Below, one piece after another: positions 1-43,634 of a stretch of DNA of 43,634 nucleotides. Source of the DNA: a virus. The stretch spans positions 1 through 43,634 of the IMG/VR virus record IMGVR_UViG_3300048924_000624; one strand, 5' to 3'. How positions within the stretch are numbered: position 1 is the stretch's first letter; every line of letters begins with the position of its first letter. A model generated the notes under the pieces. The model did not search any database. It was not told the DNA's origin and saw only the letters and a program-made list of their open reading frames with translations. The position numbers were made by a program, and so were the translations under genes.

Positions 1-483
1 ATGACGAAGAAAAAAGCACATAAACCAGGCTCGGCGACCATTGCGCTCAACAAGCGTGCTCGCCACGAGTATTTTATTGAAGAAGAATTCGAAGCTGGCC
101 TTGCATTGCAGGGCTGGGAAGTAAAATCGCTGCGCGCCGGGAAAGCCAATATCGGTGATAGTTACGTGATCCTGAAAGATGGCGAAGCCTTCCTGTTCGG
201 TGCCAACTTCACGCCGCTGACCGTCGCCTCGTCACACTACGTGTGTGACCCAACGCGTACCCGTAAGCTGCTGTTGAACAAGCGTGAACTGGAGTCCCTT
301 TATGGGCGCATTAACCGTGAAGGCTTCACCGTGGTTGCCCTGTCGCTGTACTGGAAAAATGCCTGGTGCAAAGTGAAAGTTGGCGTCGCGAAGGGTAAAA
401 AACAGCACGACAAACGTACCGATCTGAAAGAGCGCGAATGGCAGCTCGACAAAGCACGTATTATGAAAAACGCAGGACGTTGA
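1..483 (+). CDS. smpB: SsrA-binding protein SmpB
   Basis: A 160-residue protein that binds tmRNA and takes it to stalled ribosomes for trans-translation in the cytoplasm. The sequence is nearly that of E. coli SmpB: N-terminal [18 protein letters not shown], the beta-barrel segment with [14 protein letters not shown], and the basic C-terminal tail that enters the mRNA channel (KGKKQHDKR then DKARIMKN). Its length is normal for the family. The gene sits 89 bp upstream of ssrA on the same strand, the usual enterobacterial order, so this is chromosomal backbone outside the prophage. The ATG at base 1 is the first base of the window, so its promoter and ribosome site are not seen. Confidence 0.98.
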
Positions 484-572
484 TTCTGCGCACTTATTGT
501 ACTATTCAATAAGTTAGCGTTCCGGGCTGGTATCCAGGATCTAAAATCTGGTATACTCAGTTCAACACTATT

Positions 573-936
573 GGGGCTGATTCTGGATTCGACGGGATTT
601 GCGAAACCCAAGGTGCATGCCGAGGGGCGGTTTGCCTCGTAAAAAGCCGCAAAAAAATAGTCGCAAACGACGAAAACTACGCTTTAGCAGCTTAATAACC
701 TGCTCTGAGCCCTCTCTCCCTAGCTTCCGCTCTTAAGACGGGGATTCAAGAGAGGTCAAACCCAAAAGAGATCGCGTGGAAGCCCTGCCTGGGGTTGAAG
801 CGTTAAAACTAATCAGGCTAGTACGTTAGTGGCGTGTTTGTTCGCAGCTGGCGTGCGAATGTAAAGACAAACTAAGCATGTAGTACCGAGGATGTAGAAA
901 TTTCGGACGCGGGTTCAACTCCCGCCAGCTCCACCA
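573..936 (+). ncRNA. ssrA: tmRNA (transfer-messenger RNA)
   Basis: The 5' end GGGGCTGATTCTGG and the 3' end GGTTCAACTCCCGCCAGC followed by TCCACCA form the alanyl acceptor and T-arm halves. The resume codon GCA lies at 663-665 and the tag reading frame 663-692 gives ANDENYALAA, followed by tandem stops. At 364 nt it matches the E. coli length. A TATACT -10 box is at 552-557. The 3' end of ssrA is a common integration target for phages and islands, which is relevant because mobile DNA begins just downstream. The tRNA-like half is intact here. Confidence 0.98.
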
Positions 937-1065
937 ATCATGATTGGACAGTGCTAGGACGGCACTAGCAAAAACAGGAAGTTAGCAGTCTCGGCAGGAC
1001 ACCGACCAGACGGTGATGAGACAAAAAAGGATACGCAAAGGAGCCGCGGCTCTTTAGTTACACAG

Positions 1066-1090
1066 AAGCCCGCTAACGCGGGCTTTTTTA
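1066..1090 (+). terminator. Rho-independent terminator between ssrA and the AbiTii gene
   Basis: An 8-bp perfect stem (AAGCCCGC / GCGGGCTT) with a TAAC loop is followed by six T residues. It would end ssrA transcription about 150 nt after the mature 3' end and insulate the next gene. The interval 937-1065 also contains smaller hairpins but no gene that I can support. Confidence 0.8.
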
Positions 1091-1103
1091 TGGGGTAAGA
1101 CAT

Positions 1104-2024
1104 ATGAATCAACTGCAAGAAATCATTCAGATACTTAGTTCTGGTGATGAAGGCACGACTAATGCTCTCATAAAAACGAAGATCCTGCTCTTCTCTATCG
1201 GGAAAAAGGAGCTTGCAGCATGGGTAAACCATGAAATTAATGGCTATCCTGATTCAGTTGCTCTTCCCGATTATAGAATTGTTGGCACAAGAATTCTTGC
1301 AGACCTGAACAATAGCGTTCGTCTTTACAGTGCTTATCCGTTACCTATTGGTTATCTAAGTGAAGATGACTATGACGACGCTACAACCAGTGAAGTGCGG
1401 CTTTCTATCAGTCAAATTGAAGACTTGGTAACCAACGCCGGTGATAGTAAAACTCTTCAGCAGCCAATTCCTTTGGATTTAGCGTTGGTTAAATATTGCA
1501 AAGGTATCGATAAAGGCTATGAGTTAACACGCTGTTATAAAGAAATTGCACTACATAACTTCACTTCCATATTAACTCAGGTCAGATCACGTCTGCTTGA
1601 TTTCATACTTGAGCTTTCTGATCAAGTTTCTGAAATTTCTGACGAAAAACACATGACAGAAAAACTTAAAAATATCGATACGTCTTCATTGTTCAATAAC
1701 TCAATCTTTGGAGACAATACCGTCATAAACTTCGGAAATGAAAACTCATTTTCCGTAAGTAACAACGTCGTAAAAAACGACATTGAGTCATTAAGAGAGT
1801 ATCTCTCAACTCAGGGATTCTCTAAATCAGATGTTGACGATTTAGAAATTGCTATTGATGAAGATGGCCCAATAGCTAACAAACGTGGTGAATATGGTCA
1901 ATCTGTTAGTAAATGGCTGGCCAATATCGCGAGTAAAGCTGTTAATGGGACTTTGGGAATAGGAATAGCTGCTGCAACTCAGGTAGCAATCGCGGCTCTG
2001 AAAAAATACTACAACCTACCATAA
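1104..2024 (+). CDS. AbiTii-family abortive infection protein
   Basis: A 306-residue protein that I recognise as AbiTii, a family found in phage-defence settings with an unsettled biochemical mechanism. The N-terminal domain shows a helical start, then W40-VNHEINGYP and LPDYR (54-58), which are the family signature. A variable middle leads to the typical C-terminal part from about 225: a short helix pair (REYLSTQGFSKSDVDDLE), an acidic/Gly stretch, then a hydrophobic segment rich in Ala and Gly ending LKKYYNLP. The gene is clearly richer in AT than smpB, which suggests transfer. It stands alone behind a terminator and stops 5 bases before a tRNA-Pro 3' fragment, so it is cargo at the edge of an integrated element. 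The upstream GGGGTAAG is a modest ribosome site. Family assignment is strong; defence activity is inferred. Confidence 0.85.
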   Translation: MNQLQEIIQILSSGDEGTTNALIKTKILLFSIGKKELAAWVNHEINGYPDSVALPDYRIVGTRILADLNNSVRLYSAYPLPIGYLSEDDYDDATTSEVRLSISQIEDLVTNAGDSKTLQQPIPLDLALVKYCKGIDKGYELTRCYKEIALHNFTSILTQVRSRLLDFILELSDQVSEISDEKHMTEKLKNIDTSSLFNNSIFGDNTVINFGNENSFSVSNNVVKNDIESLREYLSTQGFSKSDVDDLEIAIDEDGPIANKRGEYGQSVSKWLANIASKAVNGTLGIGIAAATQVAIAALKKYYNLP

Positions 2025-2028
2025 CTGA

Positions 2029-2074
2029 CATGGGGTGTCGGGGGTCGGAGGTTCAAATCCTCTCGTGCCGACCA
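2029..2074 (+). other. 3' half of tRNA-Pro(GGG) (proL), probable attachment-site remnant
   Basis: From the anticodon loop (CATGGGGTG) through the variable loop, T-arm (GGAGGTTCAAATCCTCT) and acceptor end (CGTGCCGACCA), this matches my memory of enterobacterial proL. The 5' half is absent: the AbiTii stop codon lies 5 bases upstream. Directly downstream comes a hairpin of the kind that follows proL. This is the pattern left by integrases that use a tRNA 3' end as core: the element lies to the left and the host flank to the right. Which element made it is not clear, because ssrA, not an intact proL, lies to the left. Confidence 0.75.
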
Positions 2075-2087
2075 AAAACACATTTAA

Positions 2088-2114
2088 AACCAGCCTCTTA
2101 CGGCTGGTTTTTTT
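2088..2114 (+). terminator. Terminator following the tRNA-Pro fragment
   Basis: Stem AACCAGCC / GGCTGGTT with loop TCTTAC, then seven T residues. It resembles the native terminator after proL in E. coli. Beyond it, 2139-2165 carries two tandem copies of GGGGAAAAAT of unknown meaning. Confidence 0.8.
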
Positions 2115-2279
2115 ATATCTATTTTCTGTACGGGGAATCACTGGGGAAAAATCGGGGAAAAATACCGTCAAAAAATCAGGCACAACAAGCTAATTGCCAC
2201 CGATCCGTTTGTAAGACTTACCAGCACGCTACTTTTTCTCACTGCCCTATACTTTCAGTCTGACTGACTGGAGGTTTAT

Positions 2280-2951
2280 ATGTGTGGACGTTTTGCACAA
2301 GCCCAAACCCGTGAAGAATATCTGGCATACTTGGCCGATGAAGCCGACCGTGACATTGCGTATGATCCGGAGCCTATAGGTCGGTACAACGTCTCGCCAG
2401 GTACCAAGGTTCTGCTGCTGAGCGAACGCGAAGAGCAGCTGCATCTTGATCCTGTTTTCTGGGGTTACGCGCCAGGGTGGTGGGATAAGCCTCCGCTGAT
2501 TAACGCACGCGTCGAGACGGCGGCCACCAGCCGAATGTTTAAACCTCTCTGGCAGAATGGCCGGGCGATCTGTTTTGCCGATGGATGGTTCGAATGGAAG
2601 AAGGAAGGCGACAAGAAACAACCCTACTTCATTCACCGGGCCGACGGCCAGCCGATATTCATGGCAGCAGTCGGCAGCACGCCATTCGAGCGCGGCGATG
2701 AAGCGGAAGGTTTTGTTATAGTGACATCTGCAGCTGACAAAGGCCTAGTAGACATTCACGACCGCCGGCCTCTGGTTTTGTCACCGGAAGCGGCCCGTGA
2801 GTGGATGCGGCAGGATATTGGAGGGAAAGAAGCTGAAGAGATAGCTGCCGACGGCGCAGTGCCAGCCGACAAGTTTGTCTGGCACGCCGTGACGCGTGCC
2901 GTGGGTAATGTGAAGAATCAGGGGGCTGAATTAATCGAAGCCATATATTAA
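2280..2951 (+). CDS. yedK: SRAP-family abasic-site protein (YedK/HMCES type)
   Basis: A 223-residue SRAP protein that crosslinks to abasic sites in single-stranded DNA and shields them until repair. Catalytic Cys2 follows the initiator Met (MCGRF). The other active-site residues are in place: Asn75 in INARVET, Glu105 in DGWFEWKK and His160 in VDIHDRRPLVL. Length and sequence are close to E. coli YedK. The start is well supported by GGAGG seven bases upstream, and a TATACT box lies at 2248-2253. In E. coli yedK is a chromosomal gene elsewhere. Here it lies between an attachment remnant and umuDC, so I read it as phage-carried, forming an SOS/repair cassette with the divergent umuDC; a chromosomal origin is not excluded. 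Confidence 0.93.
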   Translation: MCGRFAQAQTREEYLAYLADEADRDIAYDPEPIGRYNVSPGTKVLLLSEREEQLHLDPVFWGYAPGWWDKPPLINARVETAATSRMFKPLWQNGRAICFADGWFEWKKEGDKKQPYFIHRADGQPIFMAAVGSTPFERGDEAEGFVIVTSAADKGLVDIHDRRPLVLSPEAAREWMRQDIGGKEAEEIAADGAVPADKFVWHAVTRAVGNVKNQGAELIEAIY

Positions 2952-3344
2952 AATCGGTTTTGTTAATGCATCTTCTATAAGGTATTTAAGCTGCCCTGTT
3001 TGCTTAAATATAACACTGAAATAAACAAAAGGATTCTGAACCTTTTCTTTTTAAATAACACTTAACTATAATTTTAGGAAAATAATAAACCTTCACCGCC
3101 ACTGAAGTTCAAACACACATGAACCCCAGACAATAATTAATCCATACAAAACACGACTAATAAAAAAATTCAATATTAAAACACATTTATAAACAATGAC
3201 CAACAGATTAATAACAAATTAAATCCTTTTGCATTCACATTTAACAAAGAACGATAAAAAATCTCTATAAATTCGTTAAAAACAACAAGTGAAGTTATTG
3301 TTTTTCAATTGCTCTTGTAATTTACCTAACGACATAATTGAACA

Positions 3345-3449
3345 CTATTCATTTGAAAGTTAAGGCAATATGCACAAGAATGATACGGTGCAGTTAAAGC
3401 AATAACAAAGCAACACTAATTTGGGGGAAGATGTCCCCCTTTTTTTTTT
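3345..3449 (+). ncRNA. Candidate small RNA with a strong terminator
   Basis: Inside the AT-rich gene-free interval 2952-4022 there is a good promoter (TTGCTC at 3309-3314, 18-base spacer, CATAAT at 3333-3338) and, about 100 nt later, a terminator (GGGGGA / TCCCCC stem, 3423-3439, then ten T). Nothing longer than an 11-codon reading frame (3370-3405, MHKNDTVQLKQ, preceded by AAGG) lies between. The long U tail is typical of Hfq-binding small RNAs. Promoter and terminator are seen; transcription and function are inferred. Confidence 0.35.
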
Positions 3450-3533
3450 CAATTATTGAATGAAATCACTACCAAGATGAATAACCCATAAAATTCATAA
3501 TGAATCACTGGGTAGAAGTGGATCAATAAAAAT

Positions 3534-3635
3534 GTGGCGCCGGGTGCCTCCCGGTGTTTCCCTTACAGTCCCAAGAAACGCGAGCATACTGCAAAATATT
3601 GACTGTTCGCCCCTCCGCTTAGGGGGATTCGCCAC
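3534..3635. ncRNA. Candidate structured RNA of unknown type
   Basis: A GC-rich island in AT-rich DNA. GTGGCG at 3534-3539 pairs with CGCCAC at 3630-3635. Inside are two more hairpins: CCGGG / CCCGG near its left end, and CCCCT / AGGGG near its right end, joined by an A-rich single-stranded stretch. No protein reading frame explains it. The strand is not decided. It reminded me of type I toxin-antitoxin RNAs, but no small hydrophobic peptide is evident nearby. Confidence 0.3.
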
Positions 3636-3762
3636 GGTAAAAAAGTAATGCATCATTTTTGATATGTCAAAATTAAAGCCATATAAATTATATATTCACG
3701 CATGGAATATGCACTTAGATAAATCGAAAACAAATAAATGCTTTACGAATTTCGTTGCAGAT

Positions 3763-3788
3763 AAAAAACCCGTCTCGTAGAGACGGGC
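3763..3788 (-). terminator. Terminator downstream of umuC
   Basis: An 8-bp perfect stem (CCCGTCTC / GAGACGGG) with a 3-base loop; read on the minus strand it ends in six T residues. It lies about 235 bp after the umuC stop and would end the umuDC transcript. Confidence 0.75.
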
Positions 3789-4022
3789 CTCTGAAATCCA
3801 GAAAAAGATTGTGTACCATAGCATAGCTTCATAAGAAGCTAATTAACTATAGACTACTCACAATAACGATTGTGTCAGAAATAATATTTTTTTAAAGATA
3901 ATGATTTGCATTTCCAGAAAAACCACCCAACCAATTGATTTTTAATCATTTATTGTAATAGCAATACCTTGCCACCTAAAATTCCATCTATCATCTGAGC
4001 AAATCAAACCAGAAGCAGTTAA

Positions 4023-5291
4023 TTACCTGACAACTAACAAATCTGAAAACCGGGTTGTATACCGCGGCGACAGCATTTCGCGTTTCATCTGCCACGGCTG
4101 CTGTATTCCCTGCCCGGCAAAGTAGAGTGTTCCTTTTCCGTCCTTTGCATTCAGGTGATCAAGCACCTCCATTAAACGGTCGCTGCCGGCGCGCGGTGCA
4201 TTCTCGTCAAAGAGGTTCAGTTGGGCAACGCCCCGGCTGAAGAAATCCCCGAGCATAATGCCGGCTTTCTGGTACCGGTGCCCATCCTGCCAGATTTTGT
4301 CTAGGCATTTTACCGCTGCGTTAATGATGTCTCGGGAATCCTGTGTAGGGGTGAGAAGCGTCATTGACGCACTATTACCGTAATAAGGCTCATTAAGCGC
4401 AAAAGGGGATGTCTTCACGAATGCAGAAATAAAGCGGCAATATTGATGCTCTCCGCGAAGCTTTTCAGCACCTCTTGCCGCATAACTGCATATAGCCTGG
4501 CGTATCTGCTCATAGGCGGTAACGCGTTCACCGAATGACCGGCTACAAACGATTTCCTGTTTTGCGGGGGCAAACTCTTCCAGATCAAGACAGGGTTCGC
4601 CGCGCAGCTCCCTGACAGTGCGCTCGAGTACCACATTAAAGTGTTTCCGGATTATCCACATACTCTGCTCTGAAAGGTCTAAGGCCGTTTTAATACCCAT
4701 CGCATTTAGCTTTTTACTGATTCGGCGACCAACACCCCAGACGTCCTCTACAGGTACCACAGAAAGCAGTCTGCGCTGGCGATCAACATTTGAGAGGTCA
4801 ACTACCCCACCCGTCTGCCGCTGCCATTTCTTTGCGGCGTGGTTGGCCAGCTTAGCGAGTGTTTTTGTCTGCGCAATGCCAACCCCGACAGTCAGATGCG
4901 TACGCTTCAGAACTGTCGCGCGGATCTCTTTGCCGAAGTCAGTCAGGTCCCGGCAGTTCCTAACGCCCGTCAGGTCACAAAAAGCTTCATCGATACTGTA
5001 AATTTCGACGCGGGGGCTCATTTCCTCAAGCATCGTCATTACCCGGTTCGACATATCAGCATACAGCTCATAGTTGCTGCTGAAGCAGACAACGCCTGCG
5101 CGCCGGAAAAGCTCCTTTTGCTTGAAGAACGGCTCCCCCATAGTAATTCCAGCCGCCTTGGCCTCAGCGCTTCGGGCTATCACACAGCCATCGTTATTCG
5201 AGAGAACAACAACCGGCCGGCCTCTTAAATCGGGCCTGAACACCGTCTCGCATGATGCGTAGAACGAATTCACATCACAGAGCGCGAACAT
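4023..5291 (-). CDS. umuC: DNA polymerase V catalytic subunit UmuC
   Basis: A 422-residue Y-family translesion polymerase that, with processed UmuD' and RecA, copies damaged DNA with low fidelity. Catalytic acids are present: Asp6 in [11 protein letters not shown] and Asp101-Glu102 in [12 protein letters not shown]. The steric-gate Tyr region and helix-hairpin-helix ([12 protein letters not shown]) follow, and the beta-clamp motif QLNLF lies in the C-terminal third. Length is that of E. coli UmuC (422). The gene starts 2 bases after the umuD stop and shares its LexA-controlled promoter. A umuDC pair beyond the tail-fibre end of a prophage raises the mutation rate and damage tolerance of the lysogen. 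Confidence 0.96.
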
Positions 5292-5293
5292 GT

Positions 5294-5713
5294 TTAGCTC
5301 GCCGATTTGACGATGAAAGTCACGACGCCGAAAACGTCCAGCGTGTCTTCGCAGCCAACAACAATAGGACTGTAGGCGCTGTTCATAGGATTGAGTTGCA
5401 CGGTCGGGCGCAGTTGCAGGCGTTTAACAGTAAACTCCCCTTCCACCGCGGCGATGACTATGTCACCGTGCTCAGCAGTTCTGGAGCTGTCCACCACCAG
5501 CAGATCGCCGTCGCTGATCCCGGCTTCGATCATAGAATCACCCGCGGCTTTAACGAAATACGTTGAACTCGGGTGAGCGACAAGTAACTCATTGAGATCG
5601 ATGCGCTGCTCAACGTAATCAGCCGCGGGGCTTGGGAAACCACACTGCACTATGTCACTGAAAAGCGGGAGAACAATAATTTCTCTCAGTTCTGTAGGTC
5701 TGAAGAATTCCAT
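5294..5713 (-). CDS. umuD: DNA polymerase V accessory protein UmuD (LexA-like autoprotease)
   Basis: 139 residues counting from [10 protein letters not shown], the same length as E. coli UmuD; an in-frame extension upstream runs through the LexA box and is rejected. The self-cleavage site is Cys24-Gly25 (VQCGFPSP), with catalytic Ser60 (AGDSMIEAG) and Lys97 (EFTVKRLQL). RecA filaments stimulate removal of the first 24 residues to give UmuD', the active partner of UmuC. The gene is first in a tight umuDC operon and lies just below a consensus SOS box. Confidence 0.97.
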
Positions 5714-5728
5714 TACGCATACCTCTAA

Positions 5729-5748
5729 TACTGTTTTTATATACAGTA
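5729..5748 (-). promoter_or_regulatory. LexA (SOS) box upstream of umuD
   Basis: TACTGTTTTTATATACAGTA contains CTGT-N8-ACAG with an AT-only centre, extremely close to the E. coli consensus. It lies 16 bases upstream of the umuD start, so LexA bound here would cover the promoter. It is the only full SOS box I found in the window. The stretch 5749-6018 shows no gene that I can support. Confidence 0.93.
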
Positions 5749-6018
5749 GTTTCATTTGGGTTTGCGCGCAAGACACCACGGTTCCAGCGACTGAACGAAG
5801 CTTCACCGTTTCGTTTGTAAGTTACTATCTCACTTCAAATTTCGGCTTTTGTAAATTTTCCTGGCATGCCCCTAACTGCACATAATTAAATCAATCTCAA
5901 GCACTAAATTTTATCTAAAGCGCTTAAAAAGCCAGTAGCCAGGTTTTCTATCCACAACTTAAACCCTGAACGTCCAATATCAGGGTCTGGTTTTAACACA
6001 CAAATTTTTAAACACATA

Positions 6019-6042
6019 TAAAACGCCCGCGTAATGCGGGCT
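6019..6042 (-). terminator. Terminator after the late operon's last small gene
   Basis: On the minus strand the stem GCCCGC / GCGGGC with an ATTAC loop is followed by GTTTTAT. It lies just past the stop of the 47-aa gene and probably ends the late structural transcript. Confidence 0.65.
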
Positions 6043-6047
6043 AATTA

Positions 6048-6191
6048 TTATTCTGATTCGAGCCCTAACTTTTCGGCCAGTCGATGTAGGGCGCAAACAC
6101 TGATAACTCCTTCTACGCTGGCGGCAAATTCTTGCCAGTGCTCACCTATAAAACCTGTTATAAGCTCTGCCTCTTGCTGCGTAAGTTCCAT
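6048..6191 (-). CDS. Small conserved-looking protein, 47 aa, function unknown
   Basis: A short reading frame starting MELTQQEAEL and ending KLGLESE. It is preceded by a strong ribosome site (TAAGGAGATATTT before ATG) and followed by a terminator, which together make it credible despite its size. It has no membrane segment; composition is acidic and helical. It is the last gene on the late strand, between the tail-fibre chaperone and umuD. I do not recognise the family. Confidence 0.6.
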   Translation of the reverse strand: MELTQQEAELITGFIGEHWQEFAASVEGVISVCALHRLAEKLGLESE

Positions 6192-6272
6192 AAATATCTC
6201 CTTAAAAAGCCAAGGAGATTGTTAATGCAATACCCACACACTTCAAATAGATATCACAGATCAATTCACCAC

Positions 6273-6297
6273 GATTGATCGTTAGCAGCGATCAATC
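6273..6297. repeat. Perfect 9-bp inverted repeat at the tfa stop
   Basis: GATTGATCG and CGATCAATC separated by TTAGCAG. It overlaps the tail-fibre chaperone stop codon. There is no T tract on either side, so it may protect or process the mRNA end rather than terminate. Confidence 0.5.
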
Positions 6298-6819
6298 TAA
6301 TACGTTACCTGCAACGGGAACGACTGGCCATTCAATATCAGGTGCGTTTGCTGTTGATACACGGCTCAGTCTGATTCGGTATGTTTTCCATACGCGCAAC
6401 TGCTCAACCTCTTTCTCTGACGCCATCCCTAAGTCAACGGAGTCCTGAAGGATTGAAATTGTGAGACCCGCATCCTCAATGAGCTGTTTTCGGGTTTGTT
6501 CGGCAAGCGTTGTCGCGTCAGGGCGGATGTCGTAAAAAACACCATCCACATATTTGTAATTCCCTAACACATCTACCGGCACACTCAGGGGGTCGACCTC
6601 ATAGACATTGCGGCCTTCTTCCATCCCCATATACGAAACATCCTGCTCGTAAGCAACGACAATTCCGTCATCATCCAGAGAAACAGCACCTTTCCAGCTG
6701 GTTAAGGTTTCGTACCAGTCCCGGCCATGCTCATCATGAAAATAAAGTCCGGTACGCATTATCCCGCTTACTTCAATGTGTTCGTATTTATAAATAACTG
6801 GATTAATAAACGTATCCAT
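6292..6819 (-). CDS. Tail fibre assembly chaperone (Tfa/gpG type)
   Basis: 175 residues from MDTFINPVIY; this start lies 2 bases after the fibre stop codon, whereas the longer in-frame start overlaps the fibre gene. Family features are the conserved N-terminal half with a YFHDE-like turn and a C-terminal helical region with EQTRKQLIEDAGLTISILQD. Such proteins help fold and trimerise the tail fibre and stay outside or at the tip of the particle. The directly coupled position after the fibre gene supports the role. It is a partner specific to the fibre C-terminus, so the two genes usually travel together. Confidence 0.88.
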   Translation of the reverse strand: MDTFINPVIYKYEHIEVSGIMRTGLYFHDEHGRDWYETLTSWKGAVSLDDDGIVVAYEQDVSYMGMEEGRNVYEVDPLSVPVDVLGNYKYVDGVFYDIRPDATTLAEQTRKQLIEDAGLTISILQDSVDLGMASEKEVEQLRVWKTYRIRLSRVSTANAPDIEWPVVPVAGNVLD

Positions 6820-6821
6820 AT

Positions 6822-8822
6822 TTAATCCCCGATATTGACCCATGCATTAGTTTGTTTATTCAGGTACTGCATTTGACGGAAATAAACGCCGAGCTTTCGG
6901 CCATCACTTCTGTTTTCCATCGTGATTCCCGTTACAACGCATCCTGCAGGTGATTCCCAGTTACCAAACCACGCATCAGTCGGGTTTCTGAGCTGTTGAC
7001 CACCACGGCGAATACCATTTACCACCCCATAACGCGCATCCGACTCTGCTTTTGTATACGCCTGACCTGCCGGGGTGTAATTCCCTTTCGGCTGGAAACG
7101 CCCGTCACTCTCCGCTTTGGTATATGCATCGCCTTTTCTGGCTAGTTCGACAACGGCATTACTGGCCTTATGGCGCATGTATGGCCTTGCTGCATCATTG
7201 CTCGCAAAGCCCGCATAGCTGGCGCTATCTGCAATGATGAAACGAGCATCAAAGTTGCTGTAGTTTGTCGGTATTATCTGACCAGTGAATGAAAATGTTG
7301 TGGTGTTCCAGTACCCCATAACTTTTGAATTCGCCCACAGGTCGACCTGACCATCCTTAGAGCTACGCAGCCCGGAGTCGTTATCACCAATATTTAAAGC
7401 GGCAGAGCCAACCGCGCCAACCTGTAGAGGACCGTTAACTATTGCGGATTTCCCCTGGGTAGGGTTCAGGTTAACCGTGCCGTCAGAGTTTAAAATAATG
7501 CTGTTGTTTGCCCCTTTGTAATTAAGAAGCGTGACGTTAGCATTCGTTGTTGAACCTGCGCCCACATACCAGTGGTTAGTATTAGAAGAGTCATAACAAA
7601 TGATATAGCTGGCATAACCCGCCGTTTTCGGCTGTAACCTGATAGCCTCGCCATCAACATTCATGATGAGCCTACCCGTCATAGTGTCGCTGCTTTTGTT
7701 CACCGCACCAATATCAGCCGGGGATGGTTTATTGGCCGCGTCATACTGCTTAACCCATCCAGACCACGTCCCGCTGTAGAGCGTACGAATGTACGAGCGG
7801 GAGCTGTTATAAACCCGGTAAATCTGCGTGATACCTGCATGCTTATAAACTTCCAGCGAACCGGCGTTAGCCTCTGGATAGTTCCTCCCTGTTTGCGCCT
7901 GCGCGTTTGCTGGCTGGTAATACAGCCCCGGCGTGGTGTAGGCATTTAAATCCTCAGCATTACCAATCCCCACAGCTTGTCCGTTAAAGATATCCTGCGC
8001 GGTAATGTTGATATCCGTACTCAGCCCCCGGCCATTGACCTTACGCCCTGACGGCACACGACCGTTTGCATTGTCATTAGCGGCCTTAACGGCTTTCGGC
8101 GTGGCAGCCAGTGCCTCAGACGTGCTGTCGGTTGCGCTACTGAGCTGGACAATACCTTTTTGCGCCGTAGTTGCGTCCTGGGCCGTGTACTTCCCTTTGG
8201 CAAGGTCGTATGCAGCCTTAACTGCTTTCGGTGTGGCCGCCAGCGCCTCCGACGAACTATCACTGGCGCTACTTAGCTGAACAAGACCTTTACGCACGGT
8301 CGTGGCATCCAGAACGCCAATGGCTTCACGCGAACTTTTTTGGGCTACCTCGCCTTTTGCCGCTATTTCAGCAAGATTTTTGTCGATACGCAGAAACAGG
8401 CCATCGCCGGTTGCCACTTTAAGCTCGATGTTTGCCTTCTCCGATACCGCAAGACGGTATTGCAGGCTCACGCTGACACCGTTTTCCGGTTTCTCAATGG
8501 CTGCACAGTTCGCAACGGAATAGAGCTCACCTGCATCTGTCAGCAGGCCGACTTCCCTGACAACAAATCCGCCAACATCAACGGGCAATACCAGTTGCGC
8601 GATGAACTGGTTCTCCTGGTCTGGCGAAACCTGCAGCGCCGATATCGCATTGCGATAGACTTCACGTACCAGTTTCGTCTGTACCGGATCCGGCTTAACG
8701 GCCTGGCCGTTACCATCGCCCACCACAAAATCTTTAATGATGACGGGTTTTCCGGTCGCAGAGGACTGCGCCTCCAGCTCCTTGCCCCGGTTGGTCAGTA
8801 TGCTGTAATACTTCTCAGCCAT
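6822..8822 (-). CDS. Tail fibre protein (P2 gpH-like)
   Basis: 666 residues forming the host-receptor-binding fibre. The N-terminal 150 residues (MAEKYYSILTNRGKELEAQS, then QLVLPVDVGGFVVREVGLL) are the P2 gpH-type baseplate-attachment domain. Two direct copies of a roughly 42-residue collagen-like fibre repeat follow, each with KG.VQLSSA.DS.SEALAATPKAVKAA. The distal part carries AYTKAESD..F modules and a variable C-terminus ending WVNIGD. The repeats are visible in DNA as well (8055-8290). The gene ends 2 bases before the chaperone start. The C-terminal domain probably sets host range and is the region most likely to have been exchanged. Confidence 0.93.
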   Translation of the reverse strand: MAEKYYSILTNRGKELEAQSSATGKPVIIKDFVVGDGNGQAVKPDPVQTKLVREVYRNAISALQVSPDQENQFIAQLVLPVDVGGFVVREVGLLTDAGELYSVANCAAIEKPENGVSVSLQYRLAVSEKANIELKVATGDGLFLRIDKNLAEIAAKGEVAQKSSREAIGVLDATTVRKGLVQLSSASDSSSEALAATPKAVKAAYDLAKGKYTAQDATTAQKGIVQLSSATDSTSEALAATPKAVKAANDNANGRVPSGRKVNGRGLSTDINITAQDIFNGQAVGIGNAEDLNAYTTPGLYYQPANAQAQTGRNYPEANAGSLEVYKHAGITQIYRVYNSSRSYIRTLYSGTWSGWVKQYDAANKPSPADIGAVNKSSDTMTGRLIMNVDGEAIRLQPKTAGYASYIICYDSSNTNHWYVGAGSTTNANVTLLNYKGANNSIILNSDGTVNLNPTQGKSAIVNGPLQVGAVGSAALNIGDNDSGLRSSKDGQVDLWANSKVMGYWNTTTFSFTGQIIPTNYSNFDARFIIADSASYAGFASNDAARPYMRHKASNAVVELARKGDAYTKAESDGRFQPKGNYTPAGQAYTKAESDARYGVVNGIRRGGQQLRNPTDAWFGNWESPAGCVVTGITMENRSDGRKLGVYFRQMQYLNKQTNAWVNIGD

Positions 8823-8824
8823 GG

Positions 8825-9376
8825 TTAAACTCCTGCTTCTATAACAACATCAATCCAGGCGGTAACGGCACCGCCGGTGTAATAGGTTCCCTTCGCGCCC
8901 AGGTCGGCAATCACATCGATGGTGGTCAGCAGGCTGCGAAGGTTTTTCGCTTTATCTACCTGCCGGCGTATACGCTGGTACAGGGCCTCATCAATGGCCT
9001 GTATGCTGTAGACCTCCACGCGAAAGGTATACGGTGCTTTGCGGGGTTCATCCTCCCACCACTCCACGACAGTAGTCGGCAGGCTGACGGCACTGAGCGA
9101 CCGGCGGACCGCACCGGCCGTACCGCGATGCTGATGGACATAGGCGGCATCCTTAATCACCTGCCGCTTTTCTTCTTCCGTCCAGGCCTCTTCCCAGGAG
9201 TCCACAGCAAATTCCCAGGCCAGCCAGGGCAGAAGATGAGCCGGACAGGTGTCAGGATTTTTCACCTTACGCACCATGTCGGTATCCAGCGCAACAATCT
9301 GCTCTGTGCCGGCCTGCTCCTGTGCCCGCTCCGGATGAATGGCGGAAGGCGGCAGAAGGGAGCGAAATTTATCCAC
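8825..9376 (-). CDS. Baseplate/tail protein I (P2 gpI)
   Basis: 183 residues. The N-terminus RSLLPPSAIHPERAQEQA and the tract DTCPAHLLPWLAWEFAVDSW are typical of P2 gpI, a baseplate wedge component near the fibre attachment. Translation starts at GTG (9376), overlapping the gpJ stop by 8 bases, which indicates coupling. It is followed by the fibre gene after 2 bases. Confidence 0.92.
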   Translation of the reverse strand: MDKFRSLLPPSAIHPERAQEQAGTEQIVALDTDMVRKVKNPDTCPAHLLPWLAWEFAVDSWEEAWTEEEKRQVIKDAAYVHQHRGTAGAVRRSLSAVSLPTTVVEWWEDEPRKAPYTFRVEVYSIQAIDEALYQRIRRQVDKAKNLRSLLTTIDVIADLGAKGTYYTGGAVTAWIDVVIEAGV

Positions 9377-10283
9377 CGGAGCCCCCTTTACGTGTGATAT
9401 TTATGGCGCTGCACCACGGGGCCTGTCCTGCAGCCGCTTCCAGATCTGCAGTCGGGGTGATCAACTTAACTCTGGATACACCAGGCTGCTGAAGTGCTGA
9501 GTAAATCGCGGAGAGTGGTACGATGGCGTTAATGCGATGGGAAAGAAGTGTGTAGCTCGTCAGCGTGCTGATGGCATTTTCCAGTACCGTCTGCGCATCC
9601 GGTCCGTCAGGGATCTCGAGCTCCGCCGTGACGGCATAACTTGCGATGGTGGCACTTTTCACGCTGACAAAATCGGTGAGCGGCCTGACTTCATCCGCGC
9701 TGAGTTTATTCATCACCGCTTCGATCAGGATAAGACCAGCCACGCCGTTACCGGTTCGCGAAAGCACATACACATCCACCTCGCCAGGGCGGTTGTGCGT
9801 TTCTGGCCCATAAGCATCCGCGTCCAGCACATCGTTATCCGCAGATTTGGCATGGAAACGATAGGCGTTGCGCGCACCGGCCGTATTCAGCTGCGCCCAG
9901 GATAGCTGGATCCGCTCCCGAAAAGCATTATCGTCCTCGTATACAGGATCGACGGGGGGCACCGCATCCGGATCGCCTGGATTAATCACCAGACGGGAAA
10001 CGTTAAAACCCGCGCCTAGCTGATCGAGATCGGCGCCTCTGGCACTGGCAAGGAATACTGCTCGTACCGCGTCGTTAACCCGCTGAAACGCCAGGGTGAG
10101 CTGGTAGGCGTTGATTTCGCCCTGTTTATACGCCGGGTCAGATTCCACCAGCGCATCAAATTCCGGATCCAGTTCCCGCAGGCGAGCCAGCCAGCGGGTA
10201 AAAATGTCGGCCGCATCCGGTACCACCAGGGCATCCGGTACCGCGAGGGTGGACAGGTTAATTACGTCATAGTTGTTTGCCAT
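9369..10283 (-). CDS. Baseplate assembly protein J (P2 gpJ)
   Basis: 304 residues from MANNYDVINLSTL; GGAGG twelve bases upstream fixes this start, and a longer in-frame extension that runs into gpW is rejected. It is a wedge protein that shapes the baseplate edge of a contractile tail. Visible family features are the DALVVPD start, YQLTLAFQRVNDAVRAVFLA, GADLDQLGAGFNV and a C-terminal half with PLTDFVSVKSA. Start and stop overlap gpW and gpI respectively, so the three are translationally coupled. Confidence 0.92.
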   Translation of the reverse strand: MANNYDVINLSTLAVPDALVVPDAADIFTRWLARLRELDPEFDALVESDPAYKQGEINAYQLTLAFQRVNDAVRAVFLASARGADLDQLGAGFNVSRLVINPGDPDAVPPVDPVYEDDNAFRERIQLSWAQLNTAGARNAYRFHAKSADNDVLDADAYGPETHNRPGEVDVYVLSRTGNGVAGLILIEAVMNKLSADEVRPLTDFVSVKSATIASYAVTAELEIPDGPDAQTVLENAISTLTSYTLLSHRINAIVPLSAIYSALQQPGVSRVKLITPTADLEAAAGQAPWCSAINITRKGGSGG

Positions 10284-10620
10284 AAATCGGTATGCCTCCG
10301 GTGCTGACAGGAAGATTGTTCTCTTTGTTAATCCCTTCGATATCCACCACACACCCCGTTTCGTCAGCCGGGAAAGAAACGACAACGCGCGTGACCTTCA
10401 GCCGTGGTTCCCAGCGCGACAGCGCCGAGGCGGTCGCTGCGATAATGCGCAGCCTCGTAAGGTCGTCACGGGGGCTATCCACCAGCGAAAACAGATCGCT
10501 GCCATAGTCACGGACCAGCACACGGCTGCCGAGCGGCGTGGAGAGAATATCGCTGACGGACTGGCGCAGATGATCGCTACCGGACAGGCGTTTCCCGGTC
10601 CGGCTGTTTACACCGTTCAT
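10267..10620 (-). CDS. Baseplate assembly protein W (P2 gpW, gp25-like)
   Basis: 117 residues from MNGVNSRTGKRLSG. The tracts DHLRQSVSDILSTPLGSRV and SRWEPRLKVTRV match P2 gpW and T4 gp25, the lysozyme-fold wedge protein that starts sheath assembly. The family's glutamate region is conserved. The start chosen matches the P2 protein's start; the open frame upstream is non-coding. It overlaps gpJ by 17 bases. Confidence 0.93.
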   Translation of the reverse strand: MNGVNSRTGKRLSGSDHLRQSVSDILSTPLGSRVLVRDYGSDLFSLVDSPRDDLTRLRIIAATASALSRWEPRLKVTRVVVSFPADETGCVVDIEGINKENNLPVSTGGIPIYGKQL

Positions 10621-10657
10621 AATGTTTTTCCGTATCTGTTTGCCGGATGGCGGAGGG

Positions 10658-11776
10658 TTAGCCGAAGTAATCCGGGCCGGTCTTATCCTTGCTGCCGGAT
10701 TTTTTTGAAGATTTCGCAGGTTTACGAATATCAACCACCAGGTTGTACGTGTAGCTGAACCCGGCGGGCGTCAGGGAAAAAACCAGTGATTCCACTACCC
10801 AGGCACGATCTTCCCGCTCGCCAAAACCGGATGTGGAAACGCCGGATTCTGCCGTAAGCGGGACATGTTTCGGGCGGCACGGTCCCGTCACCGTCATTTT
10901 CTGCTCATTGCGCCGGGCCTGCGTTTTTTTCGCTTTTGCCTGCTGGTCAGCAGTGGCCTTTGCGGGCTGGGTGTAGGGATTCGCCAAAGAGGGGCCGTCA
11001 TGGTCAACTGAGGTAGTTTTGGTCTTGCCGTCAGCCTCATCGTAATAACGCACGCCGATTTTGCCCGATGACTTACCGCTGTTGCCGGTCGCTTTCCCCG
11101 TCGAACTCCCCCGCTCGCCTTCATTGTATGACCAGCTGGAGACCTCTTCAGGTGTGATGACCAGTGCGCATGTCTGCTCACCGGAGGCTTTCGCTGTGGC
11201 TCCCTGACGCAGAAACAGCCAGTAACCGCCCGACGGCTTGCTGACGGCGTTCCATGTGCGGGCAAGGCGGGTCAGCAAATTGGCGTCGGATTCTGCCACC
11301 TGATCAACATGATCGATATGGATATCGGCGAGCTCTGCGGCCACTTTCGGTACCAGACCGTTTTCAGTGGCCACAGTTTTAATCAGATCCGCCAGTCGTA
11401 GATTATCCCAGCTTCGGGTCTTCTGGCTGAGCACATCACCGGGCTGTTTCTGTGCGTTCATGGGCGCGGCGGTGGCATAAATCTCGATACGACGTGGCGG
11501 ACCACTGCTGCCGACGCCGGATACCACGAACCAGCCCTTATCCACCAGCTGGTCGTTGAAGCCCAGTGCAACGCGTAGTCGCGCACCTTTTGTCGGTAAA
11601 GGGAGCGTTTCCGACAGCAGCGTAATTTTCAGCTCATCCGCTTTAGCCGTGGCGCCGCCGTAATCGGTCAGCGTCAGCTCTGCCAGGCTTTGCTGCAGCG
11701 CGCGGGTAATATCTTTTCCCTCCGCGCTGACGCTGAAAGCGGGAGCATATTCGGGTTTAACACTCTGTTCGGTCAT
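10658..11776 (-). CDS. Tail hub protein D (late control D, VgrG/gp27-like)
   Basis: 372 residues from MTEQSVKPEY. P2 gpD relatives form the trimeric hub under the spike of contractile tails. The family tracts are visible: GKDITRALQQSLAELTLTD, LRVALGFNDQLVDKGWFVV, DANLLTRLARTWNAVSKPSG and a C-terminal half with PLTAESG and FSYTYNLVVDI. A Gly/Ser/Lys-rich loop is present in the middle, and the C-terminus is Lys/Ser-rich. The ATG lies 1 base after the gpX stop. In P2 the gene also gave its name to late gene control, but the structural role is the conserved one. Confidence 0.9.
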   Translation of the reverse strand: MTEQSVKPEYAPAFSVSAEGKDITRALQQSLAELTLTDYGGATAKADELKITLLSETLPLPTKGARLRVALGFNDQLVDKGWFVVSGVGSSGPPRRIEIYATAAPMNAQKQPGDVLSQKTRSWDNLRLADLIKTVATENGLVPKVAAELADIHIDHVDQVAESDANLLTRLARTWNAVSKPSGGYWLFLRQGATAKASGEQTCALVITPEEVSSWSYNEGERGSSTGKATGNSGKSSGKIGVRYYDEADGKTKTTSVDHDGPSLANPYTQPAKATADQQAKAKKTQARRNEQKMTVTGPCRPKHVPLTAESGVSTSGFGEREDRAWVVESLVFSLTPAGFSYTYNLVVDIRKPAKSSKKSGSKDKTGPDYFG

Positions 11777-11777
11777 T

Positions 11778-11993
11778 TTAATCCCACAGGCTGAACGCAG
11801 AATCCTCAACCGGCGGAGCCAGATCCGGCAGGGTGATAAACAGGCCAGACGGATAAACAGCACCGACATCGGCCAGCCCCGGATTCGCTTCGAGTATCTG
11901 CGTCACTAAATAAGAAAGGTTTTCCGTGCCGTAATGCGCCGCACAGACAGCATCCAGCACGTCACCGTCACGGGTTTGATATATCGTCTGCAT
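11778..11993 (-). CDS. Tail protein X (LysM-like)
   Basis: 71 residues starting MQTIYQTRDGDVLD, with AHYG, VTQILEANPGL and YPSGLFITLPDL, the compact LysM-like pattern of P2 gpX. It probably links tube and hub. It overlaps gpU by 26 bases and sits 1 base ahead of gpD, so expression is coupled. Confidence 0.92.
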   Translation of the reverse strand: MQTIYQTRDGDVLDAVCAAHYGTENLSYLVTQILEANPGLADVGAVYPSGLFITLPDLAPPVEDSAFSLWD

Positions 11994-12438
11994 AATGTTT
12001 CAGCGTCATCGTCCAGTTTTTATTACGGTGGCCGCCGCCAGGCAGAAATCGACTGGTCGTGTCGGAGAAGTCGATCACCACCCACCAGCCCAGCACATCC
12101 CCTTCGCCGCTGACCAGCTGCTGTGGCTTATTCTGATCGGCGAGGTCGTAGAGATCGTTAACGGCCTCCACCCCCTTACGAAAGAACGCATGCGACTCCC
12201 CCTCAAGCCGGACGGTGCGCCCGGGCTTACCGGTATATTGCAACAGGTCCTGTTTGCCGATCCGCTCCTGCTCGCTCCATCGCCAGCTGGCCTCGCGGGT
12301 CAGCTGGTTGTAAGCCGTGGTGTCGATGGAAAAGGCAAAGTCGCCCAGCATCATCATCACCCGGGCAGCCTGTGCGCCACGAATCGCACTGGACCGGGAC
12401 TGCCCGAAGTCTTCAAAGACAGGAATGATTTCACTCAC
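11968..12438 (-). CDS. Tail protein U (P2 gpU)
   Basis: 156 residues with a GTG start that overlaps the tape-measure stop as GTGA. MMMLGDFAFSIDTTAYNQL, then WRWSEQERIG and GWWVVIDF are typical of P2 gpU, a tube-to-hub or tail-completion component. The position between tape measure and gpX/gpD is that of other P2-like tails. Confidence 0.9.
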   Translation of the reverse strand: MSEIIPVFEDFGQSRSSAIRGAQAARVMMMLGDFAFSIDTTAYNQLTREASWRWSEQERIGKQDLLQYTGKPGRTVRLEGESHAFFRKGVEAVNDLYDLADQNKPQQLVSGEGDVLGWWVVIDFSDTTSRFLPGGGHRNKNWTMTLKHYADDISNP

Positions 12439-14432
12439 CAGATTTGTCCTCCGTCCAGCATGCTGCTGTCACCCATAAATGCCGGGTTACTTTTCGTCAC
12501 AGCGCTCACTTCATCAGCAATCCCTCGCTCGTCCTGCCCCGGCGCACCGTAAATTTCAAACCGGTATTCAAACTTACGATTATCTGTCAGTTGGTGGGGA
12601 GGTGGCGCTTTGTCCGCTGAATCCAGCCTCTGCAATAAGATTTCCCAGCCACTGCCACCCTCTTCGCCTGATTTGCCTGCTGGCGGGAGAGGCTCCTGGG
12701 CCGGATACCGGGGTAAGGCAATTTCAGGCGGGTAAAGCAGAGGATCCGCGCGGTTATCCCGGAGGCGTTGATTATCAGTGAACGCCTCCCGCATACCGCC
12801 AGATTCAGATGGAGGATAAACATCAACATTCACCTTCGGATTAACCGTTAAAGGCTTGTCTGAGGATCCTGTCAATTGCTCGGCTACGGGCCAGTTGAGG
12901 CTTTTTTCAAACGCAGGTAAGGAAGGGAATGTGTAATTATCCCAGGCACCCGCAGACTGATCGGATGTTTCACGCCCGGGCTGCGCCGGTGCCTCCTTGT
13001 TCTGGTTCAGTGCTGAGTCCCAGGAGAACGGTGCGACACTTCTTTCCGGCGTCACATACTTATCGAGTGTATTGTTGAAAGCATCCTCGTCGTCCCGGAA
13101 AAATCCCCGGGTGTCCCGGTATGATTTTTTCACGTCATCCACCAGCGCCGGTTTTTCAGTGAGCTGCTGCTCAAACCATTCGCCCTGCCCGTTTTTCTGG
13201 GCCGTCATGCGCGCGATATCAACCGAACCCGTCATTGCCAGCGACTTAAGTACATCCCGCTGATCGCTTCGCTCATCCGGTAAAAGCCAGGACAGTTTTT
13301 TCGCCAGCGCGTAGGCTACTTTCCCGACAAACACAATGCCCTGGCCGAACGTCAGCACGCCCGGGTACAGGTCGTTGCGCAGGAAGCTGACAATCCGCTT
13401 TATACCGCCACCCTTAAACCACTCCGCCAGATCGTCCGTCAATCGGCGGATATCCGGGGCCAGTTCATTACCCAGTTGTCCTGAAATCTCCGCTACAGCG
13501 GAGGATAAGACGGTGCGCAGGTTCGTGACAGCACGGTTGCCGGCCATAGCCCCTTCAGCCCCCTCTTTCGTGACGAGGTTATAGCGCCGCTGCTCGTCCA
13601 TCAGGTCACGGTAGCTCTTGCCGGACTGCTTGAGCAGCATCAACAGTTTGCTGGCCTCACCACCGAACAGCGAATCCAGTGCAAACGAGGCCTTCGATTC
13701 ATCCTGCAGGCTGAGTGCACGCTCAACAATTTTTTCGAACTGCGCCATATCGCTGAGCCCGGCAAAATCACCAGCTTTAAAACCCAGCGTTTCAAACGCA
13801 TCCTGCAAAGAACCCTGCTTGCCGTTCTGCTTGTACTCTCCCGACTTATGCAGATACTCCTCAAACAGATCGCCGATATTCTCCCCGTTCATGTCGTACT
13901 GTTTTGCGAGCGTGTCCCAGGCGTCAAAGGTGGTGACATCGACACCATAACTTTTCGCCACGCCTGTACGACGAGCGGTTTCTGCGTTGGTTGCCGCCGG
14001 TGCAATAAGGGTACCCAGTGCGGAGGCGATAACCCCACCGCCGCCGATGGCGAGCCCGGGGGCCATCATGCCCCCCAGTTGACTGGCGATCCCCATCCCC
14101 CGGCGAAACAGGCCTTTCCCGGCCCCCTTGAACGCTGCCAGTCGCTGGGCCTTTTGCATCTGCTGATTCAGCTTCTGCTGCTCGGCCTCCGTTTTACGGA
14201 TTTCACGGGAAACATCGCTGTAACGCCGTTTAAGGTCTCCCAGGCTTTGCCCGGCCAGTTTCGCTCGCTTAATCTCCGCCGCCAGCTTAGTCTGGTCTTT
14301 CGTCAGCTTTTCTGACTGCTTCCCGACGTTCTTCAGGCTCTTTTGCAGGCCGTTCGCTGAACGGCTCCAGGAGCTGTCGATATTGCCGCCAAAGGTAATG
14401 ACGGCCTTAAGGTTCTGGCTTAATCCGGCCAC
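12435..14432 (-). CDS. Tail tape measure protein (P2 gpT-like)
   Basis: 665 residues from a GTG. Residues 1-115 form a strong coiled coil (GLQKSLKNVGKQSEKLTKDQ and repeats), then a Gly/Ala-rich hydrophobic segment (about 125-150, GIASQLGGMMAPGLAIGGGG) that would insert in the membrane during DNA entry. The middle is helical and the C-terminus ends with FEYRFEIYGAPGQDERG, as in P2-type tape measures. The protein sets tail length; 665 residues would give a tail of roughly 100 nm by the usual 1.5 angstrom per residue. It overlaps the E' frame at its start and gpU at its end. Confidence 0.93.
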   Translation of the reverse strand: MAGLSQNLKAVITFGGNIDSSWSRSANGLQKSLKNVGKQSEKLTKDQTKLAAEIKRAKLAGQSLGDLKRRYSDVSREIRKTEAEQQKLNQQMQKAQRLAAFKGAGKGLFRRGMGIASQLGGMMAPGLAIGGGGVIASALGTLIAPAATNAETARRTGVAKSYGVDVTTFDAWDTLAKQYDMNGENIGDLFEEYLHKSGEYKQNGKQGSLQDAFETLGFKAGDFAGLSDMAQFEKIVERALSLQDESKASFALDSLFGGEASKLLMLLKQSGKSYRDLMDEQRRYNLVTKEGAEGAMAGNRAVTNLRTVLSSAVAEISGQLGNELAPDIRRLTDDLAEWFKGGGIKRIVSFLRNDLYPGVLTFGQGIVFVGKVAYALAKKLSWLLPDERSDQRDVLKSLAMTGSVDIARMTAQKNGQGEWFEQQLTEKPALVDDVKKSYRDTRGFFRDDEDAFNNTLDKYVTPERSVAPFSWDSALNQNKEAPAQPGRETSDQSAGAWDNYTFPSLPAFEKSLNWPVAEQLTGSSDKPLTVNPKVNVDVYPPSESGGMREAFTDNQRLRDNRADPLLYPPEIALPRYPAQEPLPPAGKSGEEGGSGWEILLQRLDSADKAPPPHQLTDNRKFEYRFEIYGAPGQDERGIADEVSAVTKSNPAFMGDSSMLDGGQIW

Positions 14433-14538
14433 GGTTTACCGCCTCCAGTTCGTCGGTTAGAAAATCAGAAAATACGCTGAACGGCATATCCAGGTATTCC
14501 GTCATAGGAAAATGCAGACGTCGCCCCAGAAAACGCAT
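14407..14538 (-). CDS. gpE'-like tail assembly extension (frame -1 to E)
   Basis: A 43-codon frame beginning MRFLGRRLHFPM and containing SVFSDFLTDELEAVNRG. In P2 the tail assembly chaperone E is extended by a -1 ribosomal frameshift into E'. Here the -1 frame is open from inside E through to 14407. A slippery candidate, GTTTTTA, lies near codon 80 of E (14582-14588 on the minus strand). The usual function is to chaperone the tape measure. Whether it is made alone or only as an E-E' fusion is not shown by the sequence. Confidence 0.7.
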   Translation of the reverse strand: MRFLGRRLHFPMTEYLDMPFSVFSDFLTDELEAVNRGRIKPEP

Positions 14539-14546
14539 CGCCCGAA

Positions 14547-14834
14547 TCAGCCCTCTTTCGGACGCTCCCTGGGCGGGAGCATAAAAACGTTAAATGCGTC
14601 CAGCAGCTGCGCATAATCCGCCGCCGTCAGCTGCCAGATATCCTGCTCGCTGAGGTTGCACAGCAGCGCAATCATGCGCGCTTCTTTTTCTTCTTCACTG
14701 CCGCGATCTTTGGAAAAGGCGATACGGTCACGCACCAGGGGCTCACGCAGCGTCACCTGGTTGAGCGCACTACCATTTTCAAGCGTGACGGGGGAATACA
14801 GTTTGATCACGCGGGTTTCACCAGGAAAAGACAT
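14547..14834 (-). CDS. Tail assembly chaperone E (P2 gpE)
   Basis: 95 residues from MSFPGETRVIKL; GGAGATAAAC gives a well-placed ribosome site for this ATG, while an upstream in-frame ATG lies in the T tract of a terminator. ALNQVTLREPLVRDRI and the helical C-terminus LTAADYAQLLDAFNVF are typical of gpE. The protein cooperates with the E-E' frameshift product to keep the tape measure soluble before tube assembly. It lies between tube protein and tape measure, as expected. Confidence 0.9.
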   Translation of the reverse strand: MSFPGETRVIKLYSPVTLENGSALNQVTLREPLVRDRIAFSKDRGSEEEKEARMIALLCNLSEQDIWQLTAADYAQLLDAFNVFMLPPRERPKEG

Positions 14835-14846
14835 GTTTATCTCCAT

Positions 14847-14868
14847 AAAAAAACGGCCCGCAGGCCGT
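14847..14868 (-). terminator. Terminator-like hairpin between tail tube and E
   Basis: On the minus strand the stem ACGGCC / GGCCGT with a 4-base loop is followed by seven T residues directly before the E ribosome site. It could lower expression of E and the tape measure relative to the tube protein. Confidence 0.7.
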
Positions 14869-14884
14869 TGTAAGTTCTTTTGAA

Positions 14885-15391
14885 TTAAAGGCGTACTTTC
14901 GCCGCAAGGCCGGACAGGACATCCACACCATTCACCCGTCGCGCAAAACGCTCGGTATCAATAGCAAAAAGCTCCCGGCCATCTTTGGTCTGGCGGTAAT
15001 AGCTCACCGCGATTTCCACCGTGATGGCATTTTCCGACAGACTGTCCTTGCCCCGCGCATCCGGCGTAACGGTCTGCACAAAGCCTTCGATCTCCTCGAT
15101 GGTGCCCAGTGCGGTACCGTTCGCCAGATAACCCTGATACGCCGTAAAGCGCGGGCGGCTGCCGCTGACAAAACCAAAAGCGGTCAGCATGTCCGTGTCC
15201 ACACCGTAGAATTTCAGCTGACAGGTCAGCGCCTCCATGCCGTCATCCACGGGTGTGGGTGCGTCCTGCGCGCCGGTGCGCAGGTCAGTTTTGACAATGG
15301 ACAGCGTCGGCGGTGTGAATTCATGCGCCCCCTGAATGCGGACCCCCTGCCGGAAGAAGGTCCAGACGCGTAATGTGTTTTTTTCGCTCAT
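14885..15391 (-). CDS. Major tail tube protein (P2 FII)
   Basis: 168 residues that build the inner tube of the contractile tail. The tracts LPTLSIVKT-like strand, MEALTCQLKFYGVD and VEIAVSYYRQTKDGREL are those of the FII family, and the length is normal. The start codon overlaps the sheath stop as ATGA, so sheath and tube are coupled. A terminator-like hairpin directly follows, which fits a need for high output of this gene compared with the next ones. Confidence 0.92.
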   Translation of the reverse strand: MSEKNTLRVWTFFRQGVRIQGAHEFTPPTLSIVKTDLRTGAQDAPTPVDDGMEALTCQLKFYGVDTDMLTAFGFVSGSRPRFTAYQGYLANGTALGTIEEIEGFVQTVTPDARGKDSLSENAITVEIAVSYYRQTKDGRELFAIDTERFARRVNGVDVLSGLAAKVRL

Positions 15392-16857
15392 GCTGCCAGC
15401 ATCTCCTCAAGCGCATAGTTGTTATTCACCCGGACGCGCAGGCTGATAAGCTCAGTCGGCGATTTCGGACCAAAGTCATAGTTGATGTACAGCACGCCCG
15501 CCGCCATGCTCTCAGCGGTGTTAAGCTCCTCATCCAGCCAGGCGCGGCCGCCAAAAATGGCGCCGAGCCCGACCAGCTGACGCATATAGGCGTTGATGGT
15601 GCCGATAATGTCGTCGGCATTCTCCCTGTCCAGCGGGCGGTCAACGTATTCCAGCATCGTTTCCTGAATGCTGTCCTCGATGACGTCGGCGGTACGGCGA
15701 ACCGATTCAAAGCGCCACTGCGGGTTGGTACCGCACAGGCGGCTCCCCCAGTGTTTAAATCCGGCACGGCGGATAATGGTGGACACGTTCTGCATGTTGA
15801 GCAGGTTCGCGTCGCAGTTTTCATCGCCGAGAATAAACTCGTCGATCTGCTCCACGCCGAGGATATTGTTAATGTCCTGGTTGGATTTGCTCCACCACCA
15901 GCCCTTCTCGAAGTCGATACGGGCGCGCAGCCCCGCCGCAAACGCAGAATACGGACGATAAACCAGCTGGCCGTCGGCGTTGCTGACCTGAACACGCGGG
16001 CGCAGCAGCTCGGTGCGGGTACCGTAAGACTGGCGACGCTGCACCACATCCTGCAGCGTGGCACCGGACTCACAGTCAACATACGCCACCGCCCGCAGCT
16101 TGCCGGCAACGGTTTCCAGCGCCTTGCCCACCGCATCATCCTCACTGAACCCCGGCGCAATCACGATTCGCGGCTGGTATGTCGTCACGGATTTCGCCGA
16201 TGACAGCGCCCCAATCCCGGCCAGCACCGCTGCACGTTTCTCCTCTTCACTGGCCCCTTCCGCCACACGCACCACCACGGTCAGGGCATTTCGCTGGTCA
16301 TTGATTTCGGTGAGCGCCTGTTTCAGCGTGCCTTTATCACCGAGACGGGAAAGCATCGTGGTACCGACAATCGCAACGGGCGTATTCATCGGGAACGGCT
16401 CATCCTCACCGCCTTCAAGCTGCTGCCTGAACGGTGAGACAATACCGCTACCGCTGCCCGCTGCGGTCACTTTCACCTCTGCCACCGCGCTCACCGCAGC
16501 AACAACGGCTGAAGGGGTTGACGTCAGCTTCCCGGCTTCATCGCAGCCAAGCGTGATGGTCAGCGTTAAAGCTGCCGCATCCCAGACGGCGGAAGTCTCC
16601 ACCTCCGCAGGATTTTCCAGATCGGGAATACCGGCTACCGCCTCAACCACCACCACGTTGCCTGCCCTGCCGGTGATTTTCGCGGCAAAATCAACAACGT
16701 TATCCAGAATGGGGGTTCCTGTGCTGACACTGGCCGGCGTACCGGCAGAGGCATCAGGCGCAGTACCTACCAGACCGATAATGGCCGTCTGGATCGTCGT
16801 GACCGCGACCGTACCGGATGTCAGCTCGATCGTTTCCACACCATGTAAATTCGCCAT
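15388..16857 (-). CDS. Tail sheath protein (P2 FI)
   Basis: 489 residues forming the contractile sheath. N-terminal HGVETIELTSGTVAV, a variable inserted domain (about 60-160), then the conserved core PRIVIAPGFSEDDAVGKAL, AVAYVDCE, and the C-terminal GSRLCGTNPQWRFESVRRTADV and ARVNNNYAL-type end found in sheaths. It is longer than P2 FI (396), because of the extra domain near the N-terminus. Its presence shows that the phage is a myovirus. Confidence 0.95.
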   Translation of the reverse strand: MANLHGVETIELTSGTVAVTTIQTAIIGLVGTAPDASAGTPASVSTGTPILDNVVDFAAKITGRAGNVVVVEAVAGIPDLENPAEVETSAVWDAAALTLTITLGCDEAGKLTSTPSAVVAAVSAVAEVKVTAAGSGSGIVSPFRQQLEGGEDEPFPMNTPVAIVGTTMLSRLGDKGTLKQALTEINDQRNALTVVVRVAEGASEEEKRAAVLAGIGALSSAKSVTTYQPRIVIAPGFSEDDAVGKALETVAGKLRAVAYVDCESGATLQDVVQRRQSYGTRTELLRPRVQVSNADGQLVYRPYSAFAAGLRARIDFEKGWWWSKSNQDINNILGVEQIDEFILGDENCDANLLNMQNVSTIIRRAGFKHWGSRLCGTNPQWRFESVRRTADVIEDSIQETMLEYVDRPLDRENADDIIGTINAYMRQLVGLGAIFGGRAWLDEELNTAESMAAGVLYINYDFGPKSPTELISLRVRVNNNYALEEMLAA

Positions 16858-16873
16858 TCATTTTCTCCAGGCA

Positions 16874-16896
16874 TAAAAAAACCTGCCGCGGCAGGT
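16874..16896 (-). terminator. Terminator-like hairpin between spike V and sheath
   Basis: On the minus strand ACCTGC / GCAGGT with a CGCG loop is followed by seven T residues. It overlaps the last base of the gpV stop codon. Confidence 0.7.
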
Positions 16897-17519
16897 CACA
16901 TTTTTTGATTGGGAGGATTCGTGGTACCACCGCCGTCACCATTTTCTTTATGGTTATGGCCGTTGTAGGTTTCGCGGATCCCGCTCATTTTCCCGGCACC
17001 GTCCGAAATCTCCTGTGTTGCACCGATATTTCCGGCCACGTTCGTGTCGGCATTTATCTGCGTTTTCCCCTGAACGGTCAGGGTGTCGGTGATTTCCACC
17101 GGGCCGTCCAGCGTGCCTTTCCCGATAATTTTGTAGGTCCCATTCTCCGCCAGCGTGATGGTCAGGGCATGCGCCGCCCGGTCATAGCGAATCTCGGTAC
17201 CGTCGCCGTAGCGGGTGATATGCTCACTGTCGCTGCCCTTCGGCACCGGCAGACCGCCGGTATTCCAGCCGGGAAACACCCGGCCATTATTCAGCTCGCC
17301 CGCCTCCGAGAGCACCGTGACCGCATCCCCGACCGCATACGGATTGGAATCAGCCCGGTTTTCCCCGGAAAAGCCCTGACAAAGCGGCAGCCAGGTGGTG
17401 ACGATATCGCCCAGATCAACCCGGCATTTCGGTATACCATCATGCTTAACGGAGTGAATAACCCCACGCCGGACGATATTCGCCAGACGGCGCTGTAAAT
17501 CGCCCTCGATATCACTCAT
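16896..17519 (-). CDS. Baseplate spike protein V (P2 gpV)
   Basis: 207 residues forming the membrane-piercing spike. N-terminal OB-fold (RRLANIVRRGVIHSV, then RVDLGDIVTTWLPL), a beta-helix with regular short strands (about 105-185), and a C-terminal apex with YNGHNHKENGDGGG, whose HxH binds an iron ion in P2 gpV. It overlaps the upstream gene by 8 bases. In P2, V is directly followed by W, J and I; here the sheath-to-hub block lies between V and W. Confidence 0.93.
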   Translation of the reverse strand: MSDIEGDLQRRLANIVRRGVIHSVKHDGIPKCRVDLGDIVTTWLPLCQGFSGENRADSNPYAVGDAVTVLSEAGELNNGRVFPGWNTGGLPVPKGSDSEHITRYGDGTEIRYDRAAHALTITLAENGTYKIIGKGTLDGPVEITDTLTVQGKTQINADTNVAGNIGATQEISDGAGKMSGIRETYNGHNHKENGDGGGTTNPPNQKM

Positions 17520-18066
17520 CGGGTTTTGCCTCGTAAATCAGCTGATAGTCATCCACATGTGTCCGACCGATATCCGGTGCCTTACCCAGCCAGGCTGCTT
17601 TCAGCGGGGCATTCAGCTGTGCAAACGGATCCGCACCAAAGGCGGCTGACTGTGTGAAGGAGATTCGCCAGACCAGGTAATCATCCATGCGCGGATCAAA
17701 CTCATCGCGTGCTGCATCGACAAAGATGGCTGGCTCCAGATGGGTCAGGCCGAACTGCTGGCCGTCAATCCACTGGGTGATATCTGCGGCCGCCGTGCGC
17801 AGGAAAATTTCCGGGCGACTGACACCTGCCCCGGCCGCATCCACCACCACGAACAAATCGCAGGACAGATTAACGTTGAGCTGCCCCTCGTTGCCCCCGC
17901 CCTGCTCCCAGCCGTTAATGGAGAAATAGACCGCCGGGGTGGTCAGTCCGGTAAATCGGGGGACATTTTTTTCCGGATAGGCATCGGCGTCGCGAACCCA
18001 GTCAATTTTTTTCAGCGCGCCGGTGACAGCATCGTGATACTGCCCCAGCAGCAATGGTTCGGCCAT
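17512..18066 (-). CDS. Probable tail terminator or tail completion protein
   Basis: 184 residues without a recognised signature motif. It lies between the head-completion genes and the spike, where the tail terminator (gpU/gpR-like) gene usually stands. N-terminal MAEPLLLGQYHDAV and a mixed alpha-beta pattern with strands VYFSI, LFVVVDA and DYLVWRISF fit the compact fold of that group. Start and stop overlap or nearly abut both neighbours. Function is from position; confidence in the exact name is low. Confidence 0.6.
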   Translation of the reverse strand: MAEPLLLGQYHDAVTGALKKIDWVRDADAYPEKNVPRFTGLTTPAVYFSINGWEQGGGNEGQLNVNLSCDLFVVVDAAGAGVSRPEIFLRTAAADITQWIDGQQFGLTHLEPAIFVDAARDEFDPRMDDYLVWRISFTQSAAFGADPFAQLNAPLKAAWLGKAPDIGRTHVDDYQLIYEAKPDE

Positions 18067-18074
18067 GGTTTACC

Positions 18075-18737
18075 TCAGACAGAAATACGGGCTTTCACGC
18101 GCCCGCGCAGATCGGTTTCAAAGTGATGCATGAAAATCTCAATCGCCTCAGCAAAGGCGTTATCCTCGATGTAGTTCAGCATCGGCTCATAAATATCGAC
18201 TTCCGCCTCGCGGGTACGACGGGTATCAGGATCGCGAATAACCACCGTGCGCCGGTTTTCACGACGGGAGCGTGCCACCTCACCGTTTTCAAAAGTACGC
18301 GGGGAAAGCAGGCTGCCCTTTGGGGTAAATCCGGCGTTTTCTGCCTGGCGTCGCGCCTTGATATACCTCCCGGTGGATTTATCCCGCCGGGTATGGTGAG
18401 GCCTTACCCGCCCGTTAATCCTGCCTTTCAGGTCTTTTACCTTGATGGCATTGAGTCCAAACCAGAGACGAAAATTATCAAGTTGTGACTGAGAAGCGCG
18501 ATCAAGACGAAAGGAAAGCAGACGCCGGCGCACCAGATCCAGGCTGCGGGGGGCCAGTCCGTCTTTCAGGTCTGACATCGCTTTTTTACGCAAGGTGGTG
18601 GCGGTACGTTTCAGCGCGCGGGAATACGCTGCCCGAAACTGTTTATGGGTGGCACCGATGTGCTCTGCTATCCGCCAGATGGCATCCACATCGATATCGA
18701 CGGGTAAATCCCGTCGCAGTCTGGACTCACGCGCCAT
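18075..18737 (-). CDS. Minor tail / tail completion protein (gpZ- or gpS-like)
   Basis: 220 residues from MARESRLRRDL; the start lies 1 base after the stop of the upstream gene, so a longer frame is rejected. The protein is very basic, with many Arg-Arg pairs, and has RALKRTATTLRKKAM and LNAIKVKDLKGRINGRVRP, like lambda gpZ and virion-morphogenesis proteins, which help finish the tail end that meets the head. The assignment rests on this resemblance and its position between head-tail joining and tail-terminator genes. Confidence 0.6.
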   Translation of the reverse strand: MARESRLRRDLPVDIDVDAIWRIAEHIGATHKQFRAAYSRALKRTATTLRKKAMSDLKDGLAPRSLDLVRRRLLSFRLDRASQSQLDNFRLWFGLNAIKVKDLKGRINGRVRPHHTRRDKSTGRYIKARRQAENAGFTPKGSLLSPRTFENGEVARSRRENRRTVVIRDPDTRRTREAEVDIYEPMLNYIEDNAFAEAIEIFMHHFETDLRGRVKARISV

Positions 18738-18738
18738 A

Positions 18739-19095
18739 TCAGCTCCACTTATTGATGTCCGGCTGCACCTTACCCGGTGTGCCATACGCCAGCGTGACGC
18801 GGGTCCGCCCTTCCTCATCAGCGCCGACGTGCGTCACACGATAAGCCGTACCGTTGATCTCCACACCGTGATGCTTCTCAAGCCCCGCGATATCTGTCGT
18901 CAGCGCGCTGAATCCCGGAGAGCGATCCTGAATTTGTCCACCGGCAGGAACGTCAACCGGCGCATCGGGCGTCTCGAAAATCACTGTGACAGGACGCACC
19001 TCAGTACCGATAAACAGGACCGCCGGCAGTGCTTCCGCAAATGCCCGGGAGATCCGGGCATCTGCACGGGCCAGTCGGGCACGAAAGCGGTTCAT
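18739..19095 (-). CDS. Head-tail joining protein (lambda gpFII-like)
   Basis: 118 residues, the length of lambda gpFII. The pattern is a helical start (RARLARADARISRAF), strand-rich middle with SPGFSALTTDIAGLEKHHGV and a C-terminus with YRVTHVGADEEGRTRVTL, matching the layout of that family. It would cap the connector and accept the tail. It shares one base with the upstream gene and is separated by one base from the next. Confidence 0.65.
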   Translation of the reverse strand: MNRFRARLARADARISRAFAEALPAVLFIGTEVRPVTVIFETPDAPVDVPAGGQIQDRSPGFSALTTDIAGLEKHHGVEINGTAYRVTHVGADEEGRTRVTLAYGTPGKVQPDINKWS

Positions 19096-19430
19096 CAGTA
19101 ACCCAGCCGCACCGGAACAGTATCGACATCTGCAGCTGCAGCTGCCCAGGCGGTACCGGCCAGAGGATTCGGTGTCGCCGCTTCTCCCGCTTCAACCGTT
19201 AGTTTTCCGTCTGCCAGATACAGCTTCTGGCCGGGAGTAACCGCTTCCGCCACCTTTGGCAGAACGAAAACGCCCGTGGTATGCAGCACACCCCACAACC
19301 CTGCCGGGATGTCATCGTGAGCGACGCCAACCAGCGCCCCTGAAAGCACGGCGTCCCCCGAATGAATATCGGTTGTACCGATATTCTGAAAATCAAGGGT
19401 GTTGCCGTCCTGCTGATAATTTTTCGCCAT
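19095..19430 (-). CDS. Capsid decoration-like protein (DUF2190)
   Basis: 111 residues from MAKNYQQDGN, with GGAGAG upstream of the ATG. The sequence shows the DUF2190 pattern: hydrophilic start, SGDAVLSGALVGVAHDDI, LHTTGVFVLPKVAEAVTPGQ and LYLADGKLT. DUF2190 proteins decorate or stabilise capsids, the role of lambda gpD. The gene follows the protease-capsid fusion, after two terminator hairpins. Confidence 0.82.
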   Translation of the reverse strand: MAKNYQQDGNTLDFQNIGTTDIHSGDAVLSGALVGVAHDDIPAGLWGVLHTTGVFVLPKVAEAVTPGQKLYLADGKLTVEAGEAATPNPLAGTAWAAAAADVDTVPVRLGY

Positions 19431-19443
19431 TTTTCTCTCCAGA

Positions 19444-19496
19444 CAAAAAAGGAGCAGCACGCGCCGCTCCGTAATAAAAAACCGTAAGATGACGGT
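19444..19496 (-). terminator. Tandem terminators after the capsid gene
   Basis: Two hairpins with T tracts, read on the minus strand: ACCGT / ACGGT (19481-19496) followed by TTTTTTATT, then GGAGC / GCTCC (19451-19470) followed by TTTTTTG. They lie between the capsid stop and the decoration gene. Late polymerase modified by Q would pass in part, so they may fix the ratio of capsid to downstream products. Confidence 0.75.
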
Positions 19497-19498
19497 CG

Positions 19499-21619
19499 TT
19501 ATTTTTTGGTGACTTTAACCATGCCGCGCCAGTCAAGCGGTGCCACACCTGCATCGATACGCACCTTAAACGCGGCACCGTCAACGGTGAAGCCCTGCTG
19601 CTGCTCCAGATATGGCGTATCGATACCGTCCAGATACGCCACTTCAATAGTGTCGCGTCCCTGTGCAGCAGTCAGGTAGTAATCCGTAGGGCTGCTGTCA
19701 TCCAGACGGGCCTCAGAGGCCACGGTCACAAAGTTCTGAATCGGGTTAACAATACCGCTGTTCGCATCCGCGCCCGGCACGCTTGCAGACTTGATCAGCT
19801 GGTTAGCCCGGGACTCGATAGCCACTGGCGTCAGCATGTAGGCCGGGCGAATATTCAGGCGGCGATCGCCAGATTTTTGCAGCAGCATCGCCTTACGCGC
19901 CGTATCAAGACCTTCGATACTCAGGTCGGCGGAGACCAGGTTGCCGTGGTCAGCGTGGAACAGCGGCTTACCGTCCGACATTTTCGGGTTGCTGGTCAGC
20001 ACTGCCCACACCAGATCGCCCACGGTGGCACGCGCAGCGAGCCCCATTGCCTGCGGGATACGGGTCAGCATGTCCAGGTCATCGTTAATGATGGTCTGGC
20101 GGTCAATGCTGAAAAGTTCTCCGTAGGTCGCCAGCGCAATTGGCTCACCGCGATCCTTAATGGTGACATATTTATATTCCGCCCCGGCGCGGACCTTGCG
20201 AAGCGATGCCAGAGATTCCAGACCGACGCGGTGCGCGGTTTTGAAATCGGTCAGGGTGCCTTTACGGGTCCACTGTTCGAATGACTCTGTGGCCTCATCC
20301 CAGCCCATCAGCACCGCCTTGTGCGCCACGTCCATCAGGATATTGCCGAAGTCGCTGCTGCTGTGAGTGAACGCCAGCCCGACCATCGCCTGTGCCGTGC
20401 CAGCGCCGGAGATACCGATGCCGCGATCGACCAAGGAGGCGCGTGCCAGTTCGCGCAGGGTGTAACCGTTGTAAGCGTTATCCTTCTCGGCCTGCGCATA
20501 GCCCGCGCGGGTCATTACCGCAGCGCGAATGGAATCACCGACCAGATTGCCGTTACCGGCATAAAGGTGAATGGCCCCCGGACCGGCGCTCGGGGTAGTA
20601 CCCGCCGCCAGCGCCTGCAGCAGTTTGTCGCGGGCCTTTTCGGCGTTGCAGGAGAAATCGGCCAGGCATTCCGCTTTCAGCGTCGCGAAGGTCGGGAACG
20701 CCTCAAACACGGCTGAGACAGAATTCACGCGCTCCGCATTCGCCGTCTGCATCTGCTGCTGCAGTTGCTGGGCCAGCGCGGAGATATCGATGTTTGTCAT
20801 CTGCGGCGCGGGCTGTTGTGGCGCTGGCGGGTTCAGGTTTGCCTGCACCGGTGCGGGCTGCTGTACCGGTGCAGGTTGTTGTGGCTGATTCACCGGAGCT
20901 TCGGCGCGCGGCGCAAAAAGAGATTTAATCTGTTCAGGCATGTTCTGGTAATCCTTCAGTTTATTTTCATTCACACAGGCCGCGGCCTGCAGTTCAGGTT
21001 CAAGCTTGTCGGCAAAGCCTTTTTCCACTGCCTCGGCACCGTTAAGCCAGGTCTCCGCTTTCAGCATCGCTTCCAGCTCCTCCTGCCCCAGTCCGGTTTT
21101 GTTCATGTAGGCGCTGAGCATCAGGGCTTCGTTACGATCAAGCCAAGCGGCGTAATCGCGCATGTCGTCAGAATCCCCGGCGATACCGCCCCACGGTTTG
21201 TGGACCATGATCCAGGCGTTTTCTGGCATGTGCACCGTGGCGCCGGGCAGGCAGACAATCATCGAGGCCATACTGGCCGCCACGCCATCCACCCAGATAT
21301 CCACCTTTGCTTTCAGCCGCGACAGGGTGTTGTAGATGGCAAAGCCCTGCATGACATCGCCACCCGGGCTGTGGATATGCAAATCCACCGCGCTGGCCTC
21401 AAACACCCCCGCCTCTTTACAGTCAGCGACAAACTGCTGAGCCGTAATACCCCAGCCGCCGATCACGTCATAAAGGAAGATTTCGACGCGACCTGCAGCC
21501 AGCGCACGGATTTCATACCAGCACTGGCCGTTTGCCGCATCGACACCCGCCAGACTGGCGCGGGGGTTAATCATCATCGTCCGGCTCACGCCGTTTATCG
21601 TCTGGTTTTGCCGTTGCAT
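19499..21619 (-). CDS. Fused ClpP-like prohead protease and major capsid protein
   Basis: 706 residues from MQRQNQTING; AAGGAG nine bases upstream supports this ATG. Residues about 20-215 are a ClpP-fold serine protease: HSPGGDVMQGF, nucleophile Ser116 in VDGVAASMAS and His140 in WIMVHKPWG. A Pro/Gln-rich linker (about 242-273) leads to a capsid domain from MTNIDISALAQQ to the end, with DYYLTAAQGRDTIEVAYLDG near the C-terminus. The protease would cut the linker or scaffold during prohead maturation. Such fusions are known in some phages; lambda uses separate C/Nu3 and E genes. The gene overlaps the portal by 53 bases. Confidence 0.93.
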   Translation of the reverse strand: MQRQNQTINGVSRTMMINPRASLAGVDAANGQCWYEIRALAAGRVEIFLYDVIGGWGITAQQFVADCKEAGVFEASAVDLHIHSPGGDVMQGFAIYNTLSRLKAKVDIWVDGVAASMASMIVCLPGATVHMPENAWIMVHKPWGGIAGDSDDMRDYAAWLDRNEALMLSAYMNKTGLGQEELEAMLKAETWLNGAEAVEKGFADKLEPELQAAACVNENKLKDYQNMPEQIKSLFAPRAEAPVNQPQQPAPVQQPAPVQANLNPPAPQQPAPQMTNIDISALAQQLQQQMQTANAERVNSVSAVFEAFPTFATLKAECLADFSCNAEKARDKLLQALAAGTTPSAGPGAIHLYAGNGNLVGDSIRAAVMTRAGYAQAEKDNAYNGYTLRELARASLVDRGIGISGAGTAQAMVGLAFTHSSSDFGNILMDVAHKAVLMGWDEATESFEQWTRKGTLTDFKTAHRVGLESLASLRKVRAGAEYKYVTIKDRGEPIALATYGELFSIDRQTIINDDLDMLTRIPQAMGLAARATVGDLVWAVLTSNPKMSDGKPLFHADHGNLVSADLSIEGLDTARKAMLLQKSGDRRLNIRPAYMLTPVAIESRANQLIKSASVPGADANSGIVNPIQNFVTVASEARLDDSSPTDYYLTAAQGRDTIEVAYLDGIDTPYLEQQQGFTVDGAAFKVRIDAGVAPLDWRGMVKVTKK

Positions 21620-23087
21620 CTGGCATCGCTCCTTTGTCATTGGCGGCGTCGGAATCAAACACCAGCCCGTGTTTACGGTTAAATTCGGTTTCACGCAGTC
21701 GCTGGCGCTTAACCTCCTGCGGATTTTTACCCCTGGCCCGCGCCCATTCCGCTTCAGTACCGGCACCGCCACGCACAATGGCTTTCCAGGCGTTAGCCTC
21801 TTTCCCCGGATCTATCCACGGCATCACCGGACCGAGATAGAGCGCGTTATAGAGGGAATTCGGATCCACGTCCGGCGGGACTTCAACGCCGCTCAACAGT
21901 GCCATCGCCAGCCATGCGCGGTAAACGGGTCGACTGTGCTGACCCACAAACCACTGCTGCAGGACGTTGTACCCTTCGAAGCTCTCCACAAGCTCCTGAC
22001 GCTGGGAGCTGTAGGTGCCGTTGTAGTCACGGGCAATGCTGGAATAGCTCCCGCGAGTGCCTGCAGCCACGGCCCGCATCTGCCCGTTACGGAATTCGTA
22101 AAGGTGAACGTTCGGGCGGTTTGATTCCACCATGCCCAGGTCTTCGCCGGGCCGGAGTTCGTCGTAAATCATGCCCGGCGCGATATCGTAGTGACGCTGA
22201 CCACCGGGCGTTGAAAACTCACTTTCATCGCCAAGGGACTGGGCATCGCCACGCTTGATATAGAACCCCAGCGCGGCGGCAATACGGGCGGCCACGCGCT
22301 CGCTCTCTTCATAATCCTTGATGTCTGACAGACGGGTAATGACTCCGTGGATCAGGCTGATACCGCGCAGCTGGTGCAGACGCTTGCGCTGCGCCAGGTG
22401 AAGCATGTTGTCAGCAGAGACGGTTTTAAGTTCGGCGCTGAACCGCGTCATGTTCGCCGGGTGGTATTTGTAAACCCGGTACCCGACAGGACGGCCCCAG
22501 TCGTTCACGATGATGCCCTGCCGAACCTGCTGGCCGGCGGTGCTGTTCAGGTTGAACGGTACAAAATCCGCCTCCAGCATTTCCAGCGAGAACGGTACCG
22601 AGGTGGCATGATGCAGGCCCGGCACATTCCCCCTGACCAACTGCGTGAACACTTCCCCGTCACGCAGCGCAGAACGCAACAGCAGGCGCTCGGCTTCCGG
22701 CCGGGTAAACATGCCGGTCACTTCCGGACGCACGGACCATTCCGCCCAGAGTGCCGAAAGCTGCCCGGCAAAATCGGAATGGAGATTGCCCTCAAGATCG
22801 AGTGGCTGAGGCTCAACATGGATGCCGTGGGCGCCAATTACCCGGTCTTCCATTTTGTCGAACAGGCCGATCACCAGGTCATGGTTTTCATCGAGCCAGC
22901 GGGCCTGTTCCCGCAGAGACTGGCCTGCTGCAAATACCGAGGTGTCCGCTGACTGGCTTTGCTTTTTGGCCTTGTGCAGCCGTGACGGGTTGGCCGCTTC
23001 ATACGCATTAAGCCGGAGTCTGTCCCGCGCGCGCGCCGCCGCCCACCCGGGGGAAATAGCCCCCAGTGTTCTTTCAAGAATGCCCAT
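21567..23087 (-). CDS. Portal protein (lambda gpB-like)
   Basis: 506 residues forming the dodecameric DNA gate at one capsid vertex. Family tracts: LRLNAYEAANPSRLHKA at the start, DLVIGLFDKMEDRVIGAHG, GRPVGYRVYKYHP, RGISLIHGVITRLSDIKDYEE and YSSIARDYNGTYSSQRQELVE. A polar tail ending EPDDDD follows. It is placed between the gpW-like connector and capsid, as in lambda. Confidence 0.94.
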   Translation of the reverse strand: MGILERTLGAISPGWAAARARDRLRLNAYEAANPSRLHKAKKQSQSADTSVFAAGQSLREQARWLDENHDLVIGLFDKMEDRVIGAHGIHVEPQPLDLEGNLHSDFAGQLSALWAEWSVRPEVTGMFTRPEAERLLLRSALRDGEVFTQLVRGNVPGLHHATSVPFSLEMLEADFVPFNLNSTAGQQVRQGIIVNDWGRPVGYRVYKYHPANMTRFSAELKTVSADNMLHLAQRKRLHQLRGISLIHGVITRLSDIKDYEESERVAARIAAALGFYIKRGDAQSLGDESEFSTPGGQRHYDIAPGMIYDELRPGEDLGMVESNRPNVHLYEFRNGQMRAVAAGTRGSYSSIARDYNGTYSSQRQELVESFEGYNVLQQWFVGQHSRPVYRAWLAMALLSGVEVPPDVDPNSLYNALYLGPVMPWIDPGKEANAWKAIVRGGAGTEAEWARARGKNPQEVKRQRLRETEFNRKHGLVFDSDAANDKGAMPDATAKPDDKRREPDDDD

Positions 23088-23095
23088 AGAACGCC

Positions 23096-23311
23096 TTACA
23101 AAAAGTTAGCGAGTTTGTACGAACCACCACGGCTGTTAACCGTGCGCCAGCGACGCTCCCAGTATTCAAGCTCGTCGCGCAGCGCTTTCGGGTCGTGGTT
23201 GGTAATGGCGCGACCATTTACGCCAGTAAAGGAAATACTCTTTCCATCCAGCGAGTCCTGATAGGCCTGACGCACCATTAATAACGTTCTCCAGATGTCG
23301 TCTTTCGTCAC
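23096..23311 (-). CDS. Head-tail connector protein (lambda gpW-like)
   Basis: 71 residues with a GTG start overlapping the terminase stop (GTGA). Lambda gpW is 68 residues and binds under the portal. Here DIWRTLLMVRQAYQDSLDG and a C-terminus with DELEYWERRWRTVNS fit that small helix-beta-helix protein, and the position between gpA and gpB is identical to lambda. Confidence 0.82.
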   Translation of the reverse strand: MTKDDIWRTLLMVRQAYQDSLDGKSISFTGVNGRAITNHDPKALRDELEYWERRWRTVNSRGGSYKLANFL

Positions 23312-25425
23312 AGCCAGCCTCCCTTACCTGAAGACCCCAGCCAGCTGCTGGACAGTCCGGCTCCCTTTTCAGGTTCAGCCTGGACAGGCGACTGAACGGG
23401 TTTTGTTTTTTTCACGGTTATCTCCCGGGGGCGTTCCCCTTCATGAATATTTGGGTTGAGATCCTGCGGCTCAGCCCATGCAGGGGGTTTTTCCCAGTCA
23501 CGAATTTTTTCGTAGCCGCGCAGAACCGCAACGGCATGGGCATAGCAGAACAGGTCAAAGGCTTCGTTGGCACCCTTGCCAGGCTTGCGCCATTTGCCGT
23601 CCACTCCGCGCTCTTCGTAGGTCAGTTCCTCGTAGAACCATTCCCCCAGCCAGTCAGGAAAATGGATATAGCCCGCACCGGGGGTTTCACGGTCCAGATT
23701 GTTGCTGAGCTGATCCTTGAGCAGGTCGGTCTGCAGCAGATACACCGGCACCTCGCCACGCGCATCGGCCCGACGGTCGCTGCGTTCGGTATTATTTGGA
23801 TGGGTTTTAGTGATGATTTTCTGGCGCTTTGTACTGTCGCCCTTGACCAGGTAAACACGTTTACCCAGACCGTCACGGCGGCACTGTCGCCAGAATTTAT
23901 AGGCGTTGTCGGTTACGCCCTCTTCACCGCCGCTGTCGACAGCCATGGCCAGCACCGGCATACGGCGCGTCGGGTCAGACTGAAGCGCATACGTTTTTTC
24001 CAGCACATCGGAAACCAGCAGCTGCCAGTCCTCCGGATACGCGCCGGGATGGATCGGCTCCGCCTCACCATGCTCACTGCAGCGCAGCGACTGGCGGATG
24101 TTGTAGCGATCAACCAGCCAGCGTTCACCGTTTTCGCCATAACCGATAATCTGCACGACGAAACGGCGCTTTTTGCCGCCCTGGACGTCAACGGCCGCCA
24201 GCAGGAAACGCACTTTTGGCGGGACCAGCCGTTTACCGTAATCCTCCACGCGAAGCATCAGCGCATCGGCGCGTCGCTGTTCGCTGGCAGAGCGCGGCAG
24301 GTACGGCAGCCCCCAGTCGGTGTTGATAACCGCCTTAAGGGTTTCTTCGCTGCCGGTCGCTTCATACTCCTGCTCAGCGGTCAGCAGTTTGTACACCAAC
24401 TGTGCCCATGTCTGGTACGCGGCTGCCGGGCCTTCCATCCAGAAAGATGCAATGCGAGAACGCCGTGGCTCACCGGAAATATTGCCGTCACGGTCAATAC
24501 TCTGACCTTCACGCAACCAGACTCCCACCCCGTTCAGCGCGCGCTTTTTGTCTGCCGTAATAATGCCGCTGCAATGCGGGCAAAGCAGATGTGCCGCCTC
24601 ACTGGCTTTTACCGGGTCAGGCTCATCACGGTAGCCGCTCATGGCCGACATTTCCGGCTGAAAGTATTCGCCACAGTGCGGGCACGGCCAGTACCAGCGA
24701 CGACGATCGCCACGGTTATACAGTGAAAGTGCGCCTGTTGTTGGTGGCGCTTCATGAGGAGATTTGCGACGCCATTTACTGTCGCGAATATCCCGCCCCG
24801 GGGAACACTCCACCAGGGTCATACCGGCAGACATAAACGTCGTGGTACGTTTGGAAGCCAGGGTAAAGCCATCGCCCTCGCCGTCGATGTCCTCAGGAAA
24901 GCGGTCATAATCCGTGAGCGCCACACATTTAAAATCTGACGAGGACATGATGTTGATGGAGGGCCAGCCAATCTTGAGATAGTTCCCCGCCAGAAAAGTA
25001 CGATCATGCACGTTGTTATCGTTTCGCAACGGGCTCAGGCGTTTTGCTACCTCAGGACTGACACGGAAGGTTCTGGCCAGTCGCTTTTTTGAGTGCTCGC
25101 GGGCTTTCTCTTCGGTCATCTGAACGACGAGCATATCGGACGGGTCACAGACAATGTTGTATACAACCCAGCCATCCACCAGGCCGATCGTTTTCCCCGT
25201 TCGTGCCGGCCCCACAAACACCACCGCATCGTATTCACGCATCGCGAGGCAGTTCATCGGCTCAATCACATACGGGGCGACGGCTGGGTCCCACGGTACC
25301 GAGTTACCGGCCCCCATGGGTACGCGCATAAATTTCTGAACCGCCTCAGCCACAGGCATACGGCGCGGGGCTTTGAGAATGGCGGAAGCGTTACGCCTGA
25401 CTTCCGCTGCCGTGGCCTGTCGCAT
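23308..25425 (-). CDS. Terminase large subunit (lambda gpA-like)
   Basis: 705 residues. The N-terminal ATPase has Walker A VGPARTGKT (71-79). A zinc-binding pair CPHCGEYF ... LCPHCSG lies in the middle, and the C-terminal nuclease region holds VDVQGGKKRRF with later acidic residues. The protein cuts concatemers at cos and pumps DNA into the prohead. Membership of the gpA group (rather than headful terminases) suggests cos packaging. The long open frame on the opposite strand is a shadow of this gene. Confidence 0.95.
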   Translation of the reverse strand: MRQATAAEVRRNASAILKAPRRMPVAEAVQKFMRVPMGAGNSVPWDPAVAPYVIEPMNCLAMREYDAVVFVGPARTGKTIGLVDGWVVYNIVCDPSDMLVVQMTEEKAREHSKKRLARTFRVSPEVAKRLSPLRNDNNVHDRTFLAGNYLKIGWPSINIMSSSDFKCVALTDYDRFPEDIDGEGDGFTLASKRTTTFMSAGMTLVECSPGRDIRDSKWRRKSPHEAPPTTGALSLYNRGDRRRWYWPCPHCGEYFQPEMSAMSGYRDEPDPVKASEAAHLLCPHCSGIITADKKRALNGVGVWLREGQSIDRDGNISGEPRRSRIASFWMEGPAAAYQTWAQLVYKLLTAEQEYEATGSEETLKAVINTDWGLPYLPRSASEQRRADALMLRVEDYGKRLVPPKVRFLLAAVDVQGGKKRRFVVQIIGYGENGERWLVDRYNIRQSLRCSEHGEAEPIHPGAYPEDWQLLVSDVLEKTYALQSDPTRRMPVLAMAVDSGGEEGVTDNAYKFWRQCRRDGLGKRVYLVKGDSTKRQKIITKTHPNNTERSDRRADARGEVPVYLLQTDLLKDQLSNNLDRETPGAGYIHFPDWLGEWFYEELTYEERGVDGKWRKPGKGANEAFDLFCYAHAVAVLRGYEKIRDWEKPPAWAEPQDLNPNIHEGERPREITVKKTKPVQSPVQAEPEKGAGLSSSWLGSSGKGGWL

Positions 25426-25428
25426 GAC

Positions 25429-25932
25429 TTACTCCTCTTGTTGCGTATCCTCCTGTTCCGGTGAGTCGGCCTGCTCAACTTTGAGGGCTATCTGATCGCG
25501 CAGATCGTCAATAACCTGCTGCACCCTGACAACCGCTGCAGGGGTCATGGCGCAATCGCGCTCAAGAATATCGGGTAACGTTTCCAGCACCTGAACCATT
25601 GCTTTCGCCATGGAGGAAAACTCTCTGGTGACTTCGGATGCCGGGATCAGCTCCCCTGTTTCCTGTTGAAACTTGAGCCGCTCACGCTCCGACTGAAACC
25701 AGGCTTTACGATCCGGGGGAAGCATTTTGTCGACGTCCACCAGCTCGGACGGTGTGGTGCTTGTCAGCAGCTCCCGCAAAATATCGGTGATGGAATAAAG
25801 CTTAAGTTTCGGATTGCTGCCGGGTGCGGGTTGCACATTTGCCAGCTTGCCTGCGACCGTCTGACGGTGCAGATCAGTGATGGCGGCCAGCTGAGTGATA
25901 TTCAGCCGGAAATTTTTCAGTTCGTTATCCAT
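25429..25932 (-). CDS. Terminase small subunit (Nu1-like, DUF1441)
   Basis: 167 residues from MDNELKNFRL; an in-frame TTG 12 bases upstream is possible. The N-terminal helix-turn-helix (NITQLAAITDLHRQTVAGKL) recognises the cos region, the middle has LPPDRKAWFQSERERLKFQ, and the C-terminus is acidic and Gln-rich. It ends 3 bases before the large subunit start. Neither start has a clear ribosome site, so the exact start is open. Confidence 0.85.
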   Translation of the reverse strand: MDNELKNFRLNITQLAAITDLHRQTVAGKLANVQPAPGSNPKLKLYSITDILRELLTSTTPSELVDVDKMLPPDRKAWFQSERERLKFQQETGELIPASEVTREFSSMAKAMVQVLETLPDILERDCAMTPAAVVRVQQVIDDLRDQIALKVEQADSPEQEDTQQEE

Positions 25933-26040
25933 GATGGTGAACAAAAAATGGTCATTTCGACATCCTGCAGATGCTCAGGACAGAAATATCAAGAGGTTAA
26001 ACGGATGATGATGAAACCCATAAAATGCAAAAAACTAGCC

Positions 26041-26066
26041 GATTTCCGCGTGTCCTCGCCCCCTCG
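26041..26066 (-). other. Candidate cos cleavage site
   Basis: Read on the minus strand, GGGGGCGAGGACACGCGGAA followed by ATCGGC and an AT-rich tract resembles the lambda cosN layout (GC-rich 12-base core, then ATTTATGAAAA-like DNA). It lies about 100 bp upstream of the small terminase gene, near where cos sits in lambda. The match is by layout, not identity. Confidence 0.4.
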
Positions 26067-26228
26067 GTGTTCATAATCACCAGGAGTACCTGTCCCAATC
26101 AACGATGTTTATCCGGTTCTCATGAAAAGTTTCAATCAGTGATCAACATCACAAAGGTAGATATTGAAAACATTGATAAAGCCCATATTTTTTATATGAC
26201 TGCAATTCAGAGGTCAAAAGGAGCAGTG

Positions 26229-26411
26229 ATGACAACCGAAGAAAAAAAGTTATTTTTGTTTGAGCAAACTTGCGTGTTACTGGCGGGAAGGTTGGGCAAT
26301 GAAAAATGCACCCTGTCGCCTAAAACCTGCATTGATGAGCATTTTGAAAAAACATACAAGGCATTGGCGGATGAGTTTGATAAACACTATACCATCCAGC
26401 ATGCAAAATAA
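26229..26411 (+). CDS. Small + strand protein, 60 aa, function unknown
   Basis: The frame starts MTTEEKKLFLFEQ and ends KHYTIQHAK, with a strong ribosome site (AAAAGGAGCAGTG before ATG) and a terminator 16 bases after the stop. No signal peptide or membrane segment is visible; it is predicted helical with three Cys. It lies against the direction of the late operon, between the cos region and the lysis side, so it is probably transcribed in the lysogen rather than in the lytic cycle. I do not recognise a family. Confidence 0.65.
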   Translation: MTTEEKKLFLFEQTCVLLAGRLGNEKCTLSPKTCIDEHFEKTYKALADEFDKHYTIQHAK

Positions 26412-26427
26412 TTACCCCTCGTAATTA

Positions 26428-26452
26428 AAGCGCTCTTAATGAGCGCTTTTTC
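26428..26452. terminator. Bidirectional terminator between convergent genes
   Basis: Stem AAGCGCTC / GAGCGCTT with TTAAT loop; T tract on the + side (five to six T) and an AT-rich flank on the other. It serves the + strand 60-aa gene and possibly the 98-aa gene on the other strand. Confidence 0.75.
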
Positions 26453-26473
26453 CATTCAGTAGTAACGAGTAGC

Positions 26474-26770
26474 TTAATTGATTGGAGAAATGCGAGACCT
26501 TAAGATCGCATCGTCAACATCTACAGTCGTTAAATCATCGTTTGATGCTATGAAGAAATGCTTTCCATCTTCACGAATATGCTCGATGACATTGTAGGCG
26601 ATAACCTCATAAACCATTGTCTCAGCAGGGACATCAGGTGCATACATCTTCGCCATCGCGAGGGGCTCACGGAGAGGAACTTCAAGAATTCGCTTGAGTG
26701 TGCTATTAAAGACTTGCTGATCGTGTACGCCACCTAAGACCAGATAATCGTAGTATTTCTCTTCGCTCAT
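26474..26770 (-). CDS. Hypothetical protein, 98 aa
   Basis: Starts MSEEKYYDYLVLGGVHDQQ, with strands VYEVIAYNVIEHI and GKHFFIASNDDLTTV; a small acidic alpha-beta protein, cytoplasmic, no motif that I recognise. It begins next to an IS remnant and is followed by the bidirectional terminator. It may be a phage regulator or cargo; the position before terminase is used by small variable genes in lambdoid phages. Confidence 0.6.
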   Translation of the reverse strand: MSEEKYYDYLVLGGVHDQQVFNSTLKRILEVPLREPLAMAKMYAPDVPAETMVYEVIAYNVIEHIREDGKHFFIASNDDLTTVDVDDAILRSRISPIN

Positions 26771-26845
26771 TTGTTATCTCTTACAAAGTGTTTGTTTTTT
26801 TACTATCGCATATTCAAGCCCTCAAAGCATTACCGCAGGCATGAA

Positions 26846-26958
26846 GAGAATACTGATGATCTGTTCATCGGAAAAACGCTTCTTCATGGGGATGTCCTCA
26901 TGTGGCTTATGAAGACATTACTAACATCGGGGTGTATTAACCAAAGGGGAGCAGGTCA
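26846..26958 (-). mobile_element. Remnant of an IS3-family element (left end and first codons of orfA)
   Basis: Read on the minus strand from 26958 it begins TGACCTGCTCCCC, an IS3-type terminal repeat, runs through a short leader with GAGGACATCCCC as ribosome site, and then codes MKKRFSDEQIISIL, the typical start of an IS3-family orfA. After 14 codons homology stops and the frame ends 7 codons later. Only about 113 bp are left. It marks past IS insertion and deletion between the 98-aa and DUF4145 genes. Confidence 0.75.
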
Positions 26959-26980
26959 GCCTACCTATGGTGATGGCAGC

Positions 26981-26999
26981 AAAAACCGTCCGGAGACGG
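26981..26999 (-). terminator. Terminator of the DUF4145 gene
   Basis: On the minus strand CCGTC / GACGG with a TCCG loop followed by TTTTT, starting 6 bases after the DUF4145 stop. Confidence 0.75.
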
Positions 27000-27004
27000 C
27001 TTCA

Positions 27005-27688
27005 TCAATTTTGTTGCTTCAGCTCTTTTTTCCCTGCAGCTGCAGCAACTATTTTCTCTGATCTAAGTCGTCTGTTTTCTCGTTCAACATACCAATCGCT
27101 AAGCAACGTCTCTATCAAGCTAATGAGTAGCTCAGCCTCCTCTTTGTCGACATCAATAATCAGATCAATGTCTTTTTCCATGTGGGCACCAATATTACCA
27201 ATACTTCTTATTGCATCTATTGCATGCCATGTATCTGAGTCGACTTTTTCTTGAATGGCCTTAATCTCTTCAAAGAGATTTTTTTCTTTTACGCCCCAAA
27301 AGTCTCTTATCATCCCTTGCAAACATCGGCGCGCTAATGTTGCGGATGCCTTTGGCGAGAGCGTCGCAATCATCGCAGACTCTCTATAATCATTAAGAAT
27401 CGCTTTTGGTATGTAATTTGGAAACTGCTTGACTACTCCTTGAGGGCGGTGCATCCAACTTTCGATGGGCTCTGCTATAACATACTTGTTCCCTTCTATC
27501 TTCGCTGAGCCTATCTCTGAAATATAAGTAAATTCCTTACAGTCAGGATTTGGACAGACCTGAACCCACGATTGCACAAAAAGCTTGCCCTGCTTTGTAT
27601 CAGCGTCAACAACATAGTTACTATACTTTTGTTGGATTTTGGCCTTGACTGACAGGCGGCCACAAAACGGACATTCCCAAGATGACAT
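27005..27688 (-). CDS. DUF4145 protein with N-terminal zinc ribbon
   Basis: 227 residues. The N-terminus has two Cys pairs, Cys6/Cys9 (CPFC) and Cys45/Cys50 (CPNPDC), forming a zinc ribbon. The DUF4145 helical domain follows: YIPKAILNDYRESAMIATLS, RRCLQGMIRDFWG and the signature RSIGNIGAH (161-169). DUF4145 occurs alone or fused to restriction and other defence enzymes and is thought to bind nucleic acid or partner proteins; no reaction is known to me. The gene is AT-rich, has its own promoter (27716-27744), a good ribosome site (GGAGGTTAAA) and its own terminator. That makes it a self-contained cargo unit between lysis and packaging genes. Confidence 0.82.
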   Translation of the reverse strand: MSSWECPFCGRLSVKAKIQQKYSNYVVDADTKQGKLFVQSWVQVCPNPDCKEFTYISEIGSAKIEGNKYVIAEPIESWMHRPQGVVKQFPNYIPKAILNDYRESAMIATLSPKASATLARRCLQGMIRDFWGVKEKNLFEEIKAIQEKVDSDTWHAIDAIRSIGNIGAHMEKDIDLIIDVDKEEAELLISLIETLLSDWYVERENRRLRSEKIVAAAAGKKELKQQN

Positions 27689-27715
27689 TTTAACCTCCGT
27701 ACATTATTGAAGGTT

Positions 27716-27744
27716 AATATATTGCAAAACATCATATTGTTAAA
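27716..27744 (-). promoter_or_regulatory. Predicted sigma-70 promoter of the DUF4145 gene
   Basis: On the minus strand TTTAAC, a 17-base spacer and TATATT, about 28 bases before the start codon. It would allow expression in the lysogen independent of the late promoter. Confidence 0.5.
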
Positions 27745-27752
27745 CGAACTAA

Positions 27753-28214
27753 TTACTTGCTGCATTGCTCTTTGATGAAGTCCTGCAGATAGTCAACCTG
27801 CTTTGTCACTGTGACGATCCGCTCTCTGAGGGTGAAATAATCCCGTTCAGCGGGGTCAGTAAGTCTGGGGCTGGTAGCATCGCCCATGCCGCTGGCGTCG
27901 GTCGTTCCGTTCGCGGGACATCTTGCATTGATGTGCAGCCCACACTTACCAGAGCTAACGCAACGCTGCAGATCTTCAAGCTGAGATTTCGCATCGGCTA
28001 ATTCCTTCGTGTATTTAGCATCCAGAGCTGCTGCGTCGCGCTGGCGGGTCTGCATGTCTTTGATGGCGGCGTTCGCTAGGCTCAGTTGTTCGGTAGCTTT
28101 ATCGCGCTGGTCTTTGTAAGTTATGGCGTGGACGCGATAGTGATCAATCGCCCATGCCATAGAAACCAGAATACAGATAACCAGCACGGTGATAATGGCG
28201 GTTATTCGACTCAC
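27753..28214 (-). CDS. Rz: Inner-membrane spanin Rz
   Basis: 153 residues from a GTG (28214) that overlaps the endolysin stop as GTGA; lambda Rz begins at the same place (MSRxTAII). An in-frame ATG 18 bases upstream is possible. One N-terminal membrane anchor ([19 protein letters not shown]), then a long periplasmic coiled coil with [21 protein letters not shown] close to lambda Rz. It ends FIKEQCSK. With Rz1 it spans the periplasm and fuses the inner and outer membranes in the last step of lysis. Confidence 0.93.
27806..27994 (-). CDS. Rz1: Outer-membrane spanin lipoprotein Rz1 (nested in Rz)
   Basis: 62 residues, fully inside Rz in another frame, as in lambda. The signal peptide ([20 protein letters not shown]) ends in a lipobox with Cys20, so the mature protein is about 43 residues and Pro-rich ([19 protein letters not shown]). 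It anchors in the outer membrane and binds the C-terminus of Rz. Confidence 0.9.
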
Positions 28215-28747
28215 TGGTCTATCCCCCAGCATGCCAAAGCGCTTTCCTGATCGCGTCGTTCCACCTGACCATAGCAGCCATTTTTCTGGCTTTTAGTCAG
28301 GCGGCAATCACGTCCACCGTCTTTAATCCACCAGCGGATAGATTCACAGGCCCCTTTCCGGTCACCAGCATTGATGCGCTTATAGAAAGTGGAAGGGAAA
28401 CATTTGCCCGGTCCGATGTTATAGGGACAAAAGGAAGCAATCCCAGCCTTCTGTGGAGCACTTAGGGGAACGTGAATATTACGTTCAACCCACGCAAGCG
28501 CCTTATCCCGTTCGATGGCGTTTACCTGGTCGCATTTCGCCTGAGTCAGCTTCATGCCCTGCACCACCGGTTTGCCCTCAACCATTGTGGCACCACGGCA
28601 AATCGTCCAGATGCCTCCACCGTCTTTGTATGCAGTGAGGCTGTTCCCCTCTTTCTCATTCAGAAACTGATCGAGAATGACGGATGCCGGTGCACCTGCG
28701 AGTACCAGCCCCAGAACAGCAGCACTCAATTTTGCTCTGGTTCCCAT
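28211..28747 (-). CDS. SAR endolysin (phage P21 R-type lysozyme, GH24)
   Basis: 178 residues that cut the peptidoglycan glycan strand. The N-terminus ([21 protein letters not shown]) is a weakly hydrophobic signal-anchor-release segment rich in Ala and Gly. The catalytic triad follows it: Glu33 in NEKEG, Asp42 in YKDGGG and Thr48 in IWTICRG. It is exported by the host Sec system, held inactive in the membrane and released when the pinholin or holin collapses the potential. The ATG overlaps the holin stop (TGATG). Confidence 0.94.
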
Positions 28748-29049
28748 CACTCACCTTCCTTTTGTAATGCCTCAACGACCACGCTTGCAGCTGCAGGACG
28801 TTCGTGAAGCGGTTTGTCACCAACGCCTTTCAGGTAGTCATTGACCATTTTTGTTCGCTTCTCATCCTCTTTACGCCTGCGGTGTGCATCTATACGCCCG
28901 TTGATGTAGGAGGCAAGCGAGATAAGCAAACCAGCAGCGCCAAAGAACATGAACACCAGATCCTGAGTGGTAAATCCAATGGCAGAAGCCAGAGCTGCTA
29001 CCCACGCAAAGAACTGCGTGAAGATGTTCCCTGAATCATTCATTTTCAT
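28747..29049 (-). CDS. Holin with dual-start motif
   Basis: 100 residues with two membrane segments (about 11-27 and 30-48, FFAWVAALASAIGF and LVFMFFGAAGLLISLA) and a charged C-terminal tail with DAHRRRKEDEKR. It times lysis by pore formation. The start reads Met-Lys-Met, the lambda S motif in which Met1 gives the antiholin and Met3 the holin; GAGG is 9 bases from the first ATG. It leads the lysis cassette holin-endolysin-Rz/Rz1. Confidence 0.88.
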   Translation of the reverse strand: MKMNDSGNIFTQFFAWVAALASAIGFTTQDLVFMFFGAAGLLISLASYINGRIDAHRRRKEDEKRTKMVNDYLKGVGDKPLHERPAAASVVVEALQKEGE

Positions 29050-29088
29050 GGTCTCTCACCTCGCTGTGTGCGGGTGTTATTGAGGTAA

Positions 29089-29112
29089 TAAAAAAGGTCG
29101 CTATCGCGACCT
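29089..29112 (-). terminator. Terminator between the methyltransferase and holin
   Basis: On the minus strand GGTCGC / GCGACC with a GATA loop then TTTTTT. Late transcription must pass it to reach the lysis genes, so it is probably a second Q-dependent control point. Confidence 0.75.
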
Positions 29113-29117
29113 CACGT

Positions 29118-30170
29118 TTATTCCCCTGCCAACGCCCGTATTTCCCCCAACGTCTGATTAAACCTTTCCTCTTCGAGTTCAACGCCAATAGCCTGGCGGC
29201 CAAGTTCCAGCGCGACTTTCACGGTCGAACCGGACCCCATAAAGAAATCAGCCACCACATCACCAGGCTTACTGCTGGCGCTGATGATCTGCCGCAACAT
29301 ATCTGCGGGTTTTTCGCATGGGTGTTTACCTGGGTAAAACTGAATGGGTTTATGTGTCCAGACGTCGGTATAAGGAACGGATACGGAAACAGAGAAATGC
29401 CGCCGAAGTGATTTGTACTCTTCGAGCAGCTCTGAATATTTGCGATTCAACGAATGCCACAGAGCCACCAGCTGGTGGTGTGGTGTTGCCAGTTCGCCGT
29501 TCTGGTGCTTTTCGATGGCTACCTGCGTGAAAAGGGACTGAAGTTTCCGGTAGTCTGATTCATTCGGTAATTGCCACTGGCTACCGCTGAACCAGTGAGA
29601 CACCATGTTCTTCTTTCCTGTCGCATCGGCTATTTGTTTTGAGGATATGCCAAGCGCTTCACGTGCATCCCGGAAATAAGAAATTAGGGGAGTCATTACA
29701 TGCTGCTTCAGCTCGCTTCCCTTCTCAGCGTACCCGTCGCTCTTTGGTTTATATGGCCCCTGGTAATGTTCAGCGAACAGGATGCGCTCTGTAGCAGGGA
29801 AGTAAGAGCGCAGGCTCTCTTTATTACAGCCATTCCAGCGGCCCGACGGTTTAGCCCAGATGATGTGGTTCAGGATGTTGAACCGCTCACGCATCATGAT
29901 CTCAATGTCTGCCGCCAGGCGGTGACCGGAAAAAAGATAAAGACTGCCAGCAGGTTTAAGCACTCGCCAGAATTGTGCGAGGCACATATCAAGCCAGCGA
30001 AGATAATCCTCATCCCCTTTCCATTGATTGTCCCAGCCGTTGGGTTTCACTTTGAAGTACGGCGGATCCGTAACAATAAGGTCAATGGTGTTATCTGGGA
30101 GGGTAGCGAGGTATTGCAGGCAATCAGCGTTGACAAGCTCAACACTGTTTATATTTACAGTATTTTTCAT
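29118..30170 (-). CDS. DNA methyltransferase (N6-adenine type) with an inserted helix-turn-helix
   Basis: 350 residues. The catalytic motif DPPY is at 35-38 and the SAM-binding motif FMGSGST is near residue 310, so catalytic precedes SAM motif (beta-type order). Between them about residues 165-215 look like a separate XRE-type helix-turn-helix (EALGISSKQIADATGKKN), which probably belongs to target recognition. No restriction enzyme is adjacent, so it is an orphan methylase that may protect phage DNA from host restriction. It lies after the late promoter and before the holin, so it is a late gene. Confidence 0.9.
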   Translation of the reverse strand: MKNTVNINSVELVNADCLQYLATLPDNTIDLIVTDPPYFKVKPNGWDNQWKGDEDYLRWLDMCLAQFWRVLKPAGSLYLFSGHRLAADIEIMMRERFNILNHIIWAKPSGRWNGCNKESLRSYFPATERILFAEHYQGPYKPKSDGYAEKGSELKQHVMTPLISYFRDAREALGISSKQIADATGKKNMVSHWFSGSQWQLPNESDYRKLQSLFTQVAIEKHQNGELATPHHQLVALWHSLNRKYSELLEEYKSLRRHFSVSVSVPYTDVWTHKPIQFYPGKHPCEKPADMLRQIISASSKPGDVVADFFMGSGSTVKVALELGRQAIGVELEEERFNQTLGEIRALAGE

Positions 30171-30262
30171 AGATCCGTAAGCGTAACTCTGATAGGCTCA
30201 CTATGCTTTTGCGCTAAAGCAGTGGGCCTTGATTAGCTTGTGACCTGTAAGCATGAGCTGAT

Positions 30263-30293
30263 GGCTGGTTGGGTGCGACAACACCCACCAGCC
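30263..30293. repeat. Strong hairpin upstream of the methyltransferase gene
   Basis: GGCTGGT-T-GGGTG pairs with CACCC-ACCAGCC, 12 bp with one bulge and a 6-base loop. No T tract follows on either strand. In the interval 30171-30335 there is no protein gene; the hairpin could be an RNA-processing or regulatory element. Confidence 0.6.
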
Positions 30294-30335
30294 GCCCATT
30301 TCCACAATGGGGTACTCCATTATAGGAGCGCGTAA

Positions 30336-31031
30336 TCAGTTTCCGATAGTATCTACCAGGCTGGTGATTTCTTTACGTCTTCTTTCAATGTATTTGAAAC
30401 ATTGTCGACTACATTTCCCTTGCGAATATCCTAAATCATAACCAGAACCGTCTCCCCCTTTAATTGCAATATCTGTAGTTTCATTAAGTTGATCAAAAAA
30501 TTCTTTATCTTCTTGGTCATTCAAGTCTAAATAGGAATCAAGAAGCATTTTGCTTTCTATCATTAAATGAGTTTTACTAATAATAATATTATTTAACTCT
30601 ATTTTTTGCTTAATGCTATCATCATCATTTTTATCCTTAAGTCTCTGGAAGCTGACTTTACTCTGATATACCTCTACATGATATTTCATAAAGCCCACAA
30701 AAGCCGTTCTAACTTCTTTGCATACATCTTTTTTTAGTTCTATTTCAGTAGCAAGTCTGGTGTTTAACTTTAAAGCCATTAACTGCTGCTCAATGCCTAA
30801 AGAAAATTGCTCGCTTTGATATCTAACATTACGTTTAAACTGAAAATATGAAAAAAGTAGTGCAAGGAAAGAAATTAATGCTGGAATTATTGCAATCGCA
30901 AATTTACTGAGTGAGTCCCACAATCCGACATCATTACTCACTTTAACTGTAACTACGTGATCGAGAGGCTTCAACACCTCTAGAAGGCTCAATAAGTCCA
31001 TGATGATTTCCATTAAAAAGAAATACATCAT
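30336..31031 (-). CDS. Membrane-anchored coiled-coil protein, function unknown
   Basis: Up to 231 residues; starts at Met1, Met7 or Met11 are possible. One membrane segment (about 44-65, FAIAIIPALISFLALLFSYF) is followed by a long, charged helical cytoplasmic part with coiled-coil character and a C-terminal Cys pair (GKCSRQCFKYIERRRKEI). AT content is much higher than in neighbouring late genes, a sign of recent gain. It begins directly after the terminator that follows the late promoter, the place where lambdoid phages often carry cargo such as toxins. I do not recognise a family; superinfection exclusion or defence is a guess from topology and position. Confidence 0.7.
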   Translation of the reverse strand: MMYFFLMEIIMDLLSLLEVLKPLDHVVTVKVSNDVGLWDSLSKFAIAIIPALISFLALLFSYFQFKRNVRYQSEQFSLGIEQQLMALKLNTRLATEIELKKDVCKEVRTAFVGFMKYHVEVYQSKVSFQRLKDKNDDDSIKQKIELNNIIISKTHLMIESKMLLDSYLDLNDQEDKEFFDQLNETTDIAIKGGDGSGYDLGYSQGKCSRQCFKYIERRRKEITSLVDTIGN

Positions 31032-31033
31032 AA

Positions 31034-31058
31034 CAAAAAACCCCGCCTGAGCGAGGTT
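31034..31058 (-). terminator. Early terminator of the late promoter (tR'-like)
   Basis: On the minus strand CCTCGC / GCGGGG with a TCAG loop followed by TTTTTT. It lies about 30-50 nt after the predicted late start point, the position of lambda tR', which stops late transcription until Q acts. Confidence 0.8.
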
Positions 31059-31093
31059 GGATGTAACTATGACAAAATATCAAATTAGCTTCA

Positions 31094-31122
31094 AATATAG
31101 CTCATTTTGTTGCATTTTGCAA
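31094..31122 (-). promoter_or_regulatory. Late promoter (PR'-like)
   Basis: On the minus strand TTGCAA (31117-31122), a spacer of exactly 17 bases and TATATT (31094-31099), placed just after the Q gene and just before a terminator. This is the lambda PR' arrangement. The Q-binding element would be expected around the -35/-10 spacer. Confidence 0.75.
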
Positions 31123-31152
31123 GCCCAATTGAGGGAGTTAGTGAAAGTTACC

Positions 31153-31845
31153 TCACATTTCCGCCACTTTCAGTTCTTGATACTCTTCGTACCGTGACAA
31201 AATTTCGCTTAGTGCCTGGCTGTCCATTTCAGCAAAAGACGCTTTGAAAGCCGCCCAGTGGCCTGAATACACTCTGAGCCAGGTGGAACGCTCAACGCTG
31301 ACCATGCGCGCCAGAGCTGCACCAGCATACTCCTGATAGGTATCGTTATTACGCGAGGCAGCAACTTCTTGCGCCGCCAACCAGACAAGCCCTACCAGTT
31401 TTTTAGTGACACGGTCCTGGATTTTTTTGCCGCTATGCTGACGCTGAAACTCTTCCCATACGTGCTGGCACATTAACCTCTGGTACCGGAAAGCAAGGTC
31501 ATGCCCATAGCAGTACCGCACCCATGCCTGCAAATGCTCCCCCAGACCATTGACCGATCGACGCCATGCTGAACAAGCGAACTCCGTATCCTTAATAGGC
31601 GGTAAAGGTCGGCGACGGCTCCTTGTCTCAAGAACATAAAGCGGAGTGGCCAGAGTTTTTACCACCTTTGATCCACAACCTTCCCCACCCTCCATGACGA
31701 TTTCAGGATGGTGCCGAGGGTATTTATTCTTATCTGCTGGTGGATGCTCACTGAACGCCTGCAGCTGTCCTTTTGTCGATCCTGATAAATCCGCCAGCGC
31801 GCGGCGCAGTTCAATCCGCGTATATTCCAGTTCTTGTAAATTCAT
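31153..31845 (-). CDS. Q: Late antitermination protein Q
   Basis: 230 residues from MNLQELEYTRIELRRALADL; the start fits the family, which begins with LEYVR.ELR.ALADLSG.TKGQL. Q binds near the late promoter, joins RNA polymerase and lets it ignore terminators across the lysis and structural genes. The middle has AWRRSVNGLGEHLQAWVRYCYGxD, and the C-terminus carries a YSGHWAAFKASF segment. The gene is the last of the - strand early operon and directly precedes the promoter it should control. Confidence 0.88.
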   Translation of the reverse strand: MNLQELEYTRIELRRALADLSGSTKGQLQAFSEHPPADKNKYPRHHPEIVMEGGEGCGSKVVKTLATPLYVLETRSRRRPLPPIKDTEFACSAWRRSVNGLGEHLQAWVRYCYGHDLAFRYQRLMCQHVWEEFQRQHSGKKIQDRVTKKLVGLVWLAAQEVAASRNNDTYQEYAGAALARMVSVERSTWLRVYSGHWAAFKASFAEMDSQALSEILSRYEEYQELKVAEM

Positions 31846-31866
31846 TATGCTCAGCGCTCCATACAA

Positions 31867-32928
31867 TTACGCTTTTGTTATTACGCCGATCGCCATCGCT
31901 CGATTCATAAACCGGAATAGCAGCTCCAACTGGGTACCGTGTTTTTTCTCGAACGCTGCAACATCAGCATGTAATTTGTCGTGACACTCTCTGCACAGAG
32001 GGATCACGAACAAATCGTGGGCTTTAGTGGCGGTACCGCCCATGCCGTGACCAATGACATGGTGTGGATCATCCGCTGGCCGCCGGCAACCTTCACAGGG
32101 CTGGGTTTTAACCCACCGGGTATAGTCCTCATTCACCCACCTGCGGTGTTTTGGGCGCAACATGAATGATTCAGGGGATTCAGGATCCGCATGCAGAGCC
32201 AGAACCTTTGGCTGTTCATAGGCTACTTCCTGATTTGCTCCATACTTCAATTTCGCAGCCGTGACCGCAGGGGTGACCTTCTTCTGCAAAATGCTTTTTG
32301 CCGGGGGCATCGGCACAATGTCACTTTCTCGATATACGGATAAAAACGGCTCATCCGGTAATCGAAGCGCAAGCTGGGCCATCCTTGCCGTGATTGCATC
32401 AGCAATGCCTGAATAAACGGCCCACCAGCACAATTCACCGAGGGATAATTCACGCTCGTTGTTATAGCCAAGCGATGACAGGATGGAACTGATCAGCCAG
32501 TTAATGAGATTACGCCGGGCCAGTTCTGCCAGCGCCGCGGTGGTTTGATCGCGCAGCTGGTTATCGCAATGCCAACAGAGCAATATTGATCCAGGGGGGT
32601 GTCGCATCGTTACCATCTCATGATGGTGATAATCAGTGTGCGGGTACTGGCATTCCTTCACGTTTCGCTCTAACCAGAATTCCAACGCGTTCAAACCTCC
32701 TGCTGCACGGATAACTCTCTCGTCGGTGAAGAATCCCTCGAGGGACTTATCTTCTGCCAGCGGCTGCCTGGCATCAGGGACGAGCCCCGACGGAAGTCCA
32801 GCCATGCTTTTTGGCTGAGGCTCCACCAGCACACGCCCCTGTTGAAACAGAGACATCAGTTCGCTACCCGGCTTTAACACCACAAGCCCCAGGCGCGGAA
32901 CAGTCTCGGCTGTAAACAGTCCTCTCAC
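31867..32928 (-). CDS. DUF968 protein with HNH-like zinc centre
   Basis: 353 residues from a GTG that overlaps the upstream stop (GTGA). The N-terminal two thirds have ILLCWHCDNQLRDQT and NLINWLISSILSSLG, typical of DUF968. The C-terminus holds an HNH-like nuclease core: PCEGCRRPADDPHHVIGHG and IPLCRECHDKLH. It occurs in lambdoid phages at the place of recombination nucleases such as Rap, so a Holliday-junction or recombination nuclease role is likely; not shown here. It ends 21 bases before the Q start. Confidence 0.85.
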   Translation of the reverse strand: MRGLFTAETVPRLGLVVLKPGSELMSLFQQGRVLVEPQPKSMAGLPSGLVPDARQPLAEDKSLEGFFTDERVIRAAGGLNALEFWLERNVKECQYPHTDYHHHEMVTMRHPPGSILLCWHCDNQLRDQTTAALAELARRNLINWLISSILSSLGYNNERELSLGELCWWAVYSGIADAITARMAQLALRLPDEPFLSVYRESDIVPMPPAKSILQKKVTPAVTAAKLKYGANQEVAYEQPKVLALHADPESPESFMLRPKHRRWVNEDYTRWVKTQPCEGCRRPADDPHHVIGHGMGGTATKAHDLFVIPLCRECHDKLHADVAAFEKKHGTQLELLFRFMNRAMAIGVITKA

Positions 32929-33617
32929 GCGGCATGCCCCTTAGCGATGTGTGCCGTCCACAGGCCACCGATCCACTCGATGCCTTTGGATGTAAAACGT
33001 GCCTGGCTAAAGGCGTAGTTAGTTTCGCTCGAAGTGCCAGTTTTAACTTCAAACCGCCCGGCTGCAATGTGCTGGTGCCGCGGTGTCAGCACTCCGCCGA
33101 GCCGGTACATAATGTCGCTCTCAATGAGGAACAAGCGGAAATCGGTCTCTTTGGCCTGCAACAGCTTTGCCACCTGGCGGAAAGACATTGAGCCTTTGGC
33201 AGTACAATACCGATCGACAAACTCAATTTTTGGCGCGGCAGCGGCTAACTGCTGGCTGAGTTGTTCTTTCTGCTCGGCCAGATCCGCGGCGAGACGTAAT
33301 GCCTCCGGCAATGTTTGCGGGACACTTACGGCCTGGCTGTTCTCCAGCTCTTGCCAGCGATCGACAACAGCGGCGGTAAATTCTGGCGACAGCCTGGCGA
33401 CGATCACCAGAGAATCACGTTTGTTGAACCAATACTCCTCGTAGGTTTGCCCGTTTTGCGGGTGTGTGTAGGGGGTGTGCGCCAACGGCGCGGTTAAAAT
33501 ACCAGCAGATGCAAGGCGCTCAGCTGAGCGCTTCACATCACCATGTTTGCTCTGCACCAGCCTGGCAATTTCACGGCTGGACATTGTCACAACACCCTTT
33601 GCGGTTAACTGATTCAT
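32925..33617 (-). CDS. Phage antirepressor-like protein (Rha/KilA-C type)
   Basis: 230 residues from MNQLTAKGVVTMSS, with GGAGAAATAGC before the ATG. The N-terminus is a Rha-type DNA-binding domain (SSREIARLVQSKHGDVKRS), then a helical linker (LAADLAEQKEQLSQQLAA) and a C-terminal KilA-C-like domain with GSMSFRQVAKLLQAKETDFRL and LTPRHQHIAAGRFEVKTG. Such proteins interfere with repressors or regulate phage growth. It lies in the - strand early operon between methylase and DUF968. Confidence 0.85.
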   Translation of the reverse strand: MNQLTAKGVVTMSSREIARLVQSKHGDVKRSAERLASAGILTAPLAHTPYTHPQNGQTYEEYWFNKRDSLVIVARLSPEFTAAVVDRWQELENSQAVSVPQTLPEALRLAADLAEQKEQLSQQLAAAAPKIEFVDRYCTAKGSMSFRQVAKLLQAKETDFRLFLIESDIMYRLGGVLTPRHQHIAAGRFEVKTGTSSETNYAFSQARFTSKGIEWIGGLWTAHIAKGHAA

Positions 33618-33668
33618 GCTATTTCTCCATATCAGGCGGCTGCACCCGCCTTTTGATTTGCACATAAT

Positions 33669-33728
33669 TCAGGAAGATTTGCCTCTACCAGCGCCACCAG
33701 CATAGTTATCAACGATAATTTCACGCAT
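33669..33728 (-). pseudogene. First 19 codons of a lost DNA cytosine methyltransferase
   Basis: MREIIVDNYAGGAGRGKSS then a stop. The start is that of phage C5-methyltransferases (IIVDNFAGGGG is motif I), after which the gene has been deleted. The frame starts inside the end of the 41-aa gene, as translationally coupled genes do. The rest of the methylase is missing and the antirepressor follows at once. Confidence 0.55.
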
Positions 33729-33846
33729 TGACGGCCCCCTGCATGCTGCTAACCAGACCACCAGCCACGCTAATTATTTCGCTGGTAGGCACACGCTCCA
33801 GCCAGAGTTGGTTGATGTTGGCCTTCAACTTGTTCTGTTGGTTCAC
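33721..33846 (-). CDS. Small early protein, 41 aa
   Basis: Starts at a GTG that overlaps the Dam stop (GTGA), preceded by GGGGG, and reads NQQNKLKANINQLWLERVP then EIISVAGGLVSSMQGAVNA. Helical and slightly amphipathic. The tight coupling on both sides supports real translation. No family recognised. Confidence 0.55.
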   Translation of the reverse strand: MNQQNKLKANINQLWLERVPTSEIISVAGGLVSSMQGAVNA

Positions 33847-34619
33847 CCCCAGAGAATCCGCCCCTCGACCTGGTTGAATACCAGACCAACCTCCAGCGGC
33901 CAGATGCGTGACTCTGCATCAGGCGTTGCAATGGGAGCAGGTATTACTTTTTCCGGCACCGACGGAAGGGCCAATTTTGCTGCGGCGAATTGAGCCAATG
34001 ACAATGCAGCACGCCCTTTTTCTTCCAGTTCTGTGCGATTGATATAGCTGAATCTTTCTCCACGCCAGGTTTTGTCAAAGACAGCGATTGCCCCGGCAAA
34101 AAATGCGCTGGTGGGTTGCTGCTTCTCGTCAGCGGGAACAAACCAAACAGGAAGATCGAACCCAATACGACCACGAATAAACATGATGTGATCGGCATCC
34201 TCCGGCCACCATGTTTCACTTGTGGCTGACTTCACGAGGTATATGTAACGACCACCTTTATCACGCATCGCCATTGTGTGATTCATGATGTGGGTCATGC
34301 CAGTGATGGCCTGCTTTTCATGGTACAGAGAACGGCTGTATGGCGGATTTGCAAACGCGGCGCCACCGAGTTCTGCCAGACGCTCTGACCAGTCCTGCGT
34401 CAGCGCGTTATCTTCGGCGGTATACCATGCAGGACATTTAGCATTGCTATCGTCTGCAAACAGATCCAGAACCATCGGCCCAAATATCGAATTGATGCCC
34501 CAAAACAACAAATCCGGAGTGCGCCACTGATCGCCAACCTCTTTCAATTCATGCGCTGGCTTTGAGCGCAGTTCAGCCAGCGCGCGGCAATATTTGTTAT
34601 CAGCATTCATGCTCATCAT
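33843..34619 (-). CDS. Phage N6-adenine DNA methyltransferase (Dam type)
   Basis: 258 residues. QWRTPDLLFWGINSIFG begins the domain, with LDLFADDSNAKC as the SAM motif and the catalytic NPPY at 91-94 (AAFANPPYSRSLYH). A WWPEDADHIMFIRGRIGF tract completes the phage DNA_N-6-adenine methylase pattern. It probably modifies GATC-like or other adenine sites in phage DNA against host restriction or to control replication. It overlaps the replication gene as ATGA. Confidence 0.9.
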   Translation of the reverse strand: MMSMNADNKYCRALAELRSKPAHELKEVGDQWRTPDLLFWGINSIFGPMVLDLFADDSNAKCPAWYTAEDNALTQDWSERLAELGGAAFANPPYSRSLYHEKQAITGMTHIMNHTMAMRDKGGRYIYLVKSATSETWWPEDADHIMFIRGRIGFDLPVWFVPADEKQQPTSAFFAGAIAVFDKTWRGERFSYINRTELEEKGRAALSLAQFAAAKLALPSVPEKVIPAPIATPDAESRIWPLEVGLVFNQVEGRILWG

Positions 34620-35479
34620 TTCGCTCCCCTGAAGCCAGCTGGGATGGCTTTATCTGGCCCACCAAATTTCATCGGATCATGCTTACGAATTGAGCCCCAG
34701 TACTGTCGTTCTGGGCGTCCTGCTGCGTTCCACTTATTTGCGGATTGCAGGTAACCTGGGAATTTAGATGGCAAAAACAACGTTGTTGGGCGCAGATATT
34801 CGGCCATTTTCAGATCTTCGCCCCACTTCTCGACACTGTAATCGACCACCAACAGCAGCTCATCGGGCGTAAACCCGTCAGCCAGGCGAGCCCGGATGTT
34901 TTCCAAGGACGATTTGCAGACCTGATACCGTGATCCGGTGGTCTTGTTCAGATGTGATAAAACCTGCTTCGCCTGATCGGTGATAACCACCACAGGGTCG
35001 GGTTGCGCAGCAACCGAACAAGAATGTTTTTTATCTGATGGATCAGTAGTTGTATTTACTGACGGATCCCCCCCAGATTCTGACGGGTGAAACCCCCCTT
35101 TTTCATCGTTTTTTGATGCCTCAGATTTTGACGCGTCGGTTTTTGAGGCATCAAATTTTGATGCGTCAGAATCTGACAGGTGAGAAAAGGCAGCAGCCTG
35201 TAATTTCGCAACATTGAGCTGGTAAACGTTCGATGCATTGCGGTTGCCTTTACGGCGCTGCTGGCGGGTTAACCAACCGTCTTTTTCCAGTTGAGATATA
35301 GCTGTGCGAACCGTGCTCTCACCGGCACCAATCTGGCGCGCGATGGTAGCGATGGAAGGCCAGCTAACCCCTTCATCACTGCTGAAGTCTGCCAGACGCG
35401 CCATGATGGCAACGCTGGACAGCTTCATGCCAGAAGCGGCACAAGTGTCCCAAACGTAACCCGTTAATTTAGTGCTCAT
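34616..35479 (-). CDS. Replication initiation protein (O-like, helix-turn-helix)
   Basis: 287 residues. The N-terminal winged helix (ARLADFSSDEGVSWPSIATI, then GESTVRTAISQLEKDGWL) would bind the origin. The middle is a low-complexity tract of four to five DASK-type repeats encoded by 15-bp DNA iterons. The C-terminal domain (YWGSIRKHD and RARLADGFTPDELLLVVDY) is the conserved phage replication-protein end that recruits the host replisome. No separate helicase or loader gene (P) is seen in the operon. The ATG lies within the end of the DUF4222 gene. Confidence 0.85.
   Translation of the reverse strand: MSTKLTGYVWDTCAASGMKLSSVAIMARLADFSSDEGVSWPSIATIARQIGAGESTVRTAISQLEKDGWLTRQQRRKGNRNASNVYQLNVAKLQAAAFSHLSDSDASKFDASKTDASKSEASKNDEKGGFHPSESGGDPSVNTTTDPSDKKHSCSVAAQPDPVVVITDQAKQVLSHLNKTTGSRYQVCKSSLENIRARLADGFTPDELLLVVDYSVEKWGEDLKMAEYLRPTTLFLPSKFPGYLQSANKWNAAGRPERQYWGSIRKHDPMKFGGPDKAIPAGFRGAK
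35111..35185. repeat. Five 15-bp iterons inside the replication gene, candidate origin
   Basis: Direct repeats at 35111, 35126, 35141, 35156 and 35171, with consensus TTTTGAKGCRTCARA (the last copy more diverged). In lambda the origin is a set of iterons inside gene O that O itself binds. Here the same position, an AT-rich stretch after them (35030-35060) and tight spacing suggest the phage origin. Confidence 0.65.
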
Positions 35480-35648
35480 GGTCGTCCTTTAACTCTGTAA
35501 ACTTGCGCTTGAATTGTTCGAGCGGGCTGAAGCATTCGTGGTTATAACCATCCCGCAGGTAGACAACTCGTTGAGTCTCTGGCTCCCACCGGATAACCCG
35601 AACGGGGATCCCTCTGTGGTCTTTGAACCTTCGGTTAACTTCGCGCAT
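35469..35648 (-). CDS. DUF4222 protein
   Basis: 59 residues starting MREVNRRFKDHRGIPVRVIR, with YLRDGYNHECFSP, a clear match to the small prophage family DUF4222 (function unknown). The stop overlaps the start of the replication protein (ATGAGCACTAA), so expression is coupled. It overlaps a second frame (next entry) over 160 bp. Confidence 0.82.
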   Translation of the reverse strand: MREVNRRFKDHRGIPVRVIRWEPETQRVVYLRDGYNHECFSPLEQFKRKFTELKDDHEH

Positions 35649-35815
35649 AAGCGTTTCGCCTTCCTGTAGTAAACCCCCACAATTGCGACCGCCCGACTGT
35701 GGTTACATGGCACCCAGCGGTTTGCTATTCTGCGTTCATACCGAAACAACGGAGCGCCCGGTACCGGGATCATCCTCAGTTGCGGTAAACGGTTAAAAGC
35801 CGTTAAACTGGTCAT
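35489..35815 (-). CDS. Hypothetical early protein, overlapping DUF4222
   Basis: 108 residues from MTSLTAFNRLPQLRM, five bases after the YmfL stop. The first half (FRYERRIANRWVPCNHSRAV) looks like small proteins found at this place in lambdoid phages. The second half lies in the DUF4222 gene in another frame and is Ser/Asn-rich, so it may be only an open tail. The 5' half is probably real; the true end may be under selection only in one frame. Confidence 0.5.
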   Translation of the reverse strand: MTSLTAFNRLPQLRMIPVPGAPLFRYERRIANRWVPCNHSRAVAIVGVYYRKAKRLCAKLTEGSKTTEGSPFGLSGGSQRLNELSTCGMVITTNASARSNNSSASLQS

Positions 35816-35820
35816 GCGGA

Positions 35821-36369
35821 TTACTTCTCCATACAAGATTTGTCTGCCACGACGCCCGGAGCTGCACACTCGCGGGCGTCACTCTTTTCCGGCGCGCAAA
35901 ACACACGGAAAAGCAGCGTCAAATGTTCCTGCCACTTAGCCATCACCTGATAGCTGTTCTCTTCGATCTGGGCGCGTTCCTGAGCATCAATAACGCCGTC
36001 AGCGGTAGCTTTACGAACGTATTGCGAATGCCTGCCGATCCACTCAACTGACTCCATGAGACGCTGGTTGATATCGCCATTCTCAATCTCTTCAACATCA
36101 GCTAATGGCACAAAAACACCGTTCGAGTGACGTGCAATAGCGTTCGCTATGTGGTTTGAACCACCAGCACGCTGAAGCACCATCGCCCAACCGAGCGGGA
36201 AGATCTGATCACCGTCGGTACGCAGCCGGTTAAACAGCGCGTTCTCGGTCACACCCAACCACTCAGCAGCTTCTGAATATCCCCCAGGCAGTTCGGTGAT
36301 CGTTTTTTTGATTGCGGCCACCAGCCAAGCTGGCTGCTTATCTACTTTCCATTCAGGTTCTATACCCAC
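35821..36369 (-). CDS. YmfL-family early regulator (CII position)
   Basis: 182 residues from a GTG with AAGGGG six bases upstream; the open frame further upstream overlaps cro in another frame and is rejected. The protein resembles E. coli e14 YmfL: EPEWKVDKQPAWLVAAIKKT, LPGGYSEAAEWLGVTENALF and GDQIFPLGWAMVLQRAG, containing a helix-turn-helix. It sits where lambda has cII, directly after cro, so a role in the lysis-lysogeny decision is likely. Confidence 0.82.
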   Translation of the reverse strand: MGIEPEWKVDKQPAWLVAAIKKTITELPGGYSEAAEWLGVTENALFNRLRTDGDQIFPLGWAMVLQRAGGSNHIANAIARHSNGVFVPLADVEEIENGDINQRLMESVEWIGRHSQYVRKATADGVIDAQERAQIEENSYQVMAKWQEHLTLLFRVFCAPEKSDARECAAPGVVADKSCMEK

Positions 36370-36406
36370 GGTTAACCCCTTATATCTGTGGTTTCTTCCC
36401 AGATGT

Positions 36407-36595
36407 CTAATCTGTAGGCTTCTGATAAAGGCTGGCGTCGTACTTAAGCTTGCCTTCAGTAATTCGTTCGATAACGAACGCTTGCTTCTGAGGAATAACC
36501 TCTCGCCATCGGCAAACAGCCGGGTGGGAGATCCCAAGAACACTGGCGGTTTTTGATACACCGCCAAAGTGCTCAATAACTTGTGATTTACGCAT
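36407..36595 (-). CDS. cro: Cro-like repressor
   Basis: 62 residues, MRKSQVIEHFGGVSKTASVL then ISHPAVCRWREVIPQKQA, a helix-turn-helix of the Cro/YdaS type, typical length. AGGAGG precedes the ATG. It is divergent from cI across a 92-bp operator region and is the first gene of the - strand early operon. It should bind the same operators in the opposite preference order and turn off CI synthesis. Confidence 0.9.
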   Translation of the reverse strand: MRKSQVIEHFGGVSKTASVLGISHPAVCRWREVIPQKQAFVIERITEGKLKYDASLYQKPTD

Positions 36596-36625
36596 GGTTC
36601 CTCCTAGTTAACTCACGCCTCAAAA

Positions 36626-36687
36626 GTAACAAAAGGTACATCAAATAGCAAACAACAGTTACAAGGGATCAATGTAACATTGGTTAC
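36626..36687. promoter_or_regulatory. Right operator region between cro and cI
   Basis: Contains GTAACAAAAGGTAC (36626-36639), GTTAC (36658-36662) and GTAACATTGGTTAC (36674-36687), all variants of an inverted GTAAC...GTTAC/GTAC element. The last copy touches the cI start codon, so cI mRNA from a maintenance promoter may have almost no leader. Confidence 0.75.
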
Positions 36688-37347
36688 ATGAAAACAGAGA
36701 TGAAAGACCGAATAAGATCCCGTCGAGTCCAGCTCGATATAACGCAGCAGACCCTAGCTAAACGCCTAGGTGTTAGCCGCGTGTCCGTTACTAAATGGGA
36801 GAGCGGTACAACGAAGCCTGATGGTGAGAACCTCCATCAGCTGGCGATGGCGTTGCAAACCACGCCTGAATGGATTCTCTACGGGAAAGGAGATGAAGCG
36901 CAGGATGACACGAAAGTGATCCCCTTTCTCAAACCCCCTAAGGCAGTTCCAATTATCTCTGCTGTCCAGGCAGGGACGTGGACTGATACTTACGCATGCT
37001 CAAGGCTTTCTGATGTGATTTCATGGACGCAAACCACTGCAAACGTTTCTGATGAAGTATTCGGCCTGGTTGTTCGTGGGGAATCGATGACTAACCCACA
37101 TGGTCTACCATCCATTCCCGAAGGGTCGATCGTAATAGTTGAACCACACTATGGCCAATTGGATGACCTTTACGGAAAAATAGTCGTGGCGTTACTTGAT
37201 GGCTCTGCTGAAGCAACAGTGAAAAAACTCGTCTGGGATAGCCCTTTCGCGTATCTGATGCCGCTTAATCCTGCCTTCAAACCTATACCAATAGATGGCA
37301 ATTGCCGGATTGTTGGTAAAGTTGTTCAGATAACCCAGAATATTTAA
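36688..37347 (+). CDS. cI: CI-type repressor, self-cleaving
   Basis: 219 residues. N-terminal XRE helix-turn-helix (TQQTLAKRLGVSRVSVTKWE), then the LexA-like protease domain: cleavage site Ala95-Gly96 (VQAGTW), Ser133 (GESMTNP) and Lys179 (ATVKKLV). RecA filaments trigger cleavage, so the prophage is SOS-inducible. It holds both early operons from operators that flank it (36626-36687 and 37401-37449). No ribosome site is seen before the ATG. A terminator follows. Confidence 0.95.
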   Translation: MKTEMKDRIRSRRVQLDITQQTLAKRLGVSRVSVTKWESGTTKPDGENLHQLAMALQTTPEWILYGKGDEAQDDTKVIPFLKPPKAVPIISAVQAGTWTDTYACSRLSDVISWTQTTANVSDEVFGLVVRGESMTNPHGLPSIPEGSIVIVEPHYGQLDDLYGKIVVALLDGSAEATVKKLVWDSPFAYLMPLNPAFKPIPIDGNCRIVGKVVQITQNI

Positions 37348-37360
37348 GTTATTCAATTCT

Positions 37361-37389
37361 AATGCCGGATGCTCATCTGGCATTTTTTT
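37361..37389 (+). terminator. Terminator of cI
   Basis: AATGCC-G-GAT / ATC-T-GGCATT imperfect stem with a short loop and seven T residues, 14 bases after the stop. Confidence 0.8.
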
Positions 37390-37400
37390 CATCCCTCATG

Positions 37401-37452
37401 GTAACAAAAAGTACATTCCTCGCTTGACCCAAAAGGTAACTAAAGGTACATT
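37401..37452 (+). promoter_or_regulatory. Left operators and early promoter (PL-like)
   Basis: Operators GTAACAAAAAGTAC (37401-37414) and GTAACTAAAGGTAC (37436-37449) match the copies beside cro. The promoter is TTGACC (37424-37429), 17 bases, TACATT (37447-37452), with the second operator in the spacer, so CI bound there blocks it. It drives the + strand early operon. Confidence 0.8.
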
Positions 37453-37458
37453 TAAATC

Positions 37459-38028
37459 ACGCGATTGGTACCCACTATTACTTTCGCGGTTGTTAAGCAG
37501 AACCACCGCGCCTGATGTGGTTAAAAGCAGGCCAAAGCAATAAGACGTGATCCCTGTTCTGGCTGCTCACTTTCCCCTTGAGGGTGAGAGCCAGCTTTTT
37601 AAGGGCACAACGTGAAAGCGCACTCCTTCTCTCTTTCACTGCGGGGGCAGGTTTGTTACCGAAGGAGTGGGCTTTCAGTTGTGGTAATGCGGCTCTGCGC
37701 ACGTGACGAGGCCAACAAGTTTTTATTTCAACATTTGAAATGAATACGTTTCTTGAGGTGTAGCGTCGCCGGTTCTGGCCGGTCCGGCAGGTGGAGGCAC
37801 CACCGCCACAACAAAATCATTGCTGTGTGTAGTCTTTGCCCATCACATCGGTGGGCACCTTTTTTACACAAGAGACAAGGGCATCACCGGGCGACGGGCT
37901 CATTCCCCAATCCACCCGGGCGCTATGTAAATGGACCTCCTACCCTTAGCCGAAGCGCAGGTGCCCTTTTCTGTTGTGTATGGAGAAGTTCCACTGGCGG
38001 TGGCAGCCGCCTCACAGAGGGTTAAACC
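37459..38028 (+). promoter_or_regulatory. Long structured leader of the + strand early operon
   Basis: No gene that I can support lies in these 570 bases. RNA structure is strong: CGCGGT / ACCGCG (37485-37510), a 15-bp stem with one mismatch (37614-37628 with 37662-37676), a terminator (37837-37865, 8-bp stem then six T) and a 20-base inverted repeat with 3 mismatches (37866-37885 with 37960-37979). An internal terminator after the early promoter calls for antitermination, but no N-type protein gene is present. The leader could itself act, as HK022 put RNAs do. Confidence 0.55.
37837..37865 (+). terminator. Leader terminator of the early operon
   Basis: TGCCCATC / GGTGGGCA (two G-T pairs), loop ACATC, then CCTTTTTT. 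It lies 164 bases before the first gene of the operon and must be bypassed for expression. Confidence 0.7.
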
Positions 38029-38400
38029 ATGAGTAATGACCGCATGACCGTAGTGCCCGATTTCCTGGGCGAACTGGATGCCGGCGTGTTCATGAACAAG
38101 ATCGCGGCGGCTTTAAACACTACCGCGCTTGGCGTTCTGAACAACGGCACCAAAGGCAAAGTAGTCCTCACCTTTGATATTGAGCGTATGGGTAACTCCG
38201 TCGAAGAGAAGCGCGTCAAGATCAAGCACAAGCTGAACTACGTCACCCCAACCCCGCGCGGTAAAGCCTCCGAAGAAGACACCACCGAAACACCAATGTG
38301 GGTTAACAAAGGCGGCAAGCTGACCATCCTGCAGGAAGATCAGGGGCAGCTATTCGGGATCAACGGCGGCGTTGACGGAAAGCTTAAAGCGGCACAGTGA
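38029..38400 (+). CDS. YfdP-like phage protein
   Basis: 123 residues, MSNDRMTVVPDFLGELDAGV with NGTKGKVVLTFDIE and ASEEDTTETPMWVNKGGKLT. It is a small phage family that stands immediately upstream of YfdQ in many enterobacterial prophages, as here. Function is unknown. GAGG lies 9 bases before the ATG. First gene after the structured leader. Confidence 0.75.
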   Translation: MSNDRMTVVPDFLGELDAGVFMNKIAAALNTTALGVLNNGTKGKVVLTFDIERMGNSVEEKRVKIKHKLNYVTPTPRGKASEEDTTETPMWVNKGGKLTILQEDQGQLFGINGGVDGKLKAAQ

Positions 38401-38453
38401 TCCGCAGCAGACAAATCACTGACATCCGATTGACCACATATTAAGGAAATTTT

Positions 38454-39284
38454 ATGTCCCAGATTTTAGACGGCAATGCCCTGCAGCAGGTGAAAGACCT
38501 GGTTCTTTCCGGTTACCACCTGGATGCAGCAAAAGTTACGGCATGCCCGACCGCCCTGCTTCCTGAAGGTGTTAACGTTGAAAGCCTCGAGCGTTTCGAA
38601 CTGGAGCGTTTTCGCTTCCGTGGCGCCATGACCACAACCAGTATTCCTGATTTTGTGCGTTACGCAGCAGGCTACGCCAACGAAGCCGAACCAGCGCGCT
38701 GCTTTATCGATGCTGACAACATGACCGCACGTTCTGTCTTCAACATCGGTACGTTGGCTAACCCTGGCCATGCTGATAACGTCGCCTCTATCACCCTCAA
38801 AAAGACAGCACCATTCCGAGCCTTGCTTCAGGTAAACGGCAATCGTCTGGGTCAGAAAGAAATTGCTGAATGGCTGGAGGACTGGGCCGACTTCCTGACC
38901 GCATTTGATGCCGACGGGAATGTGTTGTCCATCGCGCAGGCAGCTGGTGCCGTTCGTCGCGTCAATATCAAACAAGTCTCGGAAGCAGCTCATGAAGACG
39001 AAGATTTTGGCGGCAGAAAGTCCCTGATGCAGAGTGTTGAAGCCAGCAGTAAAGACGTGATGCCTGTCGCCTTCGAGTTCAAATGCGTGCCATATGAAGG
39101 CCTGGGCGAACGCCGCTTTAGCCTGCGTAACAGCCTGCTTAAAAGCGGGGAACCGGTGTTTGTACTCCGCATCGTTCAACTTGAAGCCCAGGAAGAAGCT
39201 ATCGCCAACGAGTTCCGTGACCTGCTGATCGAGAAGTTCACCGACAAGCCGGTTGAAACCTTTATCGGTAACTTTAAAGCGTAA
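38454..39284 (+). CDS. yfdQ: YfdQ-family protein (DUF2303)
   Basis: 276 residues, SQILDGNALQQVKDLVLSG, FIDADNMTARSVFNIGTLAN and HADNVASITLKKTAPFRALL are DUF2303 features. The family is confined to prophages and has no settled function; it lies with recombination and nucleotide genes. AAGGAAATTTT precedes the ATG. The antisense frame over it is a shadow. The hairpin AAATCCCC / GGGGATTT (39297-39320) after it lacks a good T tract. Confidence 0.87.
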   Translation: MSQILDGNALQQVKDLVLSGYHLDAAKVTACPTALLPEGVNVESLERFELERFRFRGAMTTTSIPDFVRYAAGYANEAEPARCFIDADNMTARSVFNIGTLANPGHADNVASITLKKTAPFRALLQVNGNRLGQKEIAEWLEDWADFLTAFDADGNVLSIAQAAGAVRRVNIKQVSEAAHEDEDFGGRKSLMQSVEASSKDVMPVAFEFKCVPYEGLGERRFSLRNSLLKSGEPVFVLRIVQLEAQEEAIANEFRDLLIEKFTDKPVETFIGNFKA

Positions 39285-39419
39285 TTTCTCTGCATTAAAT
39301 CCCCGGCGCCGCGGGGATTTATTGAAGCGTAATTCCCTTTATTAATCGCCAATGGCGAGGGATTCGTACAACCAAAAACTGGCGCAGGTGCAGCTGCCAA
39401 ATATGGAGAAGAAAATACG

Positions 39420-39959
39420 ATGAGTTATATCCAGACACTTTCAGGTAAGAAATTCGATTACCTCAATTCAACCACTGACGACGTAGAGATCGAGGATATT
39501 GCGACCGCACTTTCCCACATCTGCCGCTTCAGTGGTCATCTGCCGGAATTTTACAGCGTGGCCCAGCACTCGGTACTGTGCAGCCAAATTGTGCCCCCTG
39601 AGTTTGCCTTTGAAGCCCTGATGCATGACGCAGCTGAAGCCTATTGCCAGGACATCCCTGCCCCCCTGAAAGCATTGCTTCCAGATTACCGTCGCATTGA
39701 AGAGCGGGTAGAACAGCTGATCCGGGCCAAATTCAGCATCACCCCTGATATGTCAGCGGTAGTGAAATACGCCGATCTGGTGATGCTTGCCACTGAACGC
39801 CGCGATCTGGATATCGACGACGGCTCACTCTGGCCTTGTCTTGAAGGTATACCGGCAAGCGACATTATCCAGATCGTCCCTCTTCGCCCAGGCCAGGCAT
39901 ATGGCTTGTTCATTAACCGTTTCAATGAGCTTACGGAATCACGCGCATGCCTCGCATGA
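39420..39959 (+). CDS. yfdR: HD-domain phosphohydrolase (YfdR, 5'-deoxynucleotidase-like)
   Basis: 179 residues. The HD-domain metal ligands are visible: His33 (LSHICRFSGH), His69-Asp70 (ALMHDAAEAY) and a later Asp in VKYADLVMLATE. YfdR-type enzymes remove phosphate from deoxynucleotides and may alter dNTP pools or host replication. GGAGAAG precedes the ATG, and the stop overlaps the next start (ATGA). Confidence 0.9.
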   Translation: MSYIQTLSGKKFDYLNSTTDDVEIEDIATALSHICRFSGHLPEFYSVAQHSVLCSQIVPPEFAFEALMHDAAEAYCQDIPAPLKALLPDYRRIEERVEQLIRAKFSITPDMSAVVKYADLVMLATERRDLDIDDGSLWPCLEGIPASDIIQIVPLRPGQAYGLFINRFNELTESRACLA

Positions 39960-40144
39960 AGATAAAAGAACTGGTAGCCGCAGCCCATGCTGCGGCCGGG
40001 AAACTGCCACCAGCAGAAGCCTCCCTGATGCGTGAGGTAGCCACTCGCCTGGACGTTACATTTGCCGCCTTGACGGAATCGATGGACCAGCGAATGAGCC
40101 TTGACGCCGAAATTAACCATCTTCGTCAGGAGTCAGTCCAATGA
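39956..40144 (+). CDS. Small hypothetical early protein, 62 aa
   Basis: MKIKELVAAAHAAAGKLPPA then EASLMREVATRLDVTFAAL, a helical Ala-rich protein ending in a coiled coil (SLDAEINHLRQES). It overlaps both neighbours as ATGA, so it is in the same coupled operon. No family recognised. Confidence 0.65.
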   Translation: MKIKELVAAAHAAAGKLPPAEASLMREVATRLDVTFAALTESMDQRMSLDAEINHLRQESVQ

Positions 40145-40413
40145 CCACCAACAAATATGCGACTCTGCGCGGCACAATCGCCAGAGCCAAACGCCACGAC
40201 TGTCAGAAAGTCGTGATGCGTGTGACGTTAGCTGAAGAACTTCTCGATCAGTTATCAAAAGCAGAGGAGCGGATCGCTGAGCTGGAAGCAATATTGGCAT
40301 GTGATAGGTGCGGGACAATTTGTACTCGTCCTGACGGGGCACATTATTGCCACGTTAGCGACAACGCCGACTCGCGCTACAACCCCCCCAGTGAATCAAA
40401 AGCCAAGAATTAA
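40141..40413 (+). CDS. Hypothetical early protein with a Cys motif, 90 aa
   Basis: MTTNKYATLRGTIARAKRHD, a helical coiled-coil middle (LLDQLSKAEERIAELEAIL) and a C-terminal Cys/His cluster (CDRCGTICTRPDGAHYCH) that may bind zinc. AGGAG is present upstream. Similar small coiled-coil/zinc proteins occur in Ea-type regions of lambdoid phages; the function is unknown. Confidence 0.68.
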   Translation: MTTNKYATLRGTIARAKRHDCQKVVMRVTLAEELLDQLSKAEERIAELEAILACDRCGTICTRPDGAHYCHVSDNADSRYNPPSESKAKN

Positions 40414-40428
40414 CAATGGAGAAAGCAA

Positions 40429-41001
40429 TTGAACGACTTAATGATTGACCTCGAATCAATGGGGAAAAAGCCAAACGCACCGATCGTGTCAATTGGTGCC
40501 GTCTTTTTTAACCCTCATACAGGTGAACTTGGCCAAGAATTCTATACGGCCGTCTCGCTTGAAAGCGCAATGGATCAAGGCGCGGTACCGGATGGAGATA
40601 CAATTCGTTGGTGGCTAAAACAAAGCCCGGAAGCACGCTCAGCTATTTGTGTTGATGACGCGATGCCTATCACTGATGCACTGTCGGAACTTAGCCATTT
40701 CATTCACCGGCATGCATATAATCTCAAATACATGAAGGTCTGGGGTAACGGGGCCACCTTTGACAATGTGATTCTGCGCGGAGCGTACGAACGCGCGGGG
40801 CGCATTTGCCCGTGGGAATTTTGGAACGATCATGATGTACGCACGATTGTTACCCTTGGTCGCAGTGTTGGTTTCGATCCGAAGCGTGACATGCCTTTCA
40901 TTGGCGATGTGCATAATGCCCTGGCTGATGCGCGCCATCAGGCAAAATACGTGTCAGCAATTTGGCAGAAACTTATCCCTGCCACCAGCACCAACGAGTA
41001 A
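40429..41001 (+). CDS. 3'-5' exonuclease (DnaQ-like, DEDDh)
   Basis: 190 residues from a TTG with GGAGAAAGC upstream; the next ATG lies only two codons before the first catalytic Asp. Exonuclease residues: Asp7 and Glu9 (MIDLES), Asp112 (GNGATFDN), His162 and Asp167 (VHNALADARH), the DEDDh set. Close to the phage/exoVIII-like family that trims DNA ends in recombination. Member of the early operon before excisionase. Confidence 0.9.
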   Translation: MNDLMIDLESMGKKPNAPIVSIGAVFFNPHTGELGQEFYTAVSLESAMDQGAVPDGDTIRWWLKQSPEARSAICVDDAMPITDALSELSHFIHRHAYNLKYMKVWGNGATFDNVILRGAYERAGRICPWEFWNDHDVRTIVTLGRSVGFDPKRDMPFIGDVHNALADARHQAKYVSAIWQKLIPATSTNE

Positions 41002-41045
41002 ACCACTCAGCCCGGGTGCAGCCGGGCTTTATGGAGAAGGAAACC

Positions 41046-41255
41046 ATGGCAAAGCTAATGAAAGCGAGTCAATGGGGACGCCGAGAGTTCACCGATGACT
41101 CTGTTCCTGATAACCGAACGATTAAACGTTGGGTCGAGAACGGATTACTCATGGGGCGTATCGTAGACGGATCTGTTTTTGTCTGCGAAACCGAAAAATG
41201 GGGCGTCGACTCGATGGTTAGTCAAGCAGTTCGCCAGTTGATTAATGAGGGCTGA
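41046..41255 (+). CDS. xis: Excisionase
   Basis: 69 residues from MAKLMKASQWGRREF (AGAAGG upstream), with a winged-helix DNA-binding core (VPDNRTIKRWVENGLLMG) and VDGSVFVCETEKW. Small excisionases bend DNA and turn integrase to excision. Its stop is 2 bases before the integrase start. Confidence 0.88.
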   Translation: MAKLMKASQWGRREFTDDSVPDNRTIKRWVENGLLMGRIVDGSVFVCETEKWGVDSMVSQAVRQLINEG

Positions 41256-41257
41256 CC

Positions 41258-42442
41258 ATGGCAGCAAGGCCAAGAAAAAAAGAATACCGACACCTGCCAG
41301 ATTATTTATTTTTTGATAAAGATCGCGGTGTTTATAAATTCACGCTTGTTATAGGAAAGAAGAAGAATATTGGTAAGGATCGGGCCATGGCTATAGCTAT
41401 TGCCCGTGAGTACAACCTTAGAATGAGACCTGAACTTTCCCCATCCGTTGATAGCCTCATTAGAGAATCCGGCGGGGTTACTGGAGAAGCCAAACCGTTT
41501 GCAGACCATGTGGATCACATCATGGCTCGGGCTGTTGAAGATGAACGCCCTTCTCAGAGTACTTTAGATGATTGGAACAATGACGCACTACGCGTGAAAG
41601 AGTTTTTCATTAACATACCTGCTTGCGATATCGAGCTGGAGCACATTAACGCCTACATCAATAAGTACCATGCCAGCGCGTCCGCTAACGTGCAAAACAG
41701 AAAAGTCAGCTTTCTCAAAAAGCTTTTTTCGTATGCGGTCGATGAATCCTTAATGCTCGACAATCCAGCGACTAGAAAGAAAATGCGCAGGACCGAAGAG
41801 AAGAAAAGGCAACGCTTGTCGCTAGAGCATTTCATGGCTATACGTCGTGCCGCGGCGCCGTGGTTAAGAACTGCGATGGATTTGGCATTACAGACGACAC
41901 ATGCACGCCTGGAAGTGTCAAGGATTCGTTATTCAATACGTGCACCAAAGAACGGTGTTTGTGGTTGTGTGTGGTTCGAACAGCCGACAGACGGCATTTA
42001 TGGAACGCTGTATATCCATCGCCAAAAGGTGCAAAAGAAGGAAGCTTCACACGTTGCGATCCCTATTGGCGGTGAGCTGAAACGTATAATTGATGAGAGT
42101 CGGGATAACGTAGCAAGTCCATTTGTTGTTCACAGAATTCCTGATCGGCAGGTTAAACGTAGCAAAGAGGTTTCACATCCAACGCAGGTTGCTCCCGATT
42201 ACTTAAGCCGTTCCTTTTCAGCACTGCGAGACAAACTGGGTCTATGCGATAAAATGGCTATGGAAGAAAGGCCAACGTTTCATGAAATTCGAGCATTGGC
42301 CGCACATCTTTTCGATCAGCAAGGTATCGATCCACAAGGACGAATGGCGCATAGTGATGCGAAGTCAACTAAGATTTATACGCAAAACCATATCGATTGG
42401 GTTATAGTACCACATGGTGAAATTCTCTCAAAAACAAACTGA
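41258..42442 (+). CDS. int: Tyrosine-recombinase integrase (lambda Int type)
   Basis: 394 residues. N-terminal arm-binding domain (MAARPRKKEYRHLPDYLFF), a core-binding helical domain (about 75-170), and the catalytic domain with Arg217 (HARLEVSRI), a Lys in the beta hairpin (about 260), His342-x-x-Arg345 (FHEIRAL), His365 (RMAHSD) and Tyr374 (KIYTQNH). The phage attachment site should lie beyond the end of this gene, but no repeat of the ssrA 3' end or tRNA-Pro fragment is found between here and the window edge. Confidence 0.95.
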   Translation: MAARPRKKEYRHLPDYLFFDKDRGVYKFTLVIGKKKNIGKDRAMAIAIAREYNLRMRPELSPSVDSLIRESGGVTGEAKPFADHVDHIMARAVEDERPSQSTLDDWNNDALRVKEFFINIPACDIELEHINAYINKYHASASANVQNRKVSFLKKLFSYAVDESLMLDNPATRKKMRRTEEKKRQRLSLEHFMAIRRAAAPWLRTAMDLALQTTHARLEVSRIRYSIRAPKNGVCGCVWFEQPTDGIYGTLYIHRQKVQKKEASHVAIPIGGELKRIIDESRDNVASPFVVHRIPDRQVKRSKEVSHPTQVAPDYLSRSFSALRDKLGLCDKMAMEERPTFHEIRALAAHLFDQQGIDPQGRMAHSDAKSTKIYTQNHIDWVIVPHGEILSKTN

Positions 42443-42503
42443 ATTTTGCAATTTAAATAAAATCCTACCAATGCATATTAAATAGTTTAAAAGTGGGGAA
42501 GAA

Positions 42504-42860
42504 ATGAAGACGTTTGAGTTACTTAACAAAGGTGATAAATCTGTAATTGATATTTATAAAGATGCGCATGCGATGTGGGATGAAATATTCGCTAAAGAGT
42601 GGACCGCATCGAATTTATCAGACACACTTGGCAGCGTCCAAACCACATTTGAATATAAATTAAAGAAATATGGTCTAAATCGTTGGGAAGGGCAAGAAAT
42701 ATTCGTAATCACTGGATTGACTTACTTCGACAATGATTATGACATGAATGAAAATAAGGCTAAAGAAGTTAGCTTAGCATTTGAAATGAGTTGGTGTAGC
42801 ATTGAGGTCAAGAGCCTCGCAAAGAGACTTTCTAAGGCTCTATACATTGGAGGTTTTTAA
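42504..42860 (+). CDS. Hypothetical partner of the RelA/SpoT protein, 118 aa
   Basis: MKTFELLNKGDKSVIDIYKD, acidic, alpha-beta, cytoplasmic, AT-rich; GGGGAAGAA precedes the ATG. No family recognised. The stop TAA abuts the ATG of the next gene with no gap, so the two are translated together. Such pairs with a RelA/SpoT-domain gene are usually antitoxin and toxin, and the first gene is the likely antitoxin. The pair follows the integrase and is transcribed in the same direction. Confidence 0.65.
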   Translation: MKTFELLNKGDKSVIDIYKDAHAMWDEIFAKEWTASNLSDTLGSVQTTFEYKLKKYGLNRWEGQEIFVITGLTYFDNDYDMNENKAKEVSLAFEMSWCSIEVKSLAKRLSKALYIGGF

Positions 42861-43634
42861 ATGGCCTTTCCAATACCTTATAATTTCGAACAATACATTG
42901 CATGGCACAATCAAGAAGTTGAACCAGGCGGTGATCTTATCGCTAATTTAAACTCATTAATGGAATCATTAAAAGAAAATAAAGAGAGATTTGAAAAGCT
43001 TGCGCAAATATTAGAAAACTTAAATACAGCTTTGTTACGAGCTAAACAAACTGCAGACATTGACATTAAGTCGTATAAATGCGAGTTACTGTTAAATTCA
43101 CAGCTTCCGACGGAAAAATATATTGAAATTTTTAAATCAATTGAATCGATAGTTGATAAGTTATGGAGAAAAAACAAAGGTGCAACGAATTACATCACAA
43201 GTGAAAATATAAAAGAAAACATTAAGGATTTAGTGAGAAGCTCGGTTATTTTAAGCACCCATAATTTTGCAAATGACTTCAGTAAAGCCCTACTAAACTG
43301 GAGGAAAATATTTGACATAAATAAAATACCATTAGATGAATATTCTGACATTGTCGATATAAAGGTTGAGCAAGAGGCGAAAATGGCGAGTGGTTATTTT
43401 GCTTATCACGCTGATGTTATTTACAATGATGGAGTTCATGTAGAAATTCAGATTTACTCTCAGTTAAATGAGGTATGGAGAGGTTTATCTCATAAACTCT
43501 ATGAAAAAACTCGTCTTCAACAAGATGTAGAATATGGACATGGTACTAGCGCATCACGATTAGTTTCTTTGGGTCATTTGCTTCACTTAGCAGAATGTGA
43601 GGCTGAGCGTCTGCAAAGTGATTTCGAAAAATAA
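42861..43634 (+). CDS. RelA/SpoT-domain protein (small alarmone-synthetase-like, candidate toxin)
   Basis: 257 residues. A helical N-terminal half (about 20-90) leads to the nucleotidyltransferase-like synthetase domain: Lys92-SIESIVDKLWRK, Asp123 in KDLVRSSVI, the GYxxxH motif (168-173, GYFAYH), Glu185 in VEIQIYS and WRGLSHKLYEK after it. The acidic residues of the active site are kept; some basic ones are changed (QIYS for QIRT), so the substrate may not be GTP/GDP. There is no hydrolase domain. ToxSAS relatives stop growth by making pppApp or modifying tRNA ends. The gene is AT-rich and ends at the last base of the window. Confidence 0.8.
   Translation: MAFPIPYNFEQYIAWHNQEVEPGGDLIANLNSLMESLKENKERFEKLAQILENLNTALLRAKQTADIDIKSYKCELLLNSQLPTEKYIEIFKSIESIVDKLWRKNKGATNYITSENIKENIKDLVRSSVILSTHNFANDFSKALLNWRKIFDINKIPLDEYSDIVDIKVEQEAKMASGYFAYHADVIYNDGVHVEIQIYSQLNEVWRGLSHKLYEKTRLQQDVEYGHGTSASRLVSLGHLLHLAECEAERLQSDFEK

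Follow-up and report, generated by a model that had tools for sequence, protein, structure and literature searches.

The 3' end of ssrA is said to be used by many integrases, reportedly the theme of Williams's "Traffic at the tmRNA gene" of 2003. P2-like phages and P4-like satellites carry antiviral hotspots in which variable anti-phage genes are held between conserved phage flanks (PMC9122126), and in the map of E. coli defence islands, hotspot #9, at the tmRNA locus, combines integration at the ssrA 3' end with variable defence cargo (PMC10121019). Lactococcal AbiT consists of two genes, abiTi and abiTii (PMC3985639, citing Bouchard 2002); lactococcal AbiTi and AbiTii were found to be non-toxic in E. 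coli, and C. catus AbiTi toxic (PMC3985639). The AbiTii domain has been described as alpha+beta with a highly conserved glutamate, and it occurs N-terminally, followed by a C-terminal extension, in the AbiTii-HEPN fusions of the c2405 and Ymh families (PMC3710099).

Here we describe an AbiTii-family gene located between ssrA and the 3' half of a tRNA-Pro(GGG) gene (proL) in an IMG/VR provirus record of 43,634 nucleotides (IMGVR_UViG_3300048924_000624), the whole of which we term the window. The reading we favour, and consider fairly probable as a whole, is that the gene is cargo of a slot at the end of ssrA-integrating prophages, that a prophage with a proL-class integrase sits on the fossil half-site bounding that slot, and that AbiTii serves as a single-gene abortive effector.

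Layout of the window and its AbiTii gene

Host sequence opens the left end of the window, where the smpB ORF (1 to 483, plus strand) is followed by ssrA (573 to 936, plus strand; tmRNA identified by ARAGORN and Rfam RF00023). The last bases of ssrA (911 to 936, plus strand; GGGTTCAACTCCCGCCAGCTCCACCA) form an att core that recurs as a 26-27-bp direct repeat in complete AbiTii prophages of E. coli. A conserved, phage-borne leader ending in a terminator hairpin comes next (937 to 1089, plus strand), then the AbiTii gene (1104 to 2024, plus strand; 306 aa), and, after four intervening bases, the tRNA segment (2029 to 2074, plus strand). This segment is identical at 46 of 46 bases to positions 32 to 77 of E. 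coli tRNA-Pro(GGG), a match far beyond chance; it begins at the anticodon loop and reaches the CCA end, the 5' half is absent, and ARAGORN makes no call there because the tRNA is truncated. The original prediction, that an AbiTii-family gene ends just before this half and shares the interval from ssrA to the scar with no other cargo, is borne out in both respects.

A further terminator lies 3' of the half-site (2086 to 2118, plus strand; hairpin 2086 to 2111), ahead of a gene for an SRAP (HMCES/YedK-like) protein (2280 to 2951, plus strand; PF02586, 2.8e-51), which in proL phages is the first gene right of the proL half, and a umuC-like and umuD-like pair (4023 to 5806, minus strand), next in the proL-phage gene order. 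Past this pair are Mu/P2-type tail genes and then portal and terminase genes on the minus strand. A CI-type repressor gene is found at 36688, a tyrosine integrase gene at 41258 to 42442 (plus strand), and, at the integrase end (42504 to 43634, plus strand), two genes encoding a 118-aa protein without a family and a 257-aa RelA/SpoT-domain protein (PF04607, 2.6e-7), the second of which forms the end of the record. These two gave no PADLOC match and are possibly a toxSAS-type pair. A match to the STnc100 sRNA family (65.7 bits) occurs in the SRAP/umuC interval (3484 to 3664, minus strand), and a minus-strand gene beside the terminase region (27005 to 27688) matches PADLOC PD-T7-4 weakly (1.5e-14).

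The Pfam AbiTii profile (PF18864) matches residues 4 to 192 of the 306-aa product at E=1.1e-33 (117.5 bits against a cut-off of 27.6), placing it in that family, and PADLOC AbiTii matches the same ORF at 1.2e-33. The helical C-terminal region corresponds to phrog_16090 (residues 184 to 305) and drew no convincing Pfam match. Alignment of relatives revealed W40, E44, G47, Y48, Y57 and R58 as invariant residues of the N-terminal alpha+beta domain, E44 being comparable with the conserved glutamate already described (PMC3710099). An assignment as a HEPN nuclease was rejected, there being neither a profile match nor, in the alignment inspected by eye, a conserved R-x(4-6)-H in the C-terminus. The ORF is intact and subject to purifying selection (dN/dS 0.10-0.22 against closer relatives, synonymous sites being saturated for more distant pairs), in keeping with the earlier proposal that the gene has been retained. 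None of the 34 window proteins matched AbiTi, in a library that possibly holds no AbiTi model, and the slot contains a single gene in the window and in the AbiTii relatives examined, so that a two-gene AbiT arrangement is not present. An AlphaFold model built on 14 sequences (pLDDT 76, pTM 0.62) returned nothing below E=0.2 from the PDB and viral structure libraries, and the protein had no match among 50,697 phage records. The T-tract of the leader terminator precedes the AbiTii start by about 15 bp in the window, and no sigma-70 promoter for the gene was found; read-through is therefore the likeliest route, and AbiTii would probably be expressed by read-through from ssrA or from the leader.

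ssrA-integrating prophages and their cargo slot

Comparison of the region downstream of ssrA across genomes, as the original prediction had proposed, revealed that AbiTii is variable and borne by a mobile element, a defence-type gene at an attachment site. Close homologues (86-89% DNA identity) are present in 38 of 5,426 complete E. coli genomes, and AbiTii of any kind in five of 61 Enterobacter genomes. One genome (G033), which is probably of the same species as the window because their smpB-ssrA regions (window 1 to 937) are 99.5% identical, carries a different integrase element 3' of ssrA, without AbiTii there. A core-genome gene, the finding that would have overturned the prediction, was rejected on this evidence, AbiTii being absent both from most genomes and from the ssrA locus of that close relative.

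The carriers are ssrA-integrating prophages. Those of E. coli CFT073, SFE8 and AR436 are complete (41.8-48.4 kb) and lie between 26-27-bp copies of the ssrA 3' end; one end begins with AbiTii, and the other holds the integrase gene. The AbiTii start lies 165-170 bp past the ssrA core in the complete E. coli examples and in all relatives examined in viral contigs that include upstream DNA, except a truncated one (L318) and a distant one (L034). Judged by these sequences, complete ssrA prophages normally carry AbiTii as their outermost gene, and not as what a deletion left behind. Degraded AbiTii elements of about 8-13 kb, with truncated ssrA integrases, are found in Enterobacter G001 and G062. 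An AbiTii remnant in Enterobacter genomosp. O (L006, near 7830) has a shortened ssrA core, GACTCCGCCAGCCCACCA; in this arrangement of tandem elements, other DNA amounting to about 37 kb lies between ssrA and that core.

Among relatives, a proL half normally begins within 4-8 bp of the AbiTii stop; it is intact in most, decayed in four (L315, L316, L318, L325) and mostly lost in another (L317). Because the stop precedes an intact or decayed half inside ssrA phages, the half there is, by every appearance, an internal, decaying fossil att site; the original prediction had taken it for the edge of an element, which in relatives it is not. A visible source for the putative fossil is provided by E. 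coli 100181, in which a prophage occupies the real proL (yejM-tRNA-Pro). The attL/attR core of this prophage contains the same 46 bp, and its end runs tRNA-Pro, SRAP, umuC, umuD, dinI, an order shared with the window. Two further viral records bear proL halves. In L034 (IMGVR_UViG_3300034522_000038, 3964 to 5260), a 44%-identical AbiTii has an apparent tRNA-Leu 3' half on one side and a proL half on the other, suggesting that the design of new att, cargo and old att has been repeated with another new att site. The Gifsy-2 record (L030, 1507 to 2347) has a proL half near the Gifsy-2 end, with unannotated SRAP-like sequence after it; we read this half as another fossil proL site, the integration site of Gifsy-2 presumably being other than proL.

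The ssrA att core and the proL half delimit a slot of about 1-1.6 kb, walled on its left by the leader and on its right by the half-site, whose cargo is swappable among relatives. The leader is 76-98% identical across 29 relatives with different cargo, and the end of its terminator (fold z = -2.67) is nearly fixed at +149 to +156. Slot genes were mechanical ORF choices, and cargo types were drawn from the matches listed in a pattern scan of viral contigs, so that counts of them are to be read as samples: AbiTii alleles (56-98%), a TIR protein (L167), a DUF4145 protein (L289), a DUF3800 protein (L048; PADLOC PDC-M04A, 8.5e-93), DUF4236 proteins in several relatives, 2-TM proteins (L106, L126, L132) and a family of about 275-277 aa with no known affiliation (L214, L295, L190). 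In E. coli FDAARGOS_1302 the slot holds a DpnII/MboI-type nuclease together with PD-T4-3 (8.6e-137). The 2-TM proteins have apparent transmembrane segments at both ends and no convincing family match. The approximately 275-aa family, whose L214 copy matched nothing in Pfam or PADLOC, is a candidate new defence gene. With varied defence-type cargo inside the same ssrA and proL flanks, the slot qualifies as a putative prophage defence hotspot, and its genes are probably anti-phage.

AbiTii might instead be phage cargo with a non-defence function, such as lysogeny maintenance or regulation, a view with which the lack of a matching solved fold and the missing AbiTi partner are both consistent. The occupants of the same slot in relatives, comprising PD-T4-3, TIR, a DpnII/MboI-type nuclease and a PADLOC candidate, constitute a defence-like repertoire and argue against it, and we regard such a function as possible but unlikely. 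Our best guess is that AbiTii is probably a single-gene abortive-infection effector from which the lysogen would benefit, a view for which its Pfam and PADLOC matches and its low dN/dS speak; the helical C-terminal region may be the effector.

Integrase class and ancestry of the window

The window integrase is not of the ssrA class, its match to the ssrA-class integrase of CFT073 having E=0.07. It shares 95% amino acid identity with integrases of G076 and G075 and is 70-95% identical to integrases paired with a proL half, which assigns it to the proL class. For integrases of the proL class, 42 of 42 loci with the site in reach show a proL half 0.14-2.5 kb further downstream, a count that leaves out three with too little DNA; those of the ssrA class have the ssrA end in 12 of 12 reachable loci and a proL half in none. 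Four E. coli homologues of the window integrase retrieved by DNA search are all at proL. Once the integrase proved to be proL-class, we abandoned an initial idea in which the present prophage of the window carries AbiTii as cargo.

The window contains a left copy of the ssrA core (911 to 936), with no second copy inside the record, and a left copy of the proL half (2029 to 2074). Its last two genes share 73% and 75% identity with the end genes of the 100181 proL prophage (L303, 39779 to 40903), in which the proL half of attR begins about 200 bp after the homologues of the 118-aa and RelA/SpoT genes; the record therefore breaks off about 200 bp short of the point where the right junction is expected.

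The change of ancestry coincides exactly with the 46-bp proL core. Relative to the G001 AbiTii remnant, the window differs at 18 of 1092 positions left of the core, 0 of 46 within it and 12 of 89 to its right (Fisher p=4.6e-7), whereas relative to an ssrA phage (G069) the pattern is reversed, with 105 of 1092, 0 of 46 and 1 of 89. The phage backbone (2021 to 33694, late genes and more) is 98.6% identical to a prophage of another Enterobacter (G030) that lies between two ssrA repeats and has an ssrA-class integrase and a DUF4236 slot gene; near-identical backbones therefore occur with either integrase class. The arm right of the scar (2075 to 2262) is best matched by ssrA phages (99.5-100%), not proL phages, and from about 33.7 kb on the best relatives of the window include proL phages. 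It follows from these comparisons that the proL core of the window is the seam between an AbiTii end and a phage of different ancestry.

The anatomy of the slot, the pairing of integrase with att site and the breakpoint at the proL core are matters of observation; the simplest account of them, and our best reading, is a proL-class prophage that occupies the fossil half-site within an older ssrA element. Lambdoid/Mu-tailed prophages of one family integrate in the ssrA 3' end and have AbiTii as slot cargo. A proL-integrating ancestor would have exchanged its integrase and attP for the ssrA type, the old proL att dying and the cargo coming to sit between the new att (ssrA) and the old (proL). The end of such a phage is ordered as ssrA att core, leader of about 153 bp with its terminator, one swappable gene and fossil proL half, with SRAP/umuDC/dinI and tail genes to the right. 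Here, a prophage encoding a proL-class integrase would have become joined at the fossil half-site, beside the AbiTii end of the older ssrA element, and AbiTii would thus lie outside the present prophage, stranded by nested insertion between ssrA and a proL-type prophage. Degraded AbiTii elements of the right kind exist (G001, G062). Against the nesting stand the end of the record, some 200 bp short of the right proL half that the account expects, and the affinity of the arm at 2075 to 2262 with ssrA phages; a search of 27 records gave no second proL-class prophage adjoining an ssrA slot. The same picture would result from a homologous crossover in or close to the half-site.

Homologous recombination offers a different route to the same sequence: AbiTii might lie inside a prophage bounded by ssrA repeats, the early region and integrase of which were swapped by exchange with a proL phage. 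The G030-like backbone, the arm right of the scar and the turn towards proL-phage relatives near 33.7 kb all speak for this, and it is the arm that keeps the idea in play. The last two genes of the window are, however, those that abut attR in the 100181 proL prophage, which means that the second crossover must fall in the non-homologous stretch before the ssrA repeat; the breakpoint at the proL core is left unexplained, and the resulting prophage could not excise by its own integrase. We consider this origin improbable. Still less credence, and very little, attaches to the deletion first envisaged, in which AbiTii is the last gene of a deleted element, kept for its benefit, with the tRNA-Pro half as edge. 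The degraded elements of G001 and G062, with their truncated ssrA integrases, and the low dN/dS of AbiTii fit that scenario. Yet complete ssrA prophages have the proL half in their interior, so that no deletion is needed to place AbiTii beside it, and a complete-looking prophage lies right of the scar. What survives of the original prediction is the remnant itself, in all likelihood an older element's stranded end; its deletion step gives way to a second, tRNA-Pro-type prophage joined at the fossil site, which explains the stranding better than deletion does.

Comparison with described systems

The 98.6% identical backbones with ssrA-class and proL-class integrases indicate that temperate phages have changed integration site recently, the old half-site being kept as the wall of a defence-gene slot. 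The slot also offers a simple rule for finding further anti-phage genes, namely to take the first gene after ssrA that ends at a tRNA-Pro half; PD-T4-3 already figures in the slot's cargo. We suggest, tentatively and as something we rather doubt, that the proL half and the ssrA leader together act as an exchange cassette through which single defence genes pass from phage to phage, the half-site still serving proL-class integrases as a place to land within ssrA prophages. Were this so, old att sites would be docking points for layered prophage stacks of mixed specificity, with defence genes at their seams.

The slot resembles the hotspots of P2-like phages and P4-like satellites, but its walls are a live ssrA att core with leader and a fossil proL att half, and it usually holds one gene (PMC9122126). 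It shares ssrA 3'-end integration and variable defence cargo with hotspot #9, in whose description a term search of the text found neither a proL half-site slot nor AbiTii mentioned (PMC10121019). The AbiTii domain is common to lactococcal AbiT and the present locus, which has one gene with an extra C-terminal region in place of two (PMC3985639). AbiTii-HEPN fusions share the domain order and differ in that R-x(4-6)-H is not conserved in the C-terminus here (PMC3710099). Closest to the proposed nesting are the tandems of a tRNA-Ile2 PICI with a fis PICI, in which mismatched internal att sites mark a second element of different site specificity within or beside the first (PMC10111431); those elements are satellites and their arrangement was put down to homologous recombination, whereas the elements here are prophages and the breakpoint falls at an att core.
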